From: Chthoniobacterales bacterium
GTDB lineage: Bacteria > Verrucomicrobiota > Verrucomicrobiia > Chthoniobacterales > UBA10450
Assembly (NCBI GenBank): GCA_025934755.1
Contig: JAICWQ010000003.1
Span: forward strand, 1 to 51,798
DNA length: 51,798 nucleotides
Direction: 5' to 3'
The position numbers and the translations under genes are program-made. Each line of letters starts with the position of its first letter. Within the stretch, counting starts at the first letter, position 1. Below the pieces are notes generated by a model. That model saw only the letters and a list, made by a program, of their open reading frames with translations, had not been told where the DNA came from and made no database searches. Shown one piece after another: positions 1-51,798 of the stretch.

Positions 1-27
1 CGGATGACCTCGACTTTGTCATTGCAA

Positions 28-77
28 GGTAGCGGCGGTTCACCGAGCCGCCATCGGGCGATTGAGGGCAATCGCCC
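28..77 (+). repeat. Composite intergenic repeat, copy A
   Basis: A 19-base block GGTAGCGGCGGTTCACCGA (28-46) is followed after 9 bases by a perfect hairpin, with arms GGGCGATTG (56-64) and CAATCGCCC (69-77) and loop AGGG. The same block-plus-hairpin architecture occurs inverted at 32099-32140. The identical hairpin recurs at 9225-9246 and a variant at 4143-4164. This is a dispersed family, seen directly in the sequence; its function is unknown. Confidence 0.85.
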
Positions 78-137
78 CTACCTGCCGCCGTCACGCAAAT
101 CACGCGCACGCTCGCTTGAACGCAATCACGCGGCGGT

Positions 138-176
138 GAGGTCCCTCGTCCCGCGAAGCGGGATTCGGAATGACAG
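138..176 (+). repeat. Dispersed repeat half with GAGGTCCCTC and GGAATGACA ends
   Basis: GAGGTCCCTC (138-147) is followed by a small hairpin (CCCGC, GAA, GCGGG at 150-162) and ends in GGAATGACAG (167-176), 15 bases before the pheT start. The same end sequences form the arms of the larger inverted repeat at 9101-9209, and a related piece lies at 32211-32240. Confidence 0.7.
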
Positions 177-191
177 AGATTTTTTTGCCTT

Positions 192-2540
192 ATGAAATTC
201 TCCGTCAATTGGCTCCGTGAATTTGTCGAGCTTCCGAAAAATCCGGAAGAGATCGCCGATTTACTGACGCGGGCCGGCGTTGAGACCGCAAACATCGAAA
301 CCCGCGGCGCGAAAATCGACAAGGTCATCGTTTCGCAGATCATCGCGACCGCGCGTCACCCGAATGCGGATCGTTTAAGCGTTTGCGAAGTGGAAGACGG
401 GAGCGGCGTGAAACGCCAAATCGTCTGCGGCGCCACGAATTATAAAGTCAGCGACAAGGTTCCGCTGGCGCTGCCGGGCGCGAAGTTGCCGAACGGAACT
501 GAGATCCGAAAAAGCAAACTCCGCGGCGTCGAAAGCCAAGGAATGCTTTGCAGCGCGATTGAGCTCGGTCTCGGCTCGGACGCGGCCGGTCTTCTGATTT
601 CATCGCCAGAAGCGAAGATCGGCGCTCCGATTTCTGAATTGTTCCCGACCGACGCGATTCTCAATGTGGAGATCACACCGAACCGCGGCGATTTGCTTAG
701 CCATTTCGGGTTGGCCCGCGAAATCGCCGCGCTCACCAATAAAAAAATTGTAGGGCAAGCGCATCGCTTGCCGTCCGAAAAGAAGGCAGGCGGAGCGCCC
801 GCCCTGCAAAAGAAAGGCGTCACGATCTCCTCAACGCGTGAATGCCCGTTTTTCTCCGCGCGCAAGATCGACGGTGTAAAAGTCGGCCCAAGTCCCCAAT
901 GGTTGCGCGCTAAAATCGAGAGCGTTGGGGTCCGCTCGATCAACAACATCGTCGACATCTCGAACTTCGTGATGCTGGAGCTCGGACAACCGACCCACGC
1001 TTTCGACGCTGACAAACTGAACGGCGCGATCAACGTCCGGCTCGCCCATGTCGGTGAAAAATTTCTCGCCCTCGACGGAAAGACCTACTCTCTCAAGCCG
1101 GACAATTGTGTCGTCGCTGATCAACAACGCGCTGTTGGAATCGGCGGAGTGATGGGCGGCGAAGAGACCGGCGTCACCGAATCGACCAGGAATGTCTTAC
1201 TCGAAGCGGCCTACTTTCTGCCGGCCAGCGTTCGCAAAACCGCGCGAGAGTTAAATCTTCCGAGCGATGCAAGCTACCGATTCGAGCGCGGAATCGACCC
1301 GGACATGATTGTTCGTGCCTCGCACCGGGCGGCTGAATTGATTCGGGAGATCGCCGGCGGAACGCCGGCAAAAGAAGTCAATGTCGCGGGCGATCTGCCG
1401 TCGGATCCGCCGGACGTTTCCTTGAGCTACGAAAAATGCGACCGGGTTGTCGGCATCGCAATCAAACCAAAGCAAGTCGACGAAATTTTAACGCACTTTG
1501 GCCTGAAGAAAACGAGCGCGGCCAAGACGATGAAATGGAAAATCCCCAGTTATCGCCGCGACCTTCAACGCGATGTGGATTTGATCGAAGAAGTCGTGCG
1601 CGCTTACGGCGCGGAAAAGATTCCGGGAACGGACCGAAGCCGTTTCACACCGTCGAGTGAAGCCGATCGGGCACACGATTTGGAATCTCGGATGCGGGAA
1701 CGGCTTGTCGCCCGCGGACTCTTCGAGGCGCGCACGTCGAAGCTGATTCCGAGAAGCGTCTCTGCCTTCAGTGAAGGCGCTGTCGCCTTAAAAAATCCAC
1801 TGAGTGAAGATCACGTCGCCCTCCGCCCAAGTTTAATCGGCGGTTTGCTGGGTGTGCTGGAACGGAACGTCAACGCCGGCGCCGACAGCGTCGCGATTTT
1901 TGAAATCGGACGCGCCTTTATTCCGCCCGCCGGAAAAGAAGAACGACATCTCGCGGCCATGCTTTGGGGAAAAGTAGACCCCAAACCAAACTGGCGAACC
2001 CAGGCCAGGCGCGGACTCGATTTATTCGACCTTCGAGGCGCGCTCGAAGCGGTCGTTCCCAATTTGTCGTTCCGGCCGGCAAAATTTCCGGACTTCGCTC
2101 TGGCGGTTGAGGTTTATTCCGGCGAACGCAAGATCGGTTTCGCCGGCCAAATCGCATCTGCGCAATCGACCGCCCCAAGCCCGGTGTTGGCCGCTGAGTT
2201 GCACGCCGATCTCCTTTTCGCGGACGGTGGATCAACCGGAAAGTTTCGGGAGCTTGATCGATTTCCGTCAATCACCCGCGACATTGCGATGATTGTTCCG
2301 GAAGAAATTTCCCACGCGACGATTTTGAGCGCAGTGGAGAACCCGAAAGAACCTTTGCTGGAACGTGCGGTGTTGTTCGATTTGTTCACGGAACAAGTCG
2401 GCGCGGAAAAAAAGTCGCTCGCATATCGATTGACATACCGAGACCGGAGTCGCACACTGACGAACGAGGAAGTGAACGCGGCGCACGCGAAAATTCGCGA
2501 GCGATTGCGGGACGACCTCAGCGCAGAATTGCGCGAATAG
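192..2540 (+). CDS. pheT: Phenylalanine-tRNA ligase beta subunit
   Basis: This is the beta chain of the alpha2-beta2 cytoplasmic enzyme that charges tRNA-Phe. The alpha subunit gene pheS is probably just upstream, outside the window. The 782 residues match the usual bacterial length of about 790. The order is: start MKFSVNWLREFV, tRNA-binding OB domain (about 40-150), B3/B4 editing domain (about 210-400) with the motif ELGQPTHAFD, B5 domain (about 405-480), core synthetase-like domain, and a C-terminal ferredoxin-like anticodon-binding domain ending near RLTYRDRSRTLT. Between the N-terminal region and B3/B4, residues 187-205 (VGQAHRLPS... then AGGAPAL) are encoded by two back-to-back hairpins of intergenic-repeat type (see the separate entry). 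The start follows repeat DNA and no promoter was recognised in the window, consistent with co-transcription from upstream. Confidence 0.97.
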   Translation: MKFSVNWLREFVELPKNPEEIADLLTRAGVETANIETRGAKIDKVIVSQIIATARHPNADRLSVCEVEDGSGVKRQIVCGATNYKVSDKVPLALPGAKLPNGTEIRKSKLRGVESQGMLCSAIELGLGSDAAGLLISSPEAKIGAPISELFPTDAILNVEITPNRGDLLSHFGLAREIAALTNKKIVGQAHRLPSEKKAGGAPALQKKGVTISSTRECPFFSARKIDGVKVGPSPQWLRAKIESVGVRSINNIVDISNFVMLELGQPTHAFDADKLNGAINVRLAHVGEKFLALDGKTYSLKPDNCVVADQQRAVGIGGVMGGEETGVTESTRNVLLEAAYFLPASVRKTARELNLPSDASYRFERGIDPDMIVRASHRAAELIREIAGGTPAKEVNVAGDLPSDPPDVSLSYEKCDRVVGIAIKPKQVDEILTHFGLKKTSAAKTMKWKIPSYRRDLQRDVDLIEEVVRAYGAEKIPGTDRSRFTPSSEADRAHDLESRMRERLVARGLFEARTSKLIPRSVSAFSEGAVALKNPLSEDHVALRPSLIGGLLGVLERNVNAGADSVAIFEIGRAFIPPAGKEERHLAAMLWGKVDPKPNWRTQARRGLDLFDLRGALEAVVPNLSFRPAKFPDFALAVEVYSGERKIGFAGQIASAQSTAPSPVLAAELHADLLFADGGSTGKFRELDRFPSITRDIAMIVPEEISHATILSAVENPKEPLLERAVLFDLFTEQVGAEKKSLAYRLTYRDRSRTLTNEEVNAAHAKIRERLRDDLSAELRE
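750..807 (+). repeat. In-frame palindromic repeat inside pheT
   Basis: Two hairpins lie in the coding sequence: GGCAAGCG (754-761) with CGCTTGCC (765-772), and GCAGGCGG (786-793) with CCGCCCTGC (799-807, one bulged base). They encode residues 187-205, in a linker that differs in sequence between pheT homologues. The reading frame stays open. Confidence 0.7.
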
Positions 2541-2647
2541 TTCTTTGACTTGAGAGCCGCTCATTGAGGGTTGGGCAGGAAACCAGTGCTTTCCGTTCAA
2601 CTCTCAGTCAGCGGCTTTCGAACTCCGAATGCTTTCGCGAGTTTAAT

Positions 2648-2835
2648 AAATTTACCCTGCGATGTTCGCGATTAAGGCGAAGTCCCCGAACCGATAGTTG
2701 ATGAACAAAGGAGGCTTGGTGGTTGCGGAAAATGGCACGCCTTTATTGGAAGTCAGCTTCCGCAGCGACGGTCATCCGCCCTTTATTATAAGGGAACGGG
2801 AGATTCACCTGAACGGCACCAGCGGGGTGAAATTT
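2648..2835 (+). ncRNA. ssrS: 6S RNA
   Basis: 6S RNA mimics an open promoter and binds the housekeeping RNA polymerase holoenzyme. The 188-nt span matches the E. coli length of 184. Directly visible matches to the E. coli molecule are GATGTTCGC (2661-2669), AGTCCCC followed by GA, one base and CCGATA on the 5' side, and ATTCACCT-GAAC on the 3' side, in the same order and spacing. The ends pair as a closing stem, AAATTTACCCTGC (2648-2660) with GCGGGGTGAAATTT (2822-2835). A terminal hairpin GGAAG/CTTCC sits at 2748-2761. A strong intrinsic terminator follows at once. The gene lies between pheT and carA. Exact ends are estimates. Covariance-model confirmation was not possible here. Confidence 0.9.
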
Positions 2836-2869
2836 AAAAACCCGAACCGGCAACTCGGTTCGGGTTTTT
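2836..2869 (+). terminator. Intrinsic terminator of the 6S RNA gene
   Basis: The perfect 14-bp stem AAAAACCCGAACCG (2836-2849) and CGGTTCGGGTTTTT (2856-2869) has a 6-base loop and a T run on its 3' side. It begins exactly where the closing stem of the 6S RNA ends. With A and T runs on both sides it could work in both directions. Confidence 0.93.
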
Positions 2870-2891
2870 CGTTATTCGTTGAATCGTGATT

Positions 2892-2924
2892 CGTTACATC
2901 GGCAGATCGAATCTCGAATTACGA
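2892..2924 (+). repeat. Dispersed spacer repeat (CGTTACATCGG family)
   Basis: CGTTACATCGG followed by GAATCTCGAATTACGA lies between the 6S terminator and carA. The same two blocks in the same order occur at 9983-10023, between the glycosyltransferase and isoaspartyl peptidase genes. Confidence 0.7.
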
Positions 2925-2975
2925 TTTTCGTTTCTCGATTTGAAATTCGTTCGATAACATCGACAATCACCCGCG

Positions 2976-4118
2976 ATGCGCGCCCTCCTCGCTCTCGAAG
3001 ACGGAAAATTTTTCGAGGGCGAATCATTTGGCGCCGCCGGGACACGGGTCGGCGAGATTTGCTTCAACACCGCGATGACCGGCTATCAGGAAGTCCTGAC
3101 CGATCCTTCCTATCGCGGGCAGATCGTAACCATGACCTATCCGTTGATCGGCAATTACGGAATCAACTCGCTCGACCAGGAAAGCCACGAACCTCACGTG
3201 CGTGGATTTGTGATCGAGGAGTTGAGTGAAGCGCCCAGCAACTGGCGCTCGGAGATGTCGCTCGATGATTACTTGAAGAAGTACGATATCCCCGGCATTC
3301 AAGGAATCGACACCCGCGCTCTCACCCGGCATCTGCGGACGCGCGGCGCGATGAAGGCGTGTCTCACGACTGAACAAATGTCGATCGCACAAGCGGTCCA
3401 GCGCGCGGCTGAAGGCGAAGGCGTGATCGGGATGGATTACGTTAAAGAAGTTTCGACACCAAAAATTTACCAATGGGACCCGGAGGATAAACTGAGCCGG
3501 CCGTGGTCGATCCAAAATGGCAACGGGGATAACAAACCGAAGTTGCCGCCGATCCGATTTCGCGTTGTCGCGTACGATTATGGGATCAAACAAAACATTT
3601 TGCGGCTGCTGAGACAGAAAGGTTTCGGCGTGACGGTGGTGCCGGCATCAACCACCGCGGAACAGGCGCTTGCCCAAAATCCCGATGGAATTTTTCTCTC
3701 GAACGGCCCGGGAGATCCAGCTGCTTTGCCTTACGCTCACCAAACCCTTCGAGACTTGATGGGCAAGAAACCCATCTTCGGAATTTGCCTGGGTCATCAG
3801 ATTCTCGCTTTCGCGTTTGGGGGATCGACCTTCAAATTAAAGTTCGGACACCGGGGCGCGAACCAACCGGTGAAAGATTTAAAAAGCGGCAAGGTCGCCA
3901 TCACCGCGCAAAACCACGGTTTCGCGGTGGATCCGCAATCGCTTCCGACAAATGTCGAAGTCAGTCACATCAATTTGAACGATAACACCGTAGAAGGAAT
4001 GCGACACAAAGAGTTGCCAATCTTCAGCGTGCAATATCATCCCGAAGCCGCGCCCGGCCCGCACGACGCGTCTTACTTTTTCTCGCAGTTCGCCGAGTTG
4101 ATCGAGAAGAAAGGGTAG
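2976..4118 (+). CDS. carA: Carbamoyl-phosphate synthase small (glutaminase) subunit
   Basis: Releases ammonia from glutamine and passes it to the large subunit CarB for carbamoyl phosphate, the precursor of arginine and pyrimidines. The 380 residues match the family length. The N-terminal CPSase small-chain domain (about 1-150) contains [10 protein letters not shown]. The C-terminal class I glutamine amidotransferase domain (about 195-375) has the catalytic triad Cys271 in GICLGHQ, His355 and Glu357 in QYHPEA. Residues 168-192 are a Lys/Asn-rich linker between the domains. No carB is adjacent, so the two subunits are encoded apart. A GC-rich hairpin starts at the stop codon. Confidence 0.97.
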
Positions 4119-4164
4119 GGGCCGTCGCCCCTGACGGCCCGAGGGCGATTAAGGACAATCGCCC
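4119..4164 (+). repeat. Two tandem hairpins after carA
   Basis: GGGCCGTC (4119-4126) pairs with GACGGCCC (4133-4140). GGGCGATT (4143-4150) pairs with AATCGCCC (4157-4164). The second is a variant of the hairpin at 56-77 and 9225-9246. There is no T run, so these look like repeats and not a classic terminator, although they may stabilise or end the carA transcript. Confidence 0.75.
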
Positions 4165-4206
4165 CTATCAGTTTGACGTCGAAACAAATCTCTCAAAGTT
4201 TCCAAC

Positions 4207-4608
4207 ATGTTTAACTCAACCCGGCTCAAAAATTTCAGGACTGTCTTCTCCGTTATTGTCATTGCTTCATTTGCCATCGCCCCTCTGGCCCTGGCCCACG
4301 ACGAAAAGGACAAGTCAGACGCAGCTGGCGATAAGACCGTGACCGGCGAGGTCGTCGACATGATGTGTTATGTCGATCACAACGCGATGGGTGAGAGTCA
4401 CGGCCAATCCTGCGGAGCCAAGTGCATTAAAAATGGCGGTCCCGTTGGAATTGTCGAGAACGGCAAAGCGTATCTGGTGGTTGGCGAACACAAGCCGATC
4501 AACGACGAGCTGGCGGATTCCTGCGGCAAAACGATTACCCTCAAAGGTAAACTGGCCGAACGCGGCGGCGTCGCATTGCTGGAGAACGCCGAGATCGTTA
4601 AGAAATAA
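4207..4608 (+). CDS. Secreted Cys/His-containing protein of unknown function
   Basis: The 133-residue protein has a clear signal peptide (hydrophobic stretch about 14-30, cleavage near LALA-HDE), so the mature protein is exported. The mature part carries the pattern Cys54, His58, His65, Cys69, Cys73 and a later Cys106 (CYVDHNA, then SHGQSCGAKC). This arrangement could bind a metal or form disulfides. The rest looks like a small beta-rich fold (EVVDMMC, AYLVVGEHKPI, TITLKGKLAERGG). I cannot name a family with certainty. It is flanked by carA on the same strand, at a distance, and by lhr converging from the right. Confidence 0.75.
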   Translation: MFNSTRLKNFRTVFSVIVIASFAIAPLALAHDEKDKSDAAGDKTVTGEVVDMMCYVDHNAMGESHGQSCGAKCIKNGGPVGIVENGKAYLVVGEHKPINDELADSCGKTITLKGKLAERGGVALLENAEIVKK

Positions 4609-4616
4609 CGGTGTGC

Positions 4617-4635
4617 CATCGGCTTACAGCCGATG
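4617..4635 (+). repeat. Hairpin between converging genes
   Basis: CATCGGCT (4617-4624), loop TAC, AGCCGATG (4628-4635). It lies just after the stop of the plus-strand gene ending at 4608 and before the lhr stop. There is no T run on either side. Confidence 0.7.
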
Positions 4636-4661
4636 ATCATTGGCAAGATGCCAACGCCACG

Positions 4662-7600
4662 TCACTTATAATACGGCCGAAGCGACGGCCGGAGTTTGCC
4701 GACTCGCAGAGCGGCATCCATCTCTGAGTCCGAAACGGAATTGTCCGCGAGGCGGCGGACGTCCCGTCCTTCAAGCGCGCCAACCGGCAAACCATTGCAA
4801 AACAGAACGCGATTGGTGGTGAAGGCCGCGATTCGCGGCCCGGGCGTGAGAATTCCCTGCAAGTTGAGTGGATCGGCTGCGCTCAGAGTAATGAGTTGGT
4901 AACTCGCGCCGGATTTTCTGATCGACCGCAACAGACCAATGGCTTCCGGCAACGCGAACTGTTCACCGCTGACACCCGCGATGAAATAACCGCCGCGAAT
5001 TTCCCCGCGCGCTTCCAGTCGCCGATAAAATCGCCCGAGCTCATACCAAGTCACACTCAAGCTCTCGCGCTCGAGCAGCCGTCGAAAGACCACGCCGTAA
5101 CGGCGCAACAAGACCCGGGCGTACGTCTCAACCGCGGCGTCACGACGAGTTGAATCCGCACCGTTCAGTTGAGCGACGCTTTCCTTTCGAATCAGAGACC
5201 AGCGACCGGCGAACTCAATGCTGGCCAGGTTCGCTTTGCGCCGCCGTTTCCCTTCATTGCGGCCGAGGGTTGGTCGCTTGTTCGATGGAACGAGTAAGGC
5301 GCGCAGACCGTCAAAGCTGTCGCATGTCACAAAACCGAGCGCGGCAAGTTCCGAAAGAGCTTCTTCGACCTGCGAAGGAAGCAAACCGGTTCGCTGGATG
5401 AGTTCAGCGAAAAACAACGCGCCGTCGTTGGCGAGTGACTCTCGGACAGTTTGCGCCGCCGTAGAAAGTTCGACGACGGATTTAGTGGACGCGAGAGCAA
5501 GCCAGTCTTCGAGATTTTCCCGCTGGTACAACGCGATGGGACTCGTGCGCAACGGCGCTGTCGCGCGCGCGTTCGGATGTTCCGGTGAACTCAAACGCGC
5601 CCAACCGACACGTCCGGAAAAGCAAAGTCGATCCAGCCATTCCGGATCGTAATCGGAGACGCGCGCGCTGAGCACGGCCGATTCCCACGAAGCCAGCGGG
5701 AGTTCGCAGCCGTCCAGTTGTTCCAGGATCGATTGCAGACCTTCCGGCCCTTCGACCCGGTGTTCGCCATCAATACGTTGCCAGGCAAAGAGAAACCGGT
5801 AGAAATCCTGCGCCGAAACCGGCTGAATTTCTGCACGCAGCCGGTCGATCGTCAGCCTATGAATTCGCGCGAGGAGGCGGCGATCACACCATTCCTGTTC
5901 GGTTGCGTTCGGGTGAAATTTCCCGCGCAGAACAAAACCTTCGCTTTCGAGTCCGAGGAGTCCGGTCTCAACTTCAGTCGGCGAAAGACCCAGAATGTTT
6001 TGCAGTCGAGTTGCGGCGACGGGCCCCGAAACTTCCATTCGACCGCGCAACAATTCTCGAATTGCGCCCGAGCGCTCCCAAGTCTGGCCTTCAGCCGATT
6101 CGGGCGGCAGAATTCGAGGATTGATCGCGGCGTCCGGATAAATTGTTTTCAACATCGGCAACCGCTCAGCCGTGACCCAAAATTCCTTATCGGCCACGCG
6201 GAGCTGCGTCACCCGACCCGTCGCGATAAGCTCGCTCAGCAATTGGTCCGCCCGAGCGGCGCTGGGTTCGCGCTGGAGAGTGCGTTGTACTTCATCAGAG
6301 GTCATCACAGCCAATAGCATCAGGCCATCGTGCAATTCGTCGGCATTGGTCGCTTCCGGCCAGGCCTCCTTCTCCACTTTTTCGATCGCGGCCGAATCGA
6401 GAATTCCAAGACCGTCGCCATTATTTCTCTCGGAGGCGCGCCGTGTATAAACTGCCTGGGTCCGGCGTTCTTCAAGCGGTGCGTTGTCGAGAAAGGCGTA
6501 GGGACGGGCATTCAAAATTTCCGATGCCAACGGAGACGGCTCGGGCAAATCTCTGGCGACGCAACGGGTTTCGCCGCTCTCAATCTTGCGCAGCACATGT
6601 TCGAGACCGTCGATGTCCATCGCTTCGGTCAGGCAGTCGCCGATTGTTTGATTGACCAATGGGTGATCGGGAATCTCGCGGTCGCCCACGATGTGTTCGA
6701 GACAGGCCAGCTGGTCCGGAAAAACTGCGGCGAGCAGATTCTCCGATTCCATTCGCTGCAAAGGCGCGGCGAGTTTCGATCCGCCACGAAATCGAGGGAC
6801 AGCAAGCGATCGCGTCGCGTTCCACCGCCACCGAATCGTGAACATGGGCGCGTCCAACAAGGCCTGGATCAACAGATCGCGAACCGTTTTCGAATTCAGA
6901 TAACGAAAAACTTCGTCGAGCGGAAATGAATGCTGCGTCCCGAGTGAGATCACGATCGAATCATCCGTTGCCGCGGCCTGCAACTCGAAGTTAAAGGATC
7001 GACAAAAACGTTTTCGAAGCGCGAGACCCCAGGCGCGATTGATTCGATTTCCAAACGGCGAATGCAAAACAAGCTGCATCCCGCCCGACTCGTCGAAGAA
7101 GCGCTCCATGACGAGGGTTCGCTGAGATGGAATTGCCCCAAGCGTACGATAAGTGTCGGCGTAGTAATCGGCGACCTGTTGCGCGGCTTCAGCTGGTAAT
7201 CCAATCTCGCGAATAAGCCACTGGCAGAGGCTGGTGGTAGCGACATCGCGCTGCGATGTCCGGTCGCCGCGGCGCGACGACCCGACTAAGATTTGCTCGA
7301 TCTCGATCCGCAGATTCGAAACGGCGTCGGAAAGCTCGGCGGTTCGCGCCGGCGCTTCGCCGAGCCAGAATGGAATTCCGGGCGGCTGACCTTTCGCATC
7401 CTCGACCCGGACCACTCCCGAGTTGACCCGCACAATCTTCCAGGAAGCGTTTCCGAGTTGAAAAATGTCACCGGCCAGGCTTTCGACTGCGAAATCTTCA
7501 TTCACCGTGCCGACGAATGTTTCGGACGGCTCCAGAATTACCCGGTAGTCCGCGTTGTCGGGAATTGCGCCACCCGAGGTGAGCGCGGTCAATCGCGCGC

Positions 7601-9056
7601 CGCGGCGACCACGCAACCGATGATTGATTGCGTCGTGATGAATGAGCGCCGAACGACGTCCACGTTTGGTGCTGAATCCTTCCGCAAGCATCTTCACCAC
7701 GCGGTCGAATTCCGCGCGAGCGAGGTTCCGGTACGGCCACCCTGCCCGCATCAATTCGAAAAGTTCGTTCTCGTCCCAATCCTCACTCGCGGTCGCGGCC
7801 ACCATTTGTTGGGCCAGAACGTCGAGCGGCTTTTCAGGAATTAGCAGCCGGTCCAATTCACCTCGACGAACCGAACGCAATAACGCCGCGCATTCGACCA
7901 ATTCGTCGCGACTTAACGGGAAGATTCGACCTTTCGGCAAACCCGCCCGCTTATGTTCGGCGCGGCCTACCCGTTGCAACAACGTCGCGATTGACCGGGT
8001 GGTCGCGAGCTGGCAAACCAGATCGACCGAACCAATGTCGATTCCAAGTTCGAGGGACGCGGTTGCGACGAGCGCCTTCAACTCCCCGCGCTTCAACCGA
8101 TCCTCCGCGTCCAGCCGTAATTTTGCCGACAAACTTCCATGGTGCGAAGTGACCGCGTCCGCTCCGAGAAGGTCGCTCAAATGATGGGTCACGCGCTCGG
8201 CCATTCGTCGCGTGTTCACAAAAACGAGAGTCGTTCGATGTTCCTGGATCAGCTCGGCGAGGCGGGAATAAACTTCCTCCCAGACTTCGTTCGACATCAC
8301 TGCTTCCAGCGGCGACTTCGGGACCTCAATCGCCAAATCAAGTTCGCGCTTATGACCGATATCGATGATCGCGCAATTCGGCGTTCCGTTTGTATCCACA
8401 TTCCCTGTTCCAACCAGGAAGCGCGCGACTTCCTCGATCGGTTTCTGAGTTGCAGAAAGTCCGATGCGTTGAAGCGGCTGCCTGGTCAGCGCCGCCAGCC
8501 GCTCGATGCTGAGCGCGAGATGCGCGCCGCGCCGATCGTCCACCACGGCGTGAATCTCGTCGAGAATGACGGTTCGCACTGTCTTCAACATTTTCCGGCC
8601 GGAGTCGGATGTGAGCAGGAGATAGAGCGACTCTGGCGTCGTGACCAAAATGTGCGGCGGCTTTTTGATCAGGGCCTGACGTTGCGCGGAAGTGGTATCA
8701 CCGGTGCGGACTTCGGCTCGAACATCCACATCGTGGCCTTCGTGTTTGAGTAAATCCCGAATTCCAGCGAGCGGTTCCTGCAAATTCTTTCGAATGTCAT
8801 TGCTAAGGGCTTTGAGCGGCGACACGTAAACGATCTGGGTTTCGTCGGGCAATCCTCCCTCGGCGCCTTCGCGGAACAGGAGATCGAGCGAAGCAAGAAA
8901 AGCCGCCAGCGTTTTCCCGGAACCGGTCGGAGCCGAAATCAGCACGTGCCGTCCGGACTGGATTTCGGGCCAGCCTCGAATCTGCGGCTCGGTTGGCGAT
9001 CCGAAAGTTTGTTCGAACCAACGCGCAACGGACGGATGAAATTGATGGGAAGGCAT
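4662..9056 (-). CDS. lhr: Lhr-type large ATP-dependent helicase
   Basis: A 1464-residue superfamily 2 helicase of the Lhr family. These are 3'-5' DNA or RNA-DNA translocases tied to DNA repair. Visible motifs are Walker A APTGSGKT (42-49), Walker B with DEIH (166-169), motif III SATQ, and the second RecA domain with [15 protein letters not shown] and QRVGRAEH. A winged-helix and beta-barrel Lhr core follows. The C-terminal extension of several hundred residues includes [16 protein letters not shown] and [12 protein letters not shown], as in the long bacterial Lhr proteins. The start is the ATG 180 bases before the next gene's stop. It stands alone, converging with the gene at 4207-4608. Confidence 0.94.
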
Positions 9057-9100
9057 GTTGAAGAAAATCGGACCCTCAATTTATCCGCGGCACACTATTT

Positions 9101-9209
9101 GTCATTCCGAGCGGAGCGAGGAACCTCACAGTCGAAGGATTGATCACACAATGTACTATGCGTGATCCATCAGCTAATGGGAGGTCCCTCACCGCCGTTC
9201 GGGATGACC
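9101..9209. repeat. 109-bp imperfect inverted repeat, MITE-like
   Basis: The left arm begins GTCATTCCGAGCGGAGCGAG and runs to CCTC at 9127. The right arm (9181-9209) begins GAGGTCCCTC and ends CGGGATGACC, close to the reverse complement of the left. The centre holds a smaller palindrome, GATCACAC and GCGTGATC. No coding capacity was found. Single arms or fragments lie at 138-176 and 32211-32240, so this is a mobile-looking or REP-type family. Confidence 0.75.
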
Positions 9210-9224
9210 GCATAGCTGTTGCGC

Positions 9225-9246
9225 GGGCGATTGAGGGCAATCGCCC
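9225..9246 (-). repeat. GGGCGATTG hairpin at the glycosyltransferase stop
   Basis: Arms GGGCGATTG (9225-9233) and CAATCGCCC (9238-9246) with loop AGGG are identical to 56-77. The right arm ends in the stop codon of the glycosyltransferase gene. Confidence 0.85.
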
Positions 9247-9959
9247 TACCCGTTCAACCGCAAGGCGACGACTTCGCGTAACATCGCAACGCTGTCGTGG
9301 ACGACACGCACTTTGCTGCCTTCGGAGTGGTTCCAACGGACCGGCACTTCGCGCAGCCGCAAACCGGCGCGATGAGCCATGAAAAGCAGCTCAACGTCGA
9401 AAGCGAATCCGATGGTGTGCGCCTTTTCCAGAATCGGGCGCGAAACATCAAGTCGAAACGCCTTGAAGCCGCATTGGGTGTCCCAAAACGGCATCCCGGT
9501 CGCCAGCCGGACGATGAAATTGAATACCCGTCCGGCTTGTTCCCGGCGCCACGGCTGATGAACCCCGATCAGTTTGCGATCCAGGGCGCGCGATCCAAAA
9601 GCAACATCCACTTGGCCGTTCGCGATAGGTTCGATCAGCTTCGGAATCTCGCTGAGCGGGGTTGACAGATCAGCGTCGAAAAACAATCCAATTGGCTTGG
9701 TCGCCGCGAGCAAGCCGCTTCTTACCGCCGCGCCTTTCCCGCGATTCGGAAAATTTTCGAGTAACCGGGTTTGAATTTTTGCGCCGGCCAGAACTTCGCG
9801 AACGATGGCAGCCGTCGAATCGGTCGAACCATCGTTTACTACAATCAGTTCCGCGTCCGGACTTTCAGCTGACAAATAATTGAGGGTGGACCGAACGGTG
9901 TCCCCGATGCGCCCGGCTTCGTTGTAGCAAGGAATGGTGACGGAGAATGAGGGAAGCAT
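9246..9959 (-). CDS. Glycosyltransferase family 2, dolichyl-phosphate glucosyltransferase-like
   Basis: A 237-residue GT-A fold enzyme likely to move a sugar from a nucleotide donor to a polyprenyl phosphate at the inner face of the membrane. The start MLPSFSVTIPCYNEAGRI and VVNDGSTDST are the nucleotide-binding segments. DADLSTP (about 95-101) holds the metal-binding DxD. FWDTQCGFKAFR and FDVELLFMA match the acceptor region of the ALG5-like subgroup. No membrane segments are seen. The exact substrate is unknown. The stop codon sits in a repeat hairpin. Confidence 0.88.
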   Translation of the reverse strand: MLPSFSVTIPCYNEAGRIGDTVRSTLNYLSAESPDAELIVVNDGSTDSTAAIVREVLAGAKIQTRLLENFPNRGKGAAVRSGLLAATKPIGLFFDADLSTPLSEIPKLIEPIANGQVDVAFGSRALDRKLIGVHQPWRREQAGRVFNFIVRLATGMPFWDTQCGFKAFRLDVSRPILEKAHTIGFAFDVELLFMAHRAGLRLREVPVRWNHSEGSKVRVVHDSVAMLREVVALRLNG

Positions 9960-9982
9960 CGTGATTCGTTGAATCGTTAAAT

Positions 9983-10023
9983 CGTTACATCGGAAAGTCG
10001 ATTCACGAATCTCGAATTACGAA
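9983..10023 (+). repeat. Dispersed spacer repeat (CGTTACATCGG family), second copy
   Basis: CGTTACATCGG (9983-9993) and GAATCTCGAATTACGA (10007-10022) repeat the blocks at 2892-2924 in the same order. Confidence 0.7.
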
Positions 10024-10033
10024 TCTTTCGGCC

Positions 10034-11068
10034 CTATTTGAAAATCTCGGTCACGAACTTGCCGTTGGCATCGACGTACCCTCGATACATGCCGGAAGTA
10101 TTGAACGGCAGCGAGATATTCCCGCTTTTGTCGATGGCGATCATGCCGCCCGCGCCGCCGAGTTTGCCGATCTTATCGATGACGGCAATGGAAGCTTCCT
10201 GCAAGGTTTTGCGCCGGTATTCCATCATGGCTGAGACGTCGTGCGCCGCGGTGGCCATGATGAAAAATTCACCATCGCCGGTGCCGGAAACCGCGCAGGT
10301 GGCATTGTTCGCATAAGTGCCGGCACCGATGATTGGACTGTCGCCAATGCGGCCGCTCAATTTGTTCGATTTGCCGCCGGTCGAAGTGGCCGCCGCCAGA
10401 TTCCCATTTCGATCGAGCGCGACCGCGCCAACGGTGCCGTGCCCCTCTTCCGGCGCGACAATAAATTTCTTATCGCCAGCCGGCGCAGCTTTGCTTTTTT
10501 CTTTTTCCTTGTCCCTTTGCAATTCGTCCCAGTGTTCCTGGGTGAAAAAATATTTACCGTCGACGAGCTCCATGCCGTGTTCCTTGGCAAACGCCTCCGC
10601 GCCTTCGCCGGCCATCATAATGTGCGGCGATTTTTCCATTACGAGGCGGGCGAGAGCGATCGGGTTTTTAATGTGTTGGAGGTTGGCAACGGCGCCCGCG
10701 CGAAGCGTCCGGCCGTCCATGATTGCGGCGTCCATTTCGTTGACGCCGGCTGAGTTGAATACTGCACCCTTTCCGGCGTTAAACAGTGGATTGTCCTCAA
10801 ACGCGCGGACCGCGGCTTCGGTTGCATCTAAAGCCGAGCCGCCGTGTTGCAAAATTTCCCAACCCGGGCGCAGCGCGTTTTCAATTCCAGCGCGATATTC
10901 GCGCTCCCGTTCGGCGCTCATTTTGCCGCGCTCCATCGTTCCGGCGCCCCCGTGGACGACCAACCCGATCTTGTTTTGTTTCGCTGAACTCATTCTCCCG
11001 AATTGTTGCGCGCCAGCTAATGACGCAAGCGCGAAGAAACCGCAAATTAGAAAAACCCGAGTCGACAT
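10034..11068 (-). CDS. Isoaspartyl peptidase / L-asparaginase, exported
   Basis: A 344-residue N-terminal nucleophile hydrolase of the plant-type asparaginase family (as E. coli IaaA/EcAIII). It removes isoaspartyl residues from peptides and hydrolyses asparagine. A signal peptide (about 1-21, ending SLAGAQQ) places it in the periplasm. The precursor cleaves itself before Thr212 in GHGTVGAVALD, and that Thr is the nucleophile. Conserved VVHGGAG (about 37-43) and GNLAAATSTGG are present. Residues 178-205 (rich in Lys and Glu) form the variable linker before the cleavage site. It is divergent from mlaE across a 96-bp shared promoter region. Confidence 0.94.
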   Translation of the reverse strand: MSTRVFLICGFFALASLAGAQQFGRMSSAKQNKIGLVVHGGAGTMERGKMSAEREREYRAGIENALRPGWEILQHGGSALDATEAAVRAFEDNPLFNAGKGAVFNSAGVNEMDAAIMDGRTLRAGAVANLQHIKNPIALARLVMEKSPHIMMAGEGAEAFAKEHGMELVDGKYFFTQEHWDELQRDKEKEKSKAAPAGDKKFIVAPEEGHGTVGAVALDRNGNLAAATSTGGKSNKLSGRIGDSPIIGAGTYANNATCAVSGTGDGEFFIMATAAHDVSAMMEYRRKTLQEASIAVIDKIGKLGGAGGMIAIDKSGNISLPFNTSGMYRGYVDANGKFVTEIFK

Positions 11069-11164
11069 GATTAGAGGTCAACAAATAGACCCCGGGTCGC
11101 GACCGCGCCAGCCAGAAGAAATCACTTTTACCTCCTCCGAACTGGGGCAATTTCCCCCTTTGAA

Positions 11165-12016
11165 ATGGCAGAAGAGAAACCAAACATGCCGGAAGAAGGC
11201 TTGATCAAGGCGCCGGCCTTCGTGCTGCAGGAGATTGGCGGCATCTGGACCCATTTTCTTCGCGAGGTCAGCAGCATGACCTGGTTCATCGAGCAGACCT
11301 TTGCGGAAAGCCTGGAGCGCTTTCGCGAAGGCCGGGTGCCATTTCGGGCCGGCAGTTTTTTCCGCCAGGCCGAGCGAGCCGGCGTGGAATCCATTCCGTT
11401 AGTCGCCCTGGTTTCTTTCTTCCTCGGACTGACGATGGCGCTGCTGACCGGTTATCAGCTCCAACGATTCGGAACCGAGCGACTGATTCCCGGTTTGGTT
11501 TCAATCGCCTTTACCCGCGAGCTCGGGCCGCTAATCACCGGGATCATGCTGGCCGCGCGAATCGGCGCCGCGTTCACGGCCGAGCTCGGAACCATGACGG
11601 TCAACGAAGAAGTGGACGCGATCGAGGCCATGGGGATCGGTCCGCTGCGTTTTCTGGTCGCGCCACGAATGCTCGCCCTTTTACTGCTGATGCCGTGCCT
11701 GTCCACCATCTCGAACGTGGCAGCCATTCTGGCCACGAGTATGATCTCGAAAGCTTATTTCGCCATCGCGCTCCCCTACTTCATCGATCTCGTTCGGGAC
11801 GCATTGTTGATTCGCGACATCATTACCGGTGTGTTCAAAAGTTTCCTGTTCGGAATGTTGATCGCGGCCATCGCGTGTTATCGCGGCCTCTCAGTGAAAG
11901 GGGGCGCCGCCGGAGTGGGAACGGCGACAACCTCCAGCGTGGTGACTGCCATCACCGTCGTCATCGGCGTCGACACCCTCTACAACATCGTCTATGTGAA
12001 CTTTTTCCCGACATGA
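11165..12016 (+). CDS. mlaE: MlaE-family lipid ABC transporter permease
   Basis: The inner-membrane permease of an MCE (Mla) phospholipid transporter between the inner and outer membranes. The 283 residues include a cytoplasmic N-terminal helix and about five or six membrane segments. The family core GPLITGIMLAARIGAAFTAE is followed by GTMTVNEEVDAIEAMGI, the coupling element. Its stop overlaps the start of mlaF by ATGA, so the two are translationally coupled. A second possible start lies 7 codons in. It heads the three-gene operon mlaE-mlaF-mlaD. Confidence 0.95.
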   Translation: MAEEKPNMPEEGLIKAPAFVLQEIGGIWTHFLREVSSMTWFIEQTFAESLERFREGRVPFRAGSFFRQAERAGVESIPLVALVSFFLGLTMALLTGYQLQRFGTERLIPGLVSIAFTRELGPLITGIMLAARIGAAFTAELGTMTVNEEVDAIEAMGIGPLRFLVAPRMLALLLLMPCLSTISNVAAILATSMISKAYFAIALPYFIDLVRDALLIRDIITGVFKSFLFGMLIAAIACYRGLSVKGGAAGVGTATTSSVVTAITVVIGVDTLYNIVYVNFFPT

Positions 12017-12804
12017 GCGCGAACGATTCGCACGTCGTGGAATTGCGCGCTGTCAGGAAGGAGTTCGAGCAGAAGTTGGTCCTCGATGAAGTCTCGCTCT
12101 CAGTCAGGCATCAGGAACGGCTGGTGATCATGGGCCAAAGTGGCAGCGGTAAGAGCACCATTCTTCGATTGATCCTCGGAATGATGAGACCGGACGCGGG
12201 CTCGGTTTTTTTCAAACAATTCGAGATCACCCGGTTGACCCGGCGCAAATTGCAGCAAGTCCGCCGTGATATTGGAATGGTTTACCAATACTCCGCTTTG
12301 CTCAGTTCCCGCGACGTTCACGACAACGTTGCTCTGCCTCTGGAGGAATTGACCGAGAAATCGAAAAAAGAAATCGATAAGATCGTCGATCAAAAACTCG
12401 AACTCGTCGGTATGACGGACGCAAAAAATCTGACCCCGTCGGAATTGAGCGGCGGCATGCGCAAACGGGTGAGCCTGGCCCGGGCCCTGGTTATGGAGCC
12501 CGAATTAATCTTGTTCGATGAGCCGACGGCGGGCCTCGATCCAGTCATCGCATCGGTCATTGACGAATTGATTATCAATCTCAGTGAGCAGTCGAAGGTG
12601 ACTTCAATTGTCGTTACCCACGAAATGGCAAGCGCCTTTCGCATCGGCACCCGCATGGCTATGTTGTATCAGGGAAAGATCATTGAAGACGCCGACCCCG
12701 AAACATTCAAGCAATCGCAAAATCCGGTCGTCGCTCAGTTCTTGAGCGGAAGCACGGAAGGTCCCATTCTGGAAGGAAGCCAAGATGCAATTGCAAAAAA
12801 ATGA
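12013..12804 (+). CDS. mlaF: MlaF-family lipid ABC transporter ATPase
   Basis: A 263-residue cytoplasmic ATPase that powers MCE-system lipid transport. Walker A GQSGSGKST is at 41-49. The signature is LSGGMRKR, the MlaF form of LSGGQ, followed by Walker B LILFDEPTAGLD and the switch His in VTHEM. The ATG overlapping the mlaE stop was chosen over earlier in-frame starts, because those would run through mlaE and add no family sequence. The 3' end overlaps mlaD by 20 bases. Confidence 0.96.
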   Translation: MSANDSHVVELRAVRKEFEQKLVLDEVSLSVRHQERLVIMGQSGSGKSTILRLILGMMRPDAGSVFFKQFEITRLTRRKLQQVRRDIGMVYQYSALLSSRDVHDNVALPLEELTEKSKKEIDKIVDQKLELVGMTDAKNLTPSELSGGMRKRVSLARALVMEPELILFDEPTAGLDPVIASVIDELIINLSEQSKVTSIVVTHEMASAFRIGTRMAMLYQGKIIEDADPETFKQSQNPVVAQFLSGSTEGPILEGSQDAIAKK

Positions 12805-13774
12805 AATTATGACGGGGCTGCTGGTCGTTGGGACCGTGGCCGCCCTCGTATTCGTTTTAGTTTTGCTCGGCGCCCCTGGCCTGTTTCGACCGTTGGTCAC
12901 ATATAAAATTTACGTCGACAACGCCGCGGGCATCAAACAAGGGGCGGTCGTGATGTTGGCGGGCCGCAAGATCGGTCAGGTCCAAAAGCTTTTCTCCCCG
13001 GTATCCAAGGAAGAGGAACGTCGAGCGGAAGAAGCCGCGTCGGCTTTTAGTGCCCCCGAGCCGAACGCGACGCCAGAGGATACCAACAAACCAAAGTACC
13101 AGGCGCGGATCGACGTTCAGGTGGATCGGAGCGCGGTGGTTTACCGCGATGCCAAGACCCGCTTGATGCAGCTTGGATTGCTGGGGGAGATGGCGATCGA
13201 CATTACCCAGGGGACCGACGCAGCCGGTCGCGCCCGGGACGGCGAGATGTTTGCCGGCGAACGCACTCCTGATTTCAGCGAAGCGGCTGCAAAGATGCTC
13301 GAGGTAATCAAGCCGGTGGCGGCCGAGGCTGCGACCACGATGAAAGGCCTCCAGGAGACGGCTGATAACATTAATCATCTTACCGACGAAGATTCAGAGC
13401 TCAGTCAGGCCCTCGCCCAGGTCAAGACGTTCGGCGAGCACATGGCCGACCTCACTGCGCCAGATAGCGCGTTATCGCACTCGCTTAATAATATCGAGAA
13501 GATCAGCAACAGTTTGACTGAGAACGATAACCTCAAGGTGACCCTTCAAAATTTCCGCGACACGTCCGAGAAATTGAAGAACACGATGCGCGATCTCGAA
13601 CCAGTCGGAAGAAACATTTCTGAATTCAGTGAGACGATAAAAACGCAGCCGTGGCGGTTGGTTTATCCTACGACCAAGAAATATCCCGAGAAATCGCCAG
13701 CTCCGAGCGAAGCCACCATCACTGTTCGCAAAACGGCCAAGCCCAAAGCGACTCCGGCCGAGGGCAACCGTTGA
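12785..13774 (+). CDS. mlaD: MlaD-like MCE-domain protein
   Basis: A 329-residue membrane-anchored substrate-binding protein of the lipid transporter. One N-terminal membrane segment (about 10-33) is followed by an MCE domain (about 38-150) with YVDNAAGIKQGAVVMLAGRKIGQV, then a helical region. A charged, Pro-rich stretch (about 75-100) interrupts the MCE domain, and the C-terminal tail is Lys/Ala/Pro rich. GGAAGGAAG upstream supports this ATG. No MlaB or MlaC homologue is adjacent, so the operon is minimal. It converges with the topoisomerase gene, with only 3 bases between the stops. Confidence 0.93.
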   Translation: MQLQKNEIMTGLLVVGTVAALVFVLVLLGAPGLFRPLVTYKIYVDNAAGIKQGAVVMLAGRKIGQVQKLFSPVSKEEERRAEEAASAFSAPEPNATPEDTNKPKYQARIDVQVDRSAVVYRDAKTRLMQLGLLGEMAIDITQGTDAAGRARDGEMFAGERTPDFSEAAAKMLEVIKPVAAEAATTMKGLQETADNINHLTDEDSELSQALAQVKTFGEHMADLTAPDSALSHSLNNIEKISNSLTENDNLKVTLQNFRDTSEKLKNTMRDLEPVGRNISEFSETIKTQPWRLVYPTTKKYPEKSPAPSEATITVRKTAKPKATPAEGNR

Positions 13775-13777
13775 TTT

Positions 13778-14863
13778 TTACGCCGCTTTTTTGGCCAGAC
13801 GGGATTCCAGAAACGTCAGCACCGCTTTTTCGCTTTCGCGCAGGTCGAGGTTTTCCTTTGCCTCTTCCGTGATTTGCTTCAATCCATCGATTGATTGCCG
13901 GCCGAAATAGCTTTCGAAGATCGCCGGATGCACGTAACACTTGCGGCAAATCGCCGGGGTGTTACCAAGGATTTTGGAGACGGCGGCGATCGCGGTCTTG
14001 ATGTTCGCTTTCGCCTGTTTTTTGGTTTCGAATTTCTCCTGTGCGCTCAAGGCCATGGCGGTCAGGACGGTTCCAGCAAGAGTGCGAAAGTCCTTTGCGG
14101 TAAAATCATCATCCGTGATTTCGCCCAAATACTGATTCACATCCTGCGAGGTGATGTCCCGAACTTCGCCATCATCGTCGACATACTGAAACAAATCCTG
14201 ACCAGGCACGTCCTGAAGCTTGGAAACAATCTTGGCAATGCGCCGATCGGTCACGTCGACTTCGTGTTCCTTGCCACTCTTCCCACGGAACCGGAAACGC
14301 AGTTTCGAGCCCTTCACTTCCACATGTCGATCTTTCATCGTAGTCAGGCCGAACGATTTGTTTTCGCGCGCGTACTCTTCGTTCCCGATCCGGATGAAGG
14401 TTCGCTCCAGTAATTGCACGACTGTGGCCAAAACTTTGTTCTGCGGAAGACCCGGCAGCTTCAGATCTTTCTCGATCCGTCTTCGGATTTTCGGAAGCGC
14501 TCGCCCAAAGGCCATCATTCGATCGTACTTGTTTTCGTCGCGAACTTCGCGCCAGCGCTCGTGATAAAGATATTGTTTGCGATGGCGAGCATCGCGGCCG
14601 GTCGCTTGAATGTGTCCGTTCGCGCTCGGGCAAATCCACACCTCGGTCCAGGCTGGCGGAATCGCGAGTCGCTTTACCCGCAACAAACGCTGCTCATCAC
14701 CAATCTGTTTTCCGTCGGTGTCGAAGTATTCGAAGTCGTCGCCTTTTGCTTTGCGGGTGTAACCCGGCCGATCGTCGCTGATATATCGAAGACCGGCTTC
14801 TTCAGCCGCCTCGATCGCTTCCGCAACAAGCTTTGCCCCGTTTCCGTTACCCTTTTTAGCCAT
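13778..14863 (-). CDS. DNA topoisomerase IB (eukaryotic/poxvirus type)
   Basis: Relaxes supercoils by a 3'-phosphotyrosyl single-strand break, without ATP. The 361 residues fit the bacterial TopIB family. The N-terminal domain (about 25-105) has RLAIPPAW and VWICP and recognises DNA. The catalytic domain follows with RIGNEEYA, an active-site Arg near 260 (AKDFRTLAGT) and the nucleophile Tyr310 in CRKCYVHP. It is a single gene on the minus strand, converging with mlaD. The neighbour at 14996 is on the same strand across a repeat-filled spacer. Confidence 0.95.
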   Translation of the reverse strand: MAKKGNGNGAKLVAEAIEAAEEAGLRYISDDRPGYTRKAKGDDFEYFDTDGKQIGDEQRLLRVKRLAIPPAWTEVWICPSANGHIQATGRDARHRKQYLYHERWREVRDENKYDRMMAFGRALPKIRRRIEKDLKLPGLPQNKVLATVVQLLERTFIRIGNEEYARENKSFGLTTMKDRHVEVKGSKLRFRFRGKSGKEHEVDVTDRRIAKIVSKLQDVPGQDLFQYVDDDGEVRDITSQDVNQYLGEITDDDFTAKDFRTLAGTVLTAMALSAQEKFETKKQAKANIKTAIAAVSKILGNTPAICRKCYVHPAIFESYFGRQSIDGLKQITEEAKENLDLRESEKAVLTFLESRLAKKAA

Positions 14864-14896
14864 TGCGCGCCCTTAATGAGTTCGCGTTTCGGAATC

Positions 14897-14990
14897 TGGA
14901 GGGACGTGCTCCGTTGCGTCGGTTTGGTCTTCAACCGACAAGGGGGTCGCCCCCTCCACCCAACGGTAATGCGACGCGTCCAGGACGCGT
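14897..14990. repeat. Spacer hairpins upstream of topoisomerase IB
   Basis: The 132-bp spacer is mostly repeats: GTCGGTT (14918-14924) with AACCGAC (14933-14939), GGGGG/CCCCC around 14942-14954, and a block with ACGCGTCC and GGACGCGT. They resemble the other dispersed hairpins. No gene was seen. Confidence 0.6.
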
Positions 14991-14995
14991 TTAAT

Positions 14996-15427
14996 TCATG
15001 AGCCGTAGCTCTTGGTGAACTTTTTCTTGGACTCAGCGCCTTCGGTCGAAGATTCGACCGGCGTTGACGGTGTGGGCTCTGGCTGCGCCGGTTGTGAGGC
15101 AGGTTCCTCGGCTGGCGGCGTTACTTGCGCGCCGCCCTTGGAGATATGTTGCGAAACTTCCACGTAGACCATTTGCAAATTCGAAAGCGTATTTCGAAGC
15201 ACCGTCGCCTCCTCATTGGTCAAATTGCCGCGGGTCTTTTCCTGAATCATCGCAAGCTGATCGATAAACATTTTGGCCAGCTCAAGATTCACTTCCCCTT
15301 CACCCGTTTTCGGATTCGGAATCTGACCCAAAAAAAGGGCCGCGTTCTGGGCGTGCATCATCACAAATTCGATGAAACGCTGGGAGAGTTCCCCCGCGCT
15401 CTGCGTGGTTTTTTGGACTTCAGCCAT
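14996..15427 (-). CDS. DUF1844 family protein
   Basis: A 143-residue cytoplasmic protein. The DUF1844 core is helical, about 10-92 (FIEFVMMHAQNAALFLGQIPNP, then LAKMFIDQLAMIQEKTRGNLT and a final helix). It is followed by a Pro/Glu/Ser-rich disordered tail ending in a basic segment. The family is common in Verrucomicrobia, Acidobacteria and related phyla and has no settled function. The gene stands between repeat-rich spacers. Confidence 0.88.
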   Translation of the reverse strand: MAEVQKTTQSAGELSQRFIEFVMMHAQNAALFLGQIPNPKTGEGEVNLELAKMFIDQLAMIQEKTRGNLTNEEATVLRNTLSNLQMVYVEVSQHISKGGAQVTPPAEEPASQPAQPEPTPSTPVESSTEGAESKKKFTKSYGS

Positions 15428-15490
15428 ATAAGAAAGTGATCAGTGCCCTGTGACAAGTGACCGGAATCTAACTAGCACAGGACTAACATC

Positions 15491-15518
15491 TCGTCACTCG
15501 TCACCTGTCACTCGTCAC
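15491..15518. repeat. Four tandem heptads TCGTCAC
   Basis: Four copies (the third is CTGTCAC) lie between the DUF1844 gene and the M16 protease, and the last covers the protease stop codon. The same tandem is found inside pdxA (29214-29241) and, degenerate and inverted, at 35284-35312. Confidence 0.85.
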
Positions 15519-18136
15519 TTCTTACCCGCCGGCCGCACGATCGCCAAAACATACGGCTGATCGAGAAAGTACTTTGCCGCCACTCGTTTGATGTCGTCGA
15601 GTGTGACGGCGTTCGTTTCCGCTTCGGTCTTTTTGTAATAATCGAACCCAAGACCATACAGTTCGTCGAGCGCGGATTGAAACCCGAACGAGCTGTTCGC
15701 TTGCATCGCGATTTGATGCTGGCCGATGAGTTTCCGCTTCGCGCGGGTCAATTCTTCCGGGGTGAGACCTTCGCTGGCGAGTTTATGGATTTCGTCAAGG
15801 AGCGCCGTTTTTACCGGCTCGATTTTTTGCGGATCGGTCCCCACATAAAATGCGAACAGTCCAGGGACCAGGCCCTGCATCTGGCTCGCGCCGACGTAGT
15901 AGGCCAGGCCCATGTTTTCGCGAATCCGAATGAAAAAGCGCGAGCCAAGATCGCTGCTCGCTTCGTCGATCAGCTCCAGCGCGTGACGGTCGTTATTGAA
16001 CATGTCCACGCCTCGGTAACCGACCATGAGCACGCCTTGAGCTTTTTCCTTGTTGCTTTCGACAGTCTCGGTTTTCGTGATTGGCGTCGACGGGCGGGCA
16101 TTAGTCAAGGCGAGGGCGCCGGGCTTCATCTTGCCGAGCGCTTGTTCGAAGAGTTGTTTCACTTCGCCGGCGTTTACATTTCCGAAAACTGAAATCACGC
16201 CGTTTTTCGCCACGAGATACTTGTCGCGGAATGCGATCAGATCCTTTTGAGTCAGTTTTCCCACCGAGCCGGCCAGGCCATTCGCGCGCAAGGCGTAGGG
16301 ATGATCCGTAAACAAGGCCTGACGCAGAATATTGCGAGCGACCGCGGTCAACTCCTCGTCCTCCTGTTTAATACCAGCGATCTGGACCTGCTTTTCGCGC
16401 TCAACCACTTTTTCGGGGAAAGTCGCGTTCAGCAATACATCGGCCAGGATATCAGCACCCGTCTTTAGATCCGGTTTCATCACATGGACCGAAACGCTCG
16501 TGCTGTTGTTGCCGGCATCGCTCGAGATCGATCCTCCAATCGCTTCGATTTGATCTGCGATTTGTTCGGCGGTGCGGCTCCTGGTTCCCTTGAGCAAAAC
16601 GCGGCTGGTCAACCGCGTGATGCCGTTGTCCTGCGGGGTTTCGGCGAGCAAACCGCTGCGAAAAATCGCGGTCATTGAAATCAGCGGCAGTCGCGGATCT
16701 TCACGAACGAGCAAACGCAGCCCGTTGGAGAGTTCGAACTTTTGAATCTCACCCGCTGCGACTGGCTTTGCCGTTTCTTGTTTTCCGGCCAGCGACCCTT
16801 TTGGGTTCAACGAAGTCACGGTCAGGTTTTGATCGACCAGATATTTCGCGGCGACACGCTTGATGTCATCGAGGGTGACTTTTTGAATGGCGGTCAAATA
16901 ATCGCGACTGAAATCGAGATTGCGGGTCAGCAGCCAGTTCGATCCGATATCGGAAGCCTGGCCTCGCATGGTGGTCAAGGCATCGAGATGATGACCAAGC
17001 GACATTTTTTTTGCCTTCATCAATTCATCGGCGGTCGCGCCGGCCTGTTTCATCTCGCCGATGATTTGCAAAATCAATTTCTCGGCATCCTCGCGCTTCT
17101 TTGGATCGACCGTCGCTTCCACGCCGAGCAAGCCCGGATCGCCCGGGGTGTAGGAAAACGCCGAGATACCAAAAGCGAGTCCTGCTTGTTCGCGGACCCG
17201 CCGATACAAACGTGAACTCCGGCCTTCGCCCAAAATCGTGGAAAGCAAATCGAGCGCCGGAACATCGGGATGGGTCAGCTCGGGAATGTGCCAGGCCAGA
17301 TACAGCCGGCTCAGTTCCGTCGCGAATTCGTTGTGGACTTCGCGCCGTCCCAGTTGCGGCGGTTCTTCGGGAACAAAGACCGGCTTCAACGATCTCTCGG
17401 GATAATCCTTGAAGAAATCGGCAAGCTGTTGATGAATTTTCTCGCCGTCAACGTCGCCCACGACGATGAAAGTGAGATTGTTCGGCACGTAACGCGATTT
17501 GTAATACTGCATCACCTGCTCCTGGGTCAGCTGATTGTAAATCTCCATCTCGCCGATCACCGGCAGCCGGTAGGGATGTTTTTGGTAAGCGGTGGCGAAC
17601 AATAACAGGCTCCCCATCCGGTCGGGGTTGTCGTAGCCCATCGCGAATTCGCGGCGAATCACTTCCTGCTCTTTGTTGTATTCTTCCGGCGGCAAGGTCG
17701 AGTTCATCATCGCGTCGGACAAAACTTTGAGCGCGGTCTCGACGCCGTTTTTCGGAACGTCGATCCAAAAAACGGTGCGGTCGAAGGAGGTGTAAGCATT
17801 GATGTAGCCGCCGACATCCTGGATTTTTTGGGCGATCTCGCTCGCTTTCTGCGTCTTGGTGCCCTTGAAGAGCATGTGCTCTAAAATATGCGACAACCCG
17901 GCGCCGAGCCTGTCGTCCTCGAAAATGCTGCCGGTCGCGCACCAGGCCTGAACGCTCGCCACCGGCGCGCTCCGGTCTTCTTGTACGATCAAAGTCAATC
18001 CATCGGGCAGCACCCATTTTCTTGCCGTGCTCGGCGGATAGGTAATGACGCTCGATTCGTTAACCGGAGCAGCTTTCAAGTTGACCATGGTAAAAACAAA
18101 TGCGGAAACGAGTCCTGCTACTTTAACGCGATACAC
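15515..18136 (-). CDS. M16 family zinc protease, two-domain, exported
   Basis: An 873-residue pitrilysin-type peptidase. The start is GTG; it gives a proper signal peptide (about 1-23), so the enzyme acts in the periplasm. The first M16 half has the inverted zinc motif HILEH (83-87), with Glu86 as base. A further Glu in EVIRREF (about 160) is the third zinc ligand. The second half (about 470-870) keeps the fold (LTSRVLLKGTRSRTAEQIADQIEAIG reads as the same region) but lacks the motif, as usual for the inactive half. Its stop codon sits in the heptad repeat. Confidence 0.94.
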   Translation of the reverse strand: MYRVKVAGLVSAFVFTMVNLKAAPVNESSVITYPPSTARKWVLPDGLTLIVQEDRSAPVASVQAWCATGSIFEDDRLGAGLSHILEHMLFKGTKTQKASEIAQKIQDVGGYINAYTSFDRTVFWIDVPKNGVETALKVLSDAMMNSTLPPEEYNKEQEVIRREFAMGYDNPDRMGSLLLFATAYQKHPYRLPVIGEMEIYNQLTQEQVMQYYKSRYVPNNLTFIVVGDVDGEKIHQQLADFFKDYPERSLKPVFVPEEPPQLGRREVHNEFATELSRLYLAWHIPELTHPDVPALDLLSTILGEGRSSRLYRRVREQAGLAFGISAFSYTPGDPGLLGVEATVDPKKREDAEKLILQIIGEMKQAGATADELMKAKKMSLGHHLDALTTMRGQASDIGSNWLLTRNLDFSRDYLTAIQKVTLDDIKRVAAKYLVDQNLTVTSLNPKGSLAGKQETAKPVAAGEIQKFELSNGLRLLVREDPRLPLISMTAIFRSGLLAETPQDNGITRLTSRVLLKGTRSRTAEQIADQIEAIGGSISSDAGNNSTSVSVHVMKPDLKTGADILADVLLNATFPEKVVEREKQVQIAGIKQEDEELTAVARNILRQALFTDHPYALRANGLAGSVGKLTQKDLIAFRDKYLVAKNGVISVFGNVNAGEVKQLFEQALGKMKPGALALTNARPSTPITKTETVESNKEKAQGVLMVGYRGVDMFNNDRHALELIDEASSDLGSRFFIRIRENMGLAYYVGASQMQGLVPGLFAFYVGTDPQKIEPVKTALLDEIHKLASEGLTPEELTRAKRKLIGQHQIAMQANSSFGFQSALDELYGLGFDYYKKTEAETNAVTLDDIKRVAAKYFLDQPYVLAIVRPAGKK

Positions 18137-18177
18137 AATTTATGCTTATTTGATTCCCAATCAGTCGCGCCGTTCGA

Positions 18178-18606
18178 TCAGGGAATCTTCGGAGCCGGCA
18201 AACCCGGACCGGGTTCGACTTTTTTCTCAGGCGCGAACGGTTTTGCGAACGCTTCCTGGAAATCATACACCGCTTTGAAGTCTTCGATCGAGTCTTCGTC
18301 AGTTTTTCCAAAAATCCCGGCGCCGATGAGATTGAAAACCATGTGACCGACGTCTTCGCAGGAACGGATGCCCCAACTCTCGAACACCGTGATCACCATG
18401 GGGCCAAACTCCTTGAGGGCGTATTGGCGGACGCCCTCCAGCAGTTCCGGTCCGGAAACGTGACGCACCGTCGTGCCTTTTACTTTCTTCTGCTGTTTGG
18501 TAGTGAAATCGAGCGAATCCCGCAAGAAAATATAGGCCTCGCGTTGATAACGCGGGTCATTCGTCACGATTGAATCGAGAGCTTCGGCAAATCCAATCTT
18601 CTGCAT
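18178..18606 (-). CDS. Minf_1886 family protein
   Basis: The 142-residue protein belongs to a family named after a Methylacidiphilum gene and typical of Verrucomicrobia and Planctomycetes. Its function is unknown. Typical segments are FAEALDSIVTNDPRYQREAY, FLRDSLDFTTKQ, HVSGPELLEGVRQYALKEFG and WGIRSCEDVGHMVFNLI. The C-terminus is Pro-rich. The start MQKIGF was chosen; the 20 codons ahead of it do not match the family. It lies 41 bases upstream of the M16 gene on the same strand, so the two may be co-transcribed. Confidence 0.85.
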   Translation of the reverse strand: MQKIGFAEALDSIVTNDPRYQREAYIFLRDSLDFTTKQQKKVKGTTVRHVSGPELLEGVRQYALKEFGPMVITVFESWGIRSCEDVGHMVFNLIGAGIFGKTDEDSIEDFKAVYDFQEAFAKPFAPEKKVEPGPGLPAPKIP

Positions 18607-18682
18607 TATGAAAAGGCGCGGCCTAACCGCGCCTGCGAGTCTAACCGGCATCCTCGCCGTCGGCAACTGTTACCAGAGCGCA

Positions 18683-18714
18683 AACGGCGACCGGCCCCTG
18701 AACCGGTCGCCGTT
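18683..18714 (-). terminator. Probable terminator after the peptidoglycan-binding gene
   Basis: The 12-bp perfect stem AACGGCGACCGG (18683-18694) and CCGGTCGCCGTT (18703-18714) has an 8-base loop. On the minus strand it comes 6 bases after the gene ending at 18721. The T run is short, so Rho-independent function is likely but not certain. Confidence 0.7.
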
Positions 18715-18720
18715 ATTGTC

Positions 18721-19686
18721 TCAATTGAATCCGGAATTGGCGTATTGCCGCAATCCCAAGGCATCGAGCGTCTCGGTCGTCAGCTCGCCGCTGATCCCAA
18801 GGCCGTGCTTGGTTTGAAAGCGAACGAGGGCGTGTCGGGTCTCAGGCCCGAGGACGCCATCGATCTGTCCAGTGTAAAAACCGTCACGGGACAGCCGCTC
18901 CTGCGCTGCCGCTACGCTCGAATTCGCCGACTGAGCGCCGTAACTGTTCCGGTTGCCATAGGACTGGTCGTTAGGGCCGGGATCGGCATAGCCGTTGTCA
19001 TAATTGGAATCGTATCCGTTGTCGTAGTTGTAGCCGTATCCGTAGCCGTAGTCATACGGATAGCCATATCCATATCCGTAACCGTAGTAGGGATAATCCC
19101 ATCCCCACCATGGATCGAATCCGAGACCAAACCCCCACCAGAATCCGTCGATGAACACGAAGCGACGACCGTGGAAGAAATGGTCGTGATGACGGTCCCA
19201 ATCGCGATGCCAATTCCCCGAATGTTGCGCGATAACGTGACTTCGCCAGTTGGGGGCCAGCCTGTTTCCGTTTCGGAATTGACCCGCTGCTGTCCGATTG
19301 CGAACCACGCTGTTGTTTCTCGCGAAACCGTTCCCACTGCGGACAATCCGCGAATTATTCGCGGTTTGACCGAACCGGTTAGCGCCGAAATTTTGGCGAG
19401 CGAGTTGCCGCGCGCCGAAATTCGAATTCAGCGATTGGGAGCGGAATCGCGTGACGTTCGACGAGCCTGGCCTGAATGACGAGAAACGCTGGCTTGAATA
19501 GATTCGATTACCGCCAAAACTTCGCGCCGGCATCGAACTGAACGATGGGCCGCCGCCGCTCCGCACCGCGCCGGAACGACCTGAGACAACATTGCCGCCG
19601 CCGCTATGATGGCCATTGCCCGCCTCGACAGGGGCAATCAGAGCCAAAGTCGCGAGCACTGCGGCCGTTAAGATTCTAGTTTCCAT
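18721..19686 (-). CDS. Exported Gly/Tyr-rich protein with C-terminal peptidoglycan-binding domain
   Basis: A 321-residue secreted protein. The signal peptide (METRILTAAVLATLALIAPVEA) fixes the start; the 17 codons ahead are not signal-like. The mature part opens with a Gly/Ser/Asn/Arg-rich low-complexity region (about 23-150), then HDHFFHGRRFVFIDGFWWGFG, then a striking Tyr/Gly tract (YGYGYGYGYPYDYG) leading into Asn/Asp/Tyr repeats. It ends with a PG_binding_1 domain (about 250-315: RLSRDGFYTGQIDGVLG, TRHALVRFQTKHGL). It probably attaches to the wall or forms a surface structure. No enzymatic domain is visible. Confidence 0.88.
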   Translation of the reverse strand: METRILTAAVLATLALIAPVEAGNGHHSGGGNVVSGRSGAVRSGGGPSFSSMPARSFGGNRIYSSQRFSSFRPGSSNVTRFRSQSLNSNFGARQLARQNFGANRFGQTANNSRIVRSGNGFARNNSVVRNRTAAGQFRNGNRLAPNWRSHVIAQHSGNWHRDWDRHHDHFFHGRRFVFIDGFWWGFGLGFDPWWGWDYPYYGYGYGYGYPYDYGYGYGYNYDNGYDSNYDNGYADPGPNDQSYGNRNSYGAQSANSSVAAAQERLSRDGFYTGQIDGVLGPETRHALVRFQTKHGLGISGELTTETLDALGLRQYANSGFN

Positions 19687-19898
19687 TTTTTGAATTCCTT
19701 TTGGGTTGAGTTTGTACTGATTAAACCATCGATTCACGCATTCGTTTCGGTGAGTTCATCTTACCGCAATCCTCCGGCGAGAAGAACGGTTTCTCCGAGG
19801 TCCCAATTGAGCCTGCGAAGCCACTTTCCGGTAATCCAAAGTCACCGCACGGTTTGCTGATCTGAGCTGCTTTCATATTGATTTCGCTAAAAGTGTTA

Positions 19899-20222
19899 TT
19901 AGACGGCAAATGCGGGTTGGTAGTGTCTGAGCCCGTCATCATGACGTGGCACGAAAACGTCTGCGTGTTTGGTCTCAACCGGGCGCAAACTCAAGTTCGC
20001 GAGGTGAGCTTCTACCAGGTCTGGAAGAAGCAAATGCGGAAAGGCCGTTAATTTCCATGCCTTCGCTTCTTCTTCATCGAGGACGAGGTGAATCACTTCA
20101 CGCAATTCGGGATAGGCCCGCTCGTAGTCTTGTTGGAGTTCGCGTTTCAATTGGGTGACGGCCAACGAAACTGTCTGGAGGAAAACTGTTTTGGTTGGTT
20201 CAATTATTTGATCAGTTTTCAT
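19899..20222 (-). CDS. Small conserved-looking hypothetical protein
   Basis: A 107-residue, acidic, mostly helical protein (ELQQDYERAYPELREVIHLVLDEEEAKAW, then FPHLLLPDLVEAHLANLSL). No signal peptide or membrane segment. I do not recognise a family. It lies 62 bases downstream of the TetR gene on the same strand, so it may be co-transcribed with it and under its control. Confidence 0.7.
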   Translation of the reverse strand: MKTDQIIEPTKTVFLQTVSLAVTQLKRELQQDYERAYPELREVIHLVLDEEEAKAWKLTAFPHLLLPDLVEAHLANLSLRPVETKHADVFVPRHDDGLRHYQPAFAV

Positions 20223-20284
20223 AGGGTCGAATTCTTCCGGGTTGCGGGTATATTTGACTGGTCATCTATAAAATCCCCCTAAAG

Positions 20285-20908
20285 TTAAACTGCCCGTGCC
20301 CGTGCCCGTTTCACGCCCAATACCTCTTGAGCCACGGTTTTAAACTCACGCAGCAATTCGACGTCGTTCTGAATTCGCGCCTGCGCCAGCGTCCCCTGGT
20401 AGCAGGCAAATAAAGCCCGCGCTTTCGCGTCCGGATCCGCCGCCTCGATCAATCCCTGCGCCGCAGCGTCGCGCACCGCCGAGATAAAATAATTCACCTT
20501 ATGGTCGATGATTCGATCGATCGCTTCTCGGACCATTTGGTCCTGCGTGCTGACTTCGCTTCCGACGCTCAACAGCGGGCATCCCAGGATCGACCCGCAC
20601 TTTTTCTGCATCTCGGCCAGGCGATCGTGGACAAAATCGAAATAGCGATCGAGCCGTTTCAGAGGCGACACTGTTGGCGAAAAGATTTCATCCATTTGCA
20701 CTTTCTTTTTACCCCAGTCCGCTTCCAAGGCCGCGGCCGCGAGCTCCGATTTTGACTTGAAGAAGTAATAAAAACTTCCCTTCTTGGCCCCTGCCCGCTC
20801 GCAGATCGCGTCCACCGAAGTTGCGCCGTAGCTGTTATGCCAGATCAGCTCCATCGCCGAGTCGGTCAGCCGGCCTTTCATATCGCTTACTCTGGGCATA
20901 CGGGACAT
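20285..20908 (-). CDS. TetR family transcriptional regulator
   Basis: A 207-residue repressor. The N-terminal helix-turn-helix (about 12-58) contains ATSVDAICERAGAKKGSFYYFFKSKSEL, a textbook TetR_N domain. The C-terminal ligand domain has GSILGCPLLSVGSEVSTQDQ, as in the YcdC/AcrR-like subgroup that answers small hydrophobic compounds. The effector is unknown. A perfect palindrome sits 8 bases before the start codon, pointing to autoregulation. The gene downstream (19899-20222) may belong to the same unit. Confidence 0.93.
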   Translation of the reverse strand: MSRMPRVSDMKGRLTDSAMELIWHNSYGATSVDAICERAGAKKGSFYYFFKSKSELAAAALEADWGKKKVQMDEIFSPTVSPLKRLDRYFDFVHDRLAEMQKKCGSILGCPLLSVGSEVSTQDQMVREAIDRIIDHKVNYFISAVRDAAAQGLIEAADPDAKARALFACYQGTLAQARIQNDVELLREFKTVAQEVLGVKRARARAV

Positions 20909-20916
20909 TTAGAGTA

Positions 20917-20936
20917 AGTTGACCGACTGGTCAACT
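20917..20936. promoter_or_regulatory. Probable TetR operator
   Basis: The arms AGTTGACC (20917-20924) and GGTCAACT (20929-20936) form a perfect inverted repeat around GACT, just upstream of the TetR start. Size and symmetry fit a TetR-dimer site. Confidence 0.8.
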
Positions 20937-20975
20937 ACCTTGTTCAAGAAATTCCATCTTCACCCGCCAGACCCC

Positions 20976-22265
20976 TCAGAACTCCATCTCCATCGCGTCC
21001 AGGTAAACCGAAAGAGCGTCTCTTCTCCTGGGCTTTCGCGATTCAACAACGCCGGCCGCCTCCAAATGATCGTCGAACATCCCGCTGGGCGTCTCCAATT
21101 TTGCCGCCTCGAACCAGTTCAGGTAATCATCGATGTCGCTCATCCGGGCCGAAAGCCTGCCGTGCAATGATTTCAATTCGGCGAGACGTTTTTCTACGCC
21201 GTGGTTTCGATTGAGGACGAGCTGATCTGCGATTTGCTGATAATCCTGAATAACAGGACGCAGCACCGGATTCGCCCGTGAAGCCAGGAGCAATAATTTT
21301 CGGCTGAATTCCTGCAACGCCCTTCGCTGCGCCAAATTTGGCTTGGTCCGCGAAAAACCATCGAGCAAGACAGGGGCTTCACGTCCGTCGCGCGATGGAA
21401 ACTGCACTTGCAGCAACTCGTTTAAACTCTCGTCGGTTTGCGAAAACGTCAGGAGATCCGTCTCCGTTGCCGCCTTCAGATCGGCCATTTTGGATTTCCA
21501 ACTGCCTTCAAAATCGCGGATTCCTGGGAAAGCGGCTCGTAGATCTGCCACTGCATCGTTTGAAGAGAAGGCGAGCTTATCGATATAACGCCCAAGCCGC
21601 GTTCGGCCGTCCGCGCTGTCGATCAACATTTGAACAAAGGTAAAAGACCGGGCTCGATAAAGTTGTCGGGACGAGGGATCAAGCATTTCCGGACGTAGAT
21701 TCAAAAACTCGGACAACCGGCCCGCGGAAATCGGCGCCGAGAGCGCCACGGTGAACGAGGAGTGGTTTTGATCCGGGGCCGAAGCGAGCAACCCGTCGAC
21801 CAGCCAAGTCGGCGGATCGACGTAAACATCGCCCGGCGCAATACCAGGCTGGTTACGGTAAATCATTTCCACGATGATTACTCGCGCCAGTTCGTGCTCG
21901 ATTGCCACTGGAGTGATGTTCGCAGAAGCGGAGAGATCGAGCTGAAGCTTTACTCCTGTTTCGGTTTGACTGAAGCGAAGCTGGGTTGATGGAATCTCCG
22001 GGAGGTTTACAGCCCGGGGTTGAAGGTTAATTACCACGGGAATTTTCCAGTTGTCGCGACGTTTGAGCAGGGACAGCAGATTCGTCTTAGTGTGTTCGGC
22101 CAGGCCGGAGATCGCGCCGCGGTCGGCAGCATCAGCACCATAGATAACGAACTGGCCCGACGGACTGACGCTGTGTTCGGAAAGTTCGAAACCAAGGGCG
22201 TGCAGCGAGCGCGCGGAAATCGCAAACAGCGAAAAGAAAAAAATCCAACGGACCTGGATTTTCAC
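20976..22265 (-). CDS. Exported protein with degenerate MA-clan peptidase signature
   Basis: A 429-residue protein starting at GTG with a signal peptide (about 1-24). Residues 121-131 read AIEHELARVII: His124 and Glu125 fit the HExxH zinc motif, but the last His is Arg128. About 30 residues later PPTWLVDGLL matches the third-ligand segment of gluzincin peptidases, normally with Glu in WLxEGL, here Asp157. I infer a metallopeptidase-like fold that has probably lost activity. The C-terminal half is helical. Family unknown. It is upstream of the TetR gene on the same strand, with the operator between them. Confidence 0.75.
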   Translation of the reverse strand: MKIQVRWIFFFSLFAISARSLHALGFELSEHSVSPSGQFVIYGADAADRGAISGLAEHTKTNLLSLLKRRDNWKIPVVINLQPRAVNLPEIPSTQLRFSQTETGVKLQLDLSASANITPVAIEHELARVIIVEMIYRNQPGIAPGDVYVDPPTWLVDGLLASAPDQNHSSFTVALSAPISAGRLSEFLNLRPEMLDPSSRQLYRARSFTFVQMLIDSADGRTRLGRYIDKLAFSSNDAVADLRAAFPGIRDFEGSWKSKMADLKAATETDLLTFSQTDESLNELLQVQFPSRDGREAPVLLDGFSRTKPNLAQRRALQEFSRKLLLLASRANPVLRPVIQDYQQIADQLVLNRNHGVEKRLAELKSLHGRLSARMSDIDDYLNWFEAAKLETPSGMFDDHLEAAGVVESRKPRRRDALSVYLDAMEMEF

Positions 22266-22463
22266 AAGCAGTTACCGCCAGATTAGTTGCGGACCAACGA
22301 TGTTGGCGAGCATCTATTTTGCAGAAAAAGTGAAACTCTTGCGCGCTCCTGGCGTCAAACGCGAAACGGCAACGACTTTTCGTTACTAAAACAAATCAGA
22401 ACCAATTTGGTTGGTTGGTTGGCCGGCGGGTTCGGACGATGAGGACGAGCCCCCGGCCATTCT

Positions 22464-23210
22464 CTATTTCGCGGGGGTCGGCGAAGTGATTGTGACGCTG
22501 CCATCATGGAAGGTCACACTGCCCATCTTCGACAGAAGTCTGCGCTCGCGATCGAGCGCTGACCAAAGGTCGGCAAAGATCACATCGGCGTATCGCATGA
22601 TTGCGGGATGAATCGGAAGCCGGCCAATGCAACCGCCGATGTTCACAGCCGACATTTTTCCGCCGTTCAAATCCAGCCGGAACGCGGACAGGCTGTAAAT
22701 CGAATATCCAAAGAACGAGCGTTCCCAGCCAATCACGCATCCGTTTTCTTTAAAAACGACAGCGGCCCGGCCGAAATTCAAAAACGGCTTGTTCAAAATC
22801 TTCTTTTTTCCTGCCAGCCGATAGGCCAGGTAAGCATTGGCATCCTGCTCCGAAAGATTAAGGACCATCGGCTTGGTGGCAGCGGCCTCCAATTGGATAT
22901 CCAACTGCACCGGCGCCGACACTTTCACTGCCGGCGGAAAATCTGGTGGGAGAAATATCTGAACCAGGCAGGCCGTCCCGGCGGCAGCTAAAATAAGTTT
23001 GGCTGCGACAAAAAAATTGTGACGAGTTCGACCCGGGCCCTGCATCATCTTCTGCAGCCGCCGATGGGTTTCGGTCGGATCTTCGACTTTTTTTTGCGCC
23101 ACTACGGTCGAGCGATCCAAGCGTTCGCCGCAATTATGACAATAGATGCGTTCGGCCTCGTTTTCGTGACGGCACTCCGCGCAAATCAGTTTCGTCGTCG
23201 TTGTGATCAT
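22464..23210 (-). CDS. Zinc-ribbon membrane protein of unknown function
   Basis: A 248-residue protein. The N-terminal zinc ribbon (CAECRHENEAERIYCHNCGERL, two CxxC pairs, about 9-29) is followed by a basic linker, one membrane segment (about 66-87) and an extracytoplasmic domain of about 150 residues with no recognised motif. The start overlaps the stop of the FmdB-type gene by ATGA, so the two zinc-ribbon genes are translationally coupled. A sensor or scaffold role is possible but not shown. Confidence 0.82.
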   Translation of the reverse strand: MITTTTKLICAECRHENEAERIYCHNCGERLDRSTVVAQKKVEDPTETHRRLQKMMQGPGRTRHNFFVAAKLILAAAGTACLVQIFLPPDFPPAVKVSAPVQLDIQLEAAATKPMVLNLSEQDANAYLAYRLAGKKKILNKPFLNFGRAAVVFKENGCVIGWERSFFGYSIYSLSAFRLDLNGGKMSAVNIGGCIGRLPIHPAIMRYADVIFADLWSALDRERRLLSKMGSVTFHDGSVTITSPTPAK

Positions 23211-23551
23211 GCAGCTGAATCTTTTTTGGGCTTGGACGAAGAGGCTGAACTCGATCCTTTCGGAGGTTTAGAATCTTTGGCGGTCCCCGATTTGTCGCCG
23301 CTCGCGCTCGATGGCGCTTCTTTCTTGGCCGCTTCCTGGTACGCTTTGCTCCGATAATCGGTAGTGTAAAATCCCGACCCTTTGAAAATAATGCCGGCCC
23401 CGGTTCCGAGAAGTCGTTTCACTTTGCCGTGACCCCACTTCGACAACCGGCAAAGATCTTTCGGGCATTGAGTAAACGCCTTGTCCCGCATCGATTGGAA
23501 CGCTTCGAAGTTCTGGTCGCATTTCTCGCAGTGATATTCGTAGGTCGGCAT
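23207..23551 (-). CDS. FmdB-type zinc-ribbon protein
   Basis: A 114-residue protein. The start MPTYEYHCEKCDQNFE is the hallmark of the FmdB/CxxC_CXXC_SSSS family. The second metal pair is less regular (QCPKDLCRL). The segment VKRLLGTGAGIIFKGSGFYTTDYRS is also typical. A Ser/Lys/Pro-rich tail follows. Members are widespread regulatory-looking small proteins without a fixed role. An earlier in-frame start (14 codons up) was rejected because the family always begins at MPTYEY. Confidence 0.92.
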   Translation of the reverse strand: MPTYEYHCEKCDQNFEAFQSMRDKAFTQCPKDLCRLSKWGHGKVKRLLGTGAGIIFKGSGFYTTDYRSKAYQEAAKKEAPSSASGDKSGTAKDSKPPKGSSSASSSKPKKDSAA

Positions 23552-23680
23552 GGCGGGAGTAACCCGCGAAACTCTGCTTGAGCAAAAGCACAATTCAAGC
23601 CGCGGGACGCGGCTAATTTGCCCGGAGGGTCGCTTGACTTTACCTGCGTCGGCGGTAGAAGGTTCGACCGAAAATTTTTT

Positions 23681-24283
23681 ATGCGTTGTTCATTTTATCT
23701 GCCCCTGTCGATCGTCGCCGCTTTCGCCTTTTTAATGACTAGTTGCGAGGAGGACATTCGTTACTCCGGCGAAACCCAATATCTTGGGGGCGTTTACGGC
23801 ACCCAGCCAACTTCCAATGCGCCGGTGGACAATGTTTCCTATTGGGACGGGGATCACCTCGGTGGAAAACCGTCGATCAAGATCAGTATCAAGGAGCAAC
23901 GCGCCTACTTCTACAAGAATGGCATGCTGGTTGGAATTTCTCAGCTCTCGACCGGTCGCGAAGGAAAAAATACGCCTGTCGGTCATTTTTCCATCATTAA
24001 CAAAGACAAAAACCACGCTTCCAGCCTATACGGCGACTTTGTCGACAAGAGCGACCAAGTGGTGAAGCCAAACGTAGCAGTCAGCGATCCCAAACCGCCG
24101 GGCACCCATTTCAAGGGCGCAGCGATGCCATATTACATGCAGATCGCTCCCGGTTTCGGACTGCACGCCGGCTATTTGCCGGGGTATCCCGCTTCCCACG
24201 GCTGCATTCGAATGCCCGAGTTCATGGCCGAAGCGTTTTTCAAATCGGTCTCCACCGGCACGCCGGTCACGATCACCAATTGA
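23681..24283 (+). CDS. L,D-transpeptidase (YkuD) lipoprotein
   Basis: A 200-residue cell-wall enzyme. The YkuD fold makes 3-3 peptide crosslinks or attaches proteins to peptidoglycan. The lipobox LMTSC places the lipidated Cys at 22, so it is membrane-anchored in the periplasm. The catalytic domain (about 63-198) has IKISIKEQRAYFYKNG at its start and the active site HAGYLPGYPASHGCIRMP: His162, His173 and nucleophile Cys175. The start was set at the ATG that gives the lipoprotein signal; 21 upstream in-frame codons have no such property. Confidence 0.93.
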   Translation: MRCSFYLPLSIVAAFAFLMTSCEEDIRYSGETQYLGGVYGTQPTSNAPVDNVSYWDGDHLGGKPSIKISIKEQRAYFYKNGMLVGISQLSTGREGKNTPVGHFSIINKDKNHASSLYGDFVDKSDQVVKPNVAVSDPKPPGTHFKGAAMPYYMQIAPGFGLHAGYLPGYPASHGCIRMPEFMAEAFFKSVSTGTPVTITN

Positions 24284-24327
24284 CGATCCACTTTTGAACC
24301 GTTGCCAGATTTCGGCGACCGTTCACG

Positions 24328-27300
24328 GTGGAGAAAGAATTGGCCGGTCAGTTACTTGAGCGCGTAGCGCAGTCCGACCCGATTGCGCGCAAGCTCGATC
24401 AGATCGCGAAACGTCTCGGGCCGGTAAAATTTTCTCACGTAATCGAGCCGGCGCGGCCATTCCTCGCCGCCGTTATCGCCGGCCACGTCGACAAAACTCT
24501 TTGGATCCTTTGTCGGGGAGTGCGAGCTCAGGATTCGGTTTACGAAACTTTGCTCAACTGGCTTCCGGGTTCGCAGTTTCTGCCCGAAGCCGAATTCGCC
24601 GCCGTCGAAAACATCCTCCCCGACCCGGAAATTGCGGCCGAACGCCTGGCCCTTCTGGCCACGATCGACAGCGAAGCGGGTCCACATGTGATCGTCACCA
24701 CACGCGCGAGTCTCGATCAATCTGCGCCGAAACGCGGCGCGGTGCCGGCTGCGACTTTAAAAATCAAACGCGGCCCGGGGACAACGATGGACCAGCTTCT
24801 CGAAAAGCTGGCGACGTCCGGCTACGAACGCGTCGCCCAGGTCACAACCCGAGGCCAATTCGCAGTTCGCGGCGGGATCGTCGATCTTTATTCCTGGCAG
24901 GCGCCGCTCCCGGCCCGCATCGAGTTTTTTGGTGATAACATCGAATCGCTTCGCGAATTCGACGTCGATACCCAGACGTCGGTGCGTGATCTGCGCAAGA
25001 TCGACATTCTTCTTGGCGCCGCCGAAGACAAAAGTGGGATCGTTCGCGATTACGTAGGCAAAGGCGATCTGATCGTAGATCTGGACCCGGAGAAAAACGC
25101 GACGGCACAAATTCAAATCAGCGAGAGCTGGATTGAAGAAGGGGCCGAGAATTTCGACGGCGCCTTTCAGGATTGCAACATCGGTGAATTCGCGGTTGGC
25201 GATTTTATGCTGGCCGAGGCCAAGCGCGATCAGTTCATCAAGCGCCTCGCCGAATGGCGAAAGGAACAGGCCCGCGTTGTCGTCTACTTTCAAACTGAGG
25301 GCGAGATCGAGCGCTTCCGGGAGTTGATCAACGCCGATGCTCTCCAGGACGTGGATCTCGTTCTCGGCACACTCGCCCGCGGTTTTTGTTTTCCCGCGGC
25401 AAACCTGGTTGTTTTGTCCGCGGCCGAATTGTTCGGACGTTTCGCTCCCCATGCGCGACGCCGGCTTTACCATGCGGAGCGTCACCGCGCTCAAATCGAT
25501 TTCAGTGAACTGAACGAAGGCGACTTGGTGGTGCATCTTGAGCACGGGGTCGGCCGTTTTCTCGGGCTCACGCGTATTCCAATCGCGACAACCGCCGGTC
25601 CGGCTGAGGCCCCGTCGACCGCGAAGCTCGCAGCCGGCACTGCTGCCACTACCGTTCGCGAACAAGAAGTCCTTGCCCTTGAATTCGCCGACGAAGCGAA
25701 GCTCTACGTGCCGCTGGAACAGGCATATCTCGTTTCGCGTTACGTCGGCGTTGGTAAACGATCTCCGGGCCTGAGTTCGCTGGCGGATTCAAAATGGTCT
25801 CGAGCCAAGCACACCGCCGCGGCATCCATTTTCGACTACGCCGGCAAAATGCTGACGGTTCAAGCTGAGCGCGAAACCGTCCCCGGCTACGCGTTTGGTC
25901 CAGACACCAAATGGCAGCGCGAATTCGAACATTCGTTTCCGTTCCGCGAAACACCCGACCAAATGCGGGCGATCATTGACTCAAAGATCGACATGGAACG
26001 GCCGCGCCCGATGGACCGTTTGATCTGCGGTGACGTTGGCTTCGGCAAGACCGAGGTCGCAATTCGCGCGGCCTTCAAAGCAGTGATGGAGGGGAAACAG
26101 GTTGCGGTCCTCGCCCCGACTACGGTGCTCGCCCAACAACACTTCGAAGTGTTCCGCCAGCGAATGCTCGATTATCCGGTGCGAATCGAAATGCTCAGCC
26201 GGTTTCGAACCCAGGGTGAGCAAAAGAAAATCCTCGAACTCCTTCGTCAAGGAGGGGTCGACATTGTCATTGGCACCCATCGGCTGATTTCCGGCGACGT
26301 TATCTTCAAAGAACTCGGCCTCGTCGTAATCGATGAAGAGCAACGGTTCGGGGTTTTGCACAAGGAGAAATTCAAGGAGCTGTTCAAACTCGTCGACGTG
26401 CTCACTCTTTCGGCCACACCGATTCCGCGCACGCTCTACCTCTCCCTCGTTGGCGTAAAAGACATGTCGACGATCGAAACTCCTCCCCTCAACCGGTTGC
26501 CCGTCGAAACCATCGTTTGCGGTTACGACGAACGGATCATTCGCGACGCGATCAACCGCGAACTGGAACGGCAGGGACAGGTTTATTTTTTGCACAACCG
26601 CGTCCAATCAATCGAGCGCGTCCGTGAAAAAATAATCGATCTCATCCCCGGCGCGCGCGTGGAAATCGGTCACGGCCAGATGGGCGCCGATGAGCTCGAA
26701 GAAATCATGGCCCGCTTCGTTGCCGGAAAAATCGATATCCTCGTTTGCACGACGATTATCGAGAGCGGCCTGGACATTCCGAACGCGAACACAATCATCA
26801 TCGATCGCGCCGATCGTTTCGGGCTGGCCGACCTTTACCAATTGCGCGGCCGGGTCGGGCGGGCGGAGCACAAAGCCTACGCCTATCTGTTGTTGCCGCG
26901 TGAAATGATGACGGTTGGCGCCGCGCGGAAACGGATCAACGCCATCAAACAATACAGTTCGCTGGGCGCCGGTTTTCGCATCGCCATGCGCGACCTCGAG
27001 ATTCGCGGAGCGGGCAGCATTCTCGGGACCGCCCAAAGCGGACACATCATGGCGATCGGGTTCGATCTGTATTGCCAATTGCTCAAGCAGGCAGTCGCCC
27101 AATTGAAAGGCCGAAAATTCCGGCGCCGGCTCGACGTCGATCTTCGCATTGATTTCGCGGCGACCAACGAAGCCGAATTCGCCCAGCTCGGCCCCGAGCA
27201 ACGCGTTCCCGCATTCGTCCCGGCGAGCTACATCAGTGATACCGCCTTGCGCATCAAAGCCTATCGCGAAGTCGCCGAGATCAGCAACCGCGATCAATTC

Positions 27301-27549
27301 GACCGTGTGCGAAAGGAATGGCGCGACCGATTCGGAAAATTCCCGCCGGCCGTCGAGAATTTATTTCTTCTGGCGGAGATCAAACTGGCTGCGGCCAAGG
27401 CCGGAATCTCCCGGGTGGAAACCAAAGAGCGCAAGTTGATGCTGACCCGGCGGGGTGAATTTGTACTTGTCGAAGGCAAATTCCCTCGTTTAGTTGCAAG
27501 GCCCCCTCACCTCAGCGAAGTCTTGGAACTAACAAGGAAATTTACATGA
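24328..27549 (+). CDS. mfd: Transcription-repair coupling factor
   Basis: A 1073-residue protein that pushes stalled RNA polymerase off DNA lesions and recruits UvrA. The order is: UvrB-like N-terminal module (about 1-260), linker domain, CarD-like RNA polymerase interaction domain (about 395-470, GDLVVHLEHGVGRFLG), then the RecG-like translocase with Walker A GDVGFGKTE, IDEEQRFG, TATPIPRTL-type motif and QLRGRVGR. It ends with a TRCF domain. It starts at GTG. A run of about 25 Ala/Thr/Pro residues (about 418-443) interrupts the interaction domain after GLTRIPIAT. It overlaps the next gene by ATGA. Confidence 0.97.
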   Translation: MEKELAGQLLERVAQSDPIARKLDQIAKRLGPVKFSHVIEPARPFLAAVIAGHVDKTLWILCRGVRAQDSVYETLLNWLPGSQFLPEAEFAAVENILPDPEIAAERLALLATIDSEAGPHVIVTTRASLDQSAPKRGAVPAATLKIKRGPGTTMDQLLEKLATSGYERVAQVTTRGQFAVRGGIVDLYSWQAPLPARIEFFGDNIESLREFDVDTQTSVRDLRKIDILLGAAEDKSGIVRDYVGKGDLIVDLDPEKNATAQIQISESWIEEGAENFDGAFQDCNIGEFAVGDFMLAEAKRDQFIKRLAEWRKEQARVVVYFQTEGEIERFRELINADALQDVDLVLGTLARGFCFPAANLVVLSAAELFGRFAPHARRRLYHAERHRAQIDFSELNEGDLVVHLEHGVGRFLGLTRIPIATTAGPAEAPSTAKLAAGTAATTVREQEVLALEFADEAKLYVPLEQAYLVSRYVGVGKRSPGLSSLADSKWSRAKHTAAASIFDYAGKMLTVQAERETVPGYAFGPDTKWQREFEHSFPFRETPDQMRAIIDSKIDMERPRPMDRLICGDVGFGKTEVAIRAAFKAVMEGKQVAVLAPTTVLAQQHFEVFRQRMLDYPVRIEMLSRFRTQGEQKKILELLRQGGVDIVIGTHRLISGDVIFKELGLVVIDEEQRFGVLHKEKFKELFKLVDVLTLSATPIPRTLYLSLVGVKDMSTIETPPLNRLPVETIVCGYDERIIRDAINRELERQGQVYFLHNRVQSIERVREKIIDLIPGARVEIGHGQMGADELEEIMARFVAGKIDILVCTTIIESGLDIPNANTIIIDRADRFGLADLYQLRGRVGRAEHKAYAYLLLPREMMTVGAARKRINAIKQYSSLGAGFRIAMRDLEIRGAGSILGTAQSGHIMAIGFDLYCQLLKQAVAQLKGRKFRRRLDVDLRIDFAATNEAEFAQLGPEQRVPAFVPASYISDTALRIKAYREVAEISNRDQFDRVRKEWRDRFGKFPPAVENLFLLAEIKLAAAKAGISRVETKERKLMLTRRGEFVLVEGKFPRLVARPPHLSEVLELTRKFT

Positions 27550-28517
27550 TCCGCCCAATTTTCGCCGGACTGATCGTAGCCAGCTTGATTGCCCGCGCCG
27601 CTTACGCTGCCGAAGCCGAACCGGAAGTGGTTGACGGCGTGGCCGCGGTGGTAAATGGCGGCGTTATCACCTATTCGCAGGTCCGCGCCCTTGTTGGACC
27701 GCGCGAAAAATTACTCCGGGCGCAATTCCGCGGCGATGAACTGGTGAAGAAAATCAAGGAAGCGCGCGAGCTTGCCCTTCAGGACCTGATCGATCGCGAG
27801 CTGATCCTTCAGGCATTTAAGCAGGAGAAGTGGGAGATTCCTGATCACTTCGTGGAGGATCGGATGCACGACATTGTCCGCACAGATTTCGGAGGCGACC
27901 GCAATACCTTCATCAAGACGCTGGAGGCCCAGAATTACACCATGGGCGAGTTCAAGAAGATGGAAATGGACAAAATGATCGTCCAGGCGATGCGGAGCAA
28001 GAACGTCAAGCTCGACGTGATCGCTTCACCCGCCAAAGTGGACGAATATTATAAAGCGCATCGGGACGAGTTCACCAGTAAGGAGCAGATCAAATTGCGG
28101 CTGATCATGATTCCCAGCCATGCCAGCGACGGAGAAGGCGCCGCTCAAAAAGCAATGGCCGAAGAAATTTTCACCAAGCTGCAACACGGCGCGGAATTCG
28201 AGCGCATGGCGCAGCTTTATTCCGAAGACAGCACGCGCGAAAACGGCGGCGATTGGGGCTGGGTTGATCGCAAAACATTGGCGGCACCCCTCGAAAAGGC
28301 GGCGTTTGCCCTCGATACTGGCAAAATCAGTAACATTATCGAGTTCAGCGGCAACTACTACATTATGAAAGTGGAAGACCGGCACGGCGGCGAAACCAAA
28401 TCTCTCGAACAAGCCCGCGCCGACATCGAAAAGAAACTGGTGCACGACGAAGCCCAAAAGCTTCAGGAAAAGTGGCTCGCGAGTCTCCGATCCAAGGCCT
28501 ACATCAAGACCTTCTGA
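27546..28517 (+). CDS. SurA-like periplasmic peptidyl-prolyl isomerase
   Basis: A 323-residue outer-membrane-protein chaperone/foldase of the parvulin type. Signal peptide about 1-21 (AAYAAEAEP). The SurA_N-like helical domain follows (VDGVAAVVNGGVITYSQV... LVDRELILQAF-type). The PPIC rotamase domain is about 170-275 (QIKLRLIMIPSHA, EFERMAQLYSEDSTRENGGDWGW, AAFALDTGKISNIIEFSGNYYIMKVEDR). There is one PPIC domain, against two in E. coli SurA. The start overlaps the mfd stop (ATGA). It is followed by pdxA, the same surA-pdxA neighbourhood as in enterobacteria, so the gene pair is ancient. Confidence 0.92.
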   Translation: MIRPIFAGLIVASLIARAAYAAEAEPEVVDGVAAVVNGGVITYSQVRALVGPREKLLRAQFRGDELVKKIKEARELALQDLIDRELILQAFKQEKWEIPDHFVEDRMHDIVRTDFGGDRNTFIKTLEAQNYTMGEFKKMEMDKMIVQAMRSKNVKLDVIASPAKVDEYYKAHRDEFTSKEQIKLRLIMIPSHASDGEGAAQKAMAEEIFTKLQHGAEFERMAQLYSEDSTRENGGDWGWVDRKTLAAPLEKAAFALDTGKISNIIEFSGNYYIMKVEDRHGGETKSLEQARADIEKKLVHDEAQKLQEKWLASLRSKAYIKTF

Positions 28518-28519
28518 GG

Positions 28520-28616
28520 CGCTTGGCTTTCTCTTAATCTTGCTCTTGCGCCTGCTCATGCTCGATTGAGCGCAGCAACCACGAGTAAGAGTATGAGCAA
28601 GGGCACGAGTAAAAGT
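28520..28616. repeat. CTCTTGCTC / GAGTAAGAG repeat over the pdxA start
   Basis: Short units CTTGCTCTTG on the left and GAGTAAGAG, GAGCAAG, GAGTAAAAG on the right form a loose inverted array. They run into the first pdxA codons (Ser/Lys-rich MSKGTSKS). A similar pair, CTTGCTCTTGCTC and GAGTAAGAGAAAGAG, lies at 30232-30281 before the ABC-2 permease. Confidence 0.6.
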
Positions 28617-29540
28617 GTTCGCATCGGAATCACCCCCGGCGATTGCGCCGGCATCGGACCGGAAATTGTCGACGCTGCGTTAAAATCGGGACGCGTCCCA
28701 CAGTCGGCAGATTACGTTGTCATTGGTCGGCAACCAAATTGCAGGCCAGGCCACCCGACGATTGAAACTGCACGCGCAGCTGCGGCCGCGCTCGAAGAGG
28801 CAGTAACTCGCGCGCGACGCGGCGAGGTGTCGGCCGTCGTTACCGGACCGATTCATAAAGCTCGCATGTACGACGCCGGCTTCAGGTTTCCGGGCCAAAC
28901 CGAATTCTTTGCTGAGCGCTGCGGCGTAAAAAATTTTGCCATGTGTTTGACCGGCAAAAAGCTCACCATCGCGCTGGTAACGACTCACATTCCGCTGGCC
29001 AAAGTTTCCGGTGCCCTCAAACCGAGCCAGATCGTTCGTGTCGGACTTTTGCTCGCGGACTTCTTGCAACGCCGAAGCACGACTCAAAACTTGAATGCAA
29101 AATGCATTCAAGTTCGCATCGCGGTTTGTGGGTTAAATCCGCATGCTGGCGAATCCGGAAAAATCGGCCGCGAAGAAATCGAGATCATCAAACCTGCTCT
29201 AGACGAATTAAACTTGTCACTCGTCACTCGTCACTCGTCACTTAGCGCCAGCGGTCCTCATTCGCCCGACACGGTCTTTCATCGCGCGATTGAAGGCGAG
29301 TTCGACGCCGTCCTTTGCATGTATCACGACCAGGGATTGATTCCGCTCAAGCTCGTCGCCTTTGATAGCGGGGTGAACACCACGCTTGGTCTGCCTTTTC
29401 CGCGGACCAGTCCGGATCACGGCACCGCGTTCGAGATCGCCGGCAAAGCAATCGCGCGTCCTGACAGCATGATCGCAGCGATCAATCTGGCGTTTGAGCT
29501 GGCCACAGCGCAAAAGACCCCCGCTAAAAAACGCGAATGA
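28593..29540 (+). CDS. pdxA: 4-hydroxythreonine-4-phosphate dehydrogenase
   Basis: Oxidises 4-phosphohydroxy-L-threonine in pyridoxal 5'-phosphate synthesis, as a zinc-dependent dimer. The 315 residues carry the hallmarks GITPGDCAGIGPE, THIPLAKV, GLNPHAGE and CMYHDQGL, whose His residues bind metal, then GVNTTLGLPFPRTSPDHGTAFEIAG. The ATG was preferred to an in-frame TTG nine codons earlier; the region between is repeat DNA. Two stretches look inserted: a 27-bp perfect hairpin before VRIAVCGLNPH and heptads encoding LSLVTRHSSL between LDEL and the SPDT motif. Both leave the frame and motifs intact. It follows the SurA-like gene. Confidence 0.96.
   Translation: MSKGTSKSVRIGITPGDCAGIGPEIVDAALKSGRVPQSADYVVIGRQPNCRPGHPTIETARAAAAALEEAVTRARRGEVSAVVTGPIHKARMYDAGFRFPGQTEFFAERCGVKNFAMCLTGKKLTIALVTTHIPLAKVSGALKPSQIVRVGLLLADFLQRRSTTQNLNAKCIQVRIAVCGLNPHAGESGKIGREEIEIIKPALDELNLSLVTRHSSLSASGPHSPDTVFHRAIEGEFDAVLCMYHDQGLIPLKLVAFDSGVNTTLGLPFPRTSPDHGTAFEIAGKAIARPDSMIAAINLAFELATAQKTPAKKRE
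29088..29114 (+). repeat. In-frame 12-bp palindrome inside pdxA
   Basis: Perfect arms AACTTGAATGCA (29088-29099) and TGCATTCAAGTT (29103-29114) with loop AAA, translated in frame (NLNAKCIQV). It lies before the beta strand leading to the conserved GLNPHAGE. Confidence 0.85.
29214..29241 (+). repeat. In-frame TCGTCAC heptads inside pdxA
   Basis: Four heptads (the first TTGTCAC, then three of TCGTCAC) translate as LSLVTRHSSL. The same tandem is intergenic at 15491-15518. Confidence 0.85.
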
Positions 29541-29624
29541 ACGCTAAAATTAAACGATTCGGTTTTCTGGAGATGTTCGCGTGATTCGCGGGACACTTTC
29601 CGAGGCTAGAAGTCTCCGGTCGGA

Positions 29625-30227
29625 ATGAATACGCCGCACCTCGCGTTGTTAATCGGCGTCGCAATTGTTTTCGTTTGGTCAGGGATTCATCCGTTCGATC
29701 GCCTCACCTGGTGGCTGGAAGTTTTTCCCGCAATCGTTGGTATCACGATTCTCGCCGCGACCTATCGGCGATTTCGCTTCACCACCCTGGTTTATACACT
29801 CATCGCGATCCACATTTGCATCCTTTGCGTTGGCGGACATTGGACCTACGCCCGCGAGCCTGTCTTCGATTGGCTCAAACAAGTGTTTCACTGGAGCCGC
29901 AATCACTACGACCGGCTTGGTCACTTTGCGCAAGGATTCGTGCCGGCGCTGATCGCGCGCGAAATGTTCATTCGACTGAACATTCTCAATCGCAAACGCT
30001 GGCAGCCGTTTCTCATCATCTCGATTTGTATGGCGATCAGCGTGACTTACGAATTCATCGAATGGTGGAGCGCATTGATCGGTGGCTCAGCTTCAACTGA
30101 GTTTCTTGGAACCCAGGGCGACATTTGGGACACTCAGGAAGACATGTTCATGTGTCTTATCGGCGCGACCTGTGCACTGTTGTTCATGCGACCATGGCAG
30201 GATCGACAACTGGCGAAGCTACGCTGA
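29625..30227 (+). CDS. DUF2238 family membrane protein
   Basis: A 200-residue integral inner-membrane protein with about five or six membrane segments (about 5-24, 29-45, 55-75, 122-142, 170-187). Conserved features are YDRLGHFAQGF (about 99-109) and VTYEFIEWWSALIGG with GTQGDIWDTQEDMFM, which match the DUF2238/YjdF family. The role is unknown. Conserved acidic and His residues within the membrane suggest an enzyme or metal-binding site, by inference. It is downstream of pdxA and upstream of the ABC-2 permease on the same strand. Confidence 0.9.
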   Translation: MNTPHLALLIGVAIVFVWSGIHPFDRLTWWLEVFPAIVGITILAATYRRFRFTTLVYTLIAIHICILCVGGHWTYAREPVFDWLKQVFHWSRNHYDRLGHFAQGFVPALIAREMFIRLNILNRKRWQPFLIISICMAISVTYEFIEWWSALIGGSASTEFLGTQGDIWDTQEDMFMCLIGATCALLFMRPWQDRQLAKLR

Positions 30228-30287
30228 GCCCCTTGCTCTTGCTCAACAGTTCGAATTCTGCCTTAGAGTAAGAGAAAGAGCGGGAAA

Positions 30288-31097
30288 ATGAGTAAGACGG
30301 CAAAATACGCTTCGGTGTTTAATATCGGGCTCCAGAACACATTCGTTTATCGGTGGAACTATTTTTTGCGCGCGGCGTTCGGACTCATTCCTCTGGCCGG
30401 CACGGTTTTTCTCTGGAGCGCGGTCTTCAAAGAACGCGGCCACGGCCTTCACGGCTACGACTATGGCTCAATGATCTATTATTATTTGCTCATGATCCTG
30501 GTCAGCAATCTCGTGACTCCGACCGAGGACGAATGGCAGATCGCCGCCGACATTCGCGAAGGCCAGATCAACGCGCTTCTCACCAAACCGATGAGCTATC
30601 TCGCGTATCGGTTCAGCATTTTTTGCAGCGGCCGGCTCGTTTACACCTTCGTTACCCTGCCACCGATTGCGCTCATCTTTCTGTATTTCCACAACTACGT
30701 CACTCTGCCGCACGATCCCGCGACTTACGTGCTCGCCATCATTTCCACCCTGATGGCGGCGTTCATCCAATTCTTCATCACCTATTCGCTCGCGATGATG
30801 GCGTTCTGGATTTTGGAAATCACCACCATCGTGTTCATCGTTTATTCTTTCGAATATTTCCTCGGCGGCCAAATGTTCCCGATTGACATCATGCCGGCCG
30901 GAGTGCAGGCGGCGTTGAAATGGATGCCGTTCTATTACGAACTGTTCTGTCCGGTCGCAATTTTTCTCGAGCGACTGAAAGGCGCAGGTCTTTGGCAAGC
31001 TCTGGCGATCCAGACCGGCTGGCTATTTCTGACGTGGTCAATCGCGCGAATGATGTGGCACCGCGGCTTGCGACATTACCAGGCGGTCGGTGGCTAA
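30288..31097 (+). CDS. ABC-2 type permease (DUF990 family), first of a split pair
   Basis: A 269-residue inner-membrane permease with six predicted membrane segments (about 27-50, 62-80, 112-136, 144-180, and a final helix near 240-258). The pattern YYYLLMILVSNLVTPTEDEWQIAADIREGQIN and FFITYSLAMMAFWILE is typical of the DUF990/ABC-2 export group. Such permeases come in pairs beside an ATPase. The likely partner is at 37509-38306, more than 6 kb away, and no matching ATPase is next to either. Its short upstream spacer is a CTCTTGCTC/GAGTAAGAG repeat. Confidence 0.9.
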   Translation: MSKTAKYASVFNIGLQNTFVYRWNYFLRAAFGLIPLAGTVFLWSAVFKERGHGLHGYDYGSMIYYYLLMILVSNLVTPTEDEWQIAADIREGQINALLTKPMSYLAYRFSIFCSGRLVYTFVTLPPIALIFLYFHNYVTLPHDPATYVLAIISTLMAAFIQFFITYSLAMMAFWILEITTIVFIVYSFEYFLGGQMFPIDIMPAGVQAALKWMPFYYELFCPVAIFLERLKGAGLWQALAIQTGWLFLTWSIARMMWHRGLRHYQAVGG

Positions 31098-31101
31098 ACG
31101 G

Positions 31102-31992
31102 CTATTTCTTACCGGATTCCAGCGAAACTACACGCCATCCGTGGTTTGCGAGGTTCCAAGCGATGGTGTCACCGGCTTCGTTTTCCAATCCCCAGCCGAC
31201 CGAAACAAGAAGATCGTCCTCGTTCCATTCCTTGATTATAGCTGTGATTGGAGTCGGCTCGTCGATTTTTCCTTTTGGATGAAGCAATTTGATCAATTCA
31301 GAACGCGTCAATTTTTGAACACCGTATTTATGCTGCCAAATCCACACGCTCGTGGCGCGACGGCTGGTCGAAACACTTAGAGCTACTGCCTCCTTCGTGG
31401 GGTGCCAGACAGCCTCGTCTTGTCCGATAGGGCTATTGCTACCGAAGATCCAAGGTGGCATTTCCGACTCGCGATTATAAGCACGAGCCCAACCCACTAA
31501 TTCTTCAGTGTAGGTCGTGGTATCGATCAAACAGGGGAAACCGTGACGTTCATAAATGGTCCACCGTCCGTTCGGGCTCCGGGAAAACATTTTTGAATCA
31601 TAACGTCGGGTCAGAAGTCCGATCCCGCGCTCGGCCATGTTCTTTTCGTCTTCAAAGTCAATTTCTGGTCGCAAATTATGCTCCAGTGCGTTCGCGTAAC
31701 TTTCGGATTTGTCTTTAGCTATCTGCCACCATCGACTGCCGATCGCCCGCGCGGCGAGCCGTCGGATAGAATTTCCTTCGTCGGAAAGAAGTGGAAGCAT
31801 TGCTTCCGGAATTCTCGAATCAAGAGAAGTCTGTAACTGGCGCAATGCAGCGATGCGCAGGTCGGGGTTTTTGTCCTTTAGCTGCGGCAAATAAATGTCA
31901 GCTGGGTTCGCGGTGGATCCCGAAATACAAAACGCGACCAGGAGGAGTCCAACTGCGCTGAGAAGTGCGGAAATTTGCCTTTTATTGCTCAC
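31102..31992 (-). CDS. Exported HEAT-repeat-like protein of unknown function
   Basis: A 296-residue protein, start GTG, signal peptide about 8-27. The N-terminal third (about 33-90) reads as two HEAT-like helical repeats (LKDKNPDLRIAALRQLQTSL, LLSDEGNSIRRLAARAIGS). The rest (about 125-290) is a beta-rich domain, with FSRSPNGRWTIYERHG and AVWHPTKEAVALSVSTSRRATSVWIWQHK resembling propeller strands. Function unknown. It converges with the ABC-2 permease; the stops are 5 bases apart. Confidence 0.78.
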   Translation of the reverse strand: MSNKRQISALLSAVGLLLVAFCISGSTANPADIYLPQLKDKNPDLRIAALRQLQTSLDSRIPEAMLPLLSDEGNSIRRLAARAIGSRWWQIAKDKSESYANALEHNLRPEIDFEDEKNMAERGIGLLTRRYDSKMFSRSPNGRWTIYERHGFPCLIDTTTYTEELVGWARAYNRESEMPPWIFGSNSPIGQDEAVWHPTKEAVALSVSTSRRATSVWIWQHKYGVQKLTRSELIKLLHPKGKIDEPTPITAIIKEWNEDDLLVSVGWGLENEAGDTIAWNLANHGWRVVSLESGKK

Positions 31993-32098
31993 AGCTTAAT
32001 CGCAAGCTTAGGAAAGTTCTACGAGCGAAGGCAAGCGCGGGAGTGATGTAGCGGCGCGGGTTGCGGCACTGCCGGGCAGTGGACAGTTAGGTAGAGAC

Positions 32099-32140
32099 GA
32101 TTGAGCTCAATCCCATGGCGTTCGGTGAACCGCCGCTACC
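32099..32140 (-). repeat. Composite intergenic repeat, inverted copy
   Basis: The palindrome GATTGAGCTCAATC (32099-32112) is followed, after 9 bases, by TCGGTGAACCGCCGCTACC (32122-32140), the exact reverse complement of the 19-base block at 28-46. Block, spacing and hairpin are in the same order as in copy A. Confidence 0.8.
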
Positions 32141-32210
32141 TTTGTCCTGCGACCTCGAAATATCTCAAAATATTTCGGTGCGGACCGAGCTTGTTACTAC
32201 AGAGAGAGTT

Positions 32211-32240
32211 AGAGATTCCTCCACTTCGGTCGGAATGACA
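32211..32240 (+). repeat. AGAGATTCCTCC...GGAATGACA repeat arm
   Basis: AGAGATTCCTCC is followed by CTTCGGTCGGAATGACA, matching the left arm of the inverted repeat at 9101-9127 read backwards. It is a lone arm. Confidence 0.65.
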
Positions 32241-32304
32241 AAATGAGTTAGCGGCGTTTGTTCCCAAAGGCCGACTCAATGAGGCGGTTATGTCGCGCGT
32301 AAAA

Positions 32305-32673
32305 CTACTTGGTCGTCGGTAAACCGGCCGTTTTCCAGGCTTTGAAGCCGCCCGCCATGGAACGGACGTTTTTGTAGCCCATCTTTTGCAACGTCTCGGC
32401 CGCAAGGGCAGACCGGCCACCGCCGCCGCAATGGCAAATGATCGGGGTGTTGCGATCGGGAAACTGGTCTTCGATCTCGAACTCCAGCATTCCGCGGCTC
32501 ATATGGACCGCGTCGGGAATGTGTGCCTCATCGAACTCGTCCTTCTCCCGAACATCGACAATCACCGCGTCGGGGCTGCTCTTCGATTTCGCGGCCGCAT
32601 CGGTCGGCGAAATTTCGGTGATCTTCTTTTTCGCGTCCGCGACCAGGTCCTGATAACCCTTTTGTTCAGCCAT
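32305..32673 (-). CDS. Single-domain rhodanese
   Basis: A 122-residue sulfurtransferase-type protein, cytoplasmic, with no signal peptide. The rhodanese domain (about 20-118) has VDVREKDEFDEAHIPDAVHM and the active-site loop CHCGGGGRS: nucleophile Cys82, then Gly83-Gly86, Arg87, the six-residue loop length of sulfur-specific rhodaneses. GFKAWKTAGLP is the usual C-terminal motif. Donor and acceptor are unknown. It is 90 bases downstream of the caspase-like gene on the same strand, with an inverted repeat between. Confidence 0.93.
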   Translation of the reverse strand: MAEQKGYQDLVADAKKKITEISPTDAAAKSKSSPDAVIVDVREKDEFDEAHIPDAVHMSRGMLEFEIEDQFPDRNTPIICHCGGGGRSALAAETLQKMGYKNVRSMAGGFKAWKTAGLPTTK

Positions 32674-32683
32674 GCGGAAATCT

Positions 32684-32755
32684 AGACAGGATTTAAAGGA
32701 TTACACAAAAAGGTTTTCTGCTGAGCTAATCCTGGAAATCCTGTTAATCCTGTCT
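32684..32755. repeat. AATCCTGTC inverted repeat
   Basis: Ends AGACAGGATT (32684-32693) and AATCCTGTCT (32746-32755), with further direct AATCCTG units inside. It fills the gap between the rhodanese and caspase-like genes. Confidence 0.75.
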
Positions 32756-32763
32756 GGCTTCGC

Positions 32764-33897
32764 TCACGACTTTCCGGGTCGGATCCGTTTCGAGGCGACC
32801 CATTCGTCCCAGCTCGACTGGTAGTCGGTGTAATGAATGAGATGGACGCCGTCTTTCGCTCGCAACACCCTGGCCGGATACCATTTCTTTTTCCAAAGCA
32901 CTTCCACTTCGCTGCCTACCGCGTATTGGACCGGTTTGATTGGCTGCAATTTGTCCGTCGTGACCCAGAGATCGTCATCGGAACCGTAACCGATGTAATG
33001 CACTTTTAGCTTTGCGCCGTTCTCTTGTAGGACGCGCACTGTGTACCAATCGTTCCGCCATTTGAGCTTGGCGCGCTCTCCAACTCGGCGGCTTTCGAGC
33101 GCGGGCGCGCGAGCGAGGACCATTTGCTGGTCGAAACCGCCAGTGCTGGCAAATGTGGAAAGCTGCTCTTCGCCAAAGGCCAAGTCGCGCTCCGCGTGAC
33201 GAGCGAATTCCGCCAGCGTAATCACGCCGTCGTGATTGAGATCGACATAGGCGACTCCACGCAGTGCATCAAGCAGCGCCTCGGTGAACGTCCAATGACC
33301 AGTCGAGGTTTCGCTGGCCGAGGATGAAGTTACGCACGCAAAGGCGGGCAAAGCTTCCGAATTAGCAATGGCATGCGCAGCCTGGCCGGAATAACAACAG
33401 TCGATAAACCAGAGAACGCGCTGACACGCACAATTCTCGCTGATTTTTTTGGGAATCGAATTGACTGACCAGCCCGGGACGCCTTCGTCGCCGGCATCGT
33501 AGGAAGCGAGATGAACGTCTTGTCCGTTGTCCGATTTCGTTCCGTGCCCGGCATAATAGACAATGAGCAAATCGTCCCGACCGAGCTTTTTCAATTGCTC
33601 GGCGAACGCGATATCAATCCGCTGTTGAGTCGCCTGTTTGTCCTGCAAGTAAACGATGTGGTCAGCCGGCACATCGTGTTGCCGAAAAAAATCAATGAGG
33701 TCAGCGTCGCGCCGCTCCTTCACTGGAAACGAGCCGAACATTTCATTGTGTTTCCAATTCAGAACGCCAACTGCGAAGACCCAAGTGTGGGCCGGATCCC
33801 AACCGAGATCCTTTTGCGCGGCGGCATCCCCTGCGGGGCCGGTTCCAACCCAAAGCCACACCGCCAACACCAGGCTTGCGCGATTTCGCAGGTTCAT
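32764..33897 (-). CDS. Exported caspase-like protease with EF-hand and tandem SH3-like domains
   Basis: A 377-residue clan CD (C14) protein. A signal-like segment (about 6-28) points to export. The caspase fold runs about 35-210, with His118 in YYAGHG and Cys168 in DCCYSG as the dyad. An EF-hand loop follows at 219-230 (DLNHDGVITLAE; Asp1, Asn3, Asp5, Gly6, Ile8, Glu12 all in place). The C-terminus holds two related SH3/Tudor-like modules (about 268-320 and 325-375), each with W-x(3)-WYxVRVL-type core and IHYxGY or IHYTDY. The downstream start was used: 20 upstream codons come from repeat DNA. Substrate unknown; calcium dependence is inferred. Confidence 0.9.
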   Translation of the reverse strand: MNLRNRASLVLAVWLWVGTGPAGDAAAQKDLGWDPAHTWVFAVGVLNWKHNEMFGSFPVKERRDADLIDFFRQHDVPADHIVYLQDKQATQQRIDIAFAEQLKKLGRDDLLIVYYAGHGTKSDNGQDVHLASYDAGDEGVPGWSVNSIPKKISENCACQRVLWFIDCCYSGQAAHAIANSEALPAFACVTSSSASETSTGHWTFTEALLDALRGVAYVDLNHDGVITLAEFARHAERDLAFGEEQLSTFASTGGFDQQMVLARAPALESRRVGERAKLKWRNDWYTVRVLQENGAKLKVHYIGYGSDDDLWVTTDKLQPIKPVQYAVGSEVEVLWKKKWYPARVLRAKDGVHLIHYTDYQSSWDEWVASKRIRPGKS

Positions 33898-33906
33898 TCT
33901 TATCCA

Positions 33907-33931
33907 CAGATTACCCAGATTTCCGCAGATT
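33907..33931. repeat. Short CAGATT repeats before the caspase-like gene
   Basis: Three CAGATT units at 33907, 33916 and 33926 sit within the 163-bp spacer between the caspase-like and MacB permease genes. The spacer also has AATTCGTGTCATTCGCG-type units near 34029-34048. No gene was seen. Confidence 0.55.
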
Positions 33932-34060
33932 TTTCCAGCATTGTGCCCGCAAATCACACGAATGAGCGCGAATCAAAGATTTGAAAATCAGATCACAGGA
34001 AATGGATCAGTATGTTTGACTTTTCGTGTCAATTCGTGTCATTCGCGGACTAAAAGTCCG

Positions 34061-35278
34061 TCATTCGTAACGTAACGCTTCGATCGGATCGAGGGCAGCC
34101 GCCTTACGGGCTGGATAAAATCCAAAAAATATTCCGACCGCCGCGCTGAACATGAACGCGATAATGACCGAGGTGAGCGAAATCAGCGTCGGCCAATGCG
34201 CGTAGCTCGAAAGAACCTGGGACGCGCCGATTCCGAAAATAATTCCGATCACGCCGCCGACCGAACTCAACGTGACCGCCTCGATGAGAAACTGAGTAAG
34301 AATATCGCTTCCGTGTGCGCCGACGGCCATGCGGGTCCCGATTTCGCGAGTTCGTTCGGTCACGCTTACCAGCATGATATTCATGATTCCGATGCCGCCG
34401 ACCACGAGCGAAACACCGGCGATTGAACCGAGCAGCACTGTCATCACCGCCGTAGTAGCGGTCGCGGCGTCGGCGATCTCCTCCTGGTTGCGCACGGTGA
34501 AATCATCATCGCGTCCGGGGCGAATGTTGTGACGCTGTCTGAGCAGCGCAATGATTTGCTGTTGCGCGGCTGCAATCTGATTGCCGTCACTCACCTGGAC
34601 GTTGATGTTTCGCAGGGTCGTTCCACCGCTCACGCGTTTCATCGCGCTGGTATAAGGCATGATTACGATATCGTCCTGATCGACACCCTGGGTGCTCAAT
34701 CCTTTCGGGGTCAAAATCCCGGTGACGGTGAATGGAACGTTCTTAACCCTCAGAATCTGCCCGACTGCATCGTCGTTGCCGTAAATCTGGGACGCCGTCG
34801 TCCTGCCGATCACGCAGACTTTATTTGCGCTGCGGACGTCCTGATCGGTAAATGGCGAGCCATCAGCGAGCGGCCATTGGCGAATATCGAAGTAATCGGC
34901 CGACTCACCGTAGATTCTGGTGAACCAATTTTGATTGCCGGCCGCGACCTGCGTGGTCGAAACAACTTCTTCGCTTACTGCGATCACGCCCGGCACTTCG
35001 CGGCGAATCGCTTCCGCGTCTTCAACTTTCAAGGTGCCGGCCCCGCCCCAACCGGTTCGAATTCCGCTCGACGTGGTGCTTCCGGAAAAAATCAGGATCA
35101 CGTTTTGCCCAAGGCTCGCGATTTGGGCTTCGACCTGGGCTTTTGCGCCATTGCCAATGCCCACCATCGCGATAACGGCCGCGACGCCAATGATGATTCC
35201 GAGCGCAGTTAGCACCGAGCGCATTTTGTTTCGGCGCAGTGCGCGAAGCGCGATATTGAAGGTCGAGCCAACTTTCAC
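34061..35278 (-). CDS. MacB-type ABC transporter permease subunit
   Basis: A 405-residue FtsX-like permease. Four membrane segments (about 21-43, 285-310, 335-360, 370-395) flank a large periplasmic domain (about 48-270). The core LTALGIIIGVAAVIAMVGIGNGAKAQV and SVTERTREIGTRMAVGA with FYPARKAAALDPIEALRYE at the end are the MacB_PCD and FtsX patterns. In E. coli, permease and ATPase are fused in one protein; here they are separate genes. Third gene of the macA-ATPase-permease operon; MacAB pumps export macrolides, peptides or lipids. The substrate here is unknown. Confidence 0.93.
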   Translation of the reverse strand: MKVGSTFNIALRALRRNKMRSVLTALGIIIGVAAVIAMVGIGNGAKAQVEAQIASLGQNVILIFSGSTTSSGIRTGWGGAGTLKVEDAEAIRREVPGVIAVSEEVVSTTQVAAGNQNWFTRIYGESADYFDIRQWPLADGSPFTDQDVRSANKVCVIGRTTASQIYGNDDAVGQILRVKNVPFTVTGILTPKGLSTQGVDQDDIVIMPYTSAMKRVSGGTTLRNINVQVSDGNQIAAAQQQIIALLRQRHNIRPGRDDDFTVRNQEEIADAATATTAVMTVLLGSIAGVSLVVGGIGIMNIMLVSVTERTREIGTRMAVGAHGSDILTQFLIEAVTLSSVGGVIGIIFGIGASQVLSSYAHWPTLISLTSVIIAFMFSAAVGIFFGFYPARKAAALDPIEALRYE

Positions 35279-35283
35279 AAAAA

Positions 35284-35312
35284 GTGATGAGGGACGAGGG
35301 ACGAGTGACGAG
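35284..35312. repeat. Degenerate inverted heptad repeat between macB genes
   Basis: GTGATGAGGGACGAGG and ACGAGTGACGAG, the reverse complement of the TCGTCAC heptads at 15491-15518, separate the two MacB-type genes. Confidence 0.7.
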
Positions 35313-35318
35313 CCGTAG

Positions 35319-36101
35319 TCATGATTGAGGTTCGGAGTCTATCGGCGCTATTTTTTCGAGCTCGGTCATGGCGCTTAGTCGCTGCGCAACATTGAAGTCA
35401 TTCAGGATCACGCCGTCGCGCATTACCACATTGCGGCGGGCGTAGGCCGCGATGTCCTGTTCGTGCGTGACCATGATAATGGTGATGCCGCGCTCATTGA
35501 GCTGTTGAAAAATTCCCATGATTTCGACGCTGGTGCGACTGTCGAGATTTCCAGTCGGCTCGTCCGCCAGCAAAACTTCGGGATCATTCACCAGCGCTCG
35601 CGCGATTGCGACGCGTTGCTGTTGGCCGCCCGAAAGCTGACTCGGATGATGATCTTCGCGACCGGCTAGCCCCACCGACGCCAGGACCCCGTCCGCCTTG
35701 TCGCGCAACTGCGCGCCGGTCAAACTGCGCGTGCCGTAAAGCAACGGCAGCTCCACATTTTCCCGGGCCGACGTTCGCGGCAGCAAATTGAAGCTTTGAA
35801 AAACAAAACCAAGTTTATGATTGCGAATGTCAGCGAGTTGATCGCGATCGAGCACCGAGACGTCGGCGTCATCCAAAACGTAACGACCTGAGGTGGGCCG
35901 ATCGAGACAACCGAGAATGTTCATCAAGGTGGATTTCCCGGAACCGCTGGCGCCCATGAGGGCGACAAATTCCCCGCGGCCAATCTCAAGTGAAACGCCG
36001 CGCACGGCATGAACATCGACGTCGCCGGTATGATACGTCTTGTGCACGTCGACCAGTTTAACTACTTCGCCGTTTTTCGTCTCAACCTCCTCCGCTTTCA
36101 T
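35319..36101 (-). CDS. MacB-type ABC transporter ATPase subunit
   Basis: A 260-residue cytoplasmic ATPase of the LolD/MacB class. Visible motifs are Walker [10 protein letters not shown] (about 50-58), Q-loop with [22 protein letters not shown], signature LSGGQQQR, Walker [13 protein letters not shown] and switch His in VTHEQ. It powers the permease encoded 40 bases downstream, the two genes being separated by a heptad repeat. Confidence 0.95.
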
Positions 36102-36259
36102 TAAGGTTCAGCGAGGTAATCCGCGCGTGCGTTACTCCTTGACCGCTCCAGCGGTGTTTCTTGTCCGTAGAAAGGCTGAAGCAGTTCCGATCCGGCGACG
36201 GCCCGTTCACCCGACTCAAGCCCGGTATTAATAAGAGGCCCTCGCTCGACATGACAAAA

Positions 36260-37462
36260 TTATGGAAATCTCCGGCCGCCGCTGAATGGATTCGTGCTGC
36301 CAGACGCGGCGGGCCCGGTCAATTCAGCCGTTATCACACGATCGCCTTCTTTTACGCCGTCCGTGACTTCGGTAACAATGCCGTCACTGATTCCTGTCTT
36401 AATCTGGATCGGTTTCGGCCGGCCGTAGGACAAAACGTAAACGGTGCGTTCCGGGGTGCGTTGGCGCGCGCCGGTTGGCCGTTGGCCGCCCGATCCTGGA
36501 CCCGATCTCGGTCCACCCCCCTGTGGGGAAGCAGGTCTCGCCTCCGAGGCCGCTTCCGGCGGTCGAAAACGCAAGGCTGCGTTCTTCAACTGCAATACGT
36601 TGTCCTTGTGGGCGATGATGACCGATACATTCGCGGTCATTCCCGGTTTCAATTTCAACTCCTTATTATCGACCCCGATTACCGTGTCGTAGGTCACAAC
36701 GTTTTGCACGGTGATCGGCGCGTTACGCACCTGCACCACCTTGCCGTGAAAAGTGCGGGTTGGAAACGCGTCGACGGTAAAGTCGACATTTTGACCGACT
36801 TCAACTGCCCCGACGTCGGCCTCGGCCACGTTTGAGTCGATTTGCATTTTCGTTAAATCGTTCGCGATTTGGAAAATTACCGGCGCCTGCAGACTGGCCG
36901 CGACGGTTTGGCCGACATCGACACTTCGCGAAATAACCACCCCATCAACGGGCGAGGTGATTGTGCAGTGGTCGAGGTCCGCTTTGGCTTTGTCGAGCGC
37001 GCCCTGCTTAATTTTCACGTTCGCTTCGGCCTGATGCAGGTTCGCGTTGGCCTGGTCGAGGTCCTGTTGCGATGAATTCTTTTCCGTGAACAGCTTTTGG
37101 ATGCGCACGGCGTTTACCTTTGCCAGCTCGAGAGCGGCCTGCGAGTTCGCCAAATCACCTTCGGCCTGGGTCACAGTCGCCTGAAACAGCACGGGATCGA
37201 TCTGCGCCACCACCTGTCCGGCCTTCACCTGCGAATTAAAATCGGCAAACAACTTCTGGATATTGCCCGAGACCTGGCTGCCGACCTGCACGTTGGTGAC
37301 GGGATTCAAGGTTCCGGTGGCAGTCACCATTTGGGTGATTGGCCCGCGGGTCACGATCGCGGTTTGATAGGCCGACGCACCGCCCGAGGTGCATCGTCGA
37401 ACGACGAACAGCACGATCAGCAAAGCGACGATGACGGCGCCAACAGGTAGAAATCGCTTCAT
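36260..37462 (-). CDS. MacA-type periplasmic adaptor (HlyD family)
   Basis: A 400-residue membrane-fusion protein that links the inner-membrane pump to an outer-membrane channel. One N-terminal anchor (about 4-21) is followed by a beta-barrel/lipoyl start (VTRGPITQMVTATGTLNPVTNVQVGSQVSG), a coiled-coil hairpin (about 85-150), the return lipoyl half (TITSPVDGVVISRSVDVGQTV) and the beta-barrel domain. A Gly/Pro/Arg-rich insertion (about 305-345) precedes the last strand segment. First gene of the MacAB-type operon; no TolC-like gene is near. Confidence 0.93.
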   Translation of the reverse strand: MKRFLPVGAVIVALLIVLFVVRRCTSGGASAYQTAIVTRGPITQMVTATGTLNPVTNVQVGSQVSGNIQKLFADFNSQVKAGQVVAQIDPVLFQATVTQAEGDLANSQAALELAKVNAVRIQKLFTEKNSSQQDLDQANANLHQAEANVKIKQGALDKAKADLDHCTITSPVDGVVISRSVDVGQTVAASLQAPVIFQIANDLTKMQIDSNVAEADVGAVEVGQNVDFTVDAFPTRTFHGKVVQVRNAPITVQNVVTYDTVIGVDNKELKLKPGMTANVSVIIAHKDNVLQLKNAALRFRPPEAASEARPASPQGGGPRSGPGSGGQRPTGARQRTPERTVYVLSYGRPKPIQIKTGISDGIVTEVTDGVKEGDRVITAELTGPAASGSTNPFSGGRRFP

Positions 37463-37508
37463 GTAGGATGTGATTTGACTTGAGGTCTAATTAAAATGAC
37501 AGGCAGGC

Positions 37509-38306
37509 GTGCTCCGGCGTTACATCGAGATTTATTCCATCATGCTTCGCAACTCGCTCATCCGCGAGATGAGTTTCAAGGCGAACTTTCTTCTGTGGAT
37601 GGTGGTGGAAGTGCTTTGGTTCGTCGGCCAGATCGTTTTTTTTTCCATCATTTTCGGCAATGTCGACCGGATTGGCGATTGGACAAAGTGGGAGGTCGTT
37701 TTGCTCATCGGGACCCATCAGATGATCTCGCAACTGTTTCAGGCCTTCTTCTTCGTCAACGTGGCCAATATTCCAGAGCTGGTCCGGACGGGAAAACTCG
37801 ACTCGCTCCTCGTTTTACCGGTGGACAGCCAGTTCGCGGTGTCGACCAAACAATTTGGCCTCGACAGCATCGTTAATACGATTGTCGGGGGCGTCGTCGT
37901 GGTCTTTTCCCTGACGAAACTCGGTTTCGTCCCCGGCCCGATGTCCATCGTTCTCTACCTGATCGCAATTTGTTTTGGAGTGGCAGTGCATTATTCGATC
38001 ATGCTCATTCTGGCGGCGGTCAGTTTTTGGATCGTGCGGGCCCAGGGACTGGTCTACGGCTACTTCAACTTCCTTAACATTGCGCGTTATCCGGACTCAA
38101 TTTTTCCCCCGCTCTTCAAGTTTATCTTCAGCTGGATCGTTCCAGTCGTGGTGGTCTCCAACGTGCCCGCCCGGGTGCTGGCCAAATCGTTCGACCAGCC
38201 CTGGGGCTTGATGTCGAAGCTGGTGATCGCCTCAACCGTCATATTCTGTCTGTCGCGTGCTTTTTGGTCCTTCGCCCTGCGTCGATATTCCAGCGCGAGT
38301 TCCTGA
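37509..38306 (+). CDS. ABC-2 type permease (DUF990 family), second of a split pair
   Basis: A 265-residue inner-membrane permease with six predicted membrane segments. It starts at GTG after an AGGCAGG-like site; an ATG lies 11 codons in. Segments such as RNSLIREMSFKANFLLWMVVEVLWFVGQIVFFSIIFG and TGKLDSLLVLPVDSQFAVSTKQFG are typical of the ABC-2/DUF990 group. It shares family and orientation with 30288-31097 and is likely its partner. It is divergent from macA and has no ATPase beside it. Confidence 0.9.
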   Translation: MLRRYIEIYSIMLRNSLIREMSFKANFLLWMVVEVLWFVGQIVFFSIIFGNVDRIGDWTKWEVVLLIGTHQMISQLFQAFFFVNVANIPELVRTGKLDSLLVLPVDSQFAVSTKQFGLDSIVNTIVGGVVVVFSLTKLGFVPGPMSIVLYLIAICFGVAVHYSIMLILAAVSFWIVRAQGLVYGYFNFLNIARYPDSIFPPLFKFIFSWIVPVVVVSNVPARVLAKSFDQPWGLMSKLVIASTVIFCLSRAFWSFALRRYSSASS

Positions 38307-38403
38307 TCCTCAGGAAAAAACCGATGAACTAACAGGCCGGAAATACGTCAAATCTCCGCTTGCAGCATTGGGGAATTGCCCTTAATTAAGCCTCCGTTTT
38401 TCC

Positions 38404-38428
38404 GGCGCCCATTACTGCGGCGCCTTTT
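38404..38428 (+). terminator. Terminator-like hairpin just before the DksA-like gene
   Basis: GGCGCC (38404-38409) pairs with GGCGCC (38419-38424), then TTTT, 5 bases before the ATG at 38434. It either ends the upstream permease transcript or acts as an attenuator in the leader; the sequence alone cannot say. Confidence 0.6.
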
Positions 38429-38433
38429 GAATT

Positions 38434-39045
38434 ATGGCCACCACAAAAAAGAAAAAAGTTTCCTCCAAAAAAGCCGCTAAAAAACCGGCCCGTAAGATTT
38501 CTGCCAAGAAAGCCAGCGAAAGCCCGCGGGCAACGCTACTCGGTGGAAATAATCACGAGCGCAAGCTCACCCCCTTCGTCCGTCAGCAAAAGGAAAAGCT
38601 CCTTCAACTTCGCGATGCCATGGTCGATTCGATGGCCGGCGTCGCCCAGGACACCCTCCGCTCCCGCGCGGAAGGAAGCGAAGCCTCCGCCTTCGGAATG
38701 CACCAGGCCGATGCCGGCTCGGACGCCTACGACCGCGATTTTGCGCTTAGCCTGCTTTCACAGGAACAGGACGCCCTTTACGAGATCGACCAGGCGTTGA
38801 AGCGAATCGAGCTCGGCACGTATGGTGTTTGCGAAATGTCGGGTAAACCGATCCCGCACGCCCGGCTGGAAGCGATCCCGTTCGCCCGCTTCACCGTTGA
38901 ATGTCAATCCCAGCTCGAGAAGCAGAATAAGCAATCACGCGTTCGACAATCGGTCACCTCGCTCTTCGGTTTGACCGAAGACGAAGGCGGCGAAGGCGAA
39001 GCCGAAGAATCTGAAGCGACCCCCGCGCCGGAATCGAAGGAGTAA
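38434..39045 (+). CDS. DksA/TraR family protein with incomplete zinc finger
   Basis: A 203-residue protein of the family that enters the RNA polymerase secondary channel. A very Lys/Ala-rich N-terminal tail (1-30) resembles histone-like tails. The coiled coil (about 42-125) includes the tip segment [18 protein letters not shown]. The zinc finger is CEMSGKPI plus VECQSQ: only Cys133 and Cys157 remain, with Ser136 and Gln160 in place of the usual Cys partners. An acidic tail (about 183-203) follows. It lies just upstream of rpmG-rpsR on the same strand, so it may be co-expressed with ribosomal proteins. Confidence 0.9.
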
Positions 39046-39050
39046 CGAAC

Positions 39051-39224
39051 ATGGCCCAGGAAATTGTCACCCTCGAATGCACCGAAGCGAAAGCTTTAGG
39101 CAAACCGGCTTCGCGTTACATGACCACGCGAAACAAGAAAAGTCCGCGCACTCAGAGCCGGCTCGAGAAAAAGAAATACAACCCGTTTTTACGGAAGCAC
39201 ACCCTTCACCGCGAGACCAAGTAA
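39051..39224 (+). CDS. rpmG: Ribosomal protein bL33
   Basis: A 57-residue basic large-subunit protein. [19 protein letters not shown], then [31 protein letters not shown] match L33. Of the zinc-binding Cys pairs of some L33 forms, only a single Cys10 is left, so this is the zinc-free type. It starts 5 bases after the DksA-like stop codon and ends 4 bases before rpsR. Confidence 0.95.
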
Positions 39225-39228
39225 TCTC

Positions 39229-39468
39229 ATGCAACCCAAAACCGCCAAACGCCGTTCGGCATTTCGCCGCGCTAACCGCGCCATGCCCAGGCGCCGGATC
39301 GATATCTCGATCGAAGCGATCGATTACAAAAACCCCGATCTCCTGAAAAAGTTTGTAACCGAGAGCGGCAAAATCCTCCCCCGTCGCGTCACCGGCATGC
39401 CGGCCCATCTCCACCGCAAAATCACCCGCGAGATCAAACGCAGCCGGTCCGTGCTGCTGATGAAATAA
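39229..39468 (+). CDS. rpsR: Ribosomal protein bS18
   Basis: A 79-residue small-subunit protein that binds with S6 to 16S rRNA. The segment [26 protein letters not shown] with [16 protein letters not shown] is the S18 core. It is very basic and follows rpmG directly (4-base gap). The usual neighbours rpsF and rplI are absent here. A pair of strong hairpins begins 22 bases after the stop. Confidence 0.97.
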
Positions 39469-39489
39469 GGCCCGACGCGCTCTGAAATT

Positions 39490-39557
39490 GTTGTAGAGGC
39501 GCTTGTCTCAAGCGCCTGTTTACTTAGTTCGGCGTTTGACACAAACGCCGCTACAAC
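39490..39557 (+). repeat. Double hairpin framed by GTTGTAG/CTACAAC
   Basis: Outer arms GTTGTAG (39490-39496) and CTACAAC (39551-39557) enclose two hairpins, GGCGCTTG/CAAGCGCC (39498-39516) and GGCGTTTG/CAAACGCC (39531-39549), both with 3-base loops. They follow rpsR and could also act as its transcript end. Confidence 0.85.
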
Positions 39558-39629
39558 TTGCTCCTTTCAAGCAATCACTTTGTATCGAAAGCCCGCCCTG
39601 GATTCTGATCGCAATTCGAAGAACCTGCT

Positions 39630-39992
39630 TCACGCTTTCCGCGTTTTTTTTCCTTCGTCGATCAATTTCCAGAACTCGCGGGTTCCGCCGAGGGCCTGGT
39701 CTTCGGAGCCGGGAAGTTTGCTTCGAAAAAGGAAATCGCGAAACGTGTTCTTGTGCAGGACGCGGTGAATGGTGATCCCTTCCGGCGTTTGCTCGAAGTA
39801 GATTCGGTAATCTTTCGCGCGATAGCGGTATAATTTTTTTCCTTCCCGCTCGATCACTCCGAAATGTTTGGCGTCGAGCCGGTCGAGATCTTCCGGCAAA
39901 ATCTGGAACTCCGCCAACAAATCGAGCTGCATCTTCTTCGGCAACTCCGACAGCTCCGCCGCGCTTAGCTCGTTGAAGATGATTTGAAACAT
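39630..39992 (-). CDS. RelE/ParE-like toxin homologue
   Basis: A 120-residue basic protein. The middle matches the RelE fold: LDRLDAKHFGVIEREGKKLYRYRAKDYRIYFEQTPEGITIHRVLHKNTFRDFL. These toxins cleave mRNA in the ribosome. The N-terminus is acidic and longer than in classic RelE, and the C-terminus carries a Lys/Arg tail. No antitoxin gene is beside it: the flanks are repeats and genes on both sides have other roles. It may be a stand-alone or domesticated member. Confidence 0.75.
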   Translation of the reverse strand: MFQIIFNELSAAELSELPKKMQLDLLAEFQILPEDLDRLDAKHFGVIEREGKKLYRYRAKDYRIYFEQTPEGITIHRVLHKNTFRDFLFRSKLPGSEDQALGGTREFWKLIDEGKKTRKA

Positions 39993-40022
39993 GGACTCGT
40001 TAAAGGGTTAAACTGATGAAGT

Positions 40023-40071
40023 GTTGAAGCGGGTTATTGAGAGAATGGTCGATTCTCTTTAACGCTTCAAC
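40023..40071. repeat. Nested hairpin between the RelE-like gene and alr
   Basis: Outer arms GTTGAAGCG (40023-40031) and CGCTTCAAC (40063-40071), inner arms GAGAAT and ATTCTC. It lies in the 96-bp spacer, 18 bases after the alr stop. Confidence 0.8.
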
Positions 40072-40088
40072 CATTCGACGTTTCAACG

Positions 40089-41240
40089 TCAAACGAAAAC
40101 TCGTTTGACCCTCTGGCCAATTCGCGTCGTGATATCCCAGGTGATCGTCCCCGCTTTATCCGACAGCTCGACGCACGGAATTTCCGCGTCGCCCTGCCGT
40201 CCCATCAACACGACTTCGTCGCCGATGGCCGCGTCACCAATGTGCGACACATCAATGACCATCAAATCCATCGTCACCCGGCCAAGCAATGGGCAGCGCT
40301 GACCACGGACCAGCATTTCCGCGCCGGCATTGGAAAGATGTCGCGGGTAACCGTCGGCATAACCCGCGGTCAAGGTCGCAACCCGCATCGGCTTCGGCGT
40401 GATAAATGTGCGCCCATAACTGATCGACGCTCCCTTCGGAACGTCGCGAATCAAACCGATGCGCGTTTTCCAGGTCATCGCGGGCTTCAGCAGGTTTTGG
40501 AATTCCGGAAGCGGCGAAATTCCGTAGAGGACGATGCCCGCCCGGACGATTTCGTATGGTCGCTCGTTGAAAGCCAGACTTCCCGCGCTTTGCAATACGT
40601 GCACTTTGTATTTGCCCGGAACCTCCGCGCGCAACCGGTCGACAATCTCTCCGAAACGCGCAAGCTGGTCACGAGTGTATTTTTCATCTTCGTTCGAAAC
40701 CGGCATGTGGGTCGAAACACTATGAATGTCTATATTCGATAACGCAGAGATTCGTCTGAAGACATCCACCGCTTCGCTTTCCACCACGCCCATTCGGCCG
40801 TTGCCGGTGTCGATCTTGAAATTAACCGACACTTTACTTCCAGTTCCGCCTGCGCTCCCTTCCCCTCCCTCAGGGAGAGAGTTAACGTGAGGGTGATGTC
40901 CTGTTCGACTAAATGCTTCGGCTTCTTCAAAACTTGAGATCGTTGGAATAATTCCGCTCGCGACAACGCTCGCTCGTTCATCCGGAAGGGTAGGGCTAAG
41001 AGTGATGATCGGATGGTTCACTTTTTCACGAAGGGCGAGGGCTTCCTCCAAATTCGCGACCCCGAAGAGTTGCACCTCTTTCGCCAGGGCCTCAGCGACA
41101 CCAAGCATTCCGTGGCCGTAGGCATTCGCTTTGATGACCGCGAGCATTTCGGCTTTGCCGATCCGGTCGCGAACAATCTTCGCGTTGTGATGAAATGCGC
41201 TTCGATCGATTTCAACCCAGCAACGATGGTTCTGTGTCAT
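40089..41240 (-). CDS. alr: Alanine racemase with an in-frame repeat insertion
   Basis: Converts L-alanine to D-alanine for peptidoglycan, using PLP. The 383 residues carry PLP lysine Lys37 in VIKANAYGHG and catalytic Tyr275 in ASISYGRTF, with the barrel and C-terminal domains otherwise complete. Residues 115-132 (HHPHVNSLPEGGEG and a Ser/Ala/Gly run) interrupt the barrel between FEEAEAFSRTG and SVNFKIDTGNGRMG and are encoded by repeat-type DNA. The start overlaps the tsaB stop (ATGA). It is the last gene of the thiL-tsaE-tsaB-alr run, so expression is tied to t6A synthesis genes. Confidence 0.96.
   Translation of the reverse strand: MTQNHRCWVEIDRSAFHHNAKIVRDRIGKAEMLAVIKANAYGHGMLGVAEALAKEVQLFGVANLEEALALREKVNHPIITLSPTLPDERASVVASGIIPTISSFEEAEAFSRTGHHPHVNSLPEGGEGSAGGTGSKVSVNFKIDTGNGRMGVVESEAVDVFRRISALSNIDIHSVSTHMPVSNEDEKYTRDQLARFGEIVDRLRAEVPGKYKVHVLQSAGSLAFNERPYEIVRAGIVLYGISPLPEFQNLLKPAMTWKTRIGLIRDVPKGASISYGRTFITPKPMRVATLTAGYADGYPRHLSNAGAEMLVRGQRCPLLGRVTMDLMVIDVSHIGDAAIGDEVVLMGRQGDAEIPCVELSDKAGTITWDITTRIGQRVKRVFV
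40845..40898 (-). repeat. In-frame repeat inside alr
   Basis: On the minus strand the DNA reads as a CACCCTCACGTTAACTCTC-type unit with a short hairpin CTCCCT/AGGGAG (40865-40877). It adds about 18 residues. In other alanine racemases the flanking segments are joined by only a short loop. Confidence 0.75.
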
Positions 41241-41842
41241 TTCTTTGGAAGGGTGATGTGCGGCTCGCGCAAATACATCGGCTCAAGTGGCGGTTCAATG
41301 AAGCTGCGTTTGGTGTCGGCGGCGAGCTGGGCGAGCATTTTCGCGGCCGGGTAGCGCAGTTCAGCGCGATCGAACCGCAACAGTTTTTCTGTGGCAAAAA
41401 CCGGCATGCTGCGGTCGAGCTTATCCAATTTCGCCTGTAATTCAGCTTCAGTCATTAAGCTTGGCCCTTCAGCCAGATTACGGTCGCAAACGCGCGCATA
41501 AAAAAACGACTGACGCCGCGCATCGCCAATCACGCAGTATTCCGGCGTATCGCAGTCTATCGCACAAATGGATGGAAATCCGATCAAGCGCGCTCCCGAC
41601 CCGGATTGCAGTCCAATCGCCGCCGAGATTGCGATTCGGGTGCCGGCGTAGGAACCAGGCCCGAGGCCGACGACAATTGTGCCCGCCTTCCCCAATGTGT
41701 TGTGCACTTCAACCAAATGTTCGAAGAAGGGCCCCGAATTCTTTCGGTTATTCGGCCATTCGCGCTCGAATTCGATATTACCGTTGTCGAGCAAGGCAAC
41801 GCCCCCCTGCGCGCTGGAGAGTTCAAGCGCCAGAATTTTCAT
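41237..41842 (-). CDS. tsaB: tRNA t6A synthesis protein TsaB
   Basis: A 201-residue ASKHA-fold partner that activates TsaD in making threonylcarbamoyl-adenosine at position 37 of ANN-decoding tRNAs. MKILALELSSAQGGVALLD is the start, and LGKAGTIVVGLGPGSYAGTRIAISAAIGL is the conserved core. 31 upstream codons were excluded: they run into tsaE and are not family sequence. It overlaps tsaE by ATGA at its start and alr by ATGA at its end. Confidence 0.95.
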   Translation of the reverse strand: MKILALELSSAQGGVALLDNGNIEFEREWPNNRKNSGPFFEHLVEVHNTLGKAGTIVVGLGPGSYAGTRIAISAAIGLQSGSGARLIGFPSICAIDCDTPEYCVIGDARRQSFFYARVCDRNLAEGPSLMTEAELQAKLDKLDRSMPVFATEKLLRFDRAELRYPAAKMLAQLAADTKRSFIEPPLEPMYLREPHITLPKK

Positions 41843-42252
41843 TTGGTAGTGATCGCGCGCTGGGTTTCTGAATTGGTTTCGAACGAAATCCAGCGCGCGC
41901 TTTGCGGGATTAAATCGCCGAAGCGATCGGCCCATTCGATCACCGACACGCCATCGTCGAAAAAATAATCGTCGAGGCCGAGACGTTCGGCTGAGGATCG
42001 ATCTTCAATTCGGAAAAAATCGAAGTGATAAATTGGCAACCGGCCGCCGGAATATTCATGAATCAGGGTAAAGGTGGGGCTGGTCGCGGTCGTAGTTGCG
42101 CCGAGGGCCGAAGCGAGACCTTTCACAAATTGGGTCTTGCCACTGCCGAGATCACCAATCAGCGCGATAACGTCACCGGATTTGATGGTTCCGGCGAACT
42201 GCCGCCCAAACGATTCCGTTTCCTCCGGGCTATTGGAAATGAACGTAGCCAC
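41839..42252 (-). CDS. tsaE: tRNA t6A synthesis ATPase TsaE
   Basis: A 137-residue P-loop ATPase that works with TsaB and TsaD. Walker A GDLGSGKTQ (about 33-41), SPTFTLIHEYSG, YHFDFFRIED and VSVIEWADRFGDLIP match the family. It begins at GTG, inside the last 23 bases of thiL. The overlap and spacing imply coupled translation. Confidence 0.96.
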   Translation of the reverse strand: MATFISNSPEETESFGRQFAGTIKSGDVIALIGDLGSGKTQFVKGLASALGATTTATSPTFTLIHEYSGGRLPIYHFDFFRIEDRSSAERLGLDDYFFDDGVSVIEWADRFGDLIPQSARWISFETNSETQRAITTK

Positions 42253-43141
42253 GCTTCAAAGGATGAGGGATGAAGGATGAAGGATGAATCAGAGAGCCGA
42301 TAGGTGTGAGCGAAACCTTCGGAAATTTCTTCCGCCAGGCTTTTTGCAAACGCGGTCGATCGCGCGGAGACACGGCAAAGAGGAGCTCGTAATCCTCGCC
42401 CTCGGATATTGCATTATCGATGCTCGCGCCGGGCGCAAGCGGCAAGGCGTCCTTGTCGATTTTGAATCCGAGCTTGCTTGCCTTCGCCAGCCGGGGGAGG
42501 TCGGCTCCGAGGCCGTCGCTCAGGTCCATCATCGCATGGACTCGAACGTTTTCGGTGAGCCAGCGCGATTCGTGAATCCGCGGGACAAATTTGAGATGTT
42601 TACCGCGTAACGATCCACCCAGGTGGCCAGTGACAAACAGATCGTCGCCTTCTTTTCCGCCGGCGCGCGAGACCGATCGTTTCCTCTCAACAAATCCGGA
42701 CACGCTGACCGAAATCACGATTGGACCGCGGATGGCGCTGGTTTCTCCTCCGACGATCGCAACACCGAAAAGCGCAGCCGCGCGTTTCAATCCGTTATAA
42801 AGTTTTTTTACCCACAACGCCGATTTGGTGGCGGGAACAATCAGGGTAATGAGCGCGAATTGCGGAACGGCCGAGACAGCGGCAAAATCGCTCAACGGAC
42901 GCATCATTGCTTTCCAACCCACCAGCGACGCATCGGTCGAAGCTCGGAAATGAATGTTCTCGACGACACAATCCGTTTTCAGGACGAGTAGGTTCCGGGC
43001 GCCGCGGAATTCCAAAACCGCACAATCGTCGCCAATCAGGCTACGCGAATTGGGCAAGCCACGCAGGATTGACGCGATCAGCGTGTCTTCACCGACCTCG
43101 CTCAGGCGAGTCCGTCCCCTGGCGGACCGGCTGGGTTTCAT
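42230..43141 (-). CDS. thiL: Thiamine-monophosphate kinase with a repeat-encoded C-terminal loop
   Basis: Phosphorylates thiamine monophosphate to thiamine pyrophosphate. The 303 residues match the family. Features are GDDCAVLEF (metal/ATP site), FRASTDASLVGWKAMMRPLSDFAA and VGGETSAIRGP with MMDLSDGLGADLPRLAKAS. The start is the ATG overlapping the CPBP gene stop; the upstream extension is not ThiL-like. Residues 285-294 (IHPSSFIPHP) come from four GGATGAA heptads, and the usual end GYxHF survives right after as GYVHF. It overlaps tsaE by 23 bases. Confidence 0.95.
   Translation of the reverse strand: MKPSRSARGRTRLSEVGEDTLIASILRGLPNSRSLIGDDCAVLEFRGARNLLVLKTDCVVENIHFRASTDASLVGWKAMMRPLSDFAAVSAVPQFALITLIVPATKSALWVKKLYNGLKRAAALFGVAIVGGETSAIRGPIVISVSVSGFVERKRSVSRAGGKEGDDLFVTGHLGGSLRGKHLKFVPRIHESRWLTENVRVHAMMDLSDGLGADLPRLAKASKLGFKIDKDALPLAPGASIDNAISEGEDYELLFAVSPRDRPRLQKAWRKKFPKVSLTPIGSLIHPSSFIPHPLKRGYVHFQ
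42261..42288 (-). repeat. In-frame GGATGAA heptads inside thiL
   Basis: Four tandem heptads on the plus strand (GGATGAG then three GGATGAA) lie within the last 60 bases of thiL, and all translate in frame. Confidence 0.85.
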
Positions 43142-43962
43142 TGCTGAACCAGTTGGGGGAAGGCGAGGAAAATCAACTGAGCGGAATTGAAAAGAGCGTG
43201 CATTGCCATGGAAACAAGGATCGAACCGCTCCACTCGTAGGCAAGAGTGAAACACACCCCCAGGACAAACAACGGCGCAGCTGACGGCAAATGAGTGTGG
43301 GCGGCGGCGAAAAGCAGCGCATTGAAAAATAGCGCCGCGACGATGCCAAAGTAGCGACGAAGTACGCCGTAAATGAAAAAGCGAAAAATGAACTCCTCCG
43401 AGATTGGGGCCACAATCACGGCCAAGACAATGATTGCCACCCGTTGCTCCATTGTTTGAGAATTGGTGAAAAGATCGACGATCTCCTGCTTGCTCGACTC
43501 GCCACCCAAAAGGGTCCGGGTCAGCCCCTCGGCCACCCCGAGCAAAGGCGCGGCCGCCAGCAGCAAGACGATCGCGGTGCTGACGACTCGTTTCAGGCTG
43601 GATTTCGAGAATCCGGCCAACCCGTCGATATCGATACCGCGCAGTTTCAAAACCGCGGCTACGAAAAAAAGGACAAAAAGCGTGAAGAGGAAGTTCGCCC
43701 GCAAATCGTCCGACGAAAGATGGGCCGGCTCGGGTCGTTCAAACGACACCACAATGTTCAGGAGCAGGAACAGGATCAGCGCGGAAGCCAGAAATGCTTC
43801 AGGCAATCCAAATCGATTTTTTTGCGAACCGTCTGTCTCAACAGGCGCGGCCAATCTCCGCGCGCCGATTTGCCAAATGATAGCCGCATAAATGGCAAAG
43901 CCGACGATTAGAAAAACGACAAAAAGCAATCCAATCGCGATTGAGGAGGCACCAGCGAACAT
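43138..43962 (-). CDS. CPBP family intramembrane metalloprotease
   Basis: A 274-residue membrane protein with about seven or eight membrane segments. The CPBP (Abi) motifs are in place: EExxxR at Glu189-Glu190...Arg194 (SEEFIFRFFIYGVLRR), FxxxH ending in His222 and HxxxN at His255...Asn259. Family members process membrane-anchored peptides or proteins; some give bacteriocin immunity. The target is unknown. Its stop overlaps the thiL start by ATGA, so it leads the thiL-tsaE-tsaB-alr unit. Confidence 0.93.
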   Translation of the reverse strand: MFAGASSIAIGLLFVVFLIVGFAIYAAIIWQIGARRLAAPVETDGSQKNRFGLPEAFLASALILFLLLNIVVSFERPEPAHLSSDDLRANFLFTLFVLFFVAAVLKLRGIDIDGLAGFSKSSLKRVVSTAIVLLLAAAPLLGVAEGLTRTLLGGESSKQEIVDLFTNSQTMEQRVAIIVLAVIVAPISEEFIFRFFIYGVLRRYFGIVAALFFNALLFAAAHTHLPSAAPLFVLGVCFTLAYEWSGSILVSMAMHALFNSAQLIFLAFPQLVQQ

Positions 43963-43983
43963 TTATCTGGCTGGTTATCTCGG

Positions 43984-44997
43984 TTACGGAGCGTAGAAGC
44001 TCGGCAGAAAATAAGCGCGGCCGCTTTCGAGTTGGGGCACGAGTTGTTTAGGAAGTTGTAACTCGATTTTGGACTGGCCCCCAAACTCGCCAAATGCGCG
44101 AAAAATCCGGGACAGACTGAACGGCGGACCATACTTCACCACCGTCACTTCGGGCGCATTGCCAAGTTGTTTCGCTTTCGCGTAGGCGTCCTCGATTTGG
44201 CCAAGCCCGTCGATCAATTTGCTGTTGAGAGCATCCTTTCCGGAAAGAATCCGGCCGTCAGCGATGGTGGTCCGGAGCATGTCGGCCGGGAGATTCCGTT
44301 CCTTCGACACAATGCCAAGAAACTTGTCGTAGGTTTGCATCACAAAACTCTGGATCAGGTCACGTTCTTCCGGAGTCATCGGGCGGGCGCCATTTAGGAT
44401 GTCCTTAAATTTGCCGCTTTTGAAAACGACCGAGGCCAGGCCAATCTTATTGAAAAGCTGCTCGTAATTCAGGGTCTGGATAATAACACCGATGCTGCCC
44501 GTGATCGTGGTTTCGTTGGCCATCAAATATTTTCCGCCGCAGGCAACGTAATAGCCGCCCGAAGCAGCCAGGGAATCCATGTAAATCACCACCGGTTTGC
44601 GCGCGCGAGCTTTCACCACCGCGCTGTAAATCTGGTCGGCAGCCGTGACTTCACCGCCGGGCGAATCGATTTCCAGCACAATTGCCTTCACGTGGCTGTC
44701 TTCACGTGCCTGTTCCAACGCCAGCCGCAGATCTTCAACCATCGAGTCGCTGACACTGCCCGGGATCGAACTGCTGATCAGACCCCGCATGGTGATCAGG
44801 GCAATACGATCGGGAACCAAGCGGGCCCCGCGCTGGACGATGACCTCGCGAAATCTGGGCGCCGGCTCTTCCACCCGACCGCCGGCAGTAAATCCCCGGA
44901 TGGCGACCAGCGCGAGCATGAAATTTACGAAGACGCTGGCACAAAGGGCGACGAACAAAAAAATGCTAAGACAACCGAATTTGCGATCAGCAGCCAT
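43984..44997 (-). CDS. sppA: Signal peptide peptidase SppA
   Basis: A 337-residue membrane-bound serine protease of the S49 family that degrades cleaved signal peptides. The N-terminal anchor is about 8-34. The core has LEIDSPGGEVTAADQI, Ser146 in DSLAASGGYY and general base Lys198 in FKSGKFKD, at the 52-residue spacing seen in the short SppA of Bacillus. It is of this short form, not the 67-kDa E. coli form. An earlier in-frame start reads through repeat-like spacer DNA and was rejected. Confidence 0.94.
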   Translation of the reverse strand: MAADRKFGCLSIFLFVALCASVFVNFMLALVAIRGFTAGGRVEEPAPRFREVIVQRGARLVPDRIALITMRGLISSSIPGSVSDSMVEDLRLALEQAREDSHVKAIVLEIDSPGGEVTAADQIYSAVVKARARKPVVIYMDSLAASGGYYVACGGKYLMANETTITGSIGVIIQTLNYEQLFNKIGLASVVFKSGKFKDILNGARPMTPEERDLIQSFVMQTYDKFLGIVSKERNLPADMLRTTIADGRILSGKDALNSKLIDGLGQIEDAYAKAKQLGNAPEVTVVKYGPPFSLSRIFRAFGEFGGQSKIELQLPKQLVPQLESGRAYFLPSFYAP

Positions 44998-45182
44998 TGG
45001 TAGACTTGGAAACTGGCGGAGAACCGAGGCGGGCACAAGCGGTTTTAGGTCGGCGGTTGAAGGGTTGAGAGACGTTACGAGAATGTGACCACGGAGGTTT
45101 TGCGAGGCCGTGAGGAGGCTATAAGGTGAATGGCAAGGAAGCTGCTCGGGGTATGGTGAATTCGAGGAATTATAGGGATTAT

Positions 45183-45404
45183 ATGAACAGCAGCGCACCT
45201 CTGACCGTCACCGAATCCGCCACCCGTCGGGTCAAAAAAACGAAGCCGCAAAAGAAACGCGGTCGTCCACGCAGTGCCAAAACTGCAGCCCAAACCTACG
45301 ACACCAGCATGGCCGCCGCCGGGACCCTCACCCGCACCAAAGCGTTGTTATTGGCCGCGCTCAAAGTTTGGGAGCTCAAGCATCGTATTCACGAACAGGA
45401 GTAG
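45183..45404 (+). CDS. Small basic protein with AT-hook-like motif
   Basis: A 73-residue protein, or 92 from an earlier ATG at 45126 that lies in repeat-like DNA. The N-terminal half is Lys/Arg-rich and holds KKRGRPRS, which fits the AT-hook core (Gly-Arg-Pro with flanking basic residues) that binds the minor groove of AT-rich DNA. The C-terminal half is a predicted helix (LTRTKALLLAALKVWELKHRIHEQE). No family was recognised. It is divergent from sppA and convergent with the gene at 45450-45794. Confidence 0.65.
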   Translation: MNSSAPLTVTESATRRVKKTKPQKKRGRPRSAKTAAQTYDTSMAAAGTLTRTKALLLAALKVWELKHRIHEQE

Positions 45405-45449
45405 CAGCGACGTCGCGGCCAGTTGGCCCGAAGCCAACCCACTGCAACT

Positions 45450-45794
45450 TCAATCCTTCGGCTCGACTTTGACGTAAATTTCTCGCGGGGCGCTGGAGAA
45501 ATATTTTAGAAGCGCCGGACACAGCCAGCCCTCCAGCTTGAATTGGTCATTATAATACCAGTTTCCGCCGGACTCTTCCCGCCGCCATTGCAGTTTGAAA
45601 TCCGAACCGGGAAAATTCTGCGCACTGAAGATCGCGCGAAATCCATTGGTGGCGTTAGGGATCTTCGCCACCGCTTTATCAATCATGGTGTCGATTCCGG
45701 CGATGAATGGTTCGCGAAAAAGGCCAACTGCCGGATCATCAAAGACCCATGCGCCTTGATATTTGTAGGGCGCGATAACCATCAGAGCGTTCAT
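45450..45794 (-). CDS. Conserved hypothetical protein (DUF6717-like)
   Basis: A 114-residue soluble protein. MNALMVIAPYKYQGAWVFDDPAVGLFREPFIAGIDTMIDKAVAKIPNA and the ending WLCPALLKYF...EIYVKVEPKD form a compact alpha/beta pattern common among hypothetical proteins. I think it matches DUF6717 but cannot verify this. The start at MNALMV was chosen as the family-like beginning. Convergent with the AT-hook-like gene. Confidence 0.7.
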   Translation of the reverse strand: MNALMVIAPYKYQGAWVFDDPAVGLFREPFIAGIDTMIDKAVAKIPNATNGFRAIFSAQNFPGSDFKLQWRREESGGNWYYNDQFKLEGWLCPALLKYFSSAPREIYVKVEPKD

Positions 45795-45955
45795 CTCAGA
45801 ACCGTTCTCGTTTGTTTGCGGGATGCAACTTTGCAACCGGGAGATCGACGGCGACCGGATGGCGAGCGGTAGCCAGAGCGACGGTCTTTCCATCGAGTCA
45901 AGGTACGGCGGTGGCTTTCATTTGCGACTAACTCGGCTAATGTTCCCCGCGCTTT

Positions 45956-46029
45956 GCGCCCGTAGCTCAGCCGGATAGAGCAACGGATTTCTAATCCGTA
46001 GGTCGGGTGTTCGAGTCACCCCGGGCGCG
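45956..46029 (+). tRNA. tRNA-Arg (anticodon UCU)
   Basis: Clover leaf visible: acceptor GCGCCCG (45956-45962) with CGGGCGC (46022-46028), D-arm GCTC/GAGC, anticodon stem ACGGA/TCCGT around loop TTTCTAA, T-arm GGGTG/CACCC with TTCGAGT. The anticodon TCT reads AGA and AGG. The 3' CCA is not encoded. Confidence 0.96.
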
Positions 46030-46159
46030 CTTTGCATTGCGAACAGAACCGGAGTGACAGCGACCTAGGCGCGAAAGCCCGTGAGATTTTGCGAGCGGGG
46101 ACGCCCCGCAAATCAATCTCACTGCCCGCGCCGCCGGGGTCAGATTCGAACTAAAAACG

Positions 46160-46519
46160 ATGGATATGTTGGTCCGGATCTTTTTGGCTATTACCATCCT
46201 TTTCGCCCTGACCCCGGAAAAGGCACGCGGAGAGTCACTCGATCAAACGATTAATTATCTGCTCGACTACGTTGCCAAATCAGATGCGACTTTCGTTCGT
46301 AACGGTCAGACCCACACGCCGCAGGAGGCTGTCAATCACATCAAAGCGAAGTACGAACATTTCAAAAGTGAAATCAAAACGCCCGAAGATTTTATTCGTC
46401 TGTCGGCCTCTAAAAGTTTGTTGACCGGGCAGCCCTACCTTGTTCGCACAAAAGACGGAAAAGAAATTCAACTCAGCGCTTGGCTGACGGACGCGCTCAA
46501 GAAACATCGCGCTCAATAA
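46160..46519 (+). CDS. DUF5329 family exported protein
   Basis: A 119-residue secreted protein with a signal peptide (about 1-24). The mature domain INYLLDYVAKSDATFVRNGQTHTPQEAVNHIKAKYEHFKSEIKTPEDFIRLSASKS, then GQPYLVRTKDGKEI and WLTDALKKHR, matches the DUF5329 family. Its function is unknown. It converges with the AsmA-like gene, with 3 bases between the stops. Confidence 0.85.
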   Translation: MDMLVRIFLAITILFALTPEKARGESLDQTINYLLDYVAKSDATFVRNGQTHTPQEAVNHIKAKYEHFKSEIKTPEDFIRLSASKSLLTGQPYLVRTKDGKEIQLSAWLTDALKKHRAQ

Positions 46520-46522
46520 AGA

Positions 46523-47875
46523 TTATTTGTAAATTTCCTGAAGCATCTCGATCAGAGGCTTCCCGGGTTTAAAGAGCGGGGCCAGAATTCCCCTGGCGAA
46601 ATGTTCCTGCACCGCAGCGATGAGTCGTTGGCTCAGATCTTCATGTGGATGATTACTTGGACCGGTTAACCGGAGCGTCGTCCAGAGATAATCGCCTCGC
46701 GATTCAGTGAAGACTTTTTCGCGCGCGCCCGGAATTGTTTCGACGACATCGGGCGCAGCCCCGACCTTGAATGTGCCATCTATCTGGCCGTGCTCGATCG
46801 AGAATTCTCCTTCCAGACGACAAAGGCCGCGAATTTCGCCTTCGAAATTGGAGACCTCGAGTCGATCGCCGGCCAAGCGATAGTGAAAGCGCAAAATGTC
46901 GATCTTCGGCTTCTCAAATTGCGGGTGACGAGTCACCATCGCGATTTGCTTCAGCGCCTTAACGTCATGAACAGACGCCCGGCCGAAATTTAGTTCGCCG
47001 TTCGCGTTCACTTTCGAGTCCGCTTCAAATTGCTTGTCCAAATCGCTTTCCGAATCGACAACGCCTTCGAACTTTCCCTTCCAGTAACCGGTGACAAAAG
47101 GTTCAACCGGCGCTTGCTTCGAACTCAAATGCAGCTTCATCGACCCGTGCTCGCCGAACTCGAACCCGCCGGTCACGCGGATGTTTTTTGGCTGGCCAAT
47201 CGAAAGAAAGACTGATTTCACGACCAGTTTGGAATTCGCCCAATCAAAGTGCAGCTCCGCAACGTCCAAGTCAGGCCAGCCGGTTTGATGAAAAGTTCCG
47301 CCGCGTCCGAAGATTTCCAGCCCATGATCTTTCGGGAAGAAGCGCGAATGCACTTCTTTGAGGCCGCCAACACCGTCAGGTGTCGCGCCCCAATAAATGT
47401 CGGTCCGGGGAATGTCAGTCTCTTTAATGTCGAGATTGATTGGAGAGCTTGTGTCGATCCGTGACTCCATGTCAGGAAGACGAGGAAGGATCCTGGTAAG
47501 TTGCGCCGCAGCGGCGGGACCAAAAGCAGCTTCCAAATGCGACGCTTCGAGCAATCTGATCGTGAATTTTCGCTGCCAGAGGTTCTTCAGGCTGGTGTGA
47601 GCGCGCAGATTAGTCGCGCTCAACTCGACCAGCGAACGCGGAGGTTGAGCGCGGGCGAGGACTCCGTCGCTCCGAATTAACATTCCGCGCCAGGCGAGCG
47701 GCAGATAACCACAAGAGTCGGCATTTAGTTTGACCGCCGTTTTACGCGAAATCAATCGAAGGAACGTGCCGTCTCTGACCAAATGATCCAGGGTCCGGGT
47801 TGCAGCAAAATATCCACCCGCGCAGACCGCTAGAACAATCAGGGCGGCAATTCCCAATTTCGTTTGAATCTTCAT
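46523..47875 (-). CDS. AsmA-like membrane-anchored protein
   Basis: A 450-residue protein with an N-terminal membrane anchor (about 5-27) followed by a long periplasmic beta-rich region. Repeated beta strands (TNLRAHTSLKNLW, RLLEASHLEAAFG, DISTSPINLDIKETDIPRTDIYWG-type, KVVKSVFLSIGQPKNIRVTGGFEF) and the C-terminal segment resemble the AsmA/TamB-like proteins that bridge the envelope and carry lipids. The family call is inference from pattern. It starts at ATG, one codon after a possible GTG. It is divergent from the PLD gene. Confidence 0.7.
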   Translation of the reverse strand: MKIQTKLGIAALIVLAVCAGGYFAATRTLDHLVRDGTFLRLISRKTAVKLNADSCGYLPLAWRGMLIRSDGVLARAQPPRSLVELSATNLRAHTSLKNLWQRKFTIRLLEASHLEAAFGPAAAAQLTRILPRLPDMESRIDTSSPINLDIKETDIPRTDIYWGATPDGVGGLKEVHSRFFPKDHGLEIFGRGGTFHQTGWPDLDVAELHFDWANSKLVVKSVFLSIGQPKNIRVTGGFEFGEHGSMKLHLSSKQAPVEPFVTGYWKGKFEGVVDSESDLDKQFEADSKVNANGELNFGRASVHDVKALKQIAMVTRHPQFEKPKIDILRFHYRLAGDRLEVSNFEGEIRGLCRLEGEFSIEHGQIDGTFKVGAAPDVVETIPGAREKVFTESRGDYLWTTLRLTGPSNHPHEDLSQRLIAAVQEHFARGILAPLFKPGKPLIEMLQEIYK

Positions 47876-47943
47876 CACGATCGATGTTGTTATTCAGAAT
47901 TCGAATGAGACGATGCTAACAGCCGTCTATCTCCTGACTTGCG

Positions 47944-49212
47944 ATGATCTATCGAATGGATCGCTTTATTTGGCTAAATCTTCCCCTGGTCGTCGCCCCA
48001 ATTTTTCTTTCGAGCTGCACGATGAAGCTCGGCAAACAACCGCGCCAGGAAGTTACTTCACTCTATTCCGCCCGGTCACCGGAATTTCAACAAGCGGCCG
48101 GTTCGCTGCTCGGCCCGGACTTCGTCGGCGGCAACAGCATCAGCACCCTCGTCAATGGCGATGAAATTTTTCCGGCAATGTTGAGCGCGATCCGTTCCGC
48201 CAAACGCTCAATTAATCTGGAGACATATATTTTCTGGGACGGCGATATTGCCAAACAATTTACTGCCGCCTTGAGTGAGCGGGCACGCGCCGGTGTTTCG
48301 GTAAATATGATTCTCGACGCCCAGGGAACGCAAAAAATGGGCATCTCGAACAAGAAGCAATTACAGGATGCGGGCGTTAAGATCGTCAAATATCACAGTG
48401 TTCTCTGGCCGGATCCGCGTCGGTACAACAACCGCAGTCATCGAAAATTGCTGATCGTTGACGGCACAGTCGCTTTCATTGGGGGCGCAGGCATTGCCGA
48501 TCTTTGGGAAGGTAACGCCGATTCACCAAAACATTGGCGGGACAATCATTACAAAGTGACCGGTCCGGTGGTGGCGCAGCTCCAGGCGAGTTTCGTGAGC
48601 AACTGGATCAAAACCCGCGGGGACGTGTTGCACGGCGATAAGTATTTTCCACCACTCCAAGATAGTGGCTCGCTTCAGGCCCAGGCGATCCGGAGTGGCG
48701 CGCACTATGAAAATCTCGACCTAATGTATTTGCTTGCGATCGCTTCCGCCAAAAAATCGCTCCGGATTGAAAATGCCTATTTCCTCCCTGACGACCTCGT
48801 TCGCAAGGAACTGGTTGAAGCCGCGAAACGCGGCGCCCGGGTCGAGATCATTGTTCCCGGAAAAAAGATCGATCAAAAGCTGGTTCGCTCCGCATCGCGG
48901 CGACATTGGCCGGAATTACTCAACGCCGGAATAAAGATTTACGAATACGAACCGACGATGCTTCACGTGAAGCTTATGATCGTCGACGACAAATTCGTGT
49001 CGGTCGGGTCAGGAAACTTCGACAATCGCTCGATTCGGTTAAATGACGAAGCAAACCTCGATGTATTGGATTCGGATTTTGCCGCGCAGCAAGCTCACTT
49101 GTTCGATCTCGATAAACGGCGATCGCGCGAAATCACTGCGAATGAAGTCGACGGATTTCATTTGGGTAATCCGTTCGAGCACGCGGCCGCATTGCTCTCG
49201 CCTCAGCTCTAA
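47944..49212 (+). CDS. Phospholipase D-family lipoprotein, cardiolipin synthase-like
   Basis: A 422-residue enzyme with two HKD motifs: HRKLLIVD (His166, Lys168, Asp173) and HVKLMIVD (His341, Lys343, Asp348). It probably joins two phosphatidylglycerols to cardiolipin. A lipobox (FLSSC, Cys25) marks it as a lipoprotein, unlike the multi-helix ClsA, and close to the ClsB/ClsC style. Conserved LETYIFWDGDIAKQF and FVSVGSGNFDNRSIRLNDEANL are present. Its stop overlaps the stop of the convergent beta-lactamase gene by 4 bases. Confidence 0.93.
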   Translation: MIYRMDRFIWLNLPLVVAPIFLSSCTMKLGKQPRQEVTSLYSARSPEFQQAAGSLLGPDFVGGNSISTLVNGDEIFPAMLSAIRSAKRSINLETYIFWDGDIAKQFTAALSERARAGVSVNMILDAQGTQKMGISNKKQLQDAGVKIVKYHSVLWPDPRRYNNRSHRKLLIVDGTVAFIGGAGIADLWEGNADSPKHWRDNHYKVTGPVVAQLQASFVSNWIKTRGDVLHGDKYFPPLQDSGSLQAQAIRSGAHYENLDLMYLLAIASAKKSLRIENAYFLPDDLVRKELVEAAKRGARVEIIVPGKKIDQKLVRSASRRHWPELLNAGIKIYEYEPTMLHVKLMIVDDKFVSVGSGNFDNRSIRLNDEANLDVLDSDFAAQQAHLFDLDKRRSREITANEVDGFHLGNPFEHAAALLSPQL

Positions 49213-50087
49213 TTTCTCGCCGGTGGGCGCAAAACGTGGACAACTTCCCGCGTCACATTCGCGATCATCTCGGATCGCTTTTCGTCCGAAAGAGATGGCG
49301 CCATGGCATAGATCGCGATGAATATTCGCGCACCGTTTGGCGGATAAACAACCGCGACATCGTTCACTTCGCCTTGTCCGCTCCGGCCGGTCTTATCGCC
49401 AACGCGCCAATCTTTGGGGACACCGGCTCGGACCAATATTGCGCCGGTTTCATTTTTCAAGAGCCAGTTTTGCAACAGGTCGCGAGATTTTTCTGACAAC
49501 AAATCAGTCGTCAGCAGCCGCATCAGATCATTGCACATTGCCGATGGCGACGTTGTGTCACGGGTATCCCCCGGTTTGACGTCATTCAATTCCGGCTCCA
49601 TACGATCCAGCCGCGTCGCCTTATCTCCGAGCGATCGCGCAAATTTTGTCAGTCCGGCCGGGCCGCCGATCGCCTGCAGCAAAAGATTTCCCGCGGTGTT
49701 GTCGCTCTGCTCAATTGCGGCCTCGCATAAAGCGCCCAGCTTCATTCCGCCTTCGGCCACATGCTGTTTGGCAACCGGAGCGTACTCGAGGATATCGGCC
49801 GGGGTATAACGAATGAAGCGGTCCAGCTTTTCATCGCCGCGATCCACCCGCTGCAACACCGCCGCTGCGGCCAGCAGCTTGAACGTGCTGCACATCGGAA
49901 AACTCTCGCTTCCTCGATTCTCAATGTGCTCTCCGCTTTTCGAATCGATCGCAACGACACCGATTCGAGCGCCGGTTTCAGTCTCAATCTTGGCGATGCC
50001 TTTGGGTGGCCAGTCATCAATTGCTCGCGCAATTTGCACCGACGTCACCGCCACGAATACAGCAATGACGAAGTGACGGGAAACCAT
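49209..50087 (-). CDS. Class A beta-lactamase
   Basis: A 292-residue exported serine hydrolase that opens beta-lactams. Signal peptide about 1-22. The motifs are all present: CSTFK (nucleophile Ser67 with Lys70), SDN (128-130), ExxLN with general base Glu164 (EPELN), and KTG (232-234). Cys66 precedes the nucleophile as in carbapenemases, but no Cys follows KTG (KTGRSGQGE), so the disulfide typical of the KPC group cannot form. The spectrum is not readable from sequence. The 28 extra upstream codons overlap the thioesterase gene and were dropped. It lies 4 bases downstream of the thioesterase gene. Confidence 0.95.
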   Translation of the reverse strand: MVSRHFVIAVFVAVTSVQIARAIDDWPPKGIAKIETETGARIGVVAIDSKSGEHIENRGSESFPMCSTFKLLAAAAVLQRVDRGDEKLDRFIRYTPADILEYAPVAKQHVAEGGMKLGALCEAAIEQSDNTAGNLLLQAIGGPAGLTKFARSLGDKATRLDRMEPELNDVKPGDTRDTTSPSAMCNDLMRLLTTDLLSEKSRDLLQNWLLKNETGAILVRAGVPKDWRVGDKTGRSGQGEVNDVAVVYPPNGARIFIAIYAMAPSLSDEKRSEMIANVTREVVHVLRPPARN

Positions 50088-50091
50088 CGGT

Positions 50092-50568
50092 CTACCAGCG
50101 ATGAAAAGCTGGATGTCCTTCTTTGACCGCAACGAAAACGCCGCGACAAGTTGCGCAAACTTTTCCGCCACCGCTCAATGTTCCTTCGATTGTCGCGCGG
50201 TCGGTCCGAGCCGGACTGGCCTCTTCGACAACGTGCGCGGACAGTAAAATCGAGCCGTTGGTCGGTGTCGGTCGAAGCAGCTTGATTGAGTATTCCGCTG
50301 TGACTGTGCAGGGCGGACTATTGGCCCCGGCTTTCTTCATCAAGTGATAAGCCGCAGTCCAGTTGCAGTGACAATCGAGCAGCGTGCCAATGATTCCGCC
50401 GTTCAGAACACCGGGAAACGCCTCGTACTTAGGCTCCGGTTTCCACTCCGCGACGACCTCGCCGTTTTTTGGAAAGCTCCGAATGCGCAAACCTTGCGGA
50501 TTGGCCGGGCCACAACCGAAGCAGGCATTTTCGGGCGCGTATTGTTCCTGGAGCGGTTTTTCTTTCAT
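50092..50568 (-). CDS. Hotdog-fold thioesterase-like protein
   Basis: A 158-residue protein of the PaaI/4HBT type. CFGCGPANPQGLRI is a common N-terminal motif of the group. The hotdog core follows: FPGVLNGGIIGTLLDCHCNWTAAYHL (a Gly-rich helix with an Asp near 71-75), TAEYSIKLLRPTPTNGSILLSAHVVEE. It likely hydrolyses an acyl-CoA. The substrate is unknown. The start MKEKPLQ was used; the longer frame runs through a repeat and into the citrate synthase gene. It lies between gltA and the beta-lactamase, all on the minus strand. Confidence 0.88.
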   Translation of the reverse strand: MKEKPLQEQYAPENACFGCGPANPQGLRIRSFPKNGEVVAEWKPEPKYEAFPGVLNGGIIGTLLDCHCNWTAAYHLMKKAGANSPPCTVTAEYSIKLLRPTPTNGSILLSAHVVEEASPARTDRATIEGTLSGGGKVCATCRGVFVAVKEGHPAFHRW

Positions 50569-50623
50569 GGTGGATCGAGCTCTCCGAGCTCGATTAGATC
50601 GCCCGCGGAGCGGTCGATCCACC
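50569..50623. repeat. GGTGGATCGA inverted repeat with inner palindrome
   Basis: Arms GGTGGATCGA (50569-50578) and TCGATCCACC (50614-50623) enclose a nested palindrome, ATCGAGCTC/GAGCTCGAT (50574-50594). It lies exactly between the citrate synthase stop and the thioesterase start. Confidence 0.8.
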
Positions 50624-50624
50624 T

Positions 50625-51761
50625 TTATTTGCGTTCCGCAGGACCGGGATACTTGCGAAGCTTTGGTCCAACGTAGAGCGACCGTGGCCGAATCAAGCGG
50701 TTGTGATCGTGCTGTTCGACGACGTGCGCGCACCAACCGGCAACGCGGGACGCGGCAAACAACGGCGTGTTCAGTTCGGGCTTGAATCCAAGCATCCAAA
50801 ACACCGGCGCAGCGTAAAGGTCGACATTCGCGCAAAGCCCTTTCTCGCGATCCATCACTTCCTCGAGTTTCTCGCAGATCGCGACCCAGTTTTCTTTGCC
50901 AGTGCGTTTGCCCAGGTCGCGCGCGATCTCCCGCATCACCGGCACGCGGGAATCACCTTTTTTGTAAACGCGATGGCCAAACCCCATGATCTTCGCTTTC
51001 GCGGCGAGTTGCTTCTTCAACCATTCTTCGGCGCGGTCCGGGGTTTTGATGTCCTCGAGCATCTTCATCGACTCCTCGTTAGCTCCGCCGTGCAACGGCC
51101 CTTTCAGAGTGCCGCAGGCCGAAGTCACAGCTGCATAAATGTCGGATAGCGTCGAAGCCGTCACTCGGGCGGCAAATGTCGAGGCATTGAATTCATGATC
51201 GGCGTAAAGATTGAAAATCGTGTCCATCATCCGCGTTTTCCAATCCTCCGGAACTTTCCCTTCCAGTTTATAAAAGAAGTTGGCGGCCTGGCTGAGTTCT
51301 GGTTTTTCGGGCAACGGTTTTTCGCCCTGGGCGGTTCGAAACCCGTCCGTGATCAACGTCATGACTTTCGCGATCAATCGGATCGACTTGCGAACATTGG
51401 CGTCATGCGAGTGGTCGTTCAGGTCTTTGTCGAACGGCCCGAGCATGGATACTCCGGTCCGCAACACATCCATCGGGTGGGCGTTTTTTGGGATGAGTTG
51501 CATCATCTCCTCGACTTGCTTTGGCAAACTGCGCTGGGAAGCGATCTGCTCCTTGAATTCGTTAAGCTGTTTGGAGTTCGGCAGTTCGCCGTTCAAAAGA
51601 AGGTAGGCGACTTCCTCAAAGGTCGCTTTGTCACCCATTTCGTGAATGTCGTAGCCGCGGTACATCAAGCCCGCGTTCGGGTCGACCCAGCAGATCTGGG
51701 TCTCGCCCGCGACCACTCCGGCCAATCCGGGACTGTAGGCTGGTTTTGTTTCTGTAGTCAT
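50625..51761 (-). CDS. gltA: Citrate synthase
   Basis: Condenses oxaloacetate and acetyl-CoA at the entry of the TCA cycle. The 378 residues match the shorter type common outside enterobacteria. Catalytic residues lie in GPLHGGANEE (His), MGFGHRVYKKGDSR (His, signature) and NVDLYAAP (Asp). The start METK-like MTTETKPAYSPGLAGVVAGET is family typical. Upstream codons end the window, so promoter data are incomplete. It is separated from the thioesterase gene by a 55-bp inverted repeat. Confidence 0.97.
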   Translation of the reverse strand: MTTETKPAYSPGLAGVVAGETQICWVDPNAGLMYRGYDIHEMGDKATFEEVAYLLLNGELPNSKQLNEFKEQIASQRSLPKQVEEMMQLIPKNAHPMDVLRTGVSMLGPFDKDLNDHSHDANVRKSIRLIAKVMTLITDGFRTAQGEKPLPEKPELSQAANFFYKLEGKVPEDWKTRMMDTIFNLYADHEFNASTFAARVTASTLSDIYAAVTSACGTLKGPLHGGANEESMKMLEDIKTPDRAEEWLKKQLAAKAKIMGFGHRVYKKGDSRVPVMREIARDLGKRTGKENWVAICEKLEEVMDREKGLCANVDLYAAPVFWMLGFKPELNTPLFAASRVAGWCAHVVEQHDHNRLIRPRSLYVGPKLRKYPGPAERK

Positions 51762-51798
51762 CGGTGTGCTTCTCTTTACTCGTGAACAGCAAACGTTC

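Follow-up and report, generated by a model that had tools for sequence, protein, structure and literature searches.

Two kinds of dispersed repeat DNA, a 27-bp palindrome and a tandem heptad, have probably settled in tolerant loops of the vitamin B6 enzyme PdxA, where they are translated and may be carried as near-neutral passengers that are not needed for function; we give this reading a probability of about 0.75. Repeat DNA apparently enters housekeeping proteins repeatedly without breaking them. So far, in-gene palindromes have mostly been a topic for intracellular bacteria, Rickettsia and Wolbachia among them; the present case, with the same behavior, comes from soil Verrucomicrobia. Many relatives have been sequenced, and across dozens of species one can compare which sites are filled and which are empty, which frames are used, and how the cores turn over. 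This makes the mode of spread of these elements, and their possible influence on proteins, directly testable. Heptad unit switching at fixed gene positions poses a second problem for which the data are ready.

The window (the whole 51,798-nucleotide stretch of DNA analyzed here) is contig C37 of a 2.97 Mb draft genome in 258 contigs, designated G000. The genomes compared with it, designated likewise, are mostly draft metagenome assemblies, in which heptad copy number may be misassembled. The features in and around pdxA are:

28566-29540, + strand: pdxA, 4-hydroxythreonine-4-phosphate dehydrogenase, 324 aa, the host gene (Pfam PF04166, E=6.9e-94; PDB PdxA matches, E~1e-56)
29088-29114, no strand assigned: 27-bp palindromic element AACTTGAATGCA-AAA-TGCATTCAAGTT, translated NLNAKCIQV (genomic copies; absent from most relatives' PdxA; loop in the model)
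29212-29242, + strand: heptad tandem array of TTGTCAC, three TCGTCAC and a partial unit, translated LSLVTRHSSL (found by TRF; unit dispersed and different among species; helix-strand loop)

Translated repeats in an enzyme with intact metal-ligand motifs

The closest named records to this PdxA come from Chthoniobacterales (Verrucomicrobiota) of soil, among them Candidatus Udaeobacter. An earlier note on this DNA, made from the sequence alone, had described the metal-binding motifs as intact; TTH, NPHAGE, and YHDQG are indeed unchanged relative to E. coli PdxA structures, and the protein has its Pfam PdxA match. The perfect palindrome reported in that note was borne out: its arms are complementary at 12 of 12 positions around a 3-nt loop, and the element is open and in frame with pdxA, yielding the peptide that had been proposed. 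Shuffled windows are expected to contain 0.00 sites of this kind. The heptads, for which a correct translation had also been given, were counted as four TCGTCAC units, of which three are exact and the first, TTGTCAC, has one mismatch (TRF: period 7, 4.4 copies, 95% match).

Both segments are predicted to form helix-strand loops. In an AlphaFold2 model of PdxA (mean pLDDT 89.5, pTM 0.90; residues numbered from window base 28602), the palindrome-encoded residues 163-170 lie between a helix (141-162) and a strand (171-176), and the heptad-encoded residues 205-213 between a helix (191-205) and a strand (214-220), each as a lower-confidence stretch. The comparison of PdxA among related genomes proposed in the earlier note, carried out here on 46 relatives, found the palindrome segment missing from most of them, and its residues are not conserved where the repeat DNA is lacking. 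The linker preceding the PRIAVAGLNPHAGE segment has 28 residues in most of the aligned relatives; with an intact or decayed palindrome of the family it measures 36 in G000, 44 in G003 and G004, 35 in G013, 54 in G021, and 42 in G005. The same linker holds an unrelated repeat in G027 and a short ATCCCGC..GCGG-type palindrome in G018 and G034. On a tree built without the linkers, the presence of the palindrome in pdxA requires at least four gains or losses.

Copies and reading frames of the palindrome

Confinement of these DNA units to pdxA, a possibility that the earlier note had raised, does not apply: the palindrome with the core of this genome occurs in 22 copies genome-wide (≤3 mismatches; reversed control 0), and two-unit sites of the pdxA heptad number 17 when exact and 75 with ≤1 mismatch (controls 0). 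Pfam-confirmed genes of G000 that carry the palindrome in frame are pdxA, valS (2 copies), a threonine-synthase-like gene, hutI, and queA (2 copies); another copy lies close to the N terminus of a SprT-like ORF. Intragenic calls rest on Pfam, because a codon-usage classifier overlooked known genes, including pdxA and mutY.

A palindrome of this kind would persist in a gene if the length change is a multiple of three, the frame stays open, and a surface loop is hit. Whichever strand is read, a TGA closes one of the three frames and leaves the other two open. Host genes use each of the open frames, with unrelated peptides as the product (NL.AL..QV and KLDGLKPSS). Among the cases seen, the closed frame is read only in queA, where both copies carry a TTGA to TCGA change that removes the stop, as expected if open frames are selected for. 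The two queA copies (G000:C9, L118, 1457-1527) lie 45 bp apart and may stem from a local duplication. Elsewhere, a 104-bp tandem repeat with one palindrome per unit is broken by contig ends at the end of L166 (G000:C182) and the start of L167 (G000:C192), which looks like a single array divided by the assembly.

Heptad arrays within and between genes

The heptad is a tandem microsatellite, and further arrays in the window are:

15491-15518, + strand: mostly intergenic TCGTCAC array at the 3' end of an M16 peptidase gene
35283-35313, - strand: degenerate intergenic array between two ABC transporter genes
42258-42291, - strand: array of TTCATCC (coding-strand sequence) in the C-terminal linker of thiL, with other heptads at this place in relatives

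Two-unit sites with ≤1 mismatch occur five times in the window against 0.01 expected. The array at 15491-15518, which the earlier note had called intergenic, is real, although its third unit is degenerate (CTGTCAC) and it touches the stop codon of the peptidase gene. Most TCGTCAC arrays of this genome look intergenic, as judged by a weak coding classifier that missed known cases. Among tandem repeats, period 7 dominates both in 187 kb from this genome and in 349 kb from relatives; Markov controls gave 0.

At the pdxA loop, the TCGTCAC unit is found in G000, G033, and G041, while other genomes have AATCAGC, AATCCGC, AATCCGA, AATCAGA, TCTCACT/C, TCAACCC, or CAACCAT, and several have no heptad; on the tree, units must have changed between the TC class and the AATC class at least 11 times. 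In thiL, relatives show ATCAAAC, AATCGAA, AATCAAA, AATCCAA, AATCAGC, TCAACTC, or AGATTCG at one position. Seven is not divisible by three, and an array of at least three units therefore runs through every frame, which leaves only stop-free units to survive; none of the 17 units listed for the pdxA and thiL slots has a sense-strand stop, and 69% of random heptads would be stop-free. Unit identity may turn over fast, through slippage, recapture from other arrays, or both.

It is conceivable that the arrays arise only by local slippage of linker sequence and are unlinked to the dispersed arrays, an account we lean against. One-base neighbors are common among the units, and the pdxA and thiL units of a single genome do not match (TCGTCAC and TTCATCC in G000; AATCCGC and TCAACTC in G018), which also argues against genome-wide homogenization. 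In addition, thiL linkers that contain heptads and those that lack them are almost equally long (12-13 aa), which is not what simple insertion would produce. The earlier note had suggested that repeats enter genes in frame at loop positions; this is well supported for the palindrome but not for every heptad array, as thiL shows. Against slippage alone, the pdxA unit is also dispersed in this genome (the 17 exact sites above), 32 of the 39 genomes searched lack its 18-base form, TC- and AATC-type units switch between close relatives, and a nested GTCCGGCTCGGAC element turns up in heptad arrays of pdxA as well as of thiL. G002 has the mini-palindrome GCCAGTCCGGCTCGGAC nested in its arrays in both genes; G003, G004, G027, and G028 have it in those of pdxA.

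Several observations stand beside these. In a thioesterase-like ORF of the window (50092-50835, - strand), GCCAGTCCGGCTCGGAC is translated ASPARTD, while in the pdxA and thiL arrays of relatives it gives ASPARTN. The pdxA heptad slot of G029 (L095) contains a larger insert, PVKGRGPHGAFTPWNLPSRLAQGPEQAEGK, between AATCTGC-like heptad pieces. G053, from another family of the same order, has 86 AATCCGC/AATCCGA-type array matches, far above any other genome searched.

The palindrome family in relatives

The pdxA palindrome belongs to a family of near-perfect 27-bp elements with the ends AACTTGA...TCAAGTT and a symmetric, lineage-specific core, which may have spread by a process resembling transposition. 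An exact-ended search (AACTTGA, 6-16 bases, TCAAGTT) found 4-12 copies per genome across all six genomes of the genus, and palindromes with the same ends occur in six other genera of the family (family controls 0). The core varies by genome, being ATGCAAAATGCAT in G000, CGGCTTTAAGCCG in G016 and G008, and CTGCTTTAAGCAG in G005, with mixed cores elsewhere; despite these differences, the core arms are complementary in 32-35 of 35 copies per core pair. Six of the nine exact-ended copies in G016 lie inside Pfam-confirmed genes (pheT, aroB, valS, uracil-DNA glycosylase, a penicillin-binding protein, and folC), and further in-frame hosts among relatives include trpA, mutY, mfd, selA, a GH15 trehalase-like gene, and an amidohydrolase.

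Flank information falls to background beyond about 12 bp from the palindrome. Of the marks of a MITE, the element has inverted ends, and its flanks show no apparent target-site duplication; relatives are about 20% diverged in protein, so empty sites cannot be placed to the base. No transposase tied to the palindrome was found, and a search of viral contigs for the cores of this genome and its relatives gave no match and hence no sign of a phage carrier.

Several sites are shared. In trpA, the element occupies the identical codon in G002, G004, and G005 and is missing from G000 and G001; the mutY site is common to G001, G002, G004, G008, and G021 (three genera), and the valS site to G000, G001, and G016, with three different cores. 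Such recurrence at identical codons across genera in trpA, mutY, valS, and pdxA exceeds what blind insertion into tolerant loops would give, and shared ancestry, target preference, or replacement must be added. One alternative is that these are ancient, vertically inherited insertions at a few sites, whose arms are kept symmetric by quasi-palindrome correction (template switching) and whose cores differ through drift and correction. The same-codon positions in trpA, mutY, and valS speak for it, as does the fact that nearly all mutY copies are of one core type and that the mutY copy of G008 carries an identical change in both arms, AACTCGAC..GTCGAGTT. On the other side, the element is patchy within the genus, with the four or more changes in pdxA noted above, the valS and pdxA copies of G000 share an ATGC core where relatives have other cores at those sites, and G010 and G018 carry an unrelated palindrome, GATCGATCCCGC..GCGGGATCGATC, at the valS site. 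We regard ancient insertion as rather unlikely.

An extension, which we offer tentatively and consider doubtful, is that fixed positions in pdxA, thiL, valS, trpA, and mutY act as repeat slots, refilled with different repeats in each species by a process directed at the site or at the repeat already there, as opposed to random insertion filtered by selection. The probabilities we attach to the alternatives overlap, as several of them could hold together.

Relation to known repeat systems

The Rickettsia palindromic elements (RPEs) were reportedly described by Ogata et al. in 2000 and 2002. The passenger reading likens the palindrome to RPEs and to the Wolbachia palindromic repeats, in that dispersed palindromes sit in frame in many unrelated housekeeping genes, here Pfam-confirmed, and are translated and tolerated. 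Similar behavior is known from RPEs and from intragenic GTAG/CGTC REPs (PMC2229807, PMC3733652, PMC10969869). RPEs are described as 105-146 bp (PMC2229807), unlike the pdxA palindrome, which at 27 bp falls short of the long stem-loop of about 100-150 bp, occurs in another phylum, has a lineage-specific core whose two arms change together, and uses sites common to several genera. The likeness to Rickettsia drawn in the earlier note accordingly holds for behavior (translated repeats tolerated at loops) and not for membership.

GTAG REPs have been found inside uvrA and other genes of the verrucomicrobium Opitutus terrae (PMC3733652). Like GTAG/CGTC REPs, which are palindromes of 20-40 bp present as singles and dimers, also in genes and in the same phylum, the pdxA-type palindrome is short and occurs in many copies (27 bp, 22 copies). 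Unlike them, it lacks the tag (near its ends GTAG occurs once against 3.4 expected, and CGTC 7 times against 8.2 expected), and no link to RAYTs was found. Since the family differs in length, tag, and core behavior, we do not file it with either class: the pdxA palindrome is a variant of intragenic palindromic repeats that matches neither RPEs nor REPs.

Mobilization by RAYT (Y1) transposases, which would make the palindrome a member of the known REP superfamilies that happens to reside in genes, is in our estimation unlikely. This genome has 13 Y1_Tnp matches, the element is similar to REPs in size and frequently forms doublets, its flanks show a weak preference (near-flank information of 5.2 bits versus 2.9 in control columns), and the O. 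terrae REPs offer a precedent within genes (PMC3733652). Yet both tags stay below expectation, none of the 13 Y1 loci is bordered by the palindrome (the nearest copy is about 2.2 kb off), and the palindrome is present in G001, G004, and G013, which yield 0-1 weak Y1 matches each, G004 and G013 being just 71-78% complete. With the tag absent, the Y1 borders empty, and Y1 nearly absent from these three genomes (two of them incomplete), RAYT mobilization is not supported. As a separate observation, the 13 Y1_Tnp (IS200/RAYT-type) matches of G000 compare with 0-3 in five sister genomes, some of which are incomplete.

That the loops are functional, their residues being selected and the repeat nature of the DNA incidental, is very improbable: they are kept in a conserved enzyme, but the same DNA recurs in unrelated enzymes, in two frames and with different peptides, its dispersed copies contradict the idea, and the loops are modeled with low confidence and differ freely among relatives, both in length and in sequence.

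Heptanucleotide repeats are known from cyanobacteria, Xanthomonas, and marine Beggiatoaceae (PMC4692102, PMC4679880), where they are mainly intergenic and under-represented in coding regions (PMC4692102). The arrays described here share the tandem period of 7 and the dispersal through the genome; they differ in occupying conserved positions in pdxA and thiL with units that switch among species. No earlier description of such heptad slots was found in the open-access literature.

Other translated repeats in the window

The earlier note had named pheT, alr, and thiL as further genes with translated repeat DNA, and all three carry it, as a REP-like doublet, an inverted-repeat insert, and the heptad array, respectively. 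The first two are:

753-819 (approximate limits), + strand: GTAG-type REP-like doublet inside pheT, translated IVGQAHRLPSEKKAGGAPALQ, at the same place in pheT of G001 and G016
40838-40901 (approximate limits), - strand: 21-aa insert in alr, formed by a CTCCC..GGGAG inverted-repeat element; six relatives have a shorter insert or none

The pheT repeat looks like a member of the GTAG/CGTC REP class, and CTCCC..GGGAG elements similar to the alr insert are found elsewhere in this genome; with pdxA, these cases indicate that several unrelated repeat families are translated here. An Rfam search of the window returned a single tRNA and nothing else. A class A beta-lactamase-like gene (49209-50171, - strand) adjoins a phospholipase D-like gene. 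In mfd (24328-27549), residues ~419-444 include an insert of 19-22 residues, rich in Ala, Pro, and Thr, in which no repeat family was recognized and which is absent or shorter in several relatives; G033 and G044 have a WHRLP-type insert at mfd residue 53.
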